NCBI GenBank assembly: GCA_024542975.1
Contig: JAMXCZ010000004.1
Coordinates: forward strand, 1 to 57,025
DNA: 57,025 nucleotides
Direction: 5' to 3'
From: Candidatus Omnitrophota bacterium
GTDB taxonomy: Bacteria; Omnitrophota; Gorgyraeia; JABMRN01; RBG-13-46-9
Shown piece by piece: positions 1 to 57,025 of the stretch. Under the pieces are notes generated by a model. That model did no database searches and was not told the DNA's origin. It was given only the letters and a program-made list of their open reading frames with translations. Both the position numbers and the translations under genes were made by a program. The number at the start of each line of letters is the position of its first letter. The first letter of the stretch is position 1.

Positions 1-1584
1 GGCGAGGCCAGGCCCAATAACGGTGCTCGATTCTTTTTCGCGCTTTGCGAGGGAATTGAATATTCCATCGGAGCTCACGTTCAGTTCTTTCGCAATAATG
101 CCCGAAGCCTCCTTAAAAAAATCTTCCATGGAAAGGGATCTTCCCAGGTCGAGAATGCTGCAATCCGCTATCAGATGGTCGAAACGGTCTTCTACGATCT
201 GGTCTCGCTCCAGGAGAATATCCCTTAACTCGTCAGGCAACGTAGGGTCGGCAAGCTCACCGGCCGTAATACGTTCTACAATATGCACAAGCGCTGCCTG
301 GCGTTTTACCTTTTTTCGCGCGTATATGAGATACCACGAAAGGGCGAAGGCTATAAAAGCCGCAGTTATGGAAAGAGGGATCCTTCCCATTTTAAAAATA
401 AGAAAACCGTATCCAAGGATACCTGCTATCTGAAGCCAGGGGTAAAGCGGGGATAGAAATTTCGGCCTGTAGCTCTGGATTTTGCTTTCGCGCATCAAGA
501 TAACCGAAACATTTACAAGAAGAAAAAGAAGTAGCATCAGAGTCGACGCAGTCTTCACGAGGTTCTCGAGGCTTAAGAAAAGTATTGCGCAAATCATAAA
601 AAGGGTCGTAACTACTATGGAAATATGCGGCGTCTTGAAACGCCTGTTTACTTTATGCAGGAACTTGGGTATGAGATAATCACGGCTCATCGCCATTGAA
701 TCCCTCGACGCAGTGAGAATCCCTGCGTTTGCGGTAGTGATGAAAGCCAGTATAGCCGCGAGAGACAAAACTATTATACCCGCATCACCCATAACCCTCC
801 CGGCAGCTATTGAAATCGGCGCGGGAGTTCCCAAAAGCTCCGCCCTCCCGAGAAGGCCCACCGTGACAAAAACAACGGCCGCATAAAGAAACATGACGAA
901 GCCAAATGCGAGAAACATTCCGAGCGGGATCGTGCGCCCCGGGTTCTTTACTTCTTCTGCCACGCAGCAGACCTTCGTTAACCCTCCAAACGATACGAAG
1001 ACAAGTCCGGCTGTCGCAAAAATTTGACCCAGGCCGAACGGCGCGAACGGAACATACCGGTCGGGTTTAATGAATTGTGCGCCCCGGAATACGTAAAAAA
1101 GAAGTATGCCGAAAAGAATCATAACAAGCGCAATTTGGAGCCTTCCGGTATGCTTGACACCGGTAATGTTGACTCCCATAAAAAAAATACAAGCAGCCAC
1201 TGCGATCAGCTTTACCTGAAAGCCGGAAATCGAGGGGTTTATCAGCGTCGCGAATATGCCTATTCCCACGAGGGCAAACGCGCTTTTAAGGCTCAGGGAA
1301 AACCAACTCGCAAATCCTCCGATAGTCCCGAGCGGCGCACCCATGCTACGCTCAATGAAAAAATATACCCCTCCCGCTTTTGGCATGGCTGTCGCAAGCT
1401 CTGCCTTGGCAAATACAGACGGCAGGATAAAAATACCGGCTATGATATAAGAAAAAATTACGGCGGGCCCGGTTTTCGCATATGCCAGGGCAGGTAGGAT
1501 AAAAAGCCCGGAGCTTATCATTGCCCCCGCGCATATGGAAAAAACATCGAGGATGCCCAATTCTTTTTTGAGCTTCTCTTCCAT
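1..1584 (-). CDS. Amino acid permease (APC superfamily) with C-terminal PTS EIIA type-2 domain, 3'-truncated by window edge
   Basis: Manual minus-strand translation from ATG at 1584: MEEKLKKELGILDVFSICAGAMISSGLFILPALAYAKTGPAVIFSY..., many TM segments; C-terminal part ...CSILDLGRSLSMEDFFKEASGIIAKELNV..SSTVIGPGLA resembles PTS EIIA type 2. Not in ORF track because it has no stop in the window. Confidence 0.85.
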   Translation of the reverse strand, partial: MEEKLKKELGILDVFSICAGAMISSGLFILPALAYAKTGPAVIFSYIIAGIFILPSVFAKAELATAMPKAGGVYFFIERSMGAPLGTIGGFASWFSLSLKSAFALVGIGIFATLINPSISGFQVKLIAVAACIFFMGVNITGVKHTGRLQIALVMILFGILLFYVFRGAQFIKPDRYVPFAPFGLGQIFATAGLVFVSFGGLTKVCCVAEEVKNPGRTIPLGMFLAFGFVMFLYAAVVFVTVGLLGRAELLGTPAPISIAAGRVMGDAGIIVLSLAAILAFITTANAGILTASRDSMAMSRDYLIPKFLHKVNRRFKTPHISIVVTTLFMICAILFLSLENLVKTASTLMLLLFLLVNVSVILMRESKIQSYRPKFLSPLYPWLQIAGILGYGFLIFKMGRIPLSITAAFIAFALSWYLIYARKKVKRQAALVHIVERITAGELADPTLPDELRDILLERDQIVEDRFDHLIADCSILDLGRSLSMEDFFKEASGIIAKELNVSSDGIFNSLAKREKESSTVIGPGLA

Positions 1585-1593
1585 CGGGGCGCC

Positions 1594-2511
1594 TTACCAG
1601 CTCCTTATTTGTTCGCGCGAGTCGGGAACGCGCTCTACTTTAAGCGCCATAAGAATGGTGTTAACACAGGTTTCGAGGTCGTTCGACTCCGTATCAATTA
1701 CTATGTCGGCATTATCAGGCTCCTCGAACGGGGCAGAAATACCGGTAAACTCCTTTATTTCGCCTTTCCTTGCCTTTTTATACATTCCTTTTACGTCGCG
1801 CTTTTCACATTCCCTGACGCTACACTTAATATAAACCAGTTTGAAGTTGTCGACTATATCCTTTACCATTTTTCTATACTTATTCGCGGGGGAGACGAAG
1901 CTCGCTATTACAAAGTTGCCGTTGCGGTTAAAGAGATCCGCCACATGCGCTATGCGCCGAAGGTTTTCGTTCCTATCAGCCTCGGAAAAGCCGAGATCCG
2001 CATTCAGTTTCCCGCGAACATCGTCGCCATCAAGGCTAACCGCTTTGTACCCGCGGTTGTCGAGCTCTTCTTTAAGCCTTTTTGCGATCGTGGTCTTGCC
2101 CGAGCAGGGTAAACCGGTAAGCCAGAGTGTCGTGTTAAGCGTCTTTATATACTCATTCACCTCGGCAGGAATGTTGCTATCCTTGCCGGCGCGTACATTT
2201 GTTCCGGAAATTTTTCCGATATTCGCGGGCGGGTCCACCCTGTTGACATCATAGCCGACTTTTCTGCCGATATTTATGCTTTTTATGTCGGGAATCGTTA
2301 TTATTTCTACCGTGTTGCCATAAATCCTTTTTACCATTTCCGTCCTCTGCCCTACCGTATAGGGATTCTGCTCGGATATCTCCGTGTTTCTGAGCGCTAT
2401 ACAGACATTTTCGCCTTTCGCGATGGCGCTGTCGATCAAGAATTTGTGCCCGTTATGGAACGGCTGCCATCTTCCGATAAATAAAGCGAATTTTTTATGC
2501 GCATTATACAT
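1594..2511 (-). CDS. Fusion: N-terminal HIGH-type nucleotidyltransferase (NadM/cytidyltransferase-like) and C-terminal adenylylsulfate kinase
   Basis: FIGRWQPFHNGHKFLI (HNGH motif) and ISGTNVR in the N half; GLPCSGKTTIA P-loop, LDGDDVRGKLNADLGFSEADRNENLRR, APS-kinase-type motifs in the C half. Confidence 0.85.
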   Translation of the reverse strand: MYNAHKKFALFIGRWQPFHNGHKFLIDSAIAKGENVCIALRNTEISEQNPYTVGQRTEMVKRIYGNTVEIITIPDIKSINIGRKVGYDVNRVDPPANIGKISGTNVRAGKDSNIPAEVNEYIKTLNTTLWLTGLPCSGKTTIAKRLKEELDNRGYKAVSLDGDDVRGKLNADLGFSEADRNENLRRIAHVADLFNRNGNFVIASFVSPANKYRKMVKDIVDNFKLVYIKCSVRECEKRDVKGMYKKARKGEIKEFTGISAPFEEPDNADIVIDTESNDLETCVNTILMALKVERVPDSREQIRSW

Positions 2512-2542
2512 GCCATCTCCTCCTTTATATGCTCTCGATCAT

Positions 2543-3046
2543 TTATGTGAAAAATCTCTTTATCTCGGGCCTCGTAAAAATAATAAGGCAGAGTAGCGGG
2601 ATCGCCGCAAACCACAATATATCATCGAAATATATTTCCGCAAGCAAATTCTTCGCTATCCAGACGGGATTCAGTATAGTTGCCACAAGCATCCATGACG
2701 ACACAAATATCAATTCAAGGGCACAAACAGTTATAAGTAAGATCCTTGCCCATTTCTGCCTGAATATAATACCCATTCCGATCAATATGAATAAAGGCGA
2801 TACTATCGCGGAGACGGCAGGGCGAACCCAAATTTGCATCGTGATCGAAAGCTGCTTGGCCAAGGTATCGTATTTCGCGTAGTTTATAGGCTCAAGGTAA
2901 GGCGATCTCAAATACTGCCCGATGAATAGGGTCCGATAAGTGCAAGGAAGCAGAAAAACCCATCCGAATACATCTATTAGCACATTCCTTTTTTGCATAT
3001 TCCTATTATAATGGTGAAATATAGATAAGTAAAGCCCTCTTTCCAT
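2543..3046 (-). CDS. Hypothetical integral membrane protein
   Basis: 167 aa ORF with several hydrophobic segments, consistent with gene order. Confidence 0.6.
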   Translation of the reverse strand: MERGLYLSIFHHYNRNMQKRNVLIDVFGWVFLLPCTYRTLFIGQYLRSPYLEPINYAKYDTLAKQLSITMQIWVRPAVSAIVSPLFILIGMGIIFRQKWARILLITVCALELIFVSSWMLVATILNPVWIAKNLLAEIYFDDILWFAAIPLLCLIIFTRPEIKRFFT

Positions 3047-3082
3047 CGAACTATAATATTTAAAGAGTTACGTCACACCCTT

Positions 3083-3247
3083 CCGGTCCGGCAGGGAAGC
3101 CGGTACCTGGCGCGCGAATTTTGGCTTCAGCTAACCCATCCAGGAGAATACACAAAAATAGGAAACCCTGTATGATTCTCCTGTCTGGGTGGATCTCGAG
3201 GTAAAATTTTCGCAATGCGCCAAGTACCGGCTTCCCTGCCGGACCGG
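3083..3247. repeat. Long imperfect palindrome A (~165 nt hairpin element)
   Basis: Outer arms ccggtccggcagggaagccggtacctggcgc / gcgccaagtaccggcttccctgccggaccgg; inner stem ccaggagaat / attctcctg; apical loop contains aggaaaccctgta. Confidence 0.85.
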
Positions 3248-3264
3248 AGCGGAGTGCACAGTCG

Positions 3265-3437
3265 CTGCGCGCCCCGGTAAGGGTGTGCCTCCGGGGTGCA
3301 TTGCAAAAATTCCGGCCGAAGATCCACTCTGACAGGAGAAATGTATAGGGTTTCCTTATTTCGGTTTTCTCCTGTCAGAGTTAGCTGAGGCCGGAATTTG
3401 CTGCACCCCGGAGGCATACCCTTACCGGGGCGCGCAG
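3265..3437. repeat. Long imperfect palindrome B (~173 nt hairpin element, inverted homologue of A)
   Basis: Outer arms gcgcgccccggtaagggtgtgcctccggggtgc / gcaccccggaggcatacccttaccggggcgcgc; inner tctgacaggagaa / ttctcctgtcaga; loop tagggtttcct. Confidence 0.85.
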
Positions 3438-3550
3438 GCAGGATGTAACGCGGTATCCAAAGTATTGCAAAAGAGCCCCTTTTTGGTGTTGAACAAGGGA
3501 TATTACGTGATATAATGTGTGGCGAAGAATAAAAGGGGGCAAATGGTATT

Positions 3551-4300
3551 ATGAATAACATAAAGTTGGTGCTTTTGCGGCACGGTGAGAGTATATGGAA
3601 CAGGGAAAACAGGTTCACCGGATGGACGGACGTTGACCTCTCTCAGAAAGGCATAAAGGAAGCCGGGGAATCGGCGGAAGTTCTTAAGAAGGAAGGTTAT
3701 GCATTCGACATTGCCTTTACATCCGTATTAAAAAGGGCAATACGAACGCTTTGGATCGTAACGGATAAGATGGATTTGATGTGGATACCGGTTTACCGCT
3801 CGTGGCGGCTTAACGAAAAACATTATGGTGCTCTACAGGGGCTCAACAAATCGGAGACAGCCAAAAAATACGGGAACGAACAAGTGCTCTTATGGAGAAG
3901 GGGTTACGACATCCAGCCTCCTGTGCTGGACAAAAAAGACAAGCGCCACCCAGCGCATGAGGCAATATACAAAGATCTCGATAAAAAATACATTCCCGCA
4001 ACCGAAAGCCTGAAGGATACGGTGGCGCGCTTTATGCCGTACTGGCATAAAACAATCGTATCCGTGTTAAAATCCGGGAAAAAAGTGCTGATTTCCGCAC
4101 ACGGAAACAGCCTGAGGGCGCTTGTAAAACACCTGGACGGCGTCTCGGACGAGGCCATCATAAAATTAAACATCCCCACAGGCATACCCCTCGTATATGA
4201 GCTCAACCAAAACCTAAAAGCGCTCAAGCACTATTACCTGGGCGACCCAGAAAAAGTAAAGCAAGCCATGAAAAGCGTAGCCGACCAAGGCAAGGCATAG
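3551..4300 (+). CDS. gpmA: 2,3-bisphosphoglycerate-dependent phosphoglycerate mutase
   Basis: [63 protein letters not shown]. Confidence 0.95.
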
Positions 4301-4337
4301 GGACGGGGCATTTCGTGAACTCTGGCCTGTCCCTTTC

Positions 4338-5105
4338 TTAGAGGAGGTCAATGTCGGTGCGTTTGATCCAGCCTTGTTTGCCATCCTGACGCCTTATTTT
4401 TACCCAGTCTTTTTTGGAGGCTGTTACCGTGATGGGTTCGCCTTCGTTCAGGGTAAAAAAAGTGGTTCCGCCTATTGAGGGCTCGAATTTGGAGTCCGAG
4501 CGCTCTACGACACAAACAGCTTCTTTTTCCAGAATTTCCTTCTTGTATTTTATGGCAAACAAAGAAACGGAGATAATCAAAACCGCGAAAAGCGCTGAAT
4601 TTACATAAAGGTAAACTTTCCCAGGTCCGGTTTTCGTTATAGCCAGTATAACCAGAAGCGCAAGCGTAAAATACAAGATCATGAAGACAAAGGTAATACT
4701 ATCCAGGCTAAAAGAATCCGCAAGCGCAAAAAAGAGCCGCGCATACCAGTTTCTCCCGAGCGTTACCCGGCCGTTTTTTACGAGGGAACGCGCGTAATTT
4801 AAATTTGCCTTTAGATCCGCTTCCTGCGGCATGAGCCTTGCGGCGCGCAAATAATTGAGGATTGCCCGCCCCAGTTCGCCGTGTTTGAAATAAGCATTCC
4901 CGAGATTATAATAAAACGGCCCGCTTTCATATCCCATGCTAAGAACCTTTTCATATTCGGCAATCGCCTCCTCGAATTTCTCTTCGCTATAACGGGCATT
5001 TCCCTCGAGGATCAAAAGGCGCGCAGTGTCTTTCGTAGCACAATAAGCCGGCGCGGCAAAGGTAAGTATTAAAAATAAAGAGATTACATATTTTCTAACC
5101 TTCAT
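4338..5105 (-). CDS. BatE-like protein: TPR repeats and C-terminal SH3 domain
   Basis: Signal peptide, TPR (ARYSEEKFEEAIAEYEKVL..YYNLGNAYFKHGELGRAILNY), SH3-like C-terminus WVKIRRQDGKQGWIKRTDIDLL; position in Bat operon. Confidence 0.8.
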   Translation of the reverse strand: MKVRKYVISLFLILTFAAPAYCATKDTARLLILEGNARYSEEKFEEAIAEYEKVLSMGYESGPFYYNLGNAYFKHGELGRAILNYLRAARLMPQEADLKANLNYARSLVKNGRVTLGRNWYARLFFALADSFSLDSITFVFMILYFTLALLVILAITKTGPGKVYLYVNSALFAVLIISVSLFAIKYKKEILEKEAVCVVERSDSKFEPSIGGTTFFTLNEGEPITVTASKKDWVKIRRQDGKQGWIKRTDIDLL

Positions 5106-6955
5106 ATCTTCGCCCTTTCCAGTTTATCGATAACCCCTTCGAGAAGCGTAAGAGTCCGCGACATATCCTCTTTTGTTATGGACGACTGCGCATAACGGGC
5201 CGTATCACAATTCCCGAAACATTCTTTTAAACTGTCGATTATACCGGAATCAATATTGTAACCCCGAAGCGCCTCTACGACATTTGAGGTTATGCCGGCG
5301 GTGGGTAAATGGAATTTATCGCCCAAATACTCCTGAAGTGTTTTGAAGACAGCGTCAAAAAATTGCTGCGAGTCTCCGGCGCTCAAAAATTGACGTGCCC
5401 TCTTAAGGTTTCGCCCTGCCTTCCGCGGCGCGGCAAGCCGCCTTGCGTAGGGTATGTCGCGCTCGAGGCGCTCTTTTCTTCTTTGGAATACAATCGTAAA
5501 AATAACGCAAAGTATGGGAATAAATTGAAGCGCGATAAATAATTTATTTCTGCATAAAAACGCGCCTCTTTTTTTAAGGAGCCCGGGTGAGTCCTTTATG
5601 TAGATTATATCTTTCCCGAAAATTTCCCGAGCGCGCGCCGCCCCGGCAGGGCCCTCGGGCGTTTCAAAGATTATGAGCTCCTCACCCTTCGGAAGCGGGT
5701 TTACCTTTATCGGCATGGGCCCTCTTGTAATGCTTTTGTATTTGCCGGATGAGGTATCGAAAAAGCTAAAGGTAACCGCGGGAATCTCTTTTACGTTTAC
5801 GGTTTTGGGGATAATAACCTGCTCAAATACTTTCCCTGTCTCATCCTGTTTGACATCCGGGTCGTATATTTTAAAATCGCCATCGGCGCGAAGAGCGGGA
5901 TTCTTTACGGTATTGAAATTACCTTCCCCCGCGATAACTAGTTTAAGCGTTATCGGGTCTCCGACCTTTACCTCTTTGGGGCTTGCTTCCAGGTAAAACT
6001 GATAGTTGCCGAGCGCGCCCGTAAAGTCATTCGGGACAAATTCAATCGGCAATTCCGCTACTGTGACAGGAACGCTCTCCGACTTTAAATTCAAAGGATA
6101 TTTCTCATAGCCGCCGCCAAAGAAACTGTCAAAAGCGCCCGGTCCGAAAAAGTCATCGTCGCCAAAAATCGAAGAATGCCGCCTGTTTCGCGTTTTTCTT
6201 CTCAAAAGCAAACTGCACTTTAATTCAGCCGGCCCCAGCGTAAGTTCTCCCGGACGATTCCCGAATGCATTAGTGTTAAATTCGATAACGTCGTAGGGTA
6301 TGCCGTTTAGAATTTCCTTGTATTGCCTCGGCTTCTCGTATTCGTCTATCGAAAATTTCCGGTGCGCCAGCATGGGAGGGTAAATATCCTTTATCGCAAG
6401 CTTATTTACGTAGAGTTTGACCGTAACGGGAATGACTTCATTCACGTAGGCCTTTTTTTTACCCGCTTCCAGCACAAGGAAAGCTTTATCTCCGAGATCC
6501 CGAACAGTGCTACCGTAACTCTCTTTGGTTCCGGGCGCGGGCGCGCTTACCGGCCCGCGAACAACCGTTATGGGTATGGGGTTTGACTCATAGGTCCTGC
6601 CGTTATAATAAACGGACATCGGCGGCACACTAAACTCCCCTGCCTCAATAGGGATCAAGACATACATATGCGTAATCGACCTAGTTGCCCTTCCGTTTAT
6701 GATCGACATCTTAAGAGACGGCCCGAAATAACGCCAGTTAAAACCGTGAATATCCGGCAGGTCTATGCGGTTTATGCTCTGAGTGCCATAAAAGGTGAGG
6801 TTAAGGCTAACTGTCGAGTTAAGCGAGACCTTGTTTTTGTCGACAGTAACTTCAAACCGTATATCTCTTGCAAATGCCGAAACGGTAAAGTTTGAAAGTA
6901 AAAGTACTATTAAACAAAAAATTATTTTTCTATTTGGGGCCATCTCTCTTACCAA
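5102..6955 (-). CDS. BatD family protein
   Basis: Signal peptide, beta-rich extracytoplasmic region (RDIRFEVTVDKNKVSLNSTVSLNLTF), TM segment, cytoplasmic tail; operon context. Confidence 0.8.
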   Translation of the reverse strand: MVREMAPNRKIIFCLIVLLLSNFTVSAFARDIRFEVTVDKNKVSLNSTVSLNLTFYGTQSINRIDLPDIHGFNWRYFGPSLKMSIINGRATRSITHMYVLIPIEAGEFSVPPMSVYYNGRTYESNPIPITVVRGPVSAPAPGTKESYGSTVRDLGDKAFLVLEAGKKKAYVNEVIPVTVKLYVNKLAIKDIYPPMLAHRKFSIDEYEKPRQYKEILNGIPYDVIEFNTNAFGNRPGELTLGPAELKCSLLLRRKTRNRRHSSIFGDDDFFGPGAFDSFFGGGYEKYPLNLKSESVPVTVAELPIEFVPNDFTGALGNYQFYLEASPKEVKVGDPITLKLVIAGEGNFNTVKNPALRADGDFKIYDPDVKQDETGKVFEQVIIPKTVNVKEIPAVTFSFFDTSSGKYKSITRGPMPIKVNPLPKGEELIIFETPEGPAGAARAREIFGKDIIYIKDSPGLLKKRGAFLCRNKLFIALQFIPILCVIFTIVFQRRKERLERDIPYARRLAAPRKAGRNLKRARQFLSAGDSQQFFDAVFKTLQEYLGDKFHLPTAGITSNVVEALRGYNIDSGIIDSLKECFGNCDTARYAQSSITKEDMSRTLTLLEGVIDKLERAKI

Positions 6956-7866
6956 TTCTTCAAAACCTCGGGGAATCGGGAGGCCGGAAGTTTTTCCCTG
7001 TATAAGCCCCTCGGCTCTTCTTCCTGGCGGTAGTTCGCAAGAAGCCTCTCTGCCTCTTCTTCCGACATCTCGCCCGCAGGACGTTCACGGCCGGTAACGT
7101 TTCTCCGGGATTCTTCCTCGCCATTTTCTTTTTCTTCAGGCTTTCTGTCTTCGGGCTTTTCTTCAGGCTCCTCCGTTTTTTCCTTTTCTTTCTTCCCGGA
7201 TTTCTCTTCTTTTCCTTCCTCTTCGTCCTCTTTCTCTTCCGCCCGGGAGGCTTCTTCTTTCTCTTTTTTCTTCTCTTCTTTTTTTTCGTTTTCTTTTTCC
7301 CGGGGCTTCTCTTCTTCTTTTCCTTCAACGCTATCCGGTTTATCCTCTTTTTTCTCTTCCTCTTTCTCTTCTTCCTCTTCCGATTTTTTCTGCAGGCGCT
7401 CGAGTTCTTTTTTTACGAATTCGTGATTATATTTTACGTCTATGTCCTCCGGATCAAAAAGCAAAGCGTTCTCGTAGTGAGTGAGCGCGCGTTTTAAAAA
7501 GCTTATTGCTTCCTCAAGGGCATCGTTTTCCTTCGCGATGCCGTATTTATATTCGGTGTTTCCGAGGTTGTAATTTGCCGCAGCCTCGAGGGTCTCGTCT
7601 TCGGAAACAAGGGACTTCTCGAAGTGCCTTAGCGCCGCCTTATAATCCCCTGTCTTATAGAGGGCAGCTGCAAGGTCGAAATTGACGACATCGGAGTCAG
7701 GGGACTTGAGGACAGCTTCTTCATATCGTTTGAGCGCTTCCTCAAACCTGCCCTTAGCATATAATACATTCCCTTCTTTTACTTCCTTTTTCGCAAGGGT
7801 TGCGGCAAAAGATACCCCACTTCCCAAAATGCACGAGGCCAACGTCATTAAAAAAAACCGTTTCAT
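6949..7866 (-). CDS. BatC-like TPR protein with very acidic/basic Glu-Lys-rich region
   Basis: TPR motifs (GNVLYAKGRFEEALKRYEEAVLKSPDSDVVNFDLAAALYKTGDYKAALRHFEKSL), then long E/K low-complexity stretch. Confidence 0.75.
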   Translation of the reverse strand: MKRFFLMTLASCILGSGVSFAATLAKKEVKEGNVLYAKGRFEEALKRYEEAVLKSPDSDVVNFDLAAALYKTGDYKAALRHFEKSLVSEDETLEAAANYNLGNTEYKYGIAKENDALEEAISFLKRALTHYENALLFDPEDIDVKYNHEFVKKELERLQKKSEEEEEKEEEKKEDKPDSVEGKEEEKPREKENEKKEEKKKEKEEASRAEEKEDEEEGKEEKSGKKEKEKTEEPEEKPEDRKPEEKENGEEESRRNVTGRERPAGEMSEEEAERLLANYRQEEEPRGLYREKLPASRFPEVLKNW

Positions 7867-8864
7867 GCTTTCTTTCTATCGCTTAGAGCGTATTCTGCCA
7901 CAAGGAGTAACAAACAGAATAAAAGAGGTATTTGGAAGCGTTCGTAGTAGAGTTTTGCCATCTCGGCTTTTATGTCTTTCTTTTCCATTTTTGACAATTT
8001 TTCGTCGTAAATAAACTCAAGCCCAAAATCAGCGCCGCTTGAACGCACGTAGCTTGCGCCTGTCTCAATGGCTATTTTCCGCAAAACACTTTCATTTAGC
8101 CTGGATTTTACGATGTTGCCCGATGAGTCTTTTAGGAACGTCTTTTTCCCGTTCTCGCGCGTCACATGGATGAGCTCTCCCGAAGATGTGCCGATACCTA
8201 CGCAGAATATTTTTATGCCCTCATTTTTTGCCTTTCCCGCAAGGGCGAGAGCGTCGCCCTCATGATCTTCTCCGTCCGTGATAATAATGAGGATCTTATA
8301 TTTCTTCCCGCTGCCTTCAAAGCTTTTCATTGCTACCTGAATAGCGCTTGATATTGAAGTCCCCCCACGCGGGATGGTATTTGTGTTCAAATCGTTTAGC
8401 GCGAGAAGAAACCCGCCGTAATCTACGGTAAGCGGGGACTGGAGGTACGCTGTCCCGGAAAAAGCAATAAGGCCGATCCTGTCGCCCGAGAGCTTCTTTA
8501 TTAAATCCCAAACGGCAAGTTTTGACCTCTCGAGGCGGTTGGGTTTCACGTCGGCAGCAAGCATGCTTCTGGACGTATCGATTGCAATTATTATATCCAG
8601 CCCCTTTCTTTTTACCTCCTGCCACTCGTACCCCCACTGCGGCCGCATCAGGGCCAGGATGCCGAATATGGCGAAGGTTGCAAGCATGGCGTACTTAATA
8701 AGCCGTTTTTTGCGGCTTGCGGAATATGTGATTTTTTCAAGAAGGCCGGGGTCGGCAAATACGCGAAGCGCTGTCTTCCTGCGTTTTTCCGACCATATGA
8801 AAAACAAAACCATCGCAATAACCAGCCAGAAACCATATGCGTAATAAGCCGCGGCAAATCTCAT
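7863..8864 (-). CDS. VWA domain protein, BatB-like
   Basis: DIIIAIDTSRSMLAADVKPNRLERSK (MIDAS DxSxS), LIIITDGEDHEGDA. Confidence 0.85.
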   Translation of the reverse strand: MRFAAAYYAYGFWLVIAMVLFFIWSEKRRKTALRVFADPGLLEKITYSASRKKRLIKYAMLATFAIFGILALMRPQWGYEWQEVKRKGLDIIIAIDTSRSMLAADVKPNRLERSKLAVWDLIKKLSGDRIGLIAFSGTAYLQSPLTVDYGGFLLALNDLNTNTIPRGGTSISSAIQVAMKSFEGSGKKYKILIIITDGEDHEGDALALAGKAKNEGIKIFCVGIGTSSGELIHVTRENGKKTFLKDSSGNIVKSRLNESVLRKIAIETGASYVRSSGADFGLEFIYDEKLSKMEKKDIKAEMAKLYYERFQIPLLFCLLLLVAEYALSDRKKA

Positions 8865-9860
8865 TTACGGTAATTTCCTCAATATCGTATTCTTCAAAAT
8901 TACTTCGAGAAGCAAAAGGGCAAGGGCAAAAATGAGCGCGCCGGAAAAGAGCTCCTCAAATTTGCGAAAACCCGTTTCCTCGACCTTCGTTTTTTCCAGT
9001 TTATCTATTTCGGTATATATTTCCTTGAGCGATTCGGTATCCGTTGCCCTGAAATACATGCCGCCGGTCTTCCGGGCGATCTCTTTGAGCGCGGTATCAT
9101 CTATGGGTATTTTCATATTCTGGTAAAAAAGCCTGCCTCGCCTTCCACGCACCGGATAGGGCGCAAGGCCTTTTGTGCCGGCGCCGATGGTATAAATTTT
9201 TACACCCATCGCCTTGGCCGCCTCTGCCGCGCGGAGGGGGGGGATTTTACCGGCATTATTTATCCCGTCGGTCAGAAGTATGATGACCTTGCTCTCGGCT
9301 TCTGTGTCTTTCAGGCGGGCGAGGGATGAGGCTAGCGCCGATCCGATGGCCGTCCCGTCTTCGATCGAACCGATCTTGACCCTTTCGAGATTTTTGATAA
9401 GCCAGTTATAATCCAGTGTAAGAGGACAGACTGTATAAGCGCGCCCCGCAAAGGCTACAATGGCAATGCGGTCGGATTTTCTCCTTCTTATAAAATCCTC
9501 GACAGCCATTTTTACGGCAACAAGGCGATTTTTCCGCCTGCCGTTAACGGTAAAGTCTTCCGCGAGCATGCTTCCGGATGAATCTATGGCGAGGGCAATG
9601 TCAATGCCTTCTGAGTAGATTTTTGTCTCTTCCGATACACTTTGTGGCCTTGCAAGGGCAATAAAAACCAGGGCCACGGCGAGCCCCCTTACGAAAACGA
9701 TATTGCGCATGGCCCGAAGCCTCATGGTAGGCGCCGGAACCCCCATGAGTTCCTTTGAGGAAAACTCTATGTTGGAAGAGATGCGCCGTTTTTTAATAAA
9801 ATAAATAAATGCAAGCGCTACGGGGATTAAAAATAAGATCCACGGGTCCTTAAAAATCAT
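8865..9860 (-). CDS. VWA domain protein, BatA-like
   Basis: DIALAIDSSGSMLAEDFTVNGRRKNRLVAVK, VIILLTDGINNAGKIPP. Confidence 0.85.
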   Translation of the reverse strand: MIFKDPWILFLIPVALAFIYFIKKRRISSNIEFSSKELMGVPAPTMRLRAMRNIVFVRGLAVALVFIALARPQSVSEETKIYSEGIDIALAIDSSGSMLAEDFTVNGRRKNRLVAVKMAVEDFIRRRKSDRIAIVAFAGRAYTVCPLTLDYNWLIKNLERVKIGSIEDGTAIGSALASSLARLKDTEAESKVIILLTDGINNAGKIPPLRAAEAAKAMGVKIYTIGAGTKGLAPYPVRGRRGRLFYQNMKIPIDDTALKEIARKTGGMYFRATDTESLKEIYTEIDKLEKTKVEETGFRKFEELFSGALIFALALLLLEVILKNTILRKLP

Positions 9861-10411
9861 ACTACCGCTACTTCTTCCGGTTCTTTGGGAACGGGTTTTG
9901 TTTCATCGATAATTTTTTTTGCGCTTATCATGCTCTCGCCGCTTTCTTTCCGGCTTGGGCCGTATTTTGCGAATTTTACCGCATCGCACAGGACTAAAAA
10001 TTCCTTAAGCAGGTTCTTGTGTGGTCCCGAAAGGGCATCTGAATTCCTTAAGAAATGCAAAAATTCCTCGGTAGTCATCTCCGGGGCGCGTATAGCGAAT
10101 CTCCCCTCGGTATATACCCTCACTATGCCGGAAAGGCCGGAATAATATTCTTTCATCTTGCCGTGGGACGGCAAGTCCTGCGATTTTAATCTGCTGAGCG
10201 CCTCACATGCAATCTCGTAGGGCGTTTTGGGAGGGGCCAAGGGGATAGTTTTATTTTTTTTGTATTTTTTATAAAGAAAATTTGCCAGGAATGCGATGAG
10301 TGCCAGAGCGCCCGCTGTAGCGAGCAGGATAAGAAAAAAGTAACTTCCTTTGAAATAGACGGGCGGCTTTATGTCCCTTATGTCGGCTGCAAGAGCAAAA
10401 AGTACCGTCAT
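9857..10411 (-). CDS. Bat-operon membrane protein of unknown function (DUF4381-like position)
   Basis: One TM segment near N-terminus, located between DUF58 and BatA genes with overlapping ends. Confidence 0.55.
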   Translation of the reverse strand: MTVLFALAADIRDIKPPVYFKGSYFFLILLATAGALALIAFLANFLYKKYKKNKTIPLAPPKTPYEIACEALSRLKSQDLPSHGKMKEYYSGLSGIVRVYTEGRFAIRAPEMTTEEFLHFLRNSDALSGPHKNLLKEFLVLCDAVKFAKYGPSRKESGESMISAKKIIDETKPVPKEPEEVAVV

Positions 10412-10420
10412 TTGCTTCCT

Positions 10421-11299
10421 CTATCTGGATCTTCTTTCTCTCGCTTTAAAAAATTTCACCAGTTCCACGGTATATGGCTCGTCGGTGCGGATATTGATGC
10501 TATCTACGTTTATGGAGCGGAGAAGCTTTTTGCGCCCGGCCTCCCTTCGGAGCGCCTCGTCCTTGTAACGCTTCCTGAAAGAAGCATCCCCGGTGTCAAC
10601 AGAAAATCCCTCTCCGGTTTCCCTGTCCCCGAAACGCGCAATACCTATGTCGGGTAGCTCCATCTCTCTGGGGTCCGTAATACTTATTGCAACGATATCG
10701 TGGCGTTTATTTGAAACGGAAAGCGTCTTTTTGAATCCCTTGTCAAGAAAATCAGAAATTACAAAGGCGATAGCCTTGCGTTTCATGACGCGGTTTAAGT
10801 ATTCTACGGCATTCGTGATATCCGTACCGCGGCCTTCGGGTTTAAAATAAAGCGCCTCCCTTATAACCCTCAAAACGTGGCGAAGCCCCTTTCTCGGGGG
10901 AATAAATTTCTCTATTCTGTCTGTAAAAATTATAAGCCCGACTTTGTCGTTGTTTCGTATAGCGGAAAATGCAAGAATCGAACAGAGTTCCGCTGCGCAC
11001 TCGGCCTTAAGCTGTTTTGTCGACCCGAAATGGCAGGAACCGGAAGCATCGAGTAGAAGCATCACGGTAAGTTCGCGCTCCTCAATAAACTTCTTAACGT
11101 ACGCCTCGCCCATGCGCGCGGTAACGTTCCAGTCGATAGAGCGTATTTCATCGCCGGGTAAATACTTGCGTACCTCGGAAAATTCTATGCCGCTGCCCTT
11201 GAAAACACTCTGATACTGCCCCGCAAATACATCGGTCACCATGCGCGAGGTAGTGATCTGGATCTTGCGTATCTTCCTGAGCACTTCTCCGGGTATCAT
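10421..11299 (-). CDS. DUF58 domain-containing protein
   Basis: FSEVRKYLPGDEIRSIDWNVTARMGEAYVKKFIEERELTVMLLLDASGSCHFG. Confidence 0.9.
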   Translation of the reverse strand: MIPGEVLRKIRKIQITTSRMVTDVFAGQYQSVFKGSGIEFSEVRKYLPGDEIRSIDWNVTARMGEAYVKKFIEERELTVMLLLDASGSCHFGSTKQLKAECAAELCSILAFSAIRNNDKVGLIIFTDRIEKFIPPRKGLRHVLRVIREALYFKPEGRGTDITNAVEYLNRVMKRKAIAFVISDFLDKGFKKTLSVSNKRHDIVAISITDPREMELPDIGIARFGDRETGEGFSVDTGDASFRKRYKDEALRREAGRKKLLRSINVDSINIRTDEPYTVELVKFFKARERRSR

Positions 11300-11303
11300 C
11301 GTT

Positions 11304-12296
11304 TTATGGAACCTCGATCTCGTCGAAAATTCGTTTTATTATATCTTCGGAGGTTTTTTCTTCGGCTTCAGCTTCATAGCTTACGATTACGCGGTGGCGC
11401 AGGACATCCATGCCTATGCTTTTTACGTCCTGCGGGGTTACGTAGCCCCTGCCCTGGATAAACGCGTAGGCCTTCGACGCCACGGTTAGGTAGATGCTGG
11501 CCCGCGGGGACGCGCCATACTGTATCAGATTGGTGAATTCGTCAAGTCCGTAATTTTTCGGGTCCCTGGTGGCAAAAACGATGTCGAGAATGTATTTTTC
11601 TATCTTTTCATCCATGTAGACCTGGTCTACGACTCCTCTTGCGCGCAGTATATCTTTGGGTTTTACCACAGGCTTCGAGGTGATCTGTTTATTCGTAAAA
11701 CTCATTTTTTTAAGGATTGCGTGCTCCTCTTCTTTATTCGGGTAGCTAACGTTAAGTTTCAACATGAAGCGGTCGATCTGCGCTTCGGGCAACGGATATG
11801 TTCCCTCCTGCTCGATGGGATTTTCCGTAGCCATAACAAGAAAAGGATCCTCCAGCTTAAAAGTATTTGTCCCTATCGTCACCTGGCGCTCCTGCATGGC
11901 CTCGAGAAGGGCGCTTTGCACTTTTGCCGGAGCGCGGTTGATCTCGTCGGCAAGAATGATGTTGGCAAAGATCGGGCCTTTCTTGGTCGTGAAGTTTCCA
12001 TCTTTCGGATTGTAGACAAGTGTCCCGATTAAATCGGCAGGTAAAAGATCCGGGGTAAACTGCAGCCTCTGAAATTTTGTATCGATCGCCTGGGCAAGGG
12101 TTTTGACCGAAAGCGTTTTTGCAAGGCCCGGAACGCCTTCGATCAGTATATGCCCATTCGCGAGGAGCCCAACGAGAAGTCTCTCGATTAAATATTTCTG
12201 TCCTACGATTACTTTGCCCATCTCTATCTTAAGGACTTCTACAAATGCGCTTTCTTTTTTTACCTTCTCGTTAATCGCAGTAATTCCTTCACGCAT
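11304..12296 (-). CDS. MoxR family AAA ATPase
   Basis: LLANGHILIEGVPGLAKTLSVKTLAQAI, ADEINRAPAKVQSALLEAMQERQVTIG, ATENPIEQEGTYPLPEAQIDRF; ATG at 12296 preferred to the longer ORF start. Confidence 0.92.
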   Translation of the reverse strand: MREGITAINEKVKKESAFVEVLKIEMGKVIVGQKYLIERLLVGLLANGHILIEGVPGLAKTLSVKTLAQAIDTKFQRLQFTPDLLPADLIGTLVYNPKDGNFTTKKGPIFANIILADEINRAPAKVQSALLEAMQERQVTIGTNTFKLEDPFLVMATENPIEQEGTYPLPEAQIDRFMLKLNVSYPNKEEEHAILKKMSFTNKQITSKPVVKPKDILRARGVVDQVYMDEKIEKYILDIVFATRDPKNYGLDEFTNLIQYGASPRASIYLTVASKAYAFIQGRGYVTPQDVKSIGMDVLRHRVIVSYEAEAEEKTSEDIIKRIFDEIEVP

Positions 12297-12312
12297 CTTA
12301 ACCTCCTCCTTT

Positions 12313-12972
12313 TTATTTAACAATTATAATAAGATCCCCGGCGTGGCCGCAATGGAGGCATATCTTGCCCTGGCCGCGTATCCGCAATTTTTCCCCGGAA
12401 CGCGTTGCCGGTTTTATCTTAAGGGTGATCTTTTTTCCGTCATGCTTAAATAAAACCTCTCCGCCTTTTTGGGCTACATGCTGCGGCACAGCGAGGGTGG
12501 CGGTTATGTCCGTGTCTTCCTGAGCGGGCGCGTAAGAGGTATCCGGCTCCCTATTTCCATAAATGTATTCCGTATGAACACCACCCCCGCCCATATGTTG
12601 AAAAGCGTCGAATATATCGTCAAACATAAATCCGCCGGAAGCGGGCCTTCCGGTTCTCCGGCCTGCGCGACCGGATCCGCCAAAAGCTTTGAGTATCTCG
12701 TCAAAATCGAAGCCTTGCGCGCCGCGAAAATTGCCGCCCGGGGCGCGCCCGAATCCATGCCGGTAAGAATCGTATTCAACGCGCCTTTTTTCGTCCCCGA
12801 GGACATAGTAGGCTTCCGAAATTTCTTTAAAGCGTTCTTCGGCCGCTTTTGAATTTTTCTGGTTTTTGTCGGGGTGATATTTGAAGGCGAGGCGCCTGTA
12901 TGCCTTTTTGATCTCGGCTGCGCCCGCTTTTTCGGAAACACCCATTGTGGCGTAATAGTCTTTACCGGTCAT
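12313..12972 (-). CDS. J-domain protein (DnaJ/CbpA-like) with shortened C-terminus
   Basis: [35 protein letters not shown]-rich linker, a single short CTD-like segment. Confidence 0.85.
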
Positions 12973-12984
12973 ATCTTTCGCCTC

Positions 12985-13623
12985 CTAAATCAGCCTTACA
13001 AAAATACAAGACGCAAGCTCTCTGTCGATGGCAAATTGACTCTTCCCAATTTGAAATACATAAGTAGGGAATCTCTGAACAAGAGAAATCTCGATATTCG
13101 GGAGGGCTCCCATTACAATGATTTTCTGCAAAGCGCTCCTGTTTTCCGTATGCAGATAAGAAATCTTCGCTTTTTTGTTTACGGCGAGCTCCGAAAGAGG
13201 CATTATAATTTTACCCGGCAAGGCTTTAATATCCCGGCAGCATTTTCCTTCCGGAATGGGCCTTCCGTGCGGGCAAGTCTTGGGATGCCCCAACAGCGTG
13301 CAGATATTGTCGTCCAATCCCTTGTGAAGCAAGTGCTCAAACTTGCAGCTCGTGTCGTGGACCATGCCTTTTTTCACGTAAAGAATATCGACAAAAAGCC
13401 TCTCAGCCAGCCTGTGCCGCCGGACACAGCTTCTCGCTTCCTCCGAGCCGGAGTGGGTTAAGGTAGCGGCGCGCTCGACAATGTTAACATACCCTAAATC
13501 GACTAATTTGCTTAAGTTGTCCTTGTCCTTCAATATGCCCGGATTACATGAGGGTTTTTTACGCTCTTTTAGTTCTATCCAGAGTGTTTCGAGTATCTCT
13601 TCGGCGCCTTCTGTGAGTGGCAT
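12985..13623 (-). CDS. DtxR-family metal-dependent regulator with C-terminal FeoA-like domain
   Basis: LTHSGSEEARSCVRRHRLAERLFVDILYVKKGMVHDTSCKFEHLL..LGHPKTCPHGRPIP; C-term PLSELAVNKKAKISYLHTENRSALQKIIVMGALPNIEISLVQR FeoA-like. Confidence 0.85.
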   Translation of the reverse strand: MPLTEGAEEILETLWIELKERKKPSCNPGILKDKDNLSKLVDLGYVNIVERAATLTHSGSEEARSCVRRHRLAERLFVDILYVKKGMVHDTSCKFEHLLHKGLDDNICTLLGHPKTCPHGRPIPEGKCCRDIKALPGKIIMPLSELAVNKKAKISYLHTENRSALQKIIVMGALPNIEISLVQRFPTYVFQIGKSQFAIDRELASCIFVRLI

Positions 13624-13802
13624 TATTGCTTTCTCCTATTCTTTTTCTTTAATTTCTTGTTACGTTTGGGCTCGAGCGCAAGCTCAAAACCGCAGTTGGG
13701 GCATTTTATAAGCTTGCATCCTTTAAAGAAACTGCATTTCGTGCATGCGGAGTGCGCATCCTCTTCGGTGAATTGCAAGCCGCACAAAGAACACTTAATC
13801 AT
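13623..13802 (-). CDS. Small Cys-rich protein between feoB and dtxR
   Basis: Manual translation MIKCSLCGLQFTEEDAHSACTKCSFFKGCKLIKCPNCGFELALEPKRNKKLKKKNRRKQ*; start overlaps feoB stop, stop overlaps dtxR start. Confidence 0.75.
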   Translation of the reverse strand: MIKCSLCGLQFTEEDAHSACTKCSFFKGCKLIKCPNCGFELALEPKRNKKLKKKNRRKQ

Positions 13803-15247
13803 AACGCCACTCCGGTCTTAGTCAAGATAAAATTCAAAATATACGCGGCGCTGAATGAGAAAAATAATATGAATGCCGAGATACCGAAGCCCATCTTCCA
13901 TCCGCGCTCCCTCACATTCATCAAAAACTGCGCTATGCACGGCAAAAAAAGCGTCAAGGCCACGCAGGCAACCACAAGTTCGACCCCATCCAGATATCCG
14001 CGCTTCGTAAGATCGTAAAGCCCGGCAGCGCCATAATCCCGCCTGAAAAACCCAAAGAGAAATACCGACGCTGCTTCAGGCGGCAGCCCGATCAGCTTCA
14101 CGGGTTTTTTTAAAATATTTATGAAGATGTTGAACAGGCCCGTCAGTTGCCCGAACCATATAAGAACGCTTGCCGTCAAAAAAAGCGGCAACACTTCCTT
14201 GAAATACCATTTCACCCTGACATAGGTTTTTGTAAGGACATTCGACAGTTTGGGAAGCCTTAGAGGAGGGATTTCCATGTAAAATGACGGACGCTCGCCC
14301 GGCAAGAGTTTAGCCGTAAGATATCCGACGAATAAAAATATAAGCACCACTGTTCCTGCCCAGATGAACATTGCGCGGGGCTTCCCCTCAAGAAGGGCAA
14401 GTATCACACCGAGCTGCGCCGAACAGGGGACAGCGAGCGCAAGAAGCATCGTCGATATTATGCGCTCTCTCTTGGTAGGGAGAGTCCTCGTAACCATCGT
14501 CGCCATCGTGTCACATCCTAAACCTAGAACCATCGGTATGACCGCCCGGCCGCTAAGCCCGATTTTCTTGAAAACCCTGTCAATAAGCATGGCGAGACGC
14601 GGAAGGTAGCCCGTGTCTTCGATTATTGAAAACACAATAAAGAAGAAAGTCACAAGAGGCAATATAAGCGCGACCGCGTACCTGAACCCGAGCGTAATCA
14701 GGCCGTATTCGCCCACAAAGAGATCCCTTAGTACTTCCCATGGAACGATTTTTGTGAAAATTCCTGTGATGAACGGATTGAGATACTTTTCAAAAATCGT
14801 CCCTTCCAAAAAATTAACAACTGTCCCCGCACCGAACTGCCCGACAAACTTGTATAATCCCCAGTAAAGAACGAAAAATAGTATGGGAAGCCCCGTTAGC
14901 GGGTTCATGGTCAGGCGGCTTAATTTTTCCCTGAAAGGCGCATTTCCTTTTTTTACCTTGACCACCCGGGCTGTAATCGCCTTTACCGCATTTTGCCTTT
15001 CAAGGGCAAGTTCATACGTAATGGGGTTTATATAGTGCGATTTGGCCTCGTTTAAAATATCATCTATCTTGCCCAGAGCCCCGGGTTCCTTCCTTTTTAC
15101 CATCTCCCTTATTTCCCGGTCGTCCTGGAGAAGTAAAAGCGCGATCGCCCTACGCGACAGGCCGTAATCGTCCTTTAGAAGGATTTCTATGGTCTCCACC
15201 GCTATCTCGATTGAATATTCAACCGGGCCCTTATAATCTTCTTTCAT
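13799..15247 (-). CDS. feoB: Ferrous iron transporter FeoB, membrane (C-terminal) part
   Basis: Many TM segments, VIPMVLGLGCDTMATMVTRTLPTKRERIISTMLLALAVPCSAQLGV, FeoB Gate-type motifs. Confidence 0.9.
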   Translation of the reverse strand: MKEDYKGPVEYSIEIAVETIEILLKDDYGLSRRAIALLLLQDDREIREMVKRKEPGALGKIDDILNEAKSHYINPITYELALERQNAVKAITARVVKVKKGNAPFREKLSRLTMNPLTGLPILFFVLYWGLYKFVGQFGAGTVVNFLEGTIFEKYLNPFITGIFTKIVPWEVLRDLFVGEYGLITLGFRYAVALILPLVTFFFIVFSIIEDTGYLPRLAMLIDRVFKKIGLSGRAVIPMVLGLGCDTMATMVTRTLPTKRERIISTMLLALAVPCSAQLGVILALLEGKPRAMFIWAGTVVLIFLFVGYLTAKLLPGERPSFYMEIPPLRLPKLSNVLTKTYVRVKWYFKEVLPLFLTASVLIWFGQLTGLFNIFINILKKPVKLIGLPPEAASVFLFGFFRRDYGAAGLYDLTKRGYLDGVELVVACVALTLFLPCIAQFLMNVRERGWKMGFGISAFILFFSFSAAYILNFILTKTGVAL

Positions 15248-15725
15248 GCGCAGATATCCTTTTCTTAAGGTCCTCTATCCCAATTCCTGCGGTGGACACT
15301 GTTTTCACTACGGGTATATTTAATTCTTTTTCTAAGAGGTGCGTATCTATGGTAACGCCTTCTTTCTCGGCTTCATCCATAATATTGAGGACAAGGAGAA
15401 CGCGTAGCGACGCCTCCACAAGCTGCAGGGTAAGGGAGAGCATCCTTTCCAAATTTTTACCGTCTATTACGTGTATAACAAAATCGGGCTTTTCGTTTAT
15501 GAGAATTCTTCTTGCTACCGCCTCCTCCTCGGTAATAGGGAGAAGCGAATACATGCCGGGCGTATCAATGACTTCGTATTTTACGTTGTCGATCAACGTC
15601 TCGCCCCTGGAAACTTCAACGGTAGTACCGGGGTAATTAGAAACGGTAACGTACCTTTTTGTAAGCACGTTAAATAAGACACTTTTGCCCACGTTTGGGT
15701 TTCCTACAATAGCGATTTTTTTCAT
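15231..15725 (-). CDS. feoB: FeoB N-terminal G-domain as a separate ORF
   Basis: KKIAIVGNPNVGKSVLFNVLTKRYVTVSNYPGTTVEVSRG, DTPGMYSLLPITEEE; ends 17 nt inside the next ORF. Confidence 0.9.
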   Translation of the reverse strand: MKKIAIVGNPNVGKSVLFNVLTKRYVTVSNYPGTTVEVSRGETLIDNVKYEVIDTPGMYSLLPITEEEAVARRILINEKPDFVIHVIDGKNLERMLSLTLQLVEASLRVLLVLNIMDEAEKEGVTIDTHLLEKELNIPVVKTVSTAGIGIEDLKKRISAHERRL

Positions 15726-15733
15726 GATTTTAT

Positions 15734-16177
15734 TTACGGTTTATGCTTTCTCCTTCGGCATCTCCTGCAGGTGCCGAATATTTCCATCCTGTGCCTTCGG
15801 GGCGTAAAATCGAATTTATTGCACAATTTATTCTGGAGTTTTTCGATTTCCGGATCCAGCGCTTCTACAAAACTCCCGCATTCGAGGCATACAAGGTGAT
15901 CGTGATGTTCGTGGCCGTACCTGCGCTCATATTTTACTATTTTGCCGCCGAGGTTAACCTCTTTGGCTATGCCCGCTTCGCGCAGGAGCTTCATGGTCCT
16001 GAACACCGTAGTATACCCTGCGCGCACAACCTTCTTTTTTGCGATATTATAGACACCCTCAACGGTTAAATGCCTTTTAGCGTCCAAAAAAACGCCGAGT
16101 ATTTCTCTCCTTTGCCTTGTCAGGCTAAGCCCCCGTTTTTCAAGAAACCCGGCAAAAACATCTTGAACATCACGCAT
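15734..16177 (-). CDS. Fur family transcriptional regulator (Fur1)
   Basis: RQRREILGVFLDAKRHLTVEGVYNIA, YGHEHHDHLVCLECGSFVEA, CRRCRRR. Confidence 0.9.
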   Translation of the reverse strand: MRDVQDVFAGFLEKRGLSLTRQRREILGVFLDAKRHLTVEGVYNIAKKKVVRAGYTTVFRTMKLLREAGIAKEVNLGGKIVKYERRYGHEHHDHLVCLECGSFVEALDPEIEKLQNKLCNKFDFTPRRHRMEIFGTCRRCRRRKHKP

Positions 16178-16191
16178 AAAAACACCTTTTT

Positions 16192-16214
16192 TTGAATTTG
16201 AATTTCAATTTCAA
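16192..16214. promoter_or_regulatory. Fur-box-like palindromic element upstream of fur1-feoB operon
   Basis: ttgaatttgaatttcaatttcaa immediately upstream of the ATG at 16177. Confidence 0.5.
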
Positions 16215-16251
16215 TTATATACCCAAACCACATCCCAGTCAAGCATTTTAT

Positions 16252-16263
16252 GGGGACGTCCCC
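16252..16263. repeat. ggggacgtcccc palindrome (REP-like GGGAC/GTCCC motif)
   Basis: Perfect 12-bp palindrome between convergent/serial genes. Confidence 0.4.
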
Positions 16264-16291
16264 TTTTGAATTGAGGCAAGAGGGAGGTGCT

Positions 16292-17089
16292 TTACTCGGG
16301 CTTGATGTTGAAGGGGAGTTTTAGCACGTTTTTTAGGTCTTCTGTGGTTTTTTGCAGTGTTTCTTTGGTTTCTTCTATTGTTTTTTTCGCTCGGGTTGCA
16401 ACAACCTCTACTGTATTCTGCGCTGTCGCAAGTGTATCGACGACTGCGCCTTTGAGCGCGCCCAAATCGAAGTCCGCCAGGCTCGCTATGGTAGTTTTGA
16501 CAAGCGCCTTTACGACTAAAAGCCTTATGACGCTTGAGGGATTTGTTATATTCGTATATCGCTCATTGATATTAGCGTCAAACTCTTTTACAAGCGGCGA
16601 GGCGCCTTTCGAATAATCCTTATAAATAACCTTTCCGATCTTAAGTTCCAGATTATCGATTTGAAAGTGCTTTGCCTTCCGTTTCTTTACGGGCTTTTTC
16701 TCTTTTTCTTGGCCCCCTACAACTTTAAGGGAGTTTATGTTAAGTTCGCCATTTTTGTTTTTTACGACTACAAATTTTCTAATGTTGATGCGCACATTAT
16801 CAAAGCGAACCTTTCCTTTTATTATGGCCGACAGATTATAGTCGATGTAGATTTCGGGGGCATCCAGCATTATCCTGTCTTTATAGCCTCTCGGATTAAA
16901 AAGGATGAGCCGGCGTATGCTGACAAACTGCCTTACAAGGCTCACCCGGAAGTTCCCCGTCTTAAGCGGAAGCCCTGTAAGCGCCTCTACTCCTTTCTCA
17001 AAGGACGTTTTGACAATAATATCCTTCGCAAGGCTAAGGACCGCTACAGCGACCACTAGGATAATCAAACGGGCCATTAAGGTTTTCAC
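16292..17089 (-). CDS. AsmA-like membrane-anchored protein
   Basis: N-terminal TM followed by FDNVRINIRKFVVVKNKNGELNINSLKVV, typical AsmA-like repeats. Confidence 0.6.
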   Translation of the reverse strand: MKTLMARLIILVVAVAVLSLAKDIIVKTSFEKGVEALTGLPLKTGNFRVSLVRQFVSIRRLILFNPRGYKDRIMLDAPEIYIDYNLSAIIKGKVRFDNVRINIRKFVVVKNKNGELNINSLKVVGGQEKEKKPVKKRKAKHFQIDNLELKIGKVIYKDYSKGASPLVKEFDANINERYTNITNPSSVIRLLVVKALVKTTIASLADFDLGALKGAVVDTLATAQNTVEVVATRAKKTIEETKETLQKTTEDLKNVLKLPFNIKPE

Positions 17090-17173
17090 TTTACGCTCCT
17101 CTCGGGAAAAGAAACAAAGCCCACACCTTAAAAAAGGTTGCAGGCTTTGTTTCCGGCCAATCCAATAATCCCT

Positions 17174-17353
17174 TTATTCCGGACGCATCTGGTTTTTATA
17201 GAAATCGTAGCACTTTTTACACACGCCGTTTGCTTCGACCCAACTTGGATGCTTCTTTTTTATCTCATTTACGATGTGTTCTTCGGTATGTGGCACTATA
17301 AATTGCAAACTCCTCGGCATTTGCTTATTACAGGTGGGGCAGACAAAATCCAT
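17174..17353 (-). CDS. Small Cys-containing protein
   Basis: Manual translation MDFVCPTCNKQMPRSLQFIVPHTEEHIVNEIKKKHPSWVEANGVCKKCYDFYKNQMRPE*; CxxC pairs. Confidence 0.6.
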   Translation of the reverse strand: MDFVCPTCNKQMPRSLQFIVPHTEEHIVNEIKKKHPSWVEANGVCKKCYDFYKNQMRPE

Positions 17354-17373
17354 ACGTTTATCTTCTCCTATTT

Positions 17374-17931
17374 TTAATTCAGGGAGATCCTGTTATCGTT
17401 TTCGTCGTAGGTATAACGCTCTTTGCCGTTCAGTTTATGCACCCTGACATCCACGACGCTAAGCTTGCCATTTTTGTTTTCGACATCGAGGTCCAAATCC
17501 AGGAATTCGCCTGTATTCACATCCGTAAAATCAGCGCAGGAATAGTAATAGTCACCCGTTTTCCCCACTCTCTCGTGAACTCTCACAAGGGCCAATTTTC
17601 GCGTAACTCCGGTTTCGGCATCGTATATCTCGAAGGTCCCGGTTGCGGCTGATTCTCCCAGGACGTGATTTTTCATCGTCCGGCGAATCTCATCGGCAGA
17701 CGGTTGTTTTGCTACGTTCGCTCCGCCGTGCTCCTTGCCACCATGTTCCTGCGTAACTCCACCGTGTTCCTGCGTAACCCCACCGTGTTCCTGTGTCTTA
17801 CCGCCATGCTCCTTGTCACCCTGCTCATGCGTAGCCCCGCCGTGTTCTTTACCGCCGTGCTCAGCTGCGCAGGAAGCCTGTGTCAGGCAAAATAATACCG
17901 CTACTGCCAGAAGAAAATATCTTATTTTCAT
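17374..17931 (-). CDS. Secreted protein with His/Gly-rich EHGG repeats
   Basis: Signal peptide then AAEHGGKEHGGATHEQGDKEHGGKTQEHGGVTQEHGGVTQEHGGKEHGG. Confidence 0.75.
   Translation of the reverse strand: MKIRYFLLAVAVLFCLTQASCAAEHGGKEHGGATHEQGDKEHGGKTQEHGGVTQEHGGVTQEHGGKEHGGANVAKQPSADEIRRTMKNHVLGESAATGTFEIYDAETGVTRKLALVRVHERVGKTGDYYYSCADFTDVNTGEFLDLDLDVENKNGKLSVVDVRVHKLNGKERYTYDENDNRISLN
17726..17866. repeat. Intragenic tandem repeats encoding EHGG units
   Basis: Repeated ccgtgttcctgcgtaaccccaccgtgttcctg-type units (24-nt periodicity in part). Confidence 0.75.
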
Positions 17932-17937
17932 CTTCTG

Positions 17938-18918
17938 TTAACTCCTTTCTTTAACCCGAATTCCAAACACTACATCCACGTTCCTATATGGCTTGCCGTC
18001 TACTTCCACATAAGGATATATAAAATAATTCAAGGGCTCCCCTTCCTGGGAGGGCTCAAGAATTATATCGCGCCCTTTACTGAACTCAATGCGGCTTGAA
18101 TCCACCGTCCCGAAATGATACTCATATTTTGATCTGTCCTTCCACGCCTCCGATATATCCACAGGAATCCAGCCTGTGCCTGCCACGTAAAACTCGGCCC
18201 AGCAATGGTAAGACTTCGATTTGGACTTGCCACTCTTGGGGAAGGGTATACCTATAACAAACCTCGCGGGTATGTTGCTTGCGCGGGAAAGGGATATGAA
18301 AACCGAATGAAAATCCGTGCAGTTCCCTTTCTTGAGATCGCATGCGCGCTCGGTATCGCCATTGCCCCAGCCCGGTGTTATCTTGTCGTAGGTAAAATTT
18401 TCGAACACATAATCGTATATAGCCCGCGCTTTTTCCACAACAGTACTTTTGTCTCCGGTTATTTCCGATGCGAGCTTTTTCACTCTGGGGCTTAAGGTAA
18501 CAAGCTTATTCGGAAGGAGGTATTTTTTCAGTTCCTGATCGGAGTAGGTTATTTTACCGGGACTTGCCGGGTCCGGATGGTTCGAATATTCATACCGCTC
18601 GACATTGTACCGCATATTGATTTCTATAGATGAGCTCTCGGGAGACTCTATGGAATAATACGCTATCTTATTTCCGTATTTTTTATCACGCGTTATTTTG
18701 GGCTGCCACCCGCCGGGGCTCTCTTCCTTTATCTTCTGGTACGGAGTCTGGGAGGGATAGGGGGCCCATATTTTTACAATGGAAGCGCCTTCGGGGATAT
18801 CCTTTATTACGTAGTCATAATCCAAAACAACGCTTCTGTGCTTAGGCAATTCCATACTTCTTGCTGCGGGCGCAAGCAAAAACGCAAGCGTAAGAAAAAC
18901 GCTAAAAAATGTTCTCAT
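17938..18918 (-). CDS. Secreted transglutaminase-like protein
   Basis: ACDLKKGNCTDFHSVFISLSRASNIPARFVIGIPFP..SYHCWAEFYVAGTGWIPVDISEAW (Cys/His/Asp triad context). Confidence 0.85.
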   Translation of the reverse strand: MRTFFSVFLTLAFLLAPAARSMELPKHRSVVLDYDYVIKDIPEGASIVKIWAPYPSQTPYQKIKEESPGGWQPKITRDKKYGNKIAYYSIESPESSSIEINMRYNVERYEYSNHPDPASPGKITYSDQELKKYLLPNKLVTLSPRVKKLASEITGDKSTVVEKARAIYDYVFENFTYDKITPGWGNGDTERACDLKKGNCTDFHSVFISLSRASNIPARFVIGIPFPKSGKSKSKSYHCWAEFYVAGTGWIPVDISEAWKDRSKYEYHFGTVDSSRIEFSKGRDIILEPSQEGEPLNYFIYPYVEVDGKPYRNVDVVFGIRVKERS

Positions 18919-19405
18919 TTTCTGCTTCGTTTATAGAGTGGCCGTAATATAAAATTTTGGCGTCTTTTCCGACTGCAATAATCGTCGGTACTCCGCGCAC
19001 GCCGTATGCATTGGCCACACTTCCGTCAGAATCGAGCGCCATCGGATAAGATAGCCCCTTTTTTTCGGCAAATGCTGCGACTTTAGCCCGGCTTTCGCCC
19101 TCATTAATGCCGATTACGGCTACTTTACCCTTGTTTTTTCGGTAGAAATTTTCGACATGCGGAGCTTCCGCTGCGCAGTGAGGGCACCAGGTGGCCCAAA
19201 ACACCAAAACCGCCTTTTTTTCTTTTAATACATCCTTCAGGATTATTCTTTCCCCTCCGGTCGTCTCCAGCGTAAAATCAGGAGCAGCATCGCCCAGGCC
19301 AATTGCATAAACATTATTCGTAAAACACCCTACGAGTGCGCCAAAGAATAGAAGCGACGTAAAAAGAGCAGGCCGGATCCGGAAAGTCTTTGTGTAATTA
19401 TTCAT
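18902..19405 (-). CDS. TlpA-like thioredoxin family protein
   Basis: LGDAAPDFTLETTGGERIILKDVLKEKKAVLVFWATWCPHCAAEAPHVENF; ATG at 19405 preferred. Confidence 0.88.
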   Translation of the reverse strand: MNNYTKTFRIRPALFTSLLFFGALVGCFTNNVYAIGLGDAAPDFTLETTGGERIILKDVLKEKKAVLVFWATWCPHCAAEAPHVENFYRKNKGKVAVIGINEGESRAKVAAFAEKKGLSYPMALDSDGSVANAYGVRGVPTIIAVGKDAKILYYGHSINEAENENIF

Positions 19406-19419
19406 TTTTAACCATCTCA

Positions 19420-20118
19420 TTATATACTGAGCATCCCGGCTCTGTAAATAAAATATTCGCCGAGAAGGATCATCAGGAAAGCCATGACCCTCTGAACAGC
19501 ATGCATCCACCTCTCGGATTTACGTACGGTCGCAAGTATCCCCGCAAAGGTGCCGATAAGTATAAGAAGCGTCCCAAGGCCTATTGCGAATACGAAAAGG
19601 AGTGTAAAACCAAAAACAGGGTTTTGCTTCGTAGCCACATACGTAAGAAGGGCCCCCAGAACAGCCGCGGTACACGGCGCAGCCACAAATCCCGACGCAG
19701 CGCCCATAAAAAACACCGGGATAATCGATCCGCCCTTTCTCACACGCCCCACACCGGCCCTGCTCAACAAAAAAGTGGGAAGCGTTATGACGCCGAGCAG
19801 CGCGAGAGCAAAAAGGATGATTATATTCCCCACTATGAGATGCGCTACCGGGTTTGACTGAAGTTGGCCGAAAAGTTTTCCCGTAACCGCAGCGACCATC
19901 CCGAGCGCGGCAAACGTAAAGGCCATGCCAAGGACGTAGCTTAATGACAGTATGAAATTTCTAAAGCGCGATTTTTCCTTCTGCCCGCCTATCACGCCCA
20001 CTATTATAGGTATGAGAGGGTATACGCAGGGAGTAAAAGACGCGGCTACCCCTCCTAAGAATATCGCAATGTAGGTTATTACCGAAATATCTGAAAGGTA
20101 GCTTGAAATGTTTTCCAT
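19420..20118 (-). CDS. CcdA/DsbD-like cytochrome c biogenesis membrane protein
   Basis: GGVAASFTPCVYPLIPIIVGVIGG, FMGAASGFVAAPCTAAVLGALLTYV. Confidence 0.9.
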   Translation of the reverse strand: MENISSYLSDISVITYIAIFLGGVAASFTPCVYPLIPIIVGVIGGQKEKSRFRNFILSLSYVLGMAFTFAALGMVAAVTGKLFGQLQSNPVAHLIVGNIIILFALALLGVITLPTFLLSRAGVGRVRKGGSIIPVFFMGAASGFVAAPCTAAVLGALLTYVATKQNPVFGFTLLFVFAIGLGTLLILIGTFAGILATVRKSERWMHAVQRVMAFLMILLGEYFIYRAGMLSI

Positions 20119-20124
20119 AGTAAT

Positions 20125-20147
20125 AATGATACTACGAAAGTATCATT
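20125..20147. promoter_or_regulatory. Operator palindrome inside the ccdA promoter
   Basis: aatgatact-acgaa-agtatcatt; on the minus strand TTGACA-N16-TATCAT flanks/overlaps it. Confidence 0.7.
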
Positions 20148-20931
20148 TGTCAATTGAAATTTTCTTTTTTTTCGGCACGCTAAATACGGCGCGACCGAGA
20201 AGGAAATAAATATTGCCCCTTGAGCGTTTCACCATGGCTGCGGGGAGAAAACTTCTTTTTGAGCGCAATACCTCTTTTACAACTCCGGCTTTTTCCCCGC
20301 CTTTTACGATAAAAATTATGTTGCGCGCATTCAGGAGTACGGGCAACGTAAGTGTTATACGCTCCGTCTTTACCGCGCTATCACTTACGGATACTACCAG
20401 GCGCTTTCTTTCCTGAAGAGTTTTGTTGCCCGGAAAGAGCGACGCGGTGTGCCCATCGGCGCCGAGTCCAAGCATAATCAGGTCAAATTTGGGAAATCCA
20501 CCTTTTTTTATTTTAAAAAAAATCTTTACGCTTCTTTCATATTTCACAGCGGAAAGGGCGGATGTTTTCTCTATGCTTACCGCATGGACGTTACGCGAGG
20601 GAAAACCTGCGCGGTCAAGGAGGTTTTCTTTTACCATGCGGTAATTGCTTTCACGGTTTTTTTTGGAAACAAATCTTTCGTCCGCAAAGAAGATATGGGT
20701 AGACTGCCGGTTTATTTCTTTGCCGGACGCGGCGAGGCGCCTGTAAAATCCAACCGGGGAAGTTCCTCCGGAAACCGCCGCCGTAAATACACCTCTTTCT
20801 CTCATTGCCCCTTCACCGATCTCCTTCCATTTCTCGCAGGCAAATTCGTCAAGGGTATAATGATCGTCAAAAATAAGGATAGACCCCTTTTTAGCCGTTC
20901 GCAAAACGCCATTTCCTTCTGTCTCTTTCAA
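20143..20931 (-). CDS. pgl: 6-phosphogluconolactonase
   Basis: AVSGGTSPVGFYRRLA, IFFADERFVSKKNRESNYRMVKENLL, DLIMLGLGADGHTASLFPG. Confidence 0.92.
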   Translation of the reverse strand: MKETEGNGVLRTAKKGSILIFDDHYTLDEFACEKWKEIGEGAMRERGVFTAAVSGGTSPVGFYRRLAASGKEINRQSTHIFFADERFVSKKNRESNYRMVKENLLDRAGFPSRNVHAVSIEKTSALSAVKYERSVKIFFKIKKGGFPKFDLIMLGLGADGHTASLFPGNKTLQERKRLVVSVSDSAVKTERITLTLPVLLNARNIIFIVKGGEKAGVVKEVLRSKRSFLPAAMVKRSRGNIYFLLGRAVFSVPKKKKISIDK

Positions 20932-22438
20932 TCAGCTCGCCTGCTGCCCGAGGACCCCACGTGAACGCGGAATAATTGGGGAAGTCCTGTGGCGAGTTGT
21001 TTTCCCAGCTCTTTACGATCGGATCTACAACCTCCCACATCGCTTCTACCCCGTCCTGGCGCGCAAAGAGTGTCAAATCCCCTTTTATACAGTCTACAAG
21101 GAGGCGCTCATAAGGCGGGTGCTGCCTGATCTTAAAATTCTTTTCGTAGTTAAATTCCATCTTGACGGAATACGGCTGGTTTCCTACCCCGGGATATTTT
21201 ACACTGAAGCCCAGGTAGATCTCTTCTTCGGGCTGTAGGCCTAAAACAATACTATTGGGCTTTAAATCGTCGCAGGTCCTCCCGAACAATTTTAAAGGCG
21301 GCTGCTTGAACTGAACGTATATTTCGCTCAAACGCTCACGCATCCTTTTTCCTGCGCGGACATAAAAAGGGACGTCCGCCCATCGCCAGTTGTCGATATA
21401 AAATTTCCCGGCAAAAAACGTAGGGACAAAAGACCCGGGCGAGACATTTTCTTCTTTCCTGTAACCGGGAACATTTTTATTACCTAATTTGCCCGGGCCA
21501 TATTGGCCGCGCACAAAAAAAGAATCTATATACTGTTTACTCATAGGCCTTATGGTGCGAAATACCTTTACCTTCTCGTCCCTTACGAGGTCCGCTTCAA
21601 AGCCTACCGGGGGCTCCATCGCAACAAGCGCCATAAGTTGCATTATGTGGTTCTGGACAATGTCCCTCACCACGCCTGACTGTTCGTAAAAAACGCCTCT
21701 GTGCTCAATACCCATGTCTTCCGCCACTGTAATTTGTACATGGTCGATGTAGCGCCTGTTCCATAAGGGCTCGAAAATGCTGTTTCCGAAGCGGAAAAAA
21801 AGTATGTTTTGGACCGTGTCCTTACCGAGGTAGTGGTCTATGCGGTAAATCTGCTTTTCGTCAAATGCCTCTAAGAGCAGGTTGTTAAGGCGCGTGGCTG
21901 ACTCTTTATCCCTGCCGAACGGCTTCTCGATTATCGCCTTACTTCTTAAGGGACCTTTGCAAAGATTAAATTTTTGCAAGCGGCGAATGATACCGGGAAC
22001 AAGTTTCGGCGGAACTGCAAGGTAAAACAAAATATTCGGCTCGGCGCTTCCTGAACCTTTGGACAGCTTTTCTATTTTTCCGCACAGATTCTCGTATAAT
22101 TCATCCCTACCGAGATCGCCCGCGAGGTAGGAAAGGTGCCCGGAAAAACCATCTATTTCCTTTTTCCCCGGACGGTTTCTTTTAAATTTCCCTATGGCAG
22201 ACTTCGCAAAATTACGGTATTGTTTATCGTTCAATTCGGGAAGCCCTACACCCAAAATAGAAAATTCCTTTACAAAATTCTCTTCGGCGTAAAGATGGTA
22301 AACAGAGGGTAAGATCTTGCGGGCGCTCAAATCGCCCGCGCCGCCGAATATAACCATAACGAAAGGGCTTACCTTAGGTAAGGCAATAGGCACTTCGCAC
22401 GTTTCCAAAAATCTGCTCTGCAATTTTATTTTTTGCAT
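20891..22438 (-). CDS. zwf: Glucose-6-phosphate 1-dehydrogenase
   Basis: VIFGGAGDLSARKILPSVYHLY, AIIEKPFGRDKESATRLN, IYRIDHYLGKDTVQNILFFRFGNSIFEPLWNR. Confidence 0.95.
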   Translation of the reverse strand: MQKIKLQSRFLETCEVPIALPKVSPFVMVIFGGAGDLSARKILPSVYHLYAEENFVKEFSILGVGLPELNDKQYRNFAKSAIGKFKRNRPGKKEIDGFSGHLSYLAGDLGRDELYENLCGKIEKLSKGSGSAEPNILFYLAVPPKLVPGIIRRLQKFNLCKGPLRSKAIIEKPFGRDKESATRLNNLLLEAFDEKQIYRIDHYLGKDTVQNILFFRFGNSIFEPLWNRRYIDHVQITVAEDMGIEHRGVFYEQSGVVRDIVQNHIMQLMALVAMEPPVGFEADLVRDEKVKVFRTIRPMSKQYIDSFFVRGQYGPGKLGNKNVPGYRKEENVSPGSFVPTFFAGKFYIDNWRWADVPFYVRAGKRMRERLSEIYVQFKQPPLKLFGRTCDDLKPNSIVLGLQPEEEIYLGFSVKYPGVGNQPYSVKMEFNYEKNFKIRQHPPYERLLVDCIKGDLTLFARQDGVEAMWEVVDPIVKSWENNSPQDFPNYSAFTWGPRAAGELIERDRRKWRFANG

Positions 22439-23559
22439 AACTCTTTGGATTTTTTCTCTATCGTATCGAGAAGCGAGTCAAAGGACTTTACAAATGCCCC
22501 GACCCCGTCTTTTAGCAGTTTCGCGCATACTGTGTTTATATCAATGCCCATGTTGCCGAGCGCTTGAATCGTATCGGCGCTTTTGCTTATATCCCGCGAA
22601 AGCGCCTCCCGGACGGCGCCGTGATCCAGAAAAGCCTCGAGCGTAGCTCCGGGCATTGTATTTACCGTATTTTTCGCTATCAATTCGGTTACATATTTGA
22701 TATCGCTGTAGGCAGGGTTTTTTGCGCTCGTGGATCCCCAGAGCGGACGCTGTATATTTGCGCCCTTTTCTTTTAGTTTTTTAAATTCGCCTGAAGAAAA
22801 AATTTCCAGGAATTTTCCGTAGATTACAGCGGAATTGGCAACTGCGGCTTTACCCTTTAGCGCGGTTTTTTCTTCTTTCCTTTGTCGATTGCCCTCACGG
22901 GACGCTTCCTCATCCAGCAACTTGTCGCACGCCGTATCGATCCTGCTTACAAAAACGCTTGCGACAGAATGCACCTTTCGCGCGTCGCGGCCGCTGTCGA
23001 GCAGGCGCCTTATTCCGCGCATGTACGCTCCAGCAGTTTTTATGTACTGCTCGAGAGAGAAAATTAGCGTTATGTTGATATTTGCGCCGCTCGCGGTCAA
23101 TTCTTCTACGGCGCCGAAACCTTCATCCGTAGACGGCACTTTCAGCATCAGATTCGGGCGGTTTACGGATTTCAGTAATCTTTTTCCCTCTTCTATGGTC
23201 TCGCGGGTTTTAAATGCCAGCTTGGGATTTATCTCGAGGCTTACATACCCATCAAGCCCGCCTGTTTCCCCGTAAACACCCCTGAATAGATCGCAGGCGT
23301 CCTGAATGTCTCCTGTAGTAAGTTTGTCATAAATTTCAAACGTTGTTTTTTCCAAAGAACAAAATTTTTTTATCTCTTCGTCATACTCGTTTCCACCGCT
23401 TATCGATTTATCAAATATCGTCGGGTTTGACGTCATTCCCCTCAAGCCTCTGCCTATTAATTCTTTCAGTTTGCCGCCGGAAATAAGGGACCGGCTGATA
23501 TTGTCAAGCCACACGCTCTGGCCGTAAAGAGAAAGTTTCTCAATGCTGTTTCCACCCAT
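22426..23559 (-). CDS. tal: Transaldolase
   Basis: LRGMTSNPTIFDKSISGGNEYDEEI, NLMLKVPSTDEG, RPLWGSTSAKNPAYSD. Confidence 0.93.
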   Translation of the reverse strand: MGGNSIEKLSLYGQSVWLDNISRSLISGGKLKELIGRGLRGMTSNPTIFDKSISGGNEYDEEIKKFCSLEKTTFEIYDKLTTGDIQDACDLFRGVYGETGGLDGYVSLEINPKLAFKTRETIEEGKRLLKSVNRPNLMLKVPSTDEGFGAVEELTASGANINITLIFSLEQYIKTAGAYMRGIRRLLDSGRDARKVHSVASVFVSRIDTACDKLLDEEASREGNRQRKEEKTALKGKAAVANSAVIYGKFLEIFSSGEFKKLKEKGANIQRPLWGSTSAKNPAYSDIKYVTELIAKNTVNTMPGATLEAFLDHGAVREALSRDISKSADTIQALGNMGIDINTVCAKLLKDGVGAFVKSFDSLLDTIEKKSKELCKK

Positions 23560-23560
23560 G

Positions 23561-24511
23561 TTACGCTCCTTTTTTGCGGCCCAGGACCTTTTGCGCCGCG
23601 CGGATTATGTCTACGTCTTTTAGATGATACTTTGCGAGAAGCTCATCCGGAGAACCGGATTCACCGAAGCTATCCCCGACCGCAACCATTTCTACGGGAA
23701 CGGGATTCTTCTTTACCAGAACCTCCGCCACCGCGCTACCAAGGCCTCCGTTAATCTGGTGCTCTTCACAAGTCACGATCGCGCCTGTTTCGCGGGCAGC
23801 ATTCGTTATGATCGCAGCGTCAATCGGCTTTATTGTATGCATATTGATAACCCTCGCGTTTATTCCCTTGTCGAGAAGCGCATCGGCAGCCTTAAGCGCC
23901 TCCCAAACCATGATCCCGCACGCAATTAAAGTTACGTCCCGCCCGGCCCTTAAGGTATCTGCCTTTCCTATAACAAAGGGGTCTTTTTCCTTCGTAATTG
24001 TAGGTACAGCAAACCTTCCGAGCCTCATATACACGGGGCCGCGCATGTCGGCGATTGCTTTCGTGGCTTTTTTTGTTTCTAAGCCGTCTGCGGGGGCAAG
24101 CACGGTTATGTTGGGCAAAACACGCGTTATGGCGAGATCCTCCAGGCACTGCGCTGTTGCTCCATCCTCGCCTACGGTAAGCCCGGCGTGCGAGCCGACA
24201 AGCTTTACGTTCCGCCTGTTGTAACAGATCGAAATCCTGAGGATACCGTAAGCCCGGTTTGTAAGAAACACCGCAAACGATGAGGCGAACGGAATGAGGC
24301 CTACAAGGCTCAAGCCAACCGCAGAGCCCAGGATATCCTGTTCCGCAATTCCCAGGTTAAAAAATCTTTCCGGAAATTCTTTTTTAAAGCGCTCTGCGCG
24401 GGTAGAGTCTTCCAGGTCTCCTGATACGACTACCACATTCCGGTTTTCCCTCCCCAGCTCCATAAGCGCTTCTCCGAAAGCATCCCTGGTAGCTTTTACC
24501 TCCGGAGACAT
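23561..24511 (-). CDS. Transketolase, C-terminal subunit
   Basis: VVVSGDLEDSTRAERFKKEFPERFFNLGIAEQDILGSAVGLSLVG; GLTVGEDGATAQCLEDLAITR; ATG at 24511 preferred. Confidence 0.92.
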   Translation of the reverse strand: MSPEVKATRDAFGEALMELGRENRNVVVVSGDLEDSTRAERFKKEFPERFFNLGIAEQDILGSAVGLSLVGLIPFASSFAVFLTNRAYGILRISICYNRRNVKLVGSHAGLTVGEDGATAQCLEDLAITRVLPNITVLAPADGLETKKATKAIADMRGPVYMRLGRFAVPTITKEKDPFVIGKADTLRAGRDVTLIACGIMVWEALKAADALLDKGINARVINMHTIKPIDAAIITNAARETGAIVTCEEHQINGGLGSAVAEVLVKKNPVPVEMVAVGDSFGESGSPDELLAKYHLKDVDIIRAAQKVLGRKKGA

Positions 24512-24512
24512 A

Positions 24513-25340
24513 TTACTCCCCTCCCAATTCTTTAATCGCTTTTTCATACTCATCTTTTTTAGGGGCTTTACCGTGCCATTTGGCCTGGCCCTCCATAAAC
24601 GAAACGCCTTTACCCTTAGTGGTACGCGCAATTATAAATGTGGGCTTTCCTCGAACGGTATCAAATTCGTCGAGCGCGGATATTATTTTTTTAAAATCGT
24701 GGCCGTCTATCTCTATGGTATGCCACCCGAAGCTTCGCCATTTGTCAGCGAGCGGATCTTCGTTCTTTATCTCGCTTACCGGGCCGTTTTCCTGGACCAT
24801 GTTGCGGTCAAGAATGGCGCACACCTTATCCAGTTTATGGTGCGAGGCGGTCATCGCCGCTTCCCAGTTCTGGCCTTCCTGAATTTCCCCGTCGCCCAGC
24901 AGGCAATAAACATTAAAGTTCTCCTTCTTAATTTTTGCGCCGAGCGCAATGCCGTTTGCGACAGACAGCCCCTGGCCCAATGAACCCGTTGAAAGTTCGA
25001 CCCCCGGAACGCCGATGTGAACGTGGCCCTGAAGCCGGCTTCCCAATTTACGAAACGTCTTAAGTTCTTCTTTCGGGAAATAACCACGGTTTGCGAGGGT
25101 CACGTATACAACGGGGCTCGCGTGCCCCTTCGACATTATAAACCGGTCCCTTAAGGGCCAGGAAGGGTTTTCGGGCTTGTGCTTCATTTTGTAGTAATAA
25201 AGAGCTATCAAAATCTCAACGGCGGATAACGAGCCGCCGGGGTGTCCGCTCCCGGCCTCATATATTGTGCGAAGGATTTCTTTTCTGAACCGGCGGGCCA
25301 GGCCTTGCAACTCTTCGATATCTACTTTTTTCGTGTCCAT
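24513..25340 (-). CDS. Transketolase, N-terminal (TPP-binding) subunit
   Basis: GSGHPGGSLSAVEILIALYY, SKGHASPVVY, LLGDGEIQEGQNWEAAMTASHH. Confidence 0.93.
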   Translation of the reverse strand: MDTKKVDIEELQGLARRFRKEILRTIYEAGSGHPGGSLSAVEILIALYYYKMKHKPENPSWPLRDRFIMSKGHASPVVYVTLANRGYFPKEELKTFRKLGSRLQGHVHIGVPGVELSTGSLGQGLSVANGIALGAKIKKENFNVYCLLGDGEIQEGQNWEAAMTASHHKLDKVCAILDRNMVQENGPVSEIKNEDPLADKWRSFGWHTIEIDGHDFKKIISALDEFDTVRGKPTFIIARTTKGKGVSFMEGQAKWHGKAPKKDEYEKAIKELGGE

Positions 25341-25353
25341 ATCGTTTCTAAAA

Positions 25354-25413
25354 GAGATCCTTCGTCACTGCCTGCCTGCCAGCAGGCAGGCAGGCAGGCG
25401 TTCCTCAAGATGA
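25354..25413. repeat. Intergenic GAGATCCTTCGTC...TTCCTCAAGATGA element with nested CCTGC inverted repeat
   Basis: gagatccttcgtcactgcctgcctgccagcaggcaggcaggcaggcgttcctcaagatga. Confidence 0.55.
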
Positions 25414-25458
25414 ATGGTTGGGGAGTTTTTTTATGTAAAAAAACTCCCCAACCATTCA
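25411..25458. repeat. Perfect 23-bp-arm palindrome with 2-nt centre between gnd and tktN
   Basis: tgaatggttggggagttttttta tg taaaaaaactccccaaccattca. Confidence 0.85.
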
Positions 25459-25459
25459 A

Positions 25460-26362
25460 TTACTTTTTTGCGACAGCGTGCCCGCCGAATTCGTTACGGA
25501 GCGCCGCGATAACCTTCGCGCTAAAAGACTCTTTCTGCCTGGAGCGAAAGCGCTCTAAAAGCGCCAGTGTGATAACCGGCGCCGGCACATTCTCGTTTAT
25601 CGCTTCCGCCACTGTCCAACGCCCTTCCCCGGAATCAGCGACAAAACCGCGTATATCCTTAAGATGCGGGCTCTTCTTAAATGTATTTTCGGCAAGCTCC
25701 AGGATCCAGGAGCGTATGACGCTGCCCTGGTTCCACAAATGCGAGATGCCTTCAAGGCTAAGATTGAATTCCTTTTTCGCTTCCATTACCTCGAATCCCT
25801 CGCCGTAAGCCTGCAACATTGCGTATTCGATTCCGTTATGAACCATTTTTACGAAGTGTCCCGTTCCGTTCGAGCCGGCGCGCAGATATCCATCCTTCGG
25901 CGCAAGCGCCTGAAACACAGGCTCAAGAGCTTTAAAAGCCTTCTCCTCGCCGCCTATCATAAGGCAATACCCCACCGTAAGGCCCCAGACGCCGCCGCTC
26001 GTCCCTGCATCGATAAAATATATGTCTTTCTTTCTGAGTTCCGCGGCTCTCCTTACGGAATCTTTGTAATAGGAATTGCCTCCGTCTATTATTGTGTCAT
26101 TTTTTTCCATTAATGAAGCGAGCGAATTTATCGTCTCTTCCGTAGGGCGCCCTGCCGGCACCATGACCCATACAGAGCGCGGGGGCCTTAATTTAGCTAT
26201 AAGGTTCTCGAGCGAAGCGGATGGTTCGGCGCCCTTTTTTGCGAGAGATTTACGCAACTCTTCGCTTAAATCATACACCACTACCTCGTGGCCATGCCGA
26301 AGCAAGCGCTCTACCATATTCCCACCCATTTTCCCCAGGCCTACGAAACCTATTTTCATCAT
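25460..26362 (-). CDS. gnd: 6-phosphogluconate dehydrogenase (decarboxylating), short form
   Basis: KIGFVGLGKMGGNMVERLLRHGHEVVVYD, IIDGGNSYYKDSVRRA, GHFVKMVHNGIEYAMLQAYGEGFEVM. Confidence 0.93.
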   Translation of the reverse strand: MMKIGFVGLGKMGGNMVERLLRHGHEVVVYDLSEELRKSLAKKGAEPSASLENLIAKLRPPRSVWVMVPAGRPTEETINSLASLMEKNDTIIDGGNSYYKDSVRRAAELRKKDIYFIDAGTSGGVWGLTVGYCLMIGGEEKAFKALEPVFQALAPKDGYLRAGSNGTGHFVKMVHNGIEYAMLQAYGEGFEVMEAKKEFNLSLEGISHLWNQGSVIRSWILELAENTFKKSPHLKDIRGFVADSGEGRWTVAEAINENVPAPVITLALLERFRSRQKESFSAKVIAALRNEFGGHAVAKK

Positions 26363-26377
26363 CTTCTCCTTTTTATT

Positions 26378-26402
26378 AAATGATACTACTGGAGTATCAT
26401 TT
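26378..26402. promoter_or_regulatory. Operator palindrome inside the gnd promoter (same family as 20125-20147)
   Basis: aaatgatact-actgg-agtatcattt; minus strand TTGACA-N17-TATCAT. Confidence 0.7.
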
Positions 26403-26414
26403 TGTCAAGGATAA

Positions 26415-27008
26415 CTACTTTTTATCCGCTTCTATATCTATTATAATTTTTACTTCATCCCCTACGACAAATCCGCCGTCGGGCATTTTGTCGTTCCAGG
26501 AAATGCCGAAATCCCTGCGATTTATTACAGTCCAGCCCGAGAGGCCTATTACCTCTCCGCCGAATGGGCTCGTCACGGGGCCTAAAATAAAAGCGGGTCC
26601 GGATACTTCCCTCCTTATCCCGCGCATGGTCAGGTCGCCGAGGATTTCGTAATCATCGCCTTTTCTTACAAGTTTTTTGATCCTGAACAGAATCGTCGGG
26701 TAGTTCTCGACATCGAAGAAATCACGGCCCTTTAAGTGCTTATCCCTCGCCTCAAGGCGCGTATCGATGCTTCCGGCATTTATAATAACCCATCCGCTAA
26801 GCGCCCCGGGATTTTCCGCATCAAAGTGCACCTCGCCTTTATAATCGGTAAATACACCGCGTGTCGTGCCAACCTTCATATGTGTAATAGCAAATCCAAA
26901 CGTAGAATGCGTAGGATCGATTTTATACGTACCGGCCAGAGATATATTACTTAAGGATAATACCGATACCAAAATAGCTGTCAAAATAACAAGCTGTCTT
27001 TTTCCCAT
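26415..27008 (-). CDS. YceI family periplasmic protein
   Basis: AGTYKIDPTHSTFGFAITHMKVGTTRGVFTDYKGEVHFD. Confidence 0.9.
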   Translation of the reverse strand: MGKRQLVILTAILVSVLSLSNISLAGTYKIDPTHSTFGFAITHMKVGTTRGVFTDYKGEVHFDAENPGALSGWVIINAGSIDTRLEARDKHLKGRDFFDVENYPTILFRIKKLVRKGDDYEILGDLTMRGIRREVSGPAFILGPVTSPFGGEVIGLSGWTVINRRDFGISWNDKMPDGGFVVGDEVKIIIDIEADKK

Positions 27009-27042
27009 ATCGTCTCCTCTTTAAGAGAGGGGGTGGAGTTTT

Positions 27043-27498
27043 CTATTTCGGGATTGGATGGAAGCCAAGCAACTCCAGCATGTCCTCAAACAGGTTCATG
27101 GAATCCTGCGCCAAATAATTATACGGAGATACCTCTTTTTTACCTGTATCTACGATCCATGCCAATTCAATTTCGCTGTCTGCCTCCGTTATCCTTTCCC
27201 GCACCAGAAACGGGGAATGCTTAAGGACATCGGGCCTCGGTTCGGCTACCTCATTTATAAAATGCACTATGTATTTATCAGGGTTGTAGGAAAGTTGCGA
27301 AATATACGTCTCTTTAAGCCCACCGGTAAAAAAAAGCGTATTCACATAAACCGAACAGATGTCTTTTATGGTATGAGCGGCATTCTCGTAAGGCTTGTAG
27401 CGTTGGGTAAACGTGATAACGTCCGATTCGCCGTCCGCAAAAGCGAAAGAGGAAATTAGAAACAGCGCTACGATTGTGCGTTTCATTAAAAGTGCCAT
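27043..27498 (-). CDS. Hypothetical secreted protein
   Basis: 151 aa ORF with N-terminal signal peptide, operon-consistent placement. Confidence 0.55.
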   Translation of the reverse strand: MALLMKRTIVALFLISSFAFADGESDVITFTQRYKPYENAAHTIKDICSVYVNTLFFTGGLKETYISQLSYNPDKYIVHFINEVAEPRPDVLKHSPFLVRERITEADSEIELAWIVDTGKKEVSPYNYLAQDSMNLFEDMLELLGFHPIPK

Positions 27499-27542
27499 TT
27501 CCGCTATATTTTAGCACTTTTCGCGGTAAAATCCAGCTTTTA

Positions 27543-28268
27543 TTAAAGAAGGGGCACCCCCAGAATGAAACGCGCCTCTAAATCGTTGCTTCTCCGGTTC
27601 AGGCCGGCTACTACACCGAACGATATCCAGAATTTGTTCGATCGCCAGGCAATTGTAGGCCCGATGTAATGCTTATCGTCCGTATAGTTGCCTTTTGTCT
27701 CAACGCCGATTTTAAAACGCGGCGTGATTTCGTAGTTTACGCCGGCAGCATATTCATGTTCTGTCACACCGTCGGACTCGAGCGCCTGCTTAAGTATCTG
27801 ATCGTACGCGAAATTAAACTTACCTATATCCCTGGCAAATATAACCTTGCCTTCCAGGACATTAGGCTTCTTAAAATCGTCGTCCCTTATGTATTCCAGG
27901 TACAGGAGCGTATCCAGCGGCAATTCATTTTTCTCGGCAAACCTGTATCTCGTCCTGAGCTTGAAGCCGTCATACCCGAAAGTTGACTCATCTTCGGTAT
28001 TTGAATGCGTAAACCGCTGATACATACTGATATCCCAATGGTCCGTCAGGCCGTATTCCAGCTCGACCTGGTGCTTCCATGTATTGGGAACCGAGCGGTT
28101 GATGTCTTTCTGCTGCTCCGTAAGATAGTACTCGACCTCAAACATGCCGCGGGGCATGGTAAGATATTCGTAAGTCCAAACGTAGCCCCTTCTATCGGAA
28201 TAGGCATTCTCACTCAAACCCAAAACCACCGAACAAATAACCAAAAGCGCAAGTATTGCATTTCTCAC
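27543..28268 (-). CDS. Putative outer-membrane beta-barrel protein
   Basis: Signal peptide, alternating beta-strand character (QVELEYGLTDHWDISMYQRFTHS...). Confidence 0.6.
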   Translation of the reverse strand: MRNAILALLVICSVVLGLSENAYSDRRGYVWTYEYLTMPRGMFEVEYYLTEQQKDINRSVPNTWKHQVELEYGLTDHWDISMYQRFTHSNTEDESTFGYDGFKLRTRYRFAEKNELPLDTLLYLEYIRDDDFKKPNVLEGKVIFARDIGKFNFAYDQILKQALESDGVTEHEYAAGVNYEITPRFKIGVETKGNYTDDKHYIGPTIAWRSNKFWISFGVVAGLNRRSNDLEARFILGVPLL

Positions 28269-28285
28269 ATTGTCCTCCTTTTTTC

Positions 28286-28306
28286 TATTGAAAATCGTTT
28301 TCAGTA
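28286..28306. promoter_or_regulatory. Fur-box-like element upstream of the 27543-28268 gene
   Basis: tattgaaaatcgttttcagta, near-copy of the perfect box at 28776-28796. Confidence 0.55.
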
Positions 28307-28323
28307 ATAGGTTAAAAAAATAT

Positions 28324-28767
28324 TTACTTCTTCATGCTGCACCTCCTGCATGTGCCGAATATTTGCAGCTTATGCCTTGTGGGTTTAAACCCATGCTCTT
28401 TGGCGAGGCTCTCCTGCAATTTTTCGATCCGTGGTTTTATGACTTCTATAAATTTGCCGCATTTTGTGCACACAAGGTGGTCGTGGTGCCCGTGACCATA
28501 TTTGTGCTCGAATCTCATAATGCCGTCCCCAAAATCGACCTCGGATAATAGGCCGCATTTCGAGAAAAGCTTAATCGCCCGATATACGGTTGTGTATCCG
28601 ATATCGCTGTCACGTTTTTTTACGAGTTTGTGCAATTCATCCGCGGAAAGGTGTTTTTCGGTAGAAAGAAAAATATTCAGTATTTTCTCTCTCTGGGGAG
28701 TGTGCCTTAAATCTTTCGATTTTATGTACCTCTCCAGTATTTCGGATTCTTTATGCATGGCGGCCAT
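28324..28767 (-). CDS. Fur family transcriptional regulator (Fur2)
   Basis: RHTPQREKILNIFLSTEKHLSADELHKLV, YGHGHHDHLVCTKCGKFIEV, CRRC. Confidence 0.92.
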   Translation of the reverse strand: MAAMHKESEILERYIKSKDLRHTPQREKILNIFLSTEKHLSADELHKLVKKRDSDIGYTTVYRAIKLFSKCGLLSEVDFGDGIMRFEHKYGHGHHDHLVCTKCGKFIEVIKPRIEKLQESLAKEHGFKPTRHKLQIFGTCRRCSMKK

Positions 28768-28775
28768 CCATTATC

Positions 28776-28796
28776 TATTGAAAATGATTTTCAATA
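28776..28796. promoter_or_regulatory. Perfect Fur-box-like palindrome upstream of fur2
   Basis: tattgaaaat g attttcaata (10-1-10). Confidence 0.7.
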
Positions 28797-28828
28797 TTAC
28801 CTCAAAAAAATATCCGTGTCAAGTGTTT

Positions 28829-30271
28829 TTATTTGTTACTTATGAATATGCGCTTAAGCGATTCGGCGAGGCGGCCCTTTTCTATTTCTCTGGCTATTAC
28901 GTTCCTGAGCAATAAAGGGCTTGCTATTATAAATGATCCTATATCACGCAAAGTCAAAAGCCTTATTGCGATGAGCTTCCACGATATCTTGATAAGCCTG
29001 GCGGGCGTATAGAAAGTAAACTTCATCCTTTTGCCTATCCTTTTGAGCGCGGGGTGGCTGTATGCGTCGGAATATACTTCACCCCTATCGGTTACGTGAT
29101 AGCCGGGCGTCCCTTTCGCAAGGTCATTAAGCGGAGAATACTTGTCGATCCTTAACTTACTGCACGCGATGGAATCAACCCCTATTTCTTTGGCAAGCTT
29201 CGGTATATTCATCATTTCTTCTTCTGTCTCGGTTATGTTGCCGTAAATGAAATACCCGTGATAGTACATAGGAAATTTTCTTAAGCGCTCAAAGGACTTT
29301 CGCACGTCGTCCGAGGTGAACCCCTTGTTAAGCTGGAGAAGTATGCGGTCGTTGGGAGACTCTATGCCCATTAAGAGTATTTTAAAGCCTGCTTTTACCA
29401 TTTTCTTAAGAAGTTCGGGGTGTTTGGATATCTCGATCCGGGTCTGGGCTATAAAGCGCTTTTTTATTTTGCGTTCTATTATCAGGTCGCATATTTTTTC
29501 GGCTCTTTTTGCATTTACAAAAAAATTGTCATCCGCAAAAAGTATCCCATCCGCGGTTATTCCCTCTATCTCGCGGATGATGGATTCTATGGTGCGCGGC
29601 GCATAGTTTCTCTTCTGACCGAGGGGGTTCAGGTTGAACGTACAGAATTTGCAGGTGTAGGGACAGCCCCTTGCGCCCAGGACGTAATCAAAGGTCATGC
29701 TCATCGTTTTTACCCCATTCAACCGCATGGTGTACTTATTGCGCCTCAGGCTGCGGTCCGGATTGGAAAGGGTGTTTACATCGGGCAAGGGCCTCGCCTC
29801 ATTGTGGATTACTTTCCCGTCTTTCCTGTATGAGATGCCTAAAATGTTTTCCGGGGGAACGCCTTTCATTATCTCTTTTATGGTTTCTTCGCCTTCCCCA
29901 CGCGCTATAATATTGATTTTCGGACACGTTTTGAAGAGCTCTTCGATCATCTCGGTCGCCTTATACCCTCCTACAACAAGCGGTATATTATCCGGGAAAT
30001 GATTCAGCATGTCGCAAATTTTTTGAAACTGCCTGTCCCAGCTGATGCTTATACATATAATATCCACATTTTCTTTTTTTATAAAATCCAGCAGGTTGTC
30101 GATGTTGCAAAGGGACCTCTCGTACCGTAAGTCAAGCATGGTTAGCCGGTCTACGAGGTCTTTCGCGCTCGTAGCTACGTATTCGAGGCCGGTTGGCGGA
30201 AAAAGCCCCATGATACTTCTTGAGTGGGTCTCAACGTAAGGATTTATAAATAAAGCGTGTTTATATTTCAC
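28829..30271 (-). CDS. B12-binding-domain radical SAM protein (paralogue 1)
   Basis: N-terminal B12-binding-like domain, radical SAM cluster CPYTCKFC, FADDNFFVNAKRAEKICDLI. Confidence 0.88.
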   Translation of the reverse strand: MKYKHALFINPYVETHSRSIMGLFPPTGLEYVATSAKDLVDRLTMLDLRYERSLCNIDNLLDFIKKENVDIICISISWDRQFQKICDMLNHFPDNIPLVVGGYKATEMIEELFKTCPKINIIARGEGEETIKEIMKGVPPENILGISYRKDGKVIHNEARPLPDVNTLSNPDRSLRRNKYTMRLNGVKTMSMTFDYVLGARGCPYTCKFCTFNLNPLGQKRNYAPRTIESIIREIEGITADGILFADDNFFVNAKRAEKICDLIIERKIKKRFIAQTRIEISKHPELLKKMVKAGFKILLMGIESPNDRILLQLNKGFTSDDVRKSFERLRKFPMYYHGYFIYGNITETEEEMMNIPKLAKEIGVDSIACSKLRIDKYSPLNDLAKGTPGYHVTDRGEVYSDAYSHPALKRIGKRMKFTFYTPARLIKISWKLIAIRLLTLRDIGSFIIASPLLLRNVIAREIEKGRLAESLKRIFISNK

Positions 30272-30283
30272 TTTTATAAGGTG

Positions 30284-30787
30284 TTATTGAACGGTTACAA
30301 CTTTTACTTTGAAATTTAAGGTTTTCCCGGCAAGGGGATGGTTAAAATCTATGATCACACTATCCTCTTTGACCTCTGTGATCTTAACCGGCATAATTCC
30401 GCCCTGCGGGGTTTTAACCTGCAAGAGCATGCCGGCTTTCGGTTCGGCACCGGGTGGCAACTGTGTTTTTGCGATTTCCCTAAACGCGTCGGGGTTTACC
30501 TCGCCATAGCCTTCTTCCGGCCTTACCCTGACAGACCTCTCGTCCCCTGCGCGTAAGCCTTTGAGCCGCTTTGAAAGGCCCGGGACAATCTGGCCCTGCC
30601 CGTGTACATATTTCATGGGCCCCTTTCCTTTCGAACTATCGATAACCTTGCCGTCTACGGTAAGCGTATAATCAAATGACACTGCTTTCCCCTTCTGTAT
30701 CGTCATAGCATTTCCCTCTTTTTCCGCAAAACATGCTACTGATATAACAACCAGAACCGGCAGTGTGATCGCAAGCCAACGCTTCAT
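30284..30787 (-). CDS. Secreted FKBP-type peptidyl-prolyl isomerase
   Basis: Signal peptide; KGKAVSFDYTLTVDGKVIDSSKGKGPMKYVHGQGQIVPGLSKRLKGLRAGDERSVRVRPEEGYGEVNP. Confidence 0.9.
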   Translation of the reverse strand: MKRWLAITLPVLVVISVACFAEKEGNAMTIQKGKAVSFDYTLTVDGKVIDSSKGKGPMKYVHGQGQIVPGLSKRLKGLRAGDERSVRVRPEEGYGEVNPDAFREIAKTQLPPGAEPKAGMLLQVKTPQGGIMPVKITEVKEDSVIIDFNHPLAGKTLNFKVKVVTVQ

Positions 30788-30872
30788 GGAAATCTCCTAC
30801 TTACACAACCCTGAATAAAGCCATATAGCAAAAACTCGTTCATTATAGCCCATACGCTATGGATTGTCAACA

Positions 30873-31499
30873 TTACCTGCGATTAAGTCCCGCAATAAAC
30901 GCTTTTATGGCTTTCTCTATGGCGGCAAAATCGCGGGACACCAGGGCTTCCTTTTTAAATACACTTCCGCCAAAAGTGACGCCCGAGGCACCGCATGAAA
31001 AAAACGACTTTATATTCTCCGGGGTAACGCCACCGCAGGCAAGAAGCTCTACATCCCCAAACGGCCCCTTTATTTCCTTAAAGTAAGACGGCCCAAAGCA
31101 CTTGGCCGGAAATACCTTCACCATCGTAGCTCCGGCATGCCAGGCGTTGTATATCTCCTGCGGGGTAAGCGCTCCGGGGAATACGGGAATCCTGTTTTTC
31201 ACACAACGCTCTACTACATCGCGCACTAACGTGGGCATAACTATGAAGGTAGCACCTGCATCGACCGCCTTCTCCAAATCACCTGTTGTGAGGACGGTTC
31301 CTGCACCGATCGTAAGGTGCGTTCCGGATGCGCTTTTCAGCCGCTTGATCAATTCCGCAGCGCCCGGGGTATTCATCGTGATCTCAACGGTCTTAAGCCC
31401 CGAGGAAACTATAGTTTCAGTAAGAGGCTCTATTATATCCGCTGCCACCCCACGCAGTATCCCTATCACCGGAAGCTCTTTGAATTTTTTGATGTCCAC
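30873..31499 (-). CDS. eda: KDPG/KHG aldolase
   Basis: PVIGILRG, VEITMNTPGAAELIKRL, IGAGTVLTTGDLEKAVDAGATFIVMP, KVFPAKCFGPSYFKEIKGPF. Confidence 0.9.
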   Translation of the reverse strand: MDIKKFKELPVIGILRGVAADIIEPLTETIVSSGLKTVEITMNTPGAAELIKRLKSASGTHLTIGAGTVLTTGDLEKAVDAGATFIVMPTLVRDVVERCVKNRIPVFPGALTPQEIYNAWHAGATMVKVFPAKCFGPSYFKEIKGPFGDVELLACGGVTPENIKSFFSCGASGVTFGGSVFKKEALVSRDFAAIEKAIKAFIAGLNRR

Positions 31500-31502
31500 T
31501 TC

Positions 31503-32453
31503 TTAATCCAGCCCTGTACTCATCAAGCTTTCGTAAAATCCCCTGTAATTTTCCTTTTTATCGCTTTTACGCAATGCCATAGCTGCCTTCGGATGCTCAT
31601 TCATCATACCTGATATGGCGTAAGGAATGATATAGCCCCATTCGATCTTCTTCCTTAAGGGAACAAGCTCGTGGGATATGAGATCCAATATGGGACGTAT
31701 GTCAAACTTGGGGTTTTTTAAAAAACCGATTAAAAGCTCAAGCGGACAATTCCCTGCCGCGCGGCCAATTCCGTAAACCGTGCCATCCAGGTAATTTGCG
31801 TCATGAATAATAGCCTCGATCGTGTTGCCAAAGGCGAGCTGCTGGTGGTTATGCCCGTGAAATCCTATCTCCCTCGATTTTATTATCTTTTTGAAGCGCT
31901 TTACGAGTCCCTCTACTGTTTCCTGGTAGAGCGCGCCAAAACTGTCCACGATATAAATAACATTGGCTTTGCTTTCACGCTCAAGCTGATCAAGCGCTTC
32001 ATCGAGCTCCACTCCCTGATCCCGGGAAATAGCCATAATATTGACAGTCGTCTCATAGCCTTTATCGGCAAAGTGGTTCAGCATAAATATGGCTTTGTCG
32101 ACGTCCTTGACGTACGAAGCAACCCGTATCATATCCACCGGGCTTTCGGAGCACGGCTTTATGTCTTCCAATTTTACCCGCCCCACGTCAACCATAACCG
32201 ATATTTTCGTATGCGATTCTATCCCCTCGGTCACTTTTCGTATCTCATCATCGTCGCAGAACTTCCAGGCGCCGTATTCCTTCGGTGAAAAAAGTTCCTT
32301 GGAATTTTTGTAGCCCATTTCGATATAATCTACGCCTGCCCGCGAGACCGCCTTATACACTTCCCGCACGAACCGGCGATCAAAATCGTGGTTATTTATA
32401 AGCCCCCCGTCGCGAATCGTGCAATCCAAAACCTTGATCTTTTCCCTGAACAT
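31503..32453 (-). CDS. DRE-TIM family aldolase (HMG-CoA lyase / 4-hydroxy-2-oxovalerate aldolase-like)
   Basis: VLDCTIRDGGLINNHDF, GFHGHNHQQLAFGNTIEAI, GIGRAAGNCPLELLIGF. Confidence 0.82.
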   Translation of the reverse strand: MFREKIKVLDCTIRDGGLINNHDFDRRFVREVYKAVSRAGVDYIEMGYKNSKELFSPKEYGAWKFCDDDEIRKVTEGIESHTKISVMVDVGRVKLEDIKPCSESPVDMIRVASYVKDVDKAIFMLNHFADKGYETTVNIMAISRDQGVELDEALDQLERESKANVIYIVDSFGALYQETVEGLVKRFKKIIKSREIGFHGHNHQQLAFGNTIEAIIHDANYLDGTVYGIGRAAGNCPLELLIGFLKNPKFDIRPILDLISHELVPLRKKIEWGYIIPYAISGMMNEHPKAAMALRKSDKKENYRGFYESLMSTGLD

Positions 32454-32504
32454 ATTCCCTCCTCATGAAACGAATATTATACCCCTTTTTGCATTTGGGG
32501 GGGG

Positions 32505-33269
32505 TTAGGTTGCCACGCTTTCTAATTCAACTCGCGCGGCATTTTTTAGCTTAAGAAAATCACTCGTTTTCAGGTTCTCCGTATCGATCGGCGGAAGCAC
32601 TGTTATGCTGCCGAACACTTTTGTTTTAAAAATCCAGCTCCCTTTGGGGACAGCTTCCCTGATGCCTTTTATGCGCACAGGAAGAATCGGTTTTTTTTCC
32701 TTTATGGCAAGCTTAAAAGCGCCGTTTTGAAATTCCCCCATCTCGTCTGAATCGCTTCGCGTCCCTTCCGGAAAAAACAATACCGACATGCCGCTTCGTA
32801 GCCACTTTGCTGCCTCCTGATACGTTTTTTTAATGCTCCCGAATTGCCCCCTTGAAAGTTTGATATGTTTGATGAGGGAGAGATTCCAGCCGATAAACGG
32901 CACCTTAAAAAGGCTTTCTTTGGCTACCCATTTGAATTGTATGTGGGTCTTGTACATCAATAATATGTCCCCCAGGCTCTGATGGTTGGCAACTATCACA
33001 TATGCCTTGCGGTTATCGATATTTTCCAATCCGTGTACGCGGAGCTTCCAATATGGATTTAAGTTGCATATGGTATTGGCCCACCAGAAACACGCTACGT
33101 GGCCGGCCTTTCTCTTTTTATCAAAAGGGAAAAGTATTATTGTCAAAAACAGGACGATGAAAAAAAGAATTACAGTCACTATTGTGCACGTCGTCCAGAT
33201 TATTATGGATAGCGCAATTCTCACCTTGGATTGATTCCTTTCTCTATTCGCCGTATTCTCAAAGGTCAT
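32505..33269 (-). CDS. plsC: 1-acyl-sn-glycerol-3-phosphate acyltransferase
   Basis: VIVANHQSLGDILLMY (NHxxxxD), FFPEGTRSDSDEMGEFQNGAFKLA; ATG at 33269 preferred. Confidence 0.88.
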   Translation of the reverse strand: MTFENTANRERNQSKVRIALSIIIWTTCTIVTVILFFIVLFLTIILFPFDKKRKAGHVACFWWANTICNLNPYWKLRVHGLENIDNRKAYVIVANHQSLGDILLMYKTHIQFKWVAKESLFKVPFIGWNLSLIKHIKLSRGQFGSIKKTYQEAAKWLRSGMSVLFFPEGTRSDSDEMGEFQNGAFKLAIKEKKPILPVRIKGIREAVPKGSWIFKTKVFGSITVLPPIDTENLKTSDFLKLKNAARVELESVAT

Positions 33270-33342
33270 AATATAACATACCCGCATATATTGCACAAGG
33301 TTTTTCGGGTGGCGTGTTTTAAGGCTATTTTGCAAAAATACC

Positions 33343-33370
33343 TTGACATTTTCGGAGAATGTGCTATTCT
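33343..33370 (+). promoter_or_regulatory. Putative sigma70-type promoter for rpsU-RRM
   Basis: ttgacattttcggagaatgtgctattct (TTGACA-N16-TATTCT) ~180 nt upstream of rpsU. Confidence 0.5.
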
Positions 33371-33548
33371 TATCGTAGATATGAAGGTTACTTTAGGATT
33401 TGATTGGTGTTTTGTGGACATTGTGAATAGTTGAATTAACTGCATGTTGACCTTTCCGAAAAACTGCATACCATTCATAAATCTCACAAATAATCTATCT
33501 GTGGTTTACTTGTAACCCCTTTAAGTAAATAGTAAACGGGAACCTGGT

Positions 33549-33710
33549 ATGGCAAAAATAGAAATATACAACGAACGGGATTTTGAAAAGTCGTTAAAAC
33601 GCTTCAAAATGCGCTGCGTGAAGGAAGGTATTTTCAAAGAGTGCCGTGAAAGGCGTCATTTTGTCAAACCATCACAAAAAAGGAGGGAAAAAGGAAAAAA
33701 AAAGAGATAA
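33549..33710 (+). CDS. rpsU: 30S ribosomal protein S21
   Basis: Manual translation MAKIEIYNERDFEKSLKRFKMRCVKEGIFKECRERRHFVKPSQKRREKGKKKR*; not in ORF track (53 aa). Confidence 0.88.
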   Translation: MAKIEIYNERDFEKSLKRFKMRCVKEGIFKECRERRHFVKPSQKRREKGKKKR

Positions 33711-33779
33711 GTAGTAGTTTGTTGTTTTTTAAAGAAATGCTTTCGCCAACGGCGGAAGTCCAAAAAGGAGAGTAGGATA

Positions 33780-34091
33780 ATGGAACAAGTAAGTAAATTG
33801 TATGTAGGCAACCTGGATTATAACACAACAGAAGATGAGGTCCGAAGTCATTTTGAACAAAAAGGGATACAGTCTAAGTCGGTAACCCTTATAAAGGACA
33901 AATATACGGGAAGAGCTAAGGGCTTTGGTTTTGTTGAAGTTGAATCCGAAGAAGTAATCCAAAAAGCGATCGAGGCATTAGACGGCCAAGAGCTTAATGG
34001 AAGAAAGCTTACGGTAAACAAGGCTAAGCCACCGAAAGACCGGTCAAGCGGCGGCGGATTCGGAGGAGGATCAAGACACTCAAGGTTCTAA
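33780..34091 (+). CDS. RRM-type RNA-binding protein with Gly-rich tail
   Basis: KLYVGNLDYNTTEDEVRSHFEQKG, RAKGFGFVEVESEE (RNP1/RNP2). Confidence 0.93.
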   Translation: MEQVSKLYVGNLDYNTTEDEVRSHFEQKGIQSKSVTLIKDKYTGRAKGFGFVEVESEEVIQKAIEALDGQELNGRKLTVNKAKPPKDRSSGGGFGGGSRHSRF

Positions 34092-34110
34092 GTCCTTACC
34101 GTTTCGAGTA

Positions 34111-34142
34111 AAAAAAGGCGGGCATTTTGCCCGCCTTTTTTT
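34111..34142. terminator. Bidirectional rho-independent terminator
   Basis: aaaaaaggcgggcattttgcccgccttttttt between convergent RRM and glpD genes. Confidence 0.92.
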
Positions 34143-34146
34143 ATGC

Positions 34147-35646
34147 CTAGGTGTTTTGTGCCTTTTGCATGAATTGGGCGATTTGGATGCGGCAGTTATT
34201 GGTTTTGCAGGGGAAAAATTGGAGAGTAAGCCTTCTTAAGATTATATCATCTGCGGTGAGGGCCATTTCCCTACCTACAGAATAGGCGATCTGGGCGCGG
34301 ATAGCAGGCGAGCAATCACAGATTCTTTCGGCAAGTGACTTATCTTTTTCAACAAACGCAAGTACATCCTCATAACGCGCCCCATATTTACCCATGAGAA
34401 AGGTAATCGTATTCGGATCTACGTTGTATTTTCTCGCTGCGTGATCACGATTTACGGAAATTTTCCCGCCGCCATAAAGGCGAAAAGGTTTTTTGACGCC
34501 TCTGTTAAATACTTTACGCAGGGTGTCTTCCGCAATTTTCCTATATGTAGTATATTTACCACCCGTTACAAACACAAGGCCTGACTTAGTTTCGACGAGC
34601 GCATGGCTGCGGGTAACTTTCGAAGGGCTCCCCTTTCTTCGGATAAGGGGCCTCAACCCGGCGAAGCTTGTGATAATATTTTTCCCGGAAAAATCTCTGT
34701 CCGGGAAAACGCGTTTTGTGCTTTCCGATAAATATCGAATATCCCCGGGAGAAGTTTCGACCCGGTCCGGGTTTTTGGCAAAACTCGTATCTGTAGTGCC
34801 TATCAAAGAATGTCCCATCCAGGGAATAACAAAAAAAATGCGGCCATCCCGATCAGATGGCAGTAAGAGGGCGTGATCGGAAAATTTTCCTTTATAGACA
34901 ATATGCGCTCCTTTTGTCGTGCGGATTATTTTCCTGGCGCGGTAGCTATCTTTTTTTAACAAATGGTTGGCCCAGGGGCCTACTGCGCAAACTATTTTCT
35001 TCGCGCGAACCTTAAAAACAGCCCCGCCTAAAACATCCCTCGCTAAAACGCCGGTAGCTTTTCCTCCCTCTTTCAAAAAAGAAACCACCTCAACATAATT
35101 AGCAATATCAGCCCCTTTTTCCACGGCCGATAATACATTTTCGAGGCAGAGCCGCGCATCATCCATCTGGGCGTCATAATAAAGCACGCCTCCCAGAAGC
35201 CCCTCGCGCCGGATCCCGGGAACAAGCTCTGATATGTTAACCGCGCTTAAACGGCGGTGTTTTCCGACCGAGCGCTTTCCGGCAAGGCCCTCATACAGAA
35301 AAACGCCCAATTTCATCATCCAGAGAGGGCGCTTATCCCCTTTATAGACCGGGATAATAAATGAAAGCGGGCGAACCAGATGCGGGGCAGCCTTCAGTTG
35401 GATGGCCCGTTCTTTCAGGCTTTCTTTCACGAGGCCAAAATCAAAATTTTCGAGATAGCGGATGCCTCCGTGGATCAATTTAGTGGATTTGCCGGAAGTC
35501 GCGCTTGCAAAATCTCCTTTCTCAAGAAGGGCAGCTTTCAAACCGTGATCCCCGGCCAAATGGGCAAGACCTGCGCCATTGATACCGCCGCCTACAACGA
35601 GAAGGTCATATTCCTTTTTGATAAATTTGTCGAAATTTCGTTCCAT
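34147..35646 (-). CDS. glpD: Aerobic-type glycerol-3-phosphate dehydrogenase (FAD)
   Basis: YDLLVVGGGINGAGLAHLAGDHGLKAALLEKGDFASATSGKSTKLIHGGIRYLENFDFGLVKESLKER. Confidence 0.92.
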   Translation of the reverse strand: MERNFDKFIKKEYDLLVVGGGINGAGLAHLAGDHGLKAALLEKGDFASATSGKSTKLIHGGIRYLENFDFGLVKESLKERAIQLKAAPHLVRPLSFIIPVYKGDKRPLWMMKLGVFLYEGLAGKRSVGKHRRLSAVNISELVPGIRREGLLGGVLYYDAQMDDARLCLENVLSAVEKGADIANYVEVVSFLKEGGKATGVLARDVLGGAVFKVRAKKIVCAVGPWANHLLKKDSYRARKIIRTTKGAHIVYKGKFSDHALLLPSDRDGRIFFVIPWMGHSLIGTTDTSFAKNPDRVETSPGDIRYLSESTKRVFPDRDFSGKNIITSFAGLRPLIRRKGSPSKVTRSHALVETKSGLVFVTGGKYTTYRKIAEDTLRKVFNRGVKKPFRLYGGGKISVNRDHAARKYNVDPNTITFLMGKYGARYEDVLAFVEKDKSLAERICDCSPAIRAQIAYSVGREMALTADDIILRRLTLQFFPCKTNNCRIQIAQFMQKAQNT

Positions 35647-37131
35647 TTACAAAGTTCTTCTTACAGCATCCTGCCAGCCGCTATACAGCTTCTCTCTTAC
35701 ATCGGCGGCCATGCCGGGTTTAAAAATCCGGCCCGGTTTGTGCATTTTCTTAAGATCCTTCTCTTTCCATAGGCCGATTGTGATACCGGCCAAATGCGTA
35801 ACTCCCTGCACCGTTGACTCAATGGTTTTCGGCCGAAGCACCTTTAAGCCCAGAATATCCGCTTGAAATTGCATAAGAAAATTATTCCGGCAGGCACCGC
35901 CGTCAACGCGCAGTTCTTTCACCTTTTTCCCGAAAGCCCTTTGCATAATATCAAAAACATCCCGCGTCTGGTAAGCAATGGATTCGAGAGCCGCGCGAAT
36001 AATGTGTTTCCTGGCGCTACCACGAGTGAGCCCGCAGATCAGGCCGCGGGCTTCACTGGCCCAATGCGGAGCCCCCAGGCCGGTAAAAGCAGGGACAAAA
36101 TAAACGCCGCCGCTATCTTTGACCCCACGGATTAATTTTTCGGTATCCCGGGCCTTTTTGATTACCCCAAGCCCATCCCTGAGCCATTGGAGAGCAGCGC
36201 CTGTAATAAAAATAGCGCCTTCCAACGCATAAATGGGCCGTCCCTTAACATCGCAACTAATTGTCGTAAGGAGCCCTCTTTTTGAGTAGATCAGCTTCTT
36301 GCCGGTATTAAAAACAAGGAAGTTGCCCGTTCCATAGGTATTTTTGATCTCGCCCGGCCCATAACAACCGTGCCCGTAAAGGGCGGCCTGCTGGTCGCCC
36401 ATTACAGCCGCTATCGGAATCCCCCCGGGGAGACCCGGGATTAGCCCGGATCTTGTTTCACCGAAAATAGAACCGGAATTTTGCACTTTCGGCAGAAGTG
36501 ATCCGGGAATGTTTAAAATCTTTAGAAGTTCCGGGTCCCAGGTTTTGTTCCGGATATTAAAGAGAAGTGTTCGGGACGCATTCGTCATGTCAGTCACATG
36601 CGAGCGGCCGCCGGTCAATTTCCATATGAGCCAGCTATCAATAGTTCCGAAACATATTTTCCCCGCCCCGGTTTTTGCCCGGAGCGAGGATATGTTATCC
36701 AGGAGCCACTTCACTTTGGTTCCCGAAAAATAAGGGTCTAAAATAAGGCCTGTTTTTTGGCGAAAGGTGCTTTCTAGTTTCTTTGCTTTTAGTTTTTTGC
36801 AAATATCCGCTGTCCTGCGGCATTGCCAGACAATAGCGCGCGCGGCAGGTTTTGAGGAGCCCCTTTCCCAGAGAACCGTAGTTTCCCGTTGGTTGGTAAT
36901 ACCGATCCCAATGATATTTTTCCCGGATATTCCCGCCTTTTGGATCGCTTCTTTGATAGCGGCTGCGCAAGAGCGCCAGATTTCATCGGCGTCATGCTCA
37001 ACCCATCCGGGCTTCGGAAAATACTGTTTAAATTCCCTGTAGGCGAGGGAAGCAACTTTTCCTTTTTGATCAAAGAGAAATGCGCGCGAACCCGTCGTCC
37101 CTTGATCTATGGATAAAATGTATTTCTTCAT
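35647..37131 (-). CDS. glpK: Glycerol kinase
   Basis: KYILSIDQGTTGSRAFLFD, WVEHDADEIWRS, AGITNQRETTVLWERG-type motif, GTGNFLVFNTG. Confidence 0.94.
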   Translation of the reverse strand: MKKYILSIDQGTTGSRAFLFDQKGKVASLAYREFKQYFPKPGWVEHDADEIWRSCAAAIKEAIQKAGISGKNIIGIGITNQRETTVLWERGSSKPAARAIVWQCRRTADICKKLKAKKLESTFRQKTGLILDPYFSGTKVKWLLDNISSLRAKTGAGKICFGTIDSWLIWKLTGGRSHVTDMTNASRTLLFNIRNKTWDPELLKILNIPGSLLPKVQNSGSIFGETRSGLIPGLPGGIPIAAVMGDQQAALYGHGCYGPGEIKNTYGTGNFLVFNTGKKLIYSKRGLLTTISCDVKGRPIYALEGAIFITGAALQWLRDGLGVIKKARDTEKLIRGVKDSGGVYFVPAFTGLGAPHWASEARGLICGLTRGSARKHIIRAALESIAYQTRDVFDIMQRAFGKKVKELRVDGGACRNNFLMQFQADILGLKVLRPKTIESTVQGVTHLAGITIGLWKEKDLKKMHKPGRIFKPGMAADVREKLYSGWQDAVRRTL

Positions 37132-38015
37132 ATAACATGCCTTTTGTTTTTCCACCGTTTATGCGTCCACATCCACTGCTCCGGATAGGCGCGAATCTTT
37201 TCTTCCAGAAGGTGGTTAAGTTTTTTTGTTGCGTTTTCCACCCAATTCTTATCGCTTTTGTCGGGAAGTATTTCCGGCTCTATATGCATTTCGTATTCTC
37301 CGCTTGATACCCTGACGAAATACGCGGGAATAAGAGCGCAATTTGTCCTTTTTGCGAATTCCGCCGGTATGGCGGTAGTCGAGGTCGGGCGCCCAAAAAA
37401 ATCAATCCATAACCCGTAGTTACCTGCCCATTGATCAATTGCAATACCTACGCCGTAATTTTTTTTGAGCCTTGAAAAAATCGCTTTGGGGCCTGTGTCC
37501 TTATCGATATAGTAAAGGCCCATCATTCTTCTCAGCGACTTTATCCACTCGTAAAAGTAAGGGTTTTTTATGGGCCGGCCCAGGATGGCGGTGTGATATT
37601 TTTTTTGATATGAAATAAGGCCCATATACTCCCAGGGGCCCAGGTGGCACATGGCAAGAATAAAACCCTTGCCCCGGGCAAAAGCGTGATCCATGTGCTC
37701 AGCACCTTGAAACCGAATATGTTTCTCCGATATTTTAATAAACTTCGGTAATCTAAAAAATTCCATGAAAGAAGTTGTCAAATTGCGGAAGGATTCCAGG
37801 GCGATGCGTATTTTTTCCCGATTTGATTTGGTGCTTCCGAAGGCAATGTTGAGATTCCCAATAGCGGTTTTTCTTCTGCCCGCGAGCGCCAGGAACAAAA
37901 TATCCCCGACCCTTCTCGCTATCCAGGTGGCGATAGTTATGGGAAAAAAATTGATAAACGCCATTATAGCGCGCACAAATATATATTCGATAAAATTCCA
38001 CTTTATATTTTTCAT
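37128..38015 (-). CDS. Lipid A biosynthesis acyltransferase (LpxL/HtrB-like)
   Basis: FILAMCHLGPWEYMGLI, GVGIAIDQWAGNYGLWIDFFGRPTSTTAIPAEFAKRT. Confidence 0.85.
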   Translation of the reverse strand: MKNIKWNFIEYIFVRAIMAFINFFPITIATWIARRVGDILFLALAGRRKTAIGNLNIAFGSTKSNREKIRIALESFRNLTTSFMEFFRLPKFIKISEKHIRFQGAEHMDHAFARGKGFILAMCHLGPWEYMGLISYQKKYHTAILGRPIKNPYFYEWIKSLRRMMGLYYIDKDTGPKAIFSRLKKNYGVGIAIDQWAGNYGLWIDFFGRPTSTTAIPAEFAKRTNCALIPAYFVRVSSGEYEMHIEPEILPDKSDKNWVENATKKLNHLLEEKIRAYPEQWMWTHKRWKNKRHVI

Positions 38016-39037
38016 TTCCTTCTACCCGCCAACTGCCCGCAGGCAGCGAGAACGTCTTTCCCTTTTGATTCGCGTAATGTTGCCTTTACTTTTTTCCCGA
38101 TAAGGCGCTGTTTAAACATATTTACCTTTTTGCGCTCGGGAGGCCAAAGGCTTGAACCGGAAATCGCGCTGCACAATATTAAATTTACCTTCGCTCTAAG
38201 CCGCCTTGCTATTGAGATAAGCCCATCCGCGTCTTGCGCAGAATCGTTCACTCCTTTCATTAAAACATACTCGAGCGTAATCATCCTGCCTGTTTTTTCT
38301 ATGTAGCCCTCGCACGCTTTAATAAGCGCCTCCAGGGGGTACTTTCTGTTAACCGGCATAAGCGCGGATCTTTTTCTATCGCCTGTGGCGTGAAGCGACA
38401 GCGACAGGTTGACCTGGAGCCCCAGATTCTTAAGTTTTTCTATCCCGGGAATGATTCCGCATGTCGAAATGGTAATTCTTCTTGAACCTATGCCCATTCC
38501 CTTCGGATCATTCATTATTGCAATCGCTTTTGCTACATTTTCATAGTTGTCCAGCGGTTCGCCCATACCCATAAATACATAGTTTGTTACCTTATGTTTG
38601 AGTTCGCGCTCGAGGTAAAGAATTTGACCGGTAATTTCTGACGGCGTGAGGTCTCTGTCAAAGCCTCCGCGCCCGCTTGAGCAAAATGCGCAGGCAAATT
38701 TACAACCAACCTGGGTAGAAAGGCACACGGTATTTCTATGTTTTGCATGTATAAGGACCGTCTCTATGAAGCGGTTGTCGGTAAGTTCAAATACAAATTT
38801 TTCCGTCCCGTCAATTGACTTAAGATGCTTATATAGTTTAAGCTTCCCGATGTAATAGCTACGGCCGAGGGCGGTTTTAAGCGTTTGCGGAATATTGCCC
38901 ATCTCATCAAAGCTATGCACGCCAACTCGATAAAGCCAGGAGAATATCTGCCCGGCCCTGTAAGGCGGTTCATTGATTTCGATCAATGCCTCTTTGAGCG
39001 CGTTTAAAGTAAGGTTTTTAATGTCTTTCTTGCGCAT
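38012..39037 (-). CDS. rlmN: Dual-specificity rRNA/tRNA methyltransferase RlmN
   Basis: LSTQVGCKFACAFCSSGRGGFDRDLTPSEITGQIL, VFMGMGEPLDNYENVAKAI, RRITISTCGIIPGIEKL. Confidence 0.94.
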   Translation of the reverse strand: MRKKDIKNLTLNALKEALIEINEPPYRAGQIFSWLYRVGVHSFDEMGNIPQTLKTALGRSYYIGKLKLYKHLKSIDGTEKFVFELTDNRFIETVLIHAKHRNTVCLSTQVGCKFACAFCSSGRGGFDRDLTPSEITGQILYLERELKHKVTNYVFMGMGEPLDNYENVAKAIAIMNDPKGMGIGSRRITISTCGIIPGIEKLKNLGLQVNLSLSLHATGDRKRSALMPVNRKYPLEALIKACEGYIEKTGRMITLEYVLMKGVNDSAQDADGLISIARRLRAKVNLILCSAISGSSLWPPERKKVNMFKQRLIGKKVKATLRESKGKDVLAACGQLAGRRK

Positions 39038-39126
39038 ATTTTCTGTTAATGAGAATGGCGGAGAAGGTGATTGGGTATAATGTAAAATATTTTTCTTTTA
39101 AAAAGCGGCCTGGCCTCTTTTACCTT

Positions 39127-39303
39127 TTACGCTACCGGACATTTTTTGTCAGAATAGGCACATATAACACAACAGATATTTTTGGGCGTAGAAATAGTTT
39201 TCTTACATTCTTCGCATTTATAAAGCAGGAGGCAACTTTTATCTGGTATCTCTATCTTTTGAATATGCTTACATTCCGGGCATTTAATATTAGCTCTCGT
39301 CAT
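39127..39303 (-). CDS. Small Cys-rich protein resembling the GDCCVxC domain family
   Basis: Manual translation MTRANIKCPECKHIQKIEIPDKSCLLLYKCEECKKTISTPKNICCVICAYSDKKCPVA*; CCVxCAYxxxxCP tail. Confidence 0.65.
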   Translation of the reverse strand: MTRANIKCPECKHIQKIEIPDKSCLLLYKCEECKKTISTPKNICCVICAYSDKKCPVA

Positions 39304-39322
39304 AATTGATGTATGCTATAAG

Positions 39323-39739
39323 TCACCATTTTTTCTCCCAAAGCTGATACACAATAATCTTTTCTAAACTTCCGCTATTCATACCCCGATGGCCTTTGTG
39401 ATTTTTGTTAAAAACACCATCCATTAAGACATATTTTCCGTTGAGTTCCTGAAGCTGCTGCCGTTTAGAACCAAGTGTCTTGTAATCGGGCTCGATCCAG
39501 AGAGAATTCTTATATATCCTGTGCTCGTAATGCTCTTTTGTAAGCCAAATTCCGTTCCCTTCAAACTCGATTCTCGCAACGCCAATAACACGCACCCGTT
39601 TTCCATGGTACTTCTCTGGATTAGCAATGAGCTGGATCAAAGATACTTTTAGTCCTTTTTGCCCTGCTGAGCCAAACGCAGCGCAAAGGCCAAGAACGAG
39701 AAAAGTTCCACCTATAATCATCATGATATTCCGTTTCAC
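39323..39739 (-). CDS. Hypothetical secreted protein
   Basis: Signal peptide plus IQLIANPEKYHGKRVRVIGVARIEFEGNGIWLTKEHYEH (OB-like). Confidence 0.6.
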   Translation of the reverse strand: MKRNIMMIIGGTFLVLGLCAAFGSAGQKGLKVSLIQLIANPEKYHGKRVRVIGVARIEFEGNGIWLTKEHYEHRIYKNSLWIEPDYKTLGSKRQQLQELNGKYVLMDGVFNKNHKGHRGMNSGSLEKIIVYQLWEKKW

Positions 39740-41178
39740 TTGTTACTTATGAATATACGCCTCAAGGAATCGCCAAGGCGTTTCTTTTGTATCTCTTTTA
39801 CAAGGAGAACCTTTAGTAAGAATGGGGCAGCGATAATAAATGATATTATTTCGCGAAAAGTAAAAAGTCCTATAGTAAGAAATTTCCACGATATTTTTAA
39901 TATCTTAAAAGGTGTATAGAAAGAAAATTTTATTCTTTTGCCTATCTTTTTGAGCGCCGGATGGCTGTACATATCGGAGTAACCCTCGCCTCTATCGGTA
40001 ACATGGTATCCCGGTGTTCTCTTGGCAAGTTCTTTAAGCGGCGAATATTTATCTACTCTCAGCTTACTACAGGCTATAGAATCAACTCCTATTTCTTTCG
40101 CAAATTTTGGTATACACATCATCTCTTCTTCAACTTCGCCTATATTGCCGTAAATAAAGGACCCGTGGGTAAACATAGGGTATTTCCTTAACATCGAGAA
40201 AGCCTTTCTTACGGTATTTGAGTCAAATCCTTTATTAAGCTGCGTCAAGATATGATCATGAGGAGACTCCAGGCCTAACAGCAGTACCTTAAATCCGGCT
40301 TTTATCATTTTATCCAGTAATGAAGGATGGTTGGCTATCTCAATACGAGCCTGGACTATAAAACGCTTCCTTATCTTTCGTTCTATGATCAGATCACATA
40401 TTTTCTCGGCCCTTTTTGGTTCCACGGCAAAGTTGTCGTCAAAAAAAACCACGGTATCCGCTTTAATGCTTTCGAGTTCTTCGATAACGGAATTAATGCT
40501 ACGCGCCGAATATGTTCGCTTTTGGCCTAGCGGATTGATATTGAATGTGCAGAATTTACAATTGTGGGGGCAGCCTCTTGCGGTCAAAATATAGTCATAT
40601 GTCGCGCTTGTTACATTAACGTCTCCCATCTTTATTCTATACCGGTAGCGTCTTAAATCTCGGTCCGGAATGGCTACGGTATTTACATCGGGCAGGGGCC
40701 TGTTTGCATTGTGAATGACTTTATCATTTTTCCTGTAAGAGATGCCCAGGATATTCTCGAGCGGCGCATCTTTTAATATCTCCTTTATCGTTTCTTCAGC
40801 TTCTCCCCTTGCTATGATCTGTGTATTCGGGCAGATACTGAAGAGTTCCTGAACGCGCTCTGTTGCTTTATAACCTCCTATTACAAGCGGTATATTGTCC
40901 GGAAGTAAATTCAGCCTAACGCATACATCCTCAAACTGGCGATCCCATCTGATGCTGGCGCATACAATATCTATTTTTTCCTTGCGAATAAAATCAGCCA
41001 ACTTATTCGGATCGCTTAGATCTTTTTCATATCTCAGATCGAGCAGGGTTAGCTTTTCTACGAAATCTTTGGCGCTTGTAGCCACATATTCGAGGCCCGT
41101 AGGCGGAAAAACCCCCATAATGCTTGTAGAAGCGCTCTCCAGGTAGGGATTAAGGAATAAAGCGTGTTTATATTTCAT
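39736..41178 (-). CDS. B12-binding-domain radical SAM protein (paralogue 2)
   Basis: CPHNCKFC cluster; strongly similar along full length to the 28829-30271 product, including C-terminal RRIFISNK. Confidence 0.88.
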   Translation of the reverse strand: MKYKHALFLNPYLESASTSIMGVFPPTGLEYVATSAKDFVEKLTLLDLRYEKDLSDPNKLADFIRKEKIDIVCASIRWDRQFEDVCVRLNLLPDNIPLVIGGYKATERVQELFSICPNTQIIARGEAEETIKEILKDAPLENILGISYRKNDKVIHNANRPLPDVNTVAIPDRDLRRYRYRIKMGDVNVTSATYDYILTARGCPHNCKFCTFNINPLGQKRTYSARSINSVIEELESIKADTVVFFDDNFAVEPKRAEKICDLIIERKIRKRFIVQARIEIANHPSLLDKMIKAGFKVLLLGLESPHDHILTQLNKGFDSNTVRKAFSMLRKYPMFTHGSFIYGNIGEVEEEMMCIPKFAKEIGVDSIACSKLRVDKYSPLKELAKRTPGYHVTDRGEGYSDMYSHPALKKIGKRIKFSFYTPFKILKISWKFLTIGLFTFREIISFIIAAPFLLKVLLVKEIQKKRLGDSLRRIFISNK

Positions 41179-41188
41179 TTGTATTAAA

Positions 41189-41803
41189 TTATTTCCATCC
41201 GATAACACCCAATCCTGCACCTTTTCTTATGCTTACATCCGAAGCATCAAAGGCATTGTCTTCAAATTCCTCCTTTAGCTCACTCCACAATCTCCTCATG
41301 TCATCACATTGCCTAATATCATCTAATACCAGATAACGGGGATTCAGCTTACCGGCATAAATATTTATGTTATTTCTCGTATGCTCATACTCATGCAGTG
41401 AGTCGATATAAATTAGGTCCGCCTCACCATCAAAAGACTTTACTGCTTTTTCTACAACCTCATTACTTAACGAATCACCCTGTATCCTTTTAATATGGGG
41501 ATATTTACTAAAACCATCTTCATTTTTACGCGTAATGTCCACCGTTACTATTCGGCTTTTAGCGATGCCGTCCTCATCTACGCCCTTACTGATCGCCATA
41601 ATAGAGCCACCGCAATTCGTCCCTATCTCAAGAATTTGAGAAAGCCTCTGTATTCTCACAAGCCCTGCAAGAAAAAAATAATAGTTGGTCGGACGCTTAA
41701 GAAAAGAGCACGGCCCGGTTGTCTCGCCATAATAACAATCCGAAAGATCTATATTGACCCCAATACTCATGGCATCTTCGCAGATTGTCTTTAAATATCC
41801 CAT
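41189..41803 (-). CDS. SAM-dependent methyltransferase (class I, Methyltransf_24-like)
   Basis: LSQILEIGTNCGGSIMAISKGV, DLIYIDSLHEYEHTRNNINIYAGKLNPRYLVLDDI. Confidence 0.75.
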   Translation of the reverse strand: MGYLKTICEDAMSIGVNIDLSDCYYGETTGPCSFLKRPTNYYFFLAGLVRIQRLSQILEIGTNCGGSIMAISKGVDEDGIAKSRIVTVDITRKNEDGFSKYPHIKRIQGDSLSNEVVEKAVKSFDGEADLIYIDSLHEYEHTRNNINIYAGKLNPRYLVLDDIRQCDDMRRLWSELKEEFEDNAFDASDVSIRKGAGLGVIGWK

Positions 41804-41805
41804 CC

Positions 41806-42351
41806 TTAATTGATATAAGCCTTTATGATTTTTTGTTCGGCTAAAGGCTTGTCTTGCGAGTTCGCGGGTTGATTTTCTATTTTTTGGATATTTTCATATC
41901 CTGCAGAAACTACTCCGAAAATAGTATGCCTTCCGTTCAGCCACGGCGTTGGGGCAGTCGTGATAAAAAACTGGCTTCCGTTTGTGGCGGGCCCGGAATT
42001 GGCCATTGCAAGGATTCCGGCCTTATCGAACTTAATGTTTTTATCAAATTCGTCTTCAAAAGGGCGCCCCCAGATAGAGTTTCCGCCCCGTCCCGTCCCT
42101 GTAGGGTCTCCCCCCTGAACCATGAATTTTTTTATCACACGGTGAAAAATTATGCCGTCGTAATACCCTTTTTTAACTAATTCTACAAAATTTTCGCACG
42201 CCTTTGGTGCAACTTCAGGAAAAAGTTTTACCCCAACGACTCCTTGAGTAGTTTCCAAAATAACATCGGCGTCTTTCATGGATTCATTCTCCCCGTATGT
42301 ACTTAACGACATGGATACACAATATAATAGTAACAAAAATATCTTTTTCAT
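41806..42351 (-). CDS. Secreted cyclophilin-type peptidyl-prolyl isomerase
   Basis: Signal peptide; IIFHRVIKKFMVQGGDPTGTGRGG, ILAMANSGPATNGSQFFITTAPTPWLNGRHTIFG. Confidence 0.95.
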   Translation of the reverse strand: MKKIFLLLLYCVSMSLSTYGENESMKDADVILETTQGVVGVKLFPEVAPKACENFVELVKKGYYDGIIFHRVIKKFMVQGGDPTGTGRGGNSIWGRPFEDEFDKNIKFDKAGILAMANSGPATNGSQFFITTAPTPWLNGRHTIFGVVSAGYENIQKIENQPANSQDKPLAEQKIIKAYIN

Positions 42352-42380
42352 CTTTAGCCGTCTCCTCCTATTATCAAGAA

Positions 42381-42401
42381 TGGCGGAGAGGCGGGGAGTT
42401 T
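42381..42401 (-). repeat. Possible degenerate tRNA-Ser 3'-end fragment
   Basis: tggcggagaggcggggagttt compared with intact tggcggagaagcagggattcg at 45367. Confidence 0.4.
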
Positions 42402-42603
42402 TGTAAACACAATTTCCTAACTCTCCGTCGGATAATAGGTTATAACATAACTTGTTTTATGTCAAGGAATTAAGTAGCGCGGATGGTTACATTTGGTTGC
42501 ATTTGTATGCAGGTATCACTAACTTGAATGGGCATCATTTAGGCATCGGGATAACGTTAGGGGGGCATTCCTCCAAAGATTTCCTGGGATATATTTTTGT
42601 CTA

Positions 42604-43023
42604 TTAAAAATACCTCTTTATCAATCCTTCTAACGCCCGGGCATGCCTTCCTTCATCTCTGCTTGACTCATTAAAAAAATCATGGGCCGGATCGATCCCT
42701 TTTTCTTTCGATTTTGTGGCCGCTGATTTCTTGCCCTTATTAGCCATCGTTTCACCGGCAAGCATCTTCTGCAGGTTCTCTTTTGTATTTTCAGATATCA
42801 ATCCGTTTAATTCAGCGAATTGCGCGGCATGGTTTGCTTCCTCCCAGGCGATCTTCTCAAGGGATATAGCCACTTCCGGATACCCCTGTCTTTCGGCTTG
42901 TCTGGCCATTGCCAGATATAATCCAACCTCGGAACATTCCCCCTGAAAATTCTGTTGGACTTCTTTCTCCACTTCACTTGCTTTAGTTACACCAATTTTG
43001 TTCTCATTGACCAACTCTGCCAT
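42604..43023 (-). CDS. Rubrerythrin-like ferritin-fold di-iron protein
   Basis: [61 protein letters not shown]. Confidence 0.82.
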
Positions 43024-43036
43024 TTCATCCTCCTTC

Positions 43037-43240
43037 TTAACTTTGTAGACCATTTAGACGCTTCTTCAGTACCTCTATTTCTTCTTCCACTCCTTCTATC
43101 TGTATCCATAGGTCCGCAGAATCCCTATGATGTCTTCCACCGCATCTATCCTCCTTGGGTGTATGGGTTTTCTTTCCCAGCGCTTCTAATTCTTTTTGTT
43201 TGCTCTCTAACTCAGCTTTTACACTCTCTGCATTTTCCAT
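43037..43240 (-). CDS. Small coiled-coil protein
   Basis: 67 aa ORF between fur3 and rubrerythrin. Confidence 0.45.
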
Positions 43241-43604
43241 AAAAATTTATCCTGTGGTAGTTAATTTCAAAACCGGAATTATCGCTCATTTTTTTATTTA
43301 GCTCTTTCAATACAGGTTTATCAACATCAAAAACTCTTTTACAGTCCAGGCAATAATAATGATAGTGTATGTCGGTATTTCCGTCATAGCGGCAGCTATA
43401 TTTTCCATTGGTCAGCTCGGTGATCTGCTTCTCTTCTTTCAATGTATTTAAATTACGATATACCGTTCCAAAGCTGATGGTCGACATACGCTTTCGCCCC
43501 ATTCTAAAAATAAAATCCGCCGTAGGATGAGTTTTGACTTTTTTCAACTCTTCCAAAATAATTCTTTTTTGCTTTGTATCTCTTTTAGAAGGATAGTTTT
43601 TCAT
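43212..43604 (-). CDS. Fur family regulator, PerR-like (Fur3)
   Basis: FRMGRKRMSTISFGTVYRNLNTLKEEKQITELTN, HYHYYCLDCKRVFDVDKPV; start moved to ATG 43604 because the longer ORF start lies inside a palindrome. Confidence 0.87.
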   Translation of the reverse strand: MKNYPSKRDTKQKRIILEELKKVKTHPTADFIFRMGRKRMSTISFGTVYRNLNTLKEEKQITELTNGKYSCRYDGNTDIHYHYYCLDCKRVFDVDKPVLKELNKKMSDNSGFEINYHRINFYGKCRECKS

Positions 43605-43637
43605 ATTATTAGTAATGGTTATCATTACTAATAATAT
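43603..43637. promoter_or_regulatory. Perfect palindromic operator upstream of fur3
   Basis: atattattagtaatg gttat cattactaataatat (15-5-15). Confidence 0.8.
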
Positions 43638-43682
43638 GCTAATACTGACTTTTTGTCAAGGGAATTATTTCCAGGCAGGCAT

Positions 43683-43722
43683 AAGGAACTCTAACCTGGT
43701 TAATCTAACCAGGTTAGAAAAG
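43683..43722. repeat. 40-bp direct repeat copy 1 with internal 27-bp palindrome
   Basis: aaggaactctaacctggttaatctaaccaggttagaaaag. Confidence 0.85.
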
Positions 43723-43723
43723 A

Positions 43724-43744
43724 ATGGCGGAGAAGCAGGGATTC
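43724..43744 (-). repeat. 21-bp exact copy of tRNA-Ser(GGA) 3' end (putative attachment-site remnant)
   Basis: atggcggagaagcagggattc identical to 45366-45386. Confidence 0.8.
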
Positions 43745-43804
43745 ACCCCCGTTCCTATTCAAAAGGGCTGTTTTAACACCACTTTTAACACCAGTTTGAA
43801 TCAT

Positions 43805-44137
43805 TTATTCAAATTGCTCTTTTACTCTAGGAATAAACAACACAAGTAATGGAACTGCATAATAAAGTACTTCTCTTATAACAGATTTCACCCCGAAAAA
43901 CCAAGTAATAACACTTATTATAAGGCATACGGTCGACCAACTAATCAATAATATCCGCAGCCAATTACGTCTAAAGATACCAGTACCAATTAAGAGAGTC
44001 GCTTGTAAATACGTAATAGCTAATATGCTTATAGGTGAATACTTAGCGTAAATAGTTATATTCTCAAAAATTATATAAGCTCCTACAATAATAAAGTATA
44101 AACTGCTTGTTATTTTTACAATTGCTTTTTCGTCCAT
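43805..44137 (-). CDS. Hypothetical membrane protein in AT-rich island
   Basis: 110 aa, hydrophobic segments. Confidence 0.55.
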   Translation of the reverse strand: MDEKAIVKITSSLYFIIVGAYIIFENITIYAKYSPISILAITYLQATLLIGTGIFRRNWLRILLISWSTVCLIISVITWFFGVKSVIREVLYYAVPLLVLFIPRVKEQFE

Positions 44138-44140
44138 TAT

Positions 44141-44731
44141 TTACCTCCAAACCCAACTTTTTTCAATTGAGCGAAAGTCCTCCGACCAAAGAAAATTATT
44201 ACTAATTAATGTGCTGGTCATTGCGTATATTGCTTTATGAGAAGATTCACCATTTGGTATAAAATGCATCCTCCATACCCTTTGTCCATCTCCTTGATTA
44301 TAAGACTCTATGGCTCTAGCTCCTCTTAATCCCGCAAAACTCGCTGGACCTTTTTGTACCAATATATAGTTAGAAAATTTTCCTTTGTTGGAATTTAAAA
44401 TCTGGGTTAACAAACCAGCTGCTATAGGATTTAGAGAAGAAAAAGAAGGGTCCCCTTTTGTATTTGTAACTCCTTGTTTTAGGCTAAGCTTTGACACTGC
44501 AAATTTGGCATTTTTAGTATCTTTCTCGATTAAAATCAAAGTTAAGTGAGGACCGAATTTCCTATTACTAACTTGTCTTCTCCATTCATCAGGAAATTTA
44601 AAAAAAATACCGAGTTTGGAATTATTGTATTCTGTTGCAGTAAGGCCGCACCCATTCATATAAATCATTAAGAATAATGTTGCTAATATCCCAGCTATTC
44701 TGAAGTTTTTAAAATCGAATTTCTGCTTCAT
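44141..44731 (-). CDS. Hypothetical lipoprotein in AT-rich island
   Basis: Signal peptide with LFLMIYMNGCG lipobox-like end, ~196 aa. Confidence 0.6.
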   Translation of the reverse strand: MKQKFDFKNFRIAGILATLFLMIYMNGCGLTATEYNNSKLGIFFKFPDEWRRQVSNRKFGPHLTLILIEKDTKNAKFAVSKLSLKQGVTNTKGDPSFSSLNPIAAGLLTQILNSNKGKFSNYILVQKGPASFAGLRGARAIESYNQGDGQRVWRMHFIPNGESSHKAIYAMTSTLISNNFLWSEDFRSIEKSWVWR

Positions 44732-44763
44732 AAATCCTCCCTCCTATTTTTTTGTTAGTATAA

Positions 44764-44803
44764 AAGGAACTCTAACCTGGTTAGATTAACCAGGTTAGAA
44801 AAG
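44764..44803. repeat. 40-bp direct repeat copy 2, palindrome centre inverted
   Basis: aaggaactctaacctggttagattaaccaggttagaaaag. Confidence 0.85.
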
Positions 44804-44807
44804 TATT

Positions 44808-45041
44808 TTAAGTTGAATATTTTTCAACGTATTTATCTAATAAAAGTCGTATCATCTTTTGGTATTTTGTATGATACTTCTTCGCCTGTTGTTTGAAGAA
44901 ATTAATACTCGACTCATTTAACCTAAGCGTCACCTTCAATGATTGCTCGGGCGCAACAAGCTTATCTGGCGATGGCAGAAAATCGTTGATCTTCGCTAAT
45001 TCTCCTATAGGCATATTTCTATCGATTCTATGCTTCTTCAT
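44808..45041 (-). CDS. BrnA/CopG-like antitoxin
   Basis: KVTLRLNESSINFFKQQAKKYHTKYQKMIRLLLDKYV (ribbon-helix-helix), overlaps BrnT-like gene. Confidence 0.8.
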   Translation of the reverse strand: MKKHRIDRNMPIGELAKINDFLPSPDKLVAPEQSLKVTLRLNESSINFFKQQAKKYHTKYQKMIRLLLDKYVEKYST

Positions 45042-45315
45042 AATATTTTTTCCCCTTTCTCCAATATCCTGCTCCAAATATCCTAACTTTACCGTTTCTA
45101 TACGTAAATCTTACCGTTATTACTTTTTTCCCAACTTTTCCTATGCAAAAATATCTTTCTTCCTTGCCGCTATGCCTAGAATCAATAAACACCTTTCTTT
45201 TATGGTCTCTGAATACTTGTGCCGCTGTTGCAAAATTTAATTTATGCTTACGTATATTAATGTGTTCCTTGCGCTCATCCCAAACAAAACTACCCTGGAT
45301 AACATCCATACGCAA
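45028..45315 (-). CDS. BrnT family (DUF497) toxin
   Basis: FVWDERKEHINIRKHKLNFATAAQVFRDHKRKVFIDSRHSGKEERYFCIGKVGKKVITVRFTYRNGKVRIFGAGYWRKGKKYYEE. Confidence 0.88.
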   Translation of the reverse strand: MRMDVIQGSFVWDERKEHINIRKHKLNFATAAQVFRDHKRKVFIDSRHSGKEERYFCIGKVGKKVITVRFTYRNGKVRIFGAGYWRKGKKYYEEA

Positions 45316-45366
45316 AGTATACCTTATATATGGCTATTTGTCAATATAAATGTATGTATAAATATA

Positions 45367-45456
45367 TGGCGGAGAAGCAGGGATTCGAACCCTGGGTAGC
45401 CGTAAGGCTACTCCTGCTCTCCAAGCAGGTGCACTAGGCCACTATGCGACTTCTCC
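45367..45456 (-). tRNA. tRNA-Ser (anticodon GGA)
   Basis: Minus strand GGAGAAGTCGCATAGTGGCCTAGTGCACCTGCTTGGAGAGCAGGAGTAGCC..GGTTCGAATCCCTGCTTCTCCGCCA, long variable arm, encoded CCA. Confidence 0.93.
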
Positions 45457-45543
45457 AAAGGTTTAAGGTCCTTCAGCAATGGGCAATCCTCCTACTCGTT
45501 GGATTGCCTGCATTGCCTCAGGATCAAATTCGCTTCGCGAATT

Positions 45544-45634
45544 TGGCGGAGGGAACAGGATTCGAACCTGTGGTACTCTTTTGGAGTACAGACGCTTTCG
45601 AGGCGTCGGGTTTAAACCGCTCACCCATCCCTCC
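45544..45634 (-). tRNA. tRNA-Ser (anticodon CGA)
   Basis: Minus strand GGAGGGATGGGTGAGCGGTTTAAACCCGACGCCTCGAAAGCGTC...GGTTCGAATCCTGTTCCCTCCGCCA. Confidence 0.93.
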
Positions 45635-45648
45635 GATACATATCAAAT

Positions 45649-46674
45649 CTATTTATGCGGCTCGATTATTACTTTTATTGATTTTTTGGCTTCTGCTACA
45701 AGTTGAAAGCCCTGCGAAGCGTCTTTTAGTTTTAGTCTGTGTGTAATCAGCTTCTTGACCGGCACGCGGCCTGCGCGAATAAGTTCTATTGCCTCCCGGG
45801 CATCAGAGGGACTGTTGGCGTATGATGTCGTAAATGTTACTTCATTTCGCCAAAATTTGTCGACCTGAACCGGAAGTTCTACGCCGGGTTTCGTAGAAGC
45901 GAAAAATTGGACCGTTCCTCCGCGATCTACGCATTGGAGCGCCTGAACGAAAGCGGGGAGTGACCCGGTGCACACTATGACAACATCCGCGAGCTTGTCG
46001 TCGTTTGCTTCGCGGAGGTAAGAGGCAACGTCTTCGCGCGCATTTATCGCCGCATCTGCCCCGAATTTGCGCGCTACTCCGAGACGGTGTTCGTCGGTGT
46101 CCGTCGTAATTACGCGTCCGGCCCCCATGGCGCGCGCAAGCATAAGATGTAGAAGCCCAGAAATCCCGCTCCCCAGTATGAGCACGCTCTTGCCCGGCTC
46201 TACGCGCGCTATCCGCTGTCCGCGTATAACGCATGCCAGGGGCTCGACGAACGTGCCTTCCTCGTAGGAAACCCCATCGGGTAGCACAAATACACCCCGA
46301 TCTACGTTGATTTTGGGCACCCATATATATTCCGCAAATCCCCCGGGGAAATAATTCGTCGTATGCAAAGTCTCGCAGGCCGTGTGATGGCCTGCTAAGC
46401 AATAATGGCAGGTATTGCAGGGCACGTGGTGTGAGACAAAAACACGCTCGCCTACTTTGTAGCGCCGCACACCCTCTCCTACCTCAGTAATGTCACCCGT
46501 TATCTCGTGCCCAAGGACCCGCGGGGCTTTTTTAACACGATACCATTCGAGGGCATCGGTCCCGCAAATACCACTTGCCACCACTTTTACCACCAGCTCA
46601 CCCGGCCCGGCCTTTGGTGTAGGCATTTCTTCTAAGCGAATGTCGCTGTTGTTGTAATACATTGCTACATGCAT
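45649..46674 (-). CDS. Zinc-type alcohol/polyol dehydrogenase (MDR family)
   Basis: VVASGICGTDALEWYRVKKAPRVLGHEITGDITEVG, HHVPCNTCHYCLAGHHTAC. Confidence 0.92.
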   Translation of the reverse strand: MHVAMYYNNSDIRLEEMPTPKAGPGELVVKVVASGICGTDALEWYRVKKAPRVLGHEITGDITEVGEGVRRYKVGERVFVSHHVPCNTCHYCLAGHHTACETLHTTNYFPGGFAEYIWVPKINVDRGVFVLPDGVSYEEGTFVEPLACVIRGQRIARVEPGKSVLILGSGISGLLHLMLARAMGAGRVITTDTDEHRLGVARKFGADAAINAREDVASYLREANDDKLADVVIVCTGSLPAFVQALQCVDRGGTVQFFASTKPGVELPVQVDKFWRNEVTFTTSYANSPSDAREAIELIRAGRVPVKKLITHRLKLKDASQGFQLVAEAKKSIKVIIEPHK

Positions 46675-46678
46675 AATA

Positions 46679-47473
46679 CTATCGCGTATTCTTCACATGC
46701 TTAAATATGTTGTGGGCCTTCTTGACGCTGGTCCTCTCATGAATGAGAGCGTGTAAGGCGCGCGCCATGGCAACAGGGTGCGCATTTTGCCAAACGTTTC
46801 GTCCGAGATTCACTCCGATTGCGCCTTTTTTTAGCCCGTCATGGACAAATTTCAGTACTTGAAGCTCTGTATCGCATTTTGGTCCACCCGCTATAACAAC
46901 AGGCACAGGGCAACCCTCTACTACTTTCTCAAACCCGTCTTTGCACCAGTAGGTCTTTACGACACGCGCGCCAAGTTCCGCCGCAATACGGCACGCCAGC
47001 GCCAGGTACCGCGCCTCCATCTTCTCTGTCTCTCTTCCAACGGCGGTAATAGCCATCACGGGTATCCCGTAATTTTCGCATTCGTTTACAAGTTTTGCGA
47101 GATTCAAAAGCGTACGTTTCTCATAATCACTCCCCACAAATATGGAAATACCCACAGCGCTCGCATTAAGACGAATAATCTCCTCTATGGAAGTTGTAAG
47201 GCCTTCGTTTGCAAGGTCTTTCCCTGCCATACTCGTGCCGCCGGATACCCTCAATATTACAGGTTTCGCCCCTACAGCTTCAACGCAGGAACGCAAAACG
47301 CCCCTTGTGACAAAAAGGGCGTCGCAAAACGGAAGAAGCGGCTTTATCGTCTGGCCGGGTTTCTCAAGGCGATGTGTGGGCCCCTGGAAATACCCTTTGT
47401 CTATAGGTAGAAAAAAACATCTCCCATCAGGCTGTATGAGCCGGCTTAAACGGTTTTTAATTCCCCAGTCCAT
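46679..47473 (-). CDS. LsrF/DeoC-like class I aldolase
   Basis: CFFLPIDKGYFQGPTHRLEKP, VKTYWCKDGFEKVVEGCPVPVVIAGGPKC, GAIGVNLGRNVWQNAHPVAMARALHALIHE. Confidence 0.82.
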   Translation of the reverse strand: MDWGIKNRLSRLIQPDGRCFFLPIDKGYFQGPTHRLEKPGQTIKPLLPFCDALFVTRGVLRSCVEAVGAKPVILRVSGGTSMAGKDLANEGLTTSIEEIIRLNASAVGISIFVGSDYEKRTLLNLAKLVNECENYGIPVMAITAVGRETEKMEARYLALACRIAAELGARVVKTYWCKDGFEKVVEGCPVPVVIAGGPKCDTELQVLKFVHDGLKKGAIGVNLGRNVWQNAHPVAMARALHALIHERTSVKKAHNIFKHVKNTR

Positions 47474-47487
47474 TTGCGTACCTCCTT

Positions 47488-47694
47488 TTAATTTTCGGGC
47501 CTTACGATGAGATAGCCCTTATCTATCAGCCAGTGGTGAAACTGATATGTCGTATATTTACAGCTATCTTTGCAAATTGCCCGTATCTTCTCATACTCTT
47601 CGGAACCTTGCCCTGCAGCGTCTAACTTAAGCTGCACCGGGCATTTAACGCCCTTACAAAACTCCCTGCGCTTATAGTCTACGTAGCCATCCAT
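47488..47694 (-). CDS. Hypothetical small protein
   Basis: 68 aa, 4 Cys, directly upstream of aldolase. Confidence 0.5.
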   Translation of the reverse strand: MDGYVDYKRREFCKGVKCPVQLKLDAAGQGSEEYEKIRAICKDSCKYTTYQFHHWLIDKGYLIVRPEN

Positions 47695-47753
47695 GTCAAA
47701 AACCTTTCCCTCTCAATGAATATATTTATACCAAAGATTGGCGAGAAAAGCAA

Positions 47754-49643
47754 TTAAAGATACTTATCACTCCACCATTTGAGGACAAAAAGAAACCAAA
47801 GTTCGCGGTTATAATCAACGGGGCCGCGTTTATGCAGATTGAAAAGCCTTATCGCGCTATCGGTATTCACGAGGTCTTCTTTGCCTTTGCTTTTCATGCA
47901 ATCCATGAAAAGTTGCTGCAGCTTTTTATTCTTCTTAAACCACGGCCCTATAGGCACCTCAAAGCCCTTTTTGGAACGCGTATGAAGTTCTTTGGGAAGC
48001 AGGTTTTTTGCTGCCTTTAACAGGATATACTTACGCCTGTTTCCCCTTATCTTAAGGCTCCCGGACAGGGAAAACACCTCGCTTACCAGCCTATGGTCAA
48101 GAAATGGCACGCGAACCTCAAGCGAGGCGAGCATGCTCATTCTATCAACCTTTACGAGCATATCATCTACAAGGCTGATCTTTGAATCTGCATATGAACT
48201 TTTGTTTATCAAATCAGCTTTGGATCCTGTGAAATAGTTGCCTACCGCGTTAAATATCTCTTTTCCGCCCGCACCGTTATTAAGGTCAAAATTGACGACC
48301 TTCTTCTTCTCGCATTCGCTAAAATGCGTCATCCAGCTGATATGGCTATGGATATCGCCCCGGCCCATGCCGGTTGTCATTTTTTTCACACGCCTTTTGT
48401 GGCTGCCAAAAAGAGTGCTCTCAAAATCTTCCAGGGCGCGGCCAAAAAAAGTTCTGAGCAAGGCGCCTGATACGGACGGCAAAAATAAAGGATTCTTTTG
48501 CATTAACATCCCGATATATTTATTGTATCCGCCGAAAAGCTCATCTCCGCCGTCTCCCGATAAAGCGACTTTTACGTGTTTGCGCGTCGCCCTGGAAACA
48601 ATGAAGGTGGGCAGGCACGAAGAATCGGCAAATGGCTCGTCAAAAGAATCCAAAATATGCGGTACGCAATCGAGAATATCCTCATATTTTAATTTTATCT
48701 CCGTGTGCTCCGTATCGTACATTTCGGAAACTTTTTTCGCGTAAAATGTTTCGTCAAATTGCGGCTCATCCGGGAATCCGATAGTAAAGGTCTTGGGTTT
48801 TCTGGAGGAGGCTTTCGCCATAAACGCTACTATAAGAGACGAATCTATGCCACCGCTTAAAAAGGCGCCGAGCGGCACATCGCTTATGAGCCTTAAGCTT
48901 ATCGAATCGGAAAGTAGTCGGGTGATTTTTTCGCATGCCTCATCTTCGTTTTTATTATCGCCCGGTGTGAAATCCCAGTATTTCTTTATCGTAAAGTTTT
49001 TCGCCGGTATATTTAATTCCAGATACTCGGCGGGTTTAAGTTTTTTTATTCTTTTAAACGCCGTCCTGCCGAACGATATATATCCGAGGGATAAATATTC
49101 GGAAAGTGCGGTAAAGTCTAACTCTTTGTCAATATTTTCGCATTTCAGGATCGCCTTGATCTCCGAAGCAAACGCAAATTTTTCATTATCACGATAATAA
49201 TAGAGTGGTTTTATGCCTATCCTGTCTCTTGCAAGAATGAGTTTTTTTCTTTTTTTGTCGTATATGGAGAAAGCAAACATCCCGTTTAATTTATCCAGGA
49301 ACCCCATCCCCTCTTCCTCATAAAGATGAAGGAGGACTTCACCGTCGGAATTGGATTTAAATCTATGGCCTTTCCCCAAAAGCGCCTTTTTAAGCTCGAG
49401 GTAATTATATATTTCGCCGTTAAAGACAGCCCATACGGATCCGTCTTCGTTACTCATCGGCTCACGGGCAGATTCCGACAGGTCGATAATGCTTAAGCGC
49501 GAATGTGTAAGTCCCACCGGCCCGTCCGCATAGACACCGCGGTCGTCGGGGCCACGATGTAGAAGCGCCTGGCGCATTGATTCGAGCTCACCGGATTTGA
49601 CCGGCTCACTGTTTAAATTAATTCGACCCGCAATTCCACACAT
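47754..49643 (-). CDS. asnB: Asparagine synthase (glutamine-hydrolysing)
   Basis: MCGIAGRINLNSEPV (N-terminal Cys amidotransferase), LLHRGPDDRGVYAD, GAFLSGGIDSSLIVAFMAKA. Confidence 0.94.
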   Translation of the reverse strand: MCGIAGRINLNSEPVKSGELESMRQALLHRGPDDRGVYADGPVGLTHSRLSIIDLSESAREPMSNEDGSVWAVFNGEIYNYLELKKALLGKGHRFKSNSDGEVLLHLYEEEGMGFLDKLNGMFAFSIYDKKRKKLILARDRIGIKPLYYYRDNEKFAFASEIKAILKCENIDKELDFTALSEYLSLGYISFGRTAFKRIKKLKPAEYLELNIPAKNFTIKKYWDFTPGDNKNEDEACEKITRLLSDSISLRLISDVPLGAFLSGGIDSSLIVAFMAKASSRKPKTFTIGFPDEPQFDETFYAKKVSEMYDTEHTEIKLKYEDILDCVPHILDSFDEPFADSSCLPTFIVSRATRKHVKVALSGDGGDELFGGYNKYIGMLMQKNPLFLPSVSGALLRTFFGRALEDFESTLFGSHKRRVKKMTTGMGRGDIHSHISWMTHFSECEKKKVVNFDLNNGAGGKEIFNAVGNYFTGSKADLINKSSYADSKISLVDDMLVKVDRMSMLASLEVRVPFLDHRLVSEVFSLSGSLKIRGNRRKYILLKAAKNLLPKELHTRSKKGFEVPIGPWFKKNKKLQQLFMDCMKSKGKEDLVNTDSAIRLFNLHKRGPVDYNRELWFLFVLKWWSDKYL

Positions 49644-49660
49644 TATTCACTTCCTATTAT

Positions 49661-49703
49661 TAGGGACACAGCCCATTTTCTTTTTAAATGGGATGTGTCC
49701 CTA
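49661..49703. repeat. REP-like hairpin
   Basis: tagggacacagcccattt ... aaatgggatgtgtcccta. Confidence 0.6.
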
Positions 49704-49711
49704 TGTTTATA

Positions 49712-49801
49712 TGGCGGAGGAAGTAGGATTCGAACCCACGGTTCTCTTGCGAGAACAACGGTTTTCAAGACCGCCCGTTTAAACCACTCACGCATTCCTC
49801 C
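49712..49801 (-). tRNA. tRNA-Ser (anticodon TGA)
   Basis: Minus strand GGAGGAATGCGTGAGTGGTTTAAACGGGCGGTCTTGAAAACCG...GGTTCGAATCCTACTTCCTCCGCCA. Confidence 0.93.
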
Positions 49802-49805
49802 CCGA

Positions 49806-50468
49806 TTAACCGAATAGCCTATTAAAAAGTCCGAGATAAATATCTTTGGACAAAATGAATGTGTCCTTTGCGAACGCTGCGAATGATATACTTTTAAAAA
49901 TAAGGCTTAGTGTAAAAAGCATTATGAAAATGTTAGATGTGTATATCAGAAATACAGAAAACAAAAGCCCCGTTTTTACGATATCGGGCTGGCGCATTTT
50001 CATTACTTCTATCGTCATAAAGATGTGGAAACTCATCGTGAAGCCTATTAGAAACATAAATTCGTTGAAAAACCTTGATGCGCCGTATACTGCGGATATG
50101 CCCCAAAATACTGCTATTAGAAAAATCGTATGGATCGGCACAAAATAGGGGCTTAATCGTATGAAAACGTTCGACTTCGTAGTAGTTACGCTCCCGCCTG
50201 CCCGGGATATTTTGAATGACGTAACCTTTCCGCCGCATATCCACGCTGCCAGGACGTGCATAATCTCGTGGCCCAATGCGTAAATATACATGGGCTTCAT
50301 AAAAACTATGTGAAAGATCGGATAGGCGAAAAATCCTCCTATTAGCAAAAACGAGTTTGCGTTAAACAGGCTCAAAGCTTCCAGGCTCCGCAAAAAAGCC
50401 TTTGTGCAGGACATGACGACCGGAAAAAAAACTATCGCCGACAGTATTTTAAGCGCTTTTAATAACAT
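49806..50468 (-). CDS. Integral membrane protein with HExxH-like motif (putative M50-like metalloprotease)
   Basis: [22 protein letters not shown] and several TM segments. Confidence 0.6.
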
Positions 50469-51726
50469 TGAGCCCGTCCATATAAGGCCTCAAGGCTTCC
50501 GGTATATTCACGCTCCCGTCTTTCGTCTGATGAACCTCCAGAATGGCAATTACAAGGCGCGCGAGCGCTACACCGGAACCGTTTAGCGTATGCACGTACT
50601 CCGGCTTCTTTCCGCCTTTGGATTTAAACTTTATGTTTGCCCTCCGCGCCTGGAAGTCCGTGAAATTGGAACAACTCGACACCTCAAGCCACTTCTTTAT
50701 GCCCGGCGCCCAGAGTTCTATGTCATAGCATTTGCTCGCAGCAAAACTCAAGTCCCCTGTACAAAGCTCGATAACCCTATAGGATAACTCCAGGGCCTGA
50801 ATTACTGTCTCGGCGTTATTTAAAAGTTTTTCGAGTTCATCGTATGAGGTCTCCGGCTTTACGAATTTAACAAGTTCAACCTTGTTAAATTGATGCACCC
50901 GCGTGAGGCCTTTTGTATCTTTTCCGTACGAGCCCGCTTCCCGCCTGAAACACGCCGTATATGCGGTATAGTATATCGGAAGCTCGTTCTCATCCAAAAC
51001 CTCGTTTGCGTGTATGTTGGTAACAGGCACTTCTGCCGTAGGGATAAGAAAGAGGTCGTCGTCTTTTAACTTATACATATCTTCCTCAAGTTTCGGCAGC
51101 TGGCCTGTTCCTATCATACTGCGCCTGTTTACAAGAAACGGAGGGAAGATCTCTGTATAGCCGTGTTTTTTTGTATGAAGGTCCAGCATAAAATTAAGCA
51201 GGGCCCTTTCAAGTCTTGCGCCAAGCCCTTTATACAACGCAAAACCTGTCCCCGATATCTTCGCAGCCCTTCCAAAATCGAGAATATTCAAATTTTCTCC
51301 TATTTTAACGTGTGTTTTTGCCTCAAAATCGTGTTTTAGCGGCTTTCCCCAGTCCCGTACGACCCTATTTGCCTCTGTTCCGAGGCCTATTTTAACTGAT
51401 TTATGGGGTAAATTTGGGACATTATACACAAAATCCTTGAATTTTTTGGTATTTTCCTCCACTTTGGCTTCAATTTTGGCTATTTTTTGGGAAGCTGCCT
51501 TCATGGAGGCTATTAACTCCTTCGGATTGGCCCTTTCCTTCATCATCTTGCCGATTTTGTCGGAAACTTTGTTCTTTTCTGCCTTCAGGGTCTCTACTTC
51601 CTTAAGAAGCTCGCGCCGCTCCTTATCGATGCGGAGAAATCCGTCCACATCCAGCTTAACATTTTTGTCCTTCGCGGCCTTTTTAACGATATCCGGGTTT
51701 TCCCGTATAAACTTAACGTCCAACAT
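50449..51726 (-). CDS. serS: Seryl-tRNA synthetase
   Basis: [73 protein letters not shown]. Confidence 0.96.
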
Positions 51727-51739
51727 GATAATACCTCAT

Positions 51740-53209
51740 TTAACCTTTGAGAACTGCGAGCGGCCTCATCCTGGCTACGCGTTTCGCAATTCCTGCCCCA
51801 TGCACTACGTTGACTACTTCGTTTACGTCCTTGTATGCCTCGGGCGCTTCTTCCGCCAGGGTGCCGCGGCCTGCGGCCATTACAGCTATACCCTTTTCTG
51901 CAAGTTCCTGGGAAATGGACCTTCCCCTGCAGGCTGAAATCGCAGCCTTCCTGGACATGAGCCTGCCTGCCCCGTGACATGTGCTAAAAAACGTCTCTTC
52001 TGCTTTTTGTGTGCCTACGAGTAAAAATGAATTTCTTCCCATGTCACCCGGGACGATCACAGGTTGCCCGGTTTCCCTGTATTCTGCCGGGAGTTCCGGG
52101 TGGCCCGGGGGGAAAGCGCGCGTTGCGCCCTTCCTATGCACACAGAGAAGCCTTTCCTTACCGTCAATTGTATATTTCTCGAATTTTGCTATGTTGTGCG
52201 CAACATCGTAAACGAGGCTCATTCCAAGGTCTCTAAAACTTCTGTTGAAAAACTTTTCAAAAACTTCCCTGACAAGGTGCATAAGGCATTGCCTGTTATT
52301 CCATGCGTAATTTGCGGCGCACTTCATAGCCGCGATATATTCGCGGCCTTCCGGAGATTTGCAGGGCGCGCACGCAAGCTGCCTGTCCGGAACAGATATG
52401 CCGTATTTTTCGAGCGCCTTTCCCATGCCCTTCGAATATTCATCACATATCTGATATCCGAAACCACGCGAGCCGGAATGCAGCATTACGGTTATAAGGC
52501 CTTTTTCTATGCCGAATGCGCGCGCTGTGTTTTCATCATATATCTCGTCAACAAGTTGGACTTCTACAAAATGATTCCCGCTTCCGAGAGTCCCGGACTG
52601 CCTTTTTCCTCTTTCGTAGGCCCTGTCTGATATTATCGACGGATCTGCGCCTTCCATCCGCCCGTTTGACTCGGTATGTTCAAGGTCTTCGCTCGTACCG
52701 AACCCTTTACTGACAGCCCATTTGGCGCCACCCGTCAATATCTTCCGCTCTTCCTGCGCGCTCACCCTGATTTTCCCTTGAGAGCCAACGCCTGCGGGAA
52801 TTGCATTATAAAGAGCGGCTGCGAGGTCTTTTACCCGCGGTTTAATTTCCCTTTCCGTAAGATTTGTCCTTACGAGCCGGACGCCGCAGTTTATGTCAAA
52901 ACCAACACCGCCGGGCGAGATCACTCCGTCCTTTTCGACATCGGTCGCAGCCACGCCACCGATACAAAAACCGTATCCCCAGTGGATATCCGGCATTGCA
53001 AGCGAATTTTTCACGATGCCGGGAAGAGTGGCAACATTCGCCACCTGCTCGGCTGCCTTGTCGTGTTTTATGCCCTCGAGCAAAACTTTATCGGTGTAAA
53101 TAACACCATCGACACGCATACCTTCCTTGTAACTTTTCGGTATGCGCCATCTATAATCATCTATTTTTTCTAGCGTGCCCTGCCAGATCTGCATGTTATC
53201 GGCTTCCAT
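51740..53209 (-). CDS. rtcB: RNA-splicing ligase RtcB
   Basis: MPDIHWGYGFCIGGVAATD, GGVGFDINCGVRL, GTLGSGNHFVEVQ, HSGSRGFGYQICDEY. Confidence 0.96.
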   Translation of the reverse strand: MEADNMQIWQGTLEKIDDYRWRIPKSYKEGMRVDGVIYTDKVLLEGIKHDKAAEQVANVATLPGIVKNSLAMPDIHWGYGFCIGGVAATDVEKDGVISPGGVGFDINCGVRLVRTNLTEREIKPRVKDLAAALYNAIPAGVGSQGKIRVSAQEERKILTGGAKWAVSKGFGTSEDLEHTESNGRMEGADPSIISDRAYERGKRQSGTLGSGNHFVEVQLVDEIYDENTARAFGIEKGLITVMLHSGSRGFGYQICDEYSKGMGKALEKYGISVPDRQLACAPCKSPEGREYIAAMKCAANYAWNNRQCLMHLVREVFEKFFNRSFRDLGMSLVYDVAHNIAKFEKYTIDGKERLLCVHRKGATRAFPPGHPELPAEYRETGQPVIVPGDMGRNSFLLVGTQKAEETFFSTCHGAGRLMSRKAAISACRGRSISQELAEKGIAVMAAGRGTLAEEAPEAYKDVNEVVNVVHGAGIAKRVARMRPLAVLKG

Positions 53210-53269
53210 TTAATGGGTAAATTAGATTATAGTATACTCTATCGGGCTAGGCAAGAATAATTATCCCCA

Positions 53270-53794
53270 TCAGGGTTTTAGGAAGAGGCCGATCAGGGCT
53301 GCGGCGGTGATGATGAGGGCCGGGTGGACTTTTGTATAGGTAAAGAGGATGAAGGCGATCACTACGGTCAGGAAACCCTTAAGCTGGATAAGGTGGTTTA
53401 CGTTGATCAGCTTAAATGCGACTGCGATTATCAGCGCGAATACTACAAGGTGCAGCATGCCAAACGCGCTTTTTATTCTCGGGAGGTCTTTATATTTTGC
53501 GTATACGGCTGAGAGAAGAATGATCATGGCTGCCGGCGCAAAGAAATTTCCGAAATTTGCCACGATTACTCCCGGGATCCCCGCTATTTTATAACCCGTG
53601 TAAGTCGCAAATTTGATGGAAATCGCTCCCGGGAATACCCTCGAGAATCCCATGATATCCAAAAATTCTTCTTTTGCAAGCCAGCTGTATCGCTCAACCA
53701 CTTCCCGCTCTATCATGGGCAAAAAGGAATACGCGCCTCCTATCGAAAAAAGGCCTATCCTGAAAAAAGCGAGGAAGAGCCTTACCAATACCAT
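53270..53794 (-). CDS. Chromate transporter family protein, single-domain
   Basis: LFLAFFRIGLFSIGGAYSFLPMIEREVVERYSWLAKEEFLDIMGFSRVFPGAISIKFATYTGYKIAG. Confidence 0.88.
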   Translation of the reverse strand: MVLVRLFLAFFRIGLFSIGGAYSFLPMIEREVVERYSWLAKEEFLDIMGFSRVFPGAISIKFATYTGYKIAGIPGVIVANFGNFFAPAAMIILLSAVYAKYKDLPRIKSAFGMLHLVVFALIIAVAFKLINVNHLIQLKGFLTVVIAFILFTYTKVHPALIITAAALIGLFLKP

Positions 53795-53797
53795 GTG

Positions 53798-54352
53798 TTA
53801 CCCCTTTTTTTTATCGTACCCATTAAATGAGCTTATTTCTTCGAGTGATTTTCTCATCCTTAAAATCGGTTTATCTTCTTTGCGATATCCCATGGATATT
53901 ATTGCGTCTATTTTTTTGTTACGCGGCACTTTTAGAGCTTTTTTTACGGACTTCTCATCGAACCATCCGAGCCAACAGGTGCCTATGCCAAGCTCTGTTG
54001 CCTCGAGGATCAAGTGCTCGCAGGCAATCCCTATGTCCAGAAGGCAATAATTCGTACCTCTGAAATATCCTCCCATTTTGCTCGCAAATTTCTCTTTTTC
54101 CGAAACTACTACTATTAAAATAGGGGCGTTTTTTGCAAATTTATTTATCGAATATACGCCGGAGAAGGCCTTTTCGCATATCACCTTTAAAAGCTTGGGG
54201 TCATCTACGACAATAAATTGCCACGGCTGGCTGTTACAAGCGGACGGCGCAAGGCGCGCCGCCTCAATGCATTTTAAGAGGTCCTCTTTCGGTATCGGCT
54301 TATCGAGGTAAGTGCGGATACTTCTTCTTTTTTTTACGAGATCCAGAAACAT
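53798..54352 (-). CDS. Nitroreductase family protein
   Basis: MFLDLVKKRRSIRTYLDKPIPKEDLLKCIEAARLAPSACNSQPWQFIVV; ATG at 54352 preferred. Confidence 0.9.
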   Translation of the reverse strand: MFLDLVKKRRSIRTYLDKPIPKEDLLKCIEAARLAPSACNSQPWQFIVVDDPKLLKVICEKAFSGVYSINKFAKNAPILIVVVSEKEKFASKMGGYFRGTNYCLLDIGIACEHLILEATELGIGTCWLGWFDEKSVKKALKVPRNKKIDAIISMGYRKEDKPILRMRKSLEEISSFNGYDKKKG

Positions 54353-54357
54353 CGGGA

Positions 54358-54834
54358 TCAGTGCTCCTTTTCCAGCAACATATCCAGTCCGTGCGGAAGT
54401 TCCTCCAATATCGCTTCCAGTGACTCTTGGGCGCCTCTCTGACTTCCCGGAAGATTTATGACGAGGGTCTTGCCTCTTATGCCGGCTATACCCCTTGAAA
54501 GCATGGCGCGCTTGGTAATGCCGAGGCAAAGCGTGCGCATGGCCTCAGGAATTCCGGGAACTTCTTTCTCGATAACGTCTTTCGTTGCCTCCGGCGTAAC
54601 ATCGCGCCTGGTAAAACCCGTTCCTCCGTTAGTCAAAACGAGGTCTAATTTTAACTCATCGCAATAAGAAATGATCTTTTCCTTTATCATGTCCGGCTCA
54701 TCGGGAATGAGATCAAACTTTACCAGGTTGTATGGCAATTTTTTTACCAGGTTCTCCACTATTCTGCCCGTCTTATCTTCTCGTTCGCCTTTCGAGCACT
54801 TGTCGCTTATCGTTAAGATCGCTACTTTATACAC
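54358..54834 (-). CDS. MogA/MoaB family molybdopterin biosynthesis protein
   Basis: VAILTISDKCSKGEREDKTG, LVLTNGGTGFTRRDVTPEAT, LVINLPGSQRGAQESLEAI. Confidence 0.92.
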   Translation of the reverse strand: MYKVAILTISDKCSKGEREDKTGRIVENLVKKLPYNLVKFDLIPDEPDMIKEKIISYCDELKLDLVLTNGGTGFTRRDVTPEATKDVIEKEVPGIPEAMRTLCLGITKRAMLSRGIAGIRGKTLVINLPGSQRGAQESLEAILEELPHGLDMLLEKEH

Positions 54835-54864
54835 CTATTACCTCTCCTCCTTACAGCTTATAGC

Positions 54865-55308
54865 TTAAAGCTTACGGCTTCTTTCATACGTCCCGCTCTT
54901 TCCTCCTGATTTCTTAAGAAGCCTTACACCCGAGATGGTAGCCCCCCTATCGATGGACTTACACATGTCGTATATGGTGAGCGCAGCTACTGCCGTAGCC
55001 GTAAACGCCTCCATCTCCACGCCCGTTTTCGTCATCCCTTTTACGGTTGTAGTTATTCGTATACCGTTTTTCTCCAAAGAAAGCTCTACTCCGGCATATT
55101 CCAAAGGAATAGGATGGCAGAGAGGAATTAGTTGCGGCGTTTTTTTTGCCGCCAATATCCCCGCAAGGCGCGCCGCTTCCAAAACATTGCCTTTTATGAT
55201 TTTTTTCTTTTTTATGGCAAGTATGGTATCCGGTTTAAGACGGATTACGCCTTCTACCACAGCAATTCTTTCCGTTATGCTTTTCAATCCTATATCGATC
55301 ATTTTCAT
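54865..55308 (-). CDS. moaC: Cyclic pyranopterin monophosphate synthase
   Basis: TPQLIPLCHPIPLEYAGVEL, GVEMEAFTATAVAALTIYDMCKSIDRGATISGVRLLKKSGGKSG. Confidence 0.93.
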   Translation of the reverse strand: MKMIDIGLKSITERIAVVEGVIRLKPDTILAIKKKKIIKGNVLEAARLAGILAAKKTPQLIPLCHPIPLEYAGVELSLEKNGIRITTTVKGMTKTGVEMEAFTATAVAALTIYDMCKSIDRGATISGVRLLKKSGGKSGTYERSRKL

Positions 55309-55311
55309 AAG

Positions 55312-56262
55312 TTATCCTCCAACACTACACATATAGTCTTTTGCGCTTTCGAAATTTCTGTAGTCAACACACGTTTTAGCATTCATTTTCTCCGCAATGA
55401 GCTCCGCGATACCGGCATCCGCAACACCACGCCTCAATGGTTCCCTCAAAGACAAGCCGCCCGTCTCATAAAGGCATGCCTTGAGCTCCCCCGTAGAGGT
55501 AAGCCTCAATCTGTTGCAGTTTGCGCAATTATTTTCATCGGTTTTTATAAACCCGATAACTCCCCCGCCTTCGACTTCGTAATATCCGGCAGGCCCGGGG
55601 CCTACGTTTTCGGTCTTTTTTAAATTGAAGCGCCCGGCGCATATATCCATGATCTCCTTCAAAGGCACATGGCGATCCTCGCGCCATAAGGGCGTGGATT
55701 TCATAAATTCTATAAAGCGCAATACAAGGCCGTTTGATAAGGCAAATTTTACAAAGTCGATAATTTCGGTATCGTTTATTCCGCGCATTATGACAGTATT
55801 TAATTTTATCGAGCTAAACCCAGCCTTCTTTGACTTTTGGATCCCGCAGAAAACCTGATCGATGCAGTCGCTCCCCGTTATGGACTCAAATCTCGCCCTA
55901 TCCAGCGTGTCAAGACTTATGTTAATGCGTTTTACGCCTGCACGCCTTAAGTCTTCCGCGCAGGACGGCAAAGTTATCCCGTTTGTGGTAAGGGAAAGCT
56001 CTTCTATACCGTCTATTCCGGAAAGCAGTTCGACCAAATGGAGAAGGTTTTTCCTGACGAGAGGTTCACCGCCTGTTAAGCGGATTTTCTTTATGCCCAG
56101 GGAGACAAATACGTTAACCAACTTTAAAATTTCTTCAAAAGTTAATACTTCGCTGTGGCCTTTGTGTTTGATGCCGGCGCGCGGCATGCAATAGGCGCAT
56201 CTCAAATTGCACCTATCGGTAACCGACAACCGTAAATAATCGATACTTCTCCTATTTTTCAT
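55312..56262 (-). CDS. moaA: GTP 3',8-cyclase
   Basis: YLRLSVTDRCNLRCAYCMP, IRLTGGEPLVRKNLL, CANCNRLRLTSTGELKACLYE, C-terminal GG. Confidence 0.94.
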   Translation of the reverse strand: MKNRRSIDYLRLSVTDRCNLRCAYCMPRAGIKHKGHSEVLTFEEILKLVNVFVSLGIKKIRLTGGEPLVRKNLLHLVELLSGIDGIEELSLTTNGITLPSCAEDLRRAGVKRINISLDTLDRARFESITGSDCIDQVFCGIQKSKKAGFSSIKLNTVIMRGINDTEIIDFVKFALSNGLVLRFIEFMKSTPLWREDRHVPLKEIMDICAGRFNLKKTENVGPGPAGYYEVEGGGVIGFIKTDENNCANCNRLRLTSTGELKACLYETGGLSLREPLRRGVADAGIAELIAEKMNAKTCVDYRNFESAKDYMCSVGG

Positions 56263-56725
56263 CACTCGCCGCTTCAATCCCGTCACCAACGGCAATCTCA
56301 CCGCCTTTCAGCACTTTAGCGAATATTCCTTCCCGGGGCATGATACAATCGCCGAGTTTATAGTATATCGAGCAATATCTGTGGCACTCCTTGCCTATCT
56401 TGGAAATCTCTATGGTGACGCCTTTGTTTATTTTTAACCGGTTCCCGATCTTAAGCTGCGCAAGGTTCAGGCCTTCGGTTGTAATATTTTCCGCAAAGTC
56501 TCCGGCGGCGAGCGTGACATTTTTACTTTTCGCTTTGGGGCATTCGGACTGCTTCCTGATCGCCTCTATCGCAAGAAGGCTTACCTGTCGCAATCCCGGC
56601 CCACCGTGTGCGTCATTTTTCAGGCCAAAATTCTCCACCAATTCTGCCCTTTTTAAGGCCTTCTTTGCGGTCCCCTTCGCTTTACTGCAATTAATGGAAA
56701 ATACCTTGCCCTTTTTCATTTCCAT
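56252..56725 (-). CDS. MOSC domain protein
   Basis: NDAHGGPGLRQVSLLAIEAI, AGDFAENITTEGLNLAQLKIGNRLKI, IGKECHRYCSIYYKLGDCIMPREGIFAKVLKGG. Confidence 0.9.
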   Translation of the reverse strand: MEMKKGKVFSINCSKAKGTAKKALKRAELVENFGLKNDAHGGPGLRQVSLLAIEAIRKQSECPKAKSKNVTLAAGDFAENITTEGLNLAQLKIGNRLKINKGVTIEISKIGKECHRYCSIYYKLGDCIMPREGIFAKVLKGGEIAVGDGIEAASDEK

Positions 56726-57025
56726 GTTATAAATTCTATCCTTGATTTTGCTTTAACGCAAGATGTATCTGCGCTTACCACCATAAATCCGTCGGCTTTC
56801 GACAAGGAGAGGATGTCCGCCGAGCCATGGCATTCCGTGGGGGTAAGATGGAAATACCCGTCCTTCTTCGATATTTTGACCAGGACAAAATGCTTACGCC
56901 CGGGTTTGTGGGTAAACGTTTTATCGAGAATGCCTTTCCCTAGTTTTACTTCGATATTTTGACCAGGACAAAATGCTTACGCCCGGGTTTGTGGGTAAAC
57001 GTTTTATCGAGAATGCCTTTCCCTA
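56716..57025 (-). CDS. Probable MoeA C-terminal fragment (partial, likely disrupted by terminal artefact)
   Basis: Minus-strand translation ...KGILDKTFTHKPGRKHFVLVKISKKDGYFHLTPTECHGSADILSLSKADGFMVVSADTSCVKAKSRIEFITWK*. Confidence 0.7.
56866..57025. repeat. 77-bp exact direct repeat (56866-56942 and 56949-57025) at the window end
   Basis: cttcgatattttgaccaggacaaaatgcttacgcccgggtttgtgggtaaacgttttatcgagaatgcctttcccta occurs twice, offset 83 bp. Confidence 0.95.

Follow-up and report, generated by a model that had tools for sequence, protein, structure and literature searches.

A proposed new family of promoter-targeting MITEs in an Omnitrophota genome

Two oppositely oriented hairpins in a 57,025-nt stretch of Omnitrophota DNA (the whole of which is here called the window) are read as the interior of a MITE that belongs to a new promoter-targeting family. 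In the full reading, to which we assign a probability of about 0.77, the element is moved by a DDE transposase acting in trans, inferred to be of the IS1202 type, it inserts upstream of sigma70 promoters, and the hairpins are its cargo or filler. We describe the MITE as promoter-targeting because three independent measurements agree, namely its ends, its target-site duplications and its distance from promoters. Copies, ends, duplications, orientation and distance were all observed directly. The strongest signal was found in the flanks, where a predicted promoter stands at a fixed distance from the element, and this signal was absent from the first-pass annotation of the sequence.

Architecture of the element in the window

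Comparison of copies placed both hairpins, A and B, inside a single non-coding element of 418 bp at 3052..3469 (no strand assigned), of which each makes up one inner half. The first-pass annotation had treated A and B as separate elements, a division that did not hold, as both lie inside one unit between terminal repeats. These bounding repeats are imperfect and read TRTAATAYTTTGAA...GTTACRTC. The left repeat, TATAATATTTAAAGAGTTACGTCACACC (3052..3079, + strand), was defined from the aligned left ends of 28 copies, and its motif also occurs in other genomes of the class. The right repeat, GGATGTAACGCGGTATCCAAAGTATTGCA (3441..3469, - strand), is an inverted imperfect copy of the left one according to the left/right alignment; the terminal inverted repeats align as TGTAATA-TTTGAA..GTTACGTC against TGTAATACTTTGAATGCCGCGTTACATC. 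The ends may also be given as TGTAATATTTGAA (left) and TTCAAARTATTACA (right), and across all copies the left ends have TRTAATATTTGAANAGTTRCGTCACACC and the right ends GGATGTAACGCGGCATYCAAAGTATTACA. The outermost bases are TGT and ACA, with TAT in place of TGT at the left end of some copies.

Hairpin A (3074..3256, + strand) has outer arms at 3074-3113 and 3217-3256 and a conserved core at 3110-3220 that is read on the - strand. Hairpin B (3262..3440, + strand) is an inverted, diverged copy of A with outer arms at 3265-3300 and 3402-3437 and its conserved core at 3296-3405. The pairing and opposite orientation claimed earlier are real: the outer arms are 90% complementary in A and 97% in B, and the inverted A/B pair 3155-3221 / 3295-3361 matches at 75%. 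The folding energy of 3060-3460 was -266.5 kcal/mol compared with -139.4 for shuffled sequences (z -20.7). As the annotation had stated, a search for a terminator-like T-tract found none at this element. Its failure to recognise a known family was also borne out, as there was no Rfam match at the gathering score and the only hits were two miRNA models far below their cut-offs.

The window copy has outward predicted sigma70-like promoters on both flanks. On the left, TTTACT-17-TATAAT (3005..3033, - strand) has its -35 box 18 bp off the left end and points outward to the gene at 2543-3046; on the right, TTGAAC-16-TATAAT (3489..3516, + strand), its -35 box 19 bp off the right end, likewise points outward, to the gene at 3551-4300. 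This copy lacks a recognisable target-site duplication; two copies that recombined, or a joint made during assembly, might account for this.

Copies and target-site duplications in the source genome

The source genome assembly (1.55 Mb, 110 contigs, 92% complete) is fragmented. In it we could recognise 28 left ends and about 19 right ends, along with 24 hairpin cores of full length. Many contigs stop within copies, as expected for a dispersed repeat. The further copies that the first-pass annotation had made a check of its reading are present, about 30 of them, dispersed over this genome. The element is short, lacks a transposase gene and has many dispersed copies, which are the features of a MITE; the earlier statement that it is not a plain IS stood in so far as no transposase gene is carried. 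Deletions have shortened several copies: in C61 (96 bp) and C49 (171 bp) the hairpin core is gone and both ends remain, C84 lacks hairpin A, and C45 lacks the core of hairpin B. The copy in C94 is interrupted by an IS481-type insertion sequence.

Some loci hold more than the MITE. A relic in C108 (about 355-470) has an IS1202-like end, TGTCAAGCCAAAATATAGAAATGTCC, at its start and a MITE right end at its finish. In C27 (near 4100-4400) and C63 (near 5700-5950) alike, truncated MITE copies have another palindromic repeat, TCTTCCARGCGAAGTTTTAGT.AAAAGCCTTG.ATGC, after them. Searches for the hairpin element in plasmids and phages gave no match, and pattern scans of IMG/VR gave none either. A pattern scan of GTDB with the hairpin core gave eight scattered matches in unrelated phyla, which we judged to be due to chance.

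Clear target-site duplications of 14-15 bp were detected in four insertions. The repeats were TAAAAAATGGCGGGG/TAAAAGATGGCGGGG in C49 (14/15 matching), ATACTGTGGCACTGT/ATACTGCGGCACTGT in C61 (13-14 of 14-15), CATTGTGCGATTCA across the contig break C24/C41 (14/14) and ATTCTCTTCAACAG/ATTCTCTTCAATAG across the break C73/C58 (13/14). These four pairs scored 11-14, and the best among 560 null pairs scored about 5. Two further insertions were weaker, C78/C68 with 12/15 matching, which is level with a null score of 5-6, and C84 with 11/15. No duplication was seen in the window copy or in those of C5, C99 and C45. The common duplications also indicate that C24 and C41, and likewise C73 and C58, are chromosomal neighbours joined via a MITE copy. 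Among the options offered by the annotation (structured ncRNA, single-stranded DNA site or mobile hairpin), the mobile hairpin is the right one, as shown by the terminal repeats, the 14-15 bp duplications and the roughly 30 copies, and the functional RNA is not supported.

Predicted promoters at a fixed distance from the left end

For 21 of the 28 left ends, the -35 box of the best outward predicted sigma70-like promoter is exactly 18 or 19 bp away. Shuffled flanks gave a mean of 2.2 of 28 and a maximum of 7, even for a wider range of 17-20 bp, and the mean promoter score was 8.6 compared with 6.65 in the shuffles. Promoters reading inward, toward the element, showed no distance peak. It should be noted that all promoters are predictions from sequence. 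The main ORF points outward in 23 of 27 left flanks, with its start mostly within 130 bp, and the targets therefore appear to be ordinary gene promoters. A right end facing a promoter at 18-19 bp was seen in few copies (the window copy, C103, the end of C41 and a weak site in C94); as right ends seldom do so, insertion is oriented.

Relatives in other genomes of the class

The covariance search that had been proposed for extending the family, made with a model of the hairpin core, recovered nothing in the 245 other genomes of the class. The left-end motif, on the other hand, was found in ten other genomes of the class, most of them from one other taxonomic family. Duplications were present here as well, AAACTTAGAAGATGG twice (15/15), TAATGTTTAAATGTC twice (15/15) and TAATTACTATAAAT/TAGTTACTATAAAT (13/14), and the -35 box stood at 18-19 bp for 9 of the 18 ends tested (shuffles: mean 0.8, maximum 4).

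Apart from the ends, the interiors of these relatives have zero sequence in common with the window element. The longer ones are nested palindromes (z -11 to -30), a layout lacking in two short ones of about 80 bp. Ends and palindromic layout are kept while the interiors are unrelated, so the loops are not what persists across genomes. In four of the loci (L212, L215, L216 and L217) nested palindromic modules, e.g. GCGAGCGGGCACGGTG and AAAATTTT..CGCTGGG..AAAATTTTGCGTCC, are shuffled between copies. At another locus (L230, contig C64 of genome G131) an IS1202-like end, TGTCAAGCACATTTAGAAATGT, adjoins a MITE left end on its left side, and this IS1202-like end is 16 bp from a TTGACG box. None of 17 loci in other genomes held an autonomous element with the ends of the MITE.

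Covariation of the hairpins

The covariation for which the annotation had asked was detected. In an alignment of 17 hairpin cores with 29 pairs, 9 pairs had changes on both sides; these cores are paralogues, so that changes inherited within a subfamily are counted many times. Paired cells made up 97.5%, compared with 24-49% after sliding the partners, and cells with both-sided changes numbered 52, compared with 18.8 in shuffles and 0-8 when slid. The annotation had taken covarying stems as the hallmark of a selected RNA or single-stranded DNA fold, and here the observation stood and the conclusion did not. In a palindrome, template switching from one arm to the other converts mismatches into matches with no selection at work, and paired changes would result. 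Covariation alone is no proof of a selected fold because the relatives keep the ends and layout but not the interior sequence, because core-less deletion derivatives exist, and because template switching would also yield paired changes. The unpaired loops GATCCAC, GTTAGCTGA and AGRGT.TCC are invariant among the copies of the source genome, and template switching would not account for them; conservation of the paired hairpins within this genome is not accounted for by transposition alone.

IS1202-type elements of the phylum and the transposase

The IS1202 family has TGT..ACA ends and a TnsB-like transposase; its short-duplication ISAjo2 group targets dif sites in a fixed orientation, and for its long-duplication group no target is reported (PMC10132070). 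The ISNCY_2 model NF033594, run against 384 genomes of the phylum, matched in 99 of them, 33 above the curated cut-off. Their identity as IS1202 was seen from tblastn matches to records annotated ISEsa1, ISLad2, ISRel26 and ISKpn21. The ends could be resolved for 24 elements (L157-L206), and any duplications detected measured 15-17 bp and were perfect in most cases.

In 23 of these 24 elements the -35 hexamer of a predicted promoter lies 14-17 bp from one element end, at the far edge of the duplication (shuffled flanks: mean 0.66, maximum 4). The group with its right end facing the promoter has the -35 at 16 bp in nearly all cases, and the group with its left end facing the promoter has it at 15-16 bp. 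One of the groups has TTGACA, read outward, at the end of the element itself. We know of no earlier report of this promoter rule, and the open-access literature searched contained none. Among four plasmid-borne IS1202-type elements, two had 5-bp duplications and dif-like flanks as published, a Vibrio copy had a duplication of about 16-20 bp and no clear promoter, and the ends of one were not resolvable. With no clear promoter case among these four, the IS1202 promoter rule is shown for this phylum only. Many small phage-like records of Vibrio cyclitrophicus (PQ189311-PQ189386) have a fragment of an IS1202-type transposase at the extreme end of the record.

Neither an IS1202-type transposase gene nor an autonomous partner with the MITE's ends was found in the assembled source genome. 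The sole rve-domain protein there is the 395-aa transposase of the IS481-type element at 2440-3738 of C94, which sits within hairpin B of that copy, in its left arm. As an autonomous partner this IS481 element was rejected, its ends being unlike those of the MITE and its position being within a copy. The best local alignment of MITE ends with IS1202 ends was not significant, and the idea that the MITE is part of IS1202 itself was dropped on account of the dissimilar terminal repeats. A spacer of 3-4 bp separates duplication and -35 box for the MITE and none does so for the IS1202 elements (18-19 compared with about 16 bp). We nevertheless suggest that the MITE is probably mobilised by an IS1202-like transposase; the IS1202 (ISNCY_2, TnsB-like) type is inferred because the phylum's IS1202 elements have TGT..ACA ends, duplications of 15-17 bp and a near-identical promoter rule.

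Proposed mechanism and alternative explanations

In the mechanism we propose, the MITE would be a non-autonomous element with imperfect terminal inverted repeats of about 28 bp and of the TGT..ACA type, and a DDE transposase supplied in trans would insert it just upstream of sigma70 promoters. The two cuts, staggered by 14-15 bp, would be made about 18-19 bp and about 4 bp before the -35 box, and in most insertions the left end would be the one toward the promoter. Targeting would be achieved by the transposase, which reads the promoter DNA or the bound RNA polymerase, and the hairpins would be MITE cargo or structural filler, not a host RNA. As a generalisation, which we favour with some reserve, long-duplication IS1202-type transposases and similar MITEs may pick their targets by recognising the sigma70 promoter (as DNA or with holoenzyme bound), with the duplication ending at the -35 box or a few bases before it.

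A MITE of a prokaryotic Mutator-type transposase, p-MULT (TnGBS/ISLre2 or ISKra4), would have a like target, 15-17 bp upstream of the -35 box and oriented by unequal ends (PMC3942029). For no other group has insertion at a set distance from sigmaA promoters, on their upstream side, been published. The p-MULT duplications of 8-9 bp and conserved terminal cytosine, however, differ from the 14-15 bp and TGT/TAT..ACA of the MITE, and PF00872 (Mutator-type) had no match in the source genome while its control matched; PF06782 had none there, but its control gave none either. We consider this origin improbable. We give equally little credence to a fixed distance produced by selection, where insertions elsewhere were lost and the element now serves the host upstream of promoters, as a regulatory or insulating module. 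The compact genome, with gene starts in 23 of the 27 left flanks, and the paired stems that were kept speak in its favour. Avoidance of damage would, however, give a wide range of distances and not a two-base peak, core-less derivatives stand at an equal distance with duplications, and different elements, those of the IS1202 type, obey a like rule.

The covarying stems, with 9 both-sided pairs, the invariant unpaired loops and the z of -20.7 would fit a structured non-coding RNA or a single-stranded DNA site for recombination or replication. Against it, the palindromic interiors of relatives with like ends are unrelated, the position upstream of promoters puts the element outside the neighbouring transcript, and there was no match in Rfam, in the 245 other genomes of the class (covariance model), or in plasmids and phages, so this explanation is very improbable. 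Least credible of all is a palindromic repeat of the REP/BIME kind that a RAYT (Y1 transposase) mobilises. Such repeats would match the inverted hairpin pairs, the extragenic positions and the many copies, but terminal inverted repeats and 14-15 bp duplications are foreign to Y1 transposition, and Y1_Tnp was absent from the source genome while the control matched in five genomes. Within the assembled 92% of this genome a RAYT/REP origin is refuted, as no Y1 transposase is present.

Significance and comparison with known systems

Precise promoter-targeted transposition in bacteria has so far been described for one transposase superfamily, p-MULT. The MITE displays p-MULT-like behaviour from another kind of element, with twice the duplication and different ends. 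If the proposed reading is true, bacteria would have invented promoter-guided transposition a second time and independently, with a TnsB-like transposase that needs no accessory targeting protein, and the long-duplication IS1202 group would gain its target. Whether a TnsB-like transposase recognises RNA polymerase at promoters, as has been proposed for ISAjo2 and XerC at dif, becomes a testable question. The family also shows how about 30 large palindromes can accumulate in a genome without damage to genes. In practical terms, the elements mark real promoters in the genomes of uncultured bacteria, and promoter-directed insertion would be useful as a tool.

The REP/BIME repeats moved by RAYT occur, as here, as inverted palindrome pairs between genes, but the MITE differs in its terminal repeats and target duplications and in a genome without Y1 transposase. 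Correia elements, QMITE and MITEAba12 are likewise short, non-coding and intergenic, with terminal repeats and strong hairpin folding (PMC10969869). Those bacterial MITEs that affect promoters carry the promoter internally, whereas the end of the present element stands at a fixed distance from a promoter that belongs to the host DNA. TnGBS, ISLre2 and ISKra4 (p-MULT) share the oriented insertion upstream of promoters, there 15-17 bp from sigmaA promoters (PMC3942029), and differ in their 8-9 bp duplications and their terminal cytosine; their Mutator-type transposase had no match here with PF00872, whose control worked, or with PF06782, whose control did not. The long-duplication subgroup of IS1202 (IS1202, ISTde1, ISSeq2; NF033594) resembles the MITE in its TGT..ACA ends, its fixed orientation beside a defined site and its imperfect terminal repeats, which measure about 24-28 bp, the subgroup's own being put at about 24-26 bp. 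The target duplication is long in both, at 14-15 bp in the MITE, compared with the subgroup's criterion of >15 bp and the 15-17 bp of the phylum's IS1202-type elements. Unlike IS1202, the MITE is gene-less, with a dissimilar terminal repeat sequence and a -35 spacing of 18-19 bp instead of about 16. With the subgroup's relatives in the phylum it shares the fixed distance to predicted sigma70 promoters.
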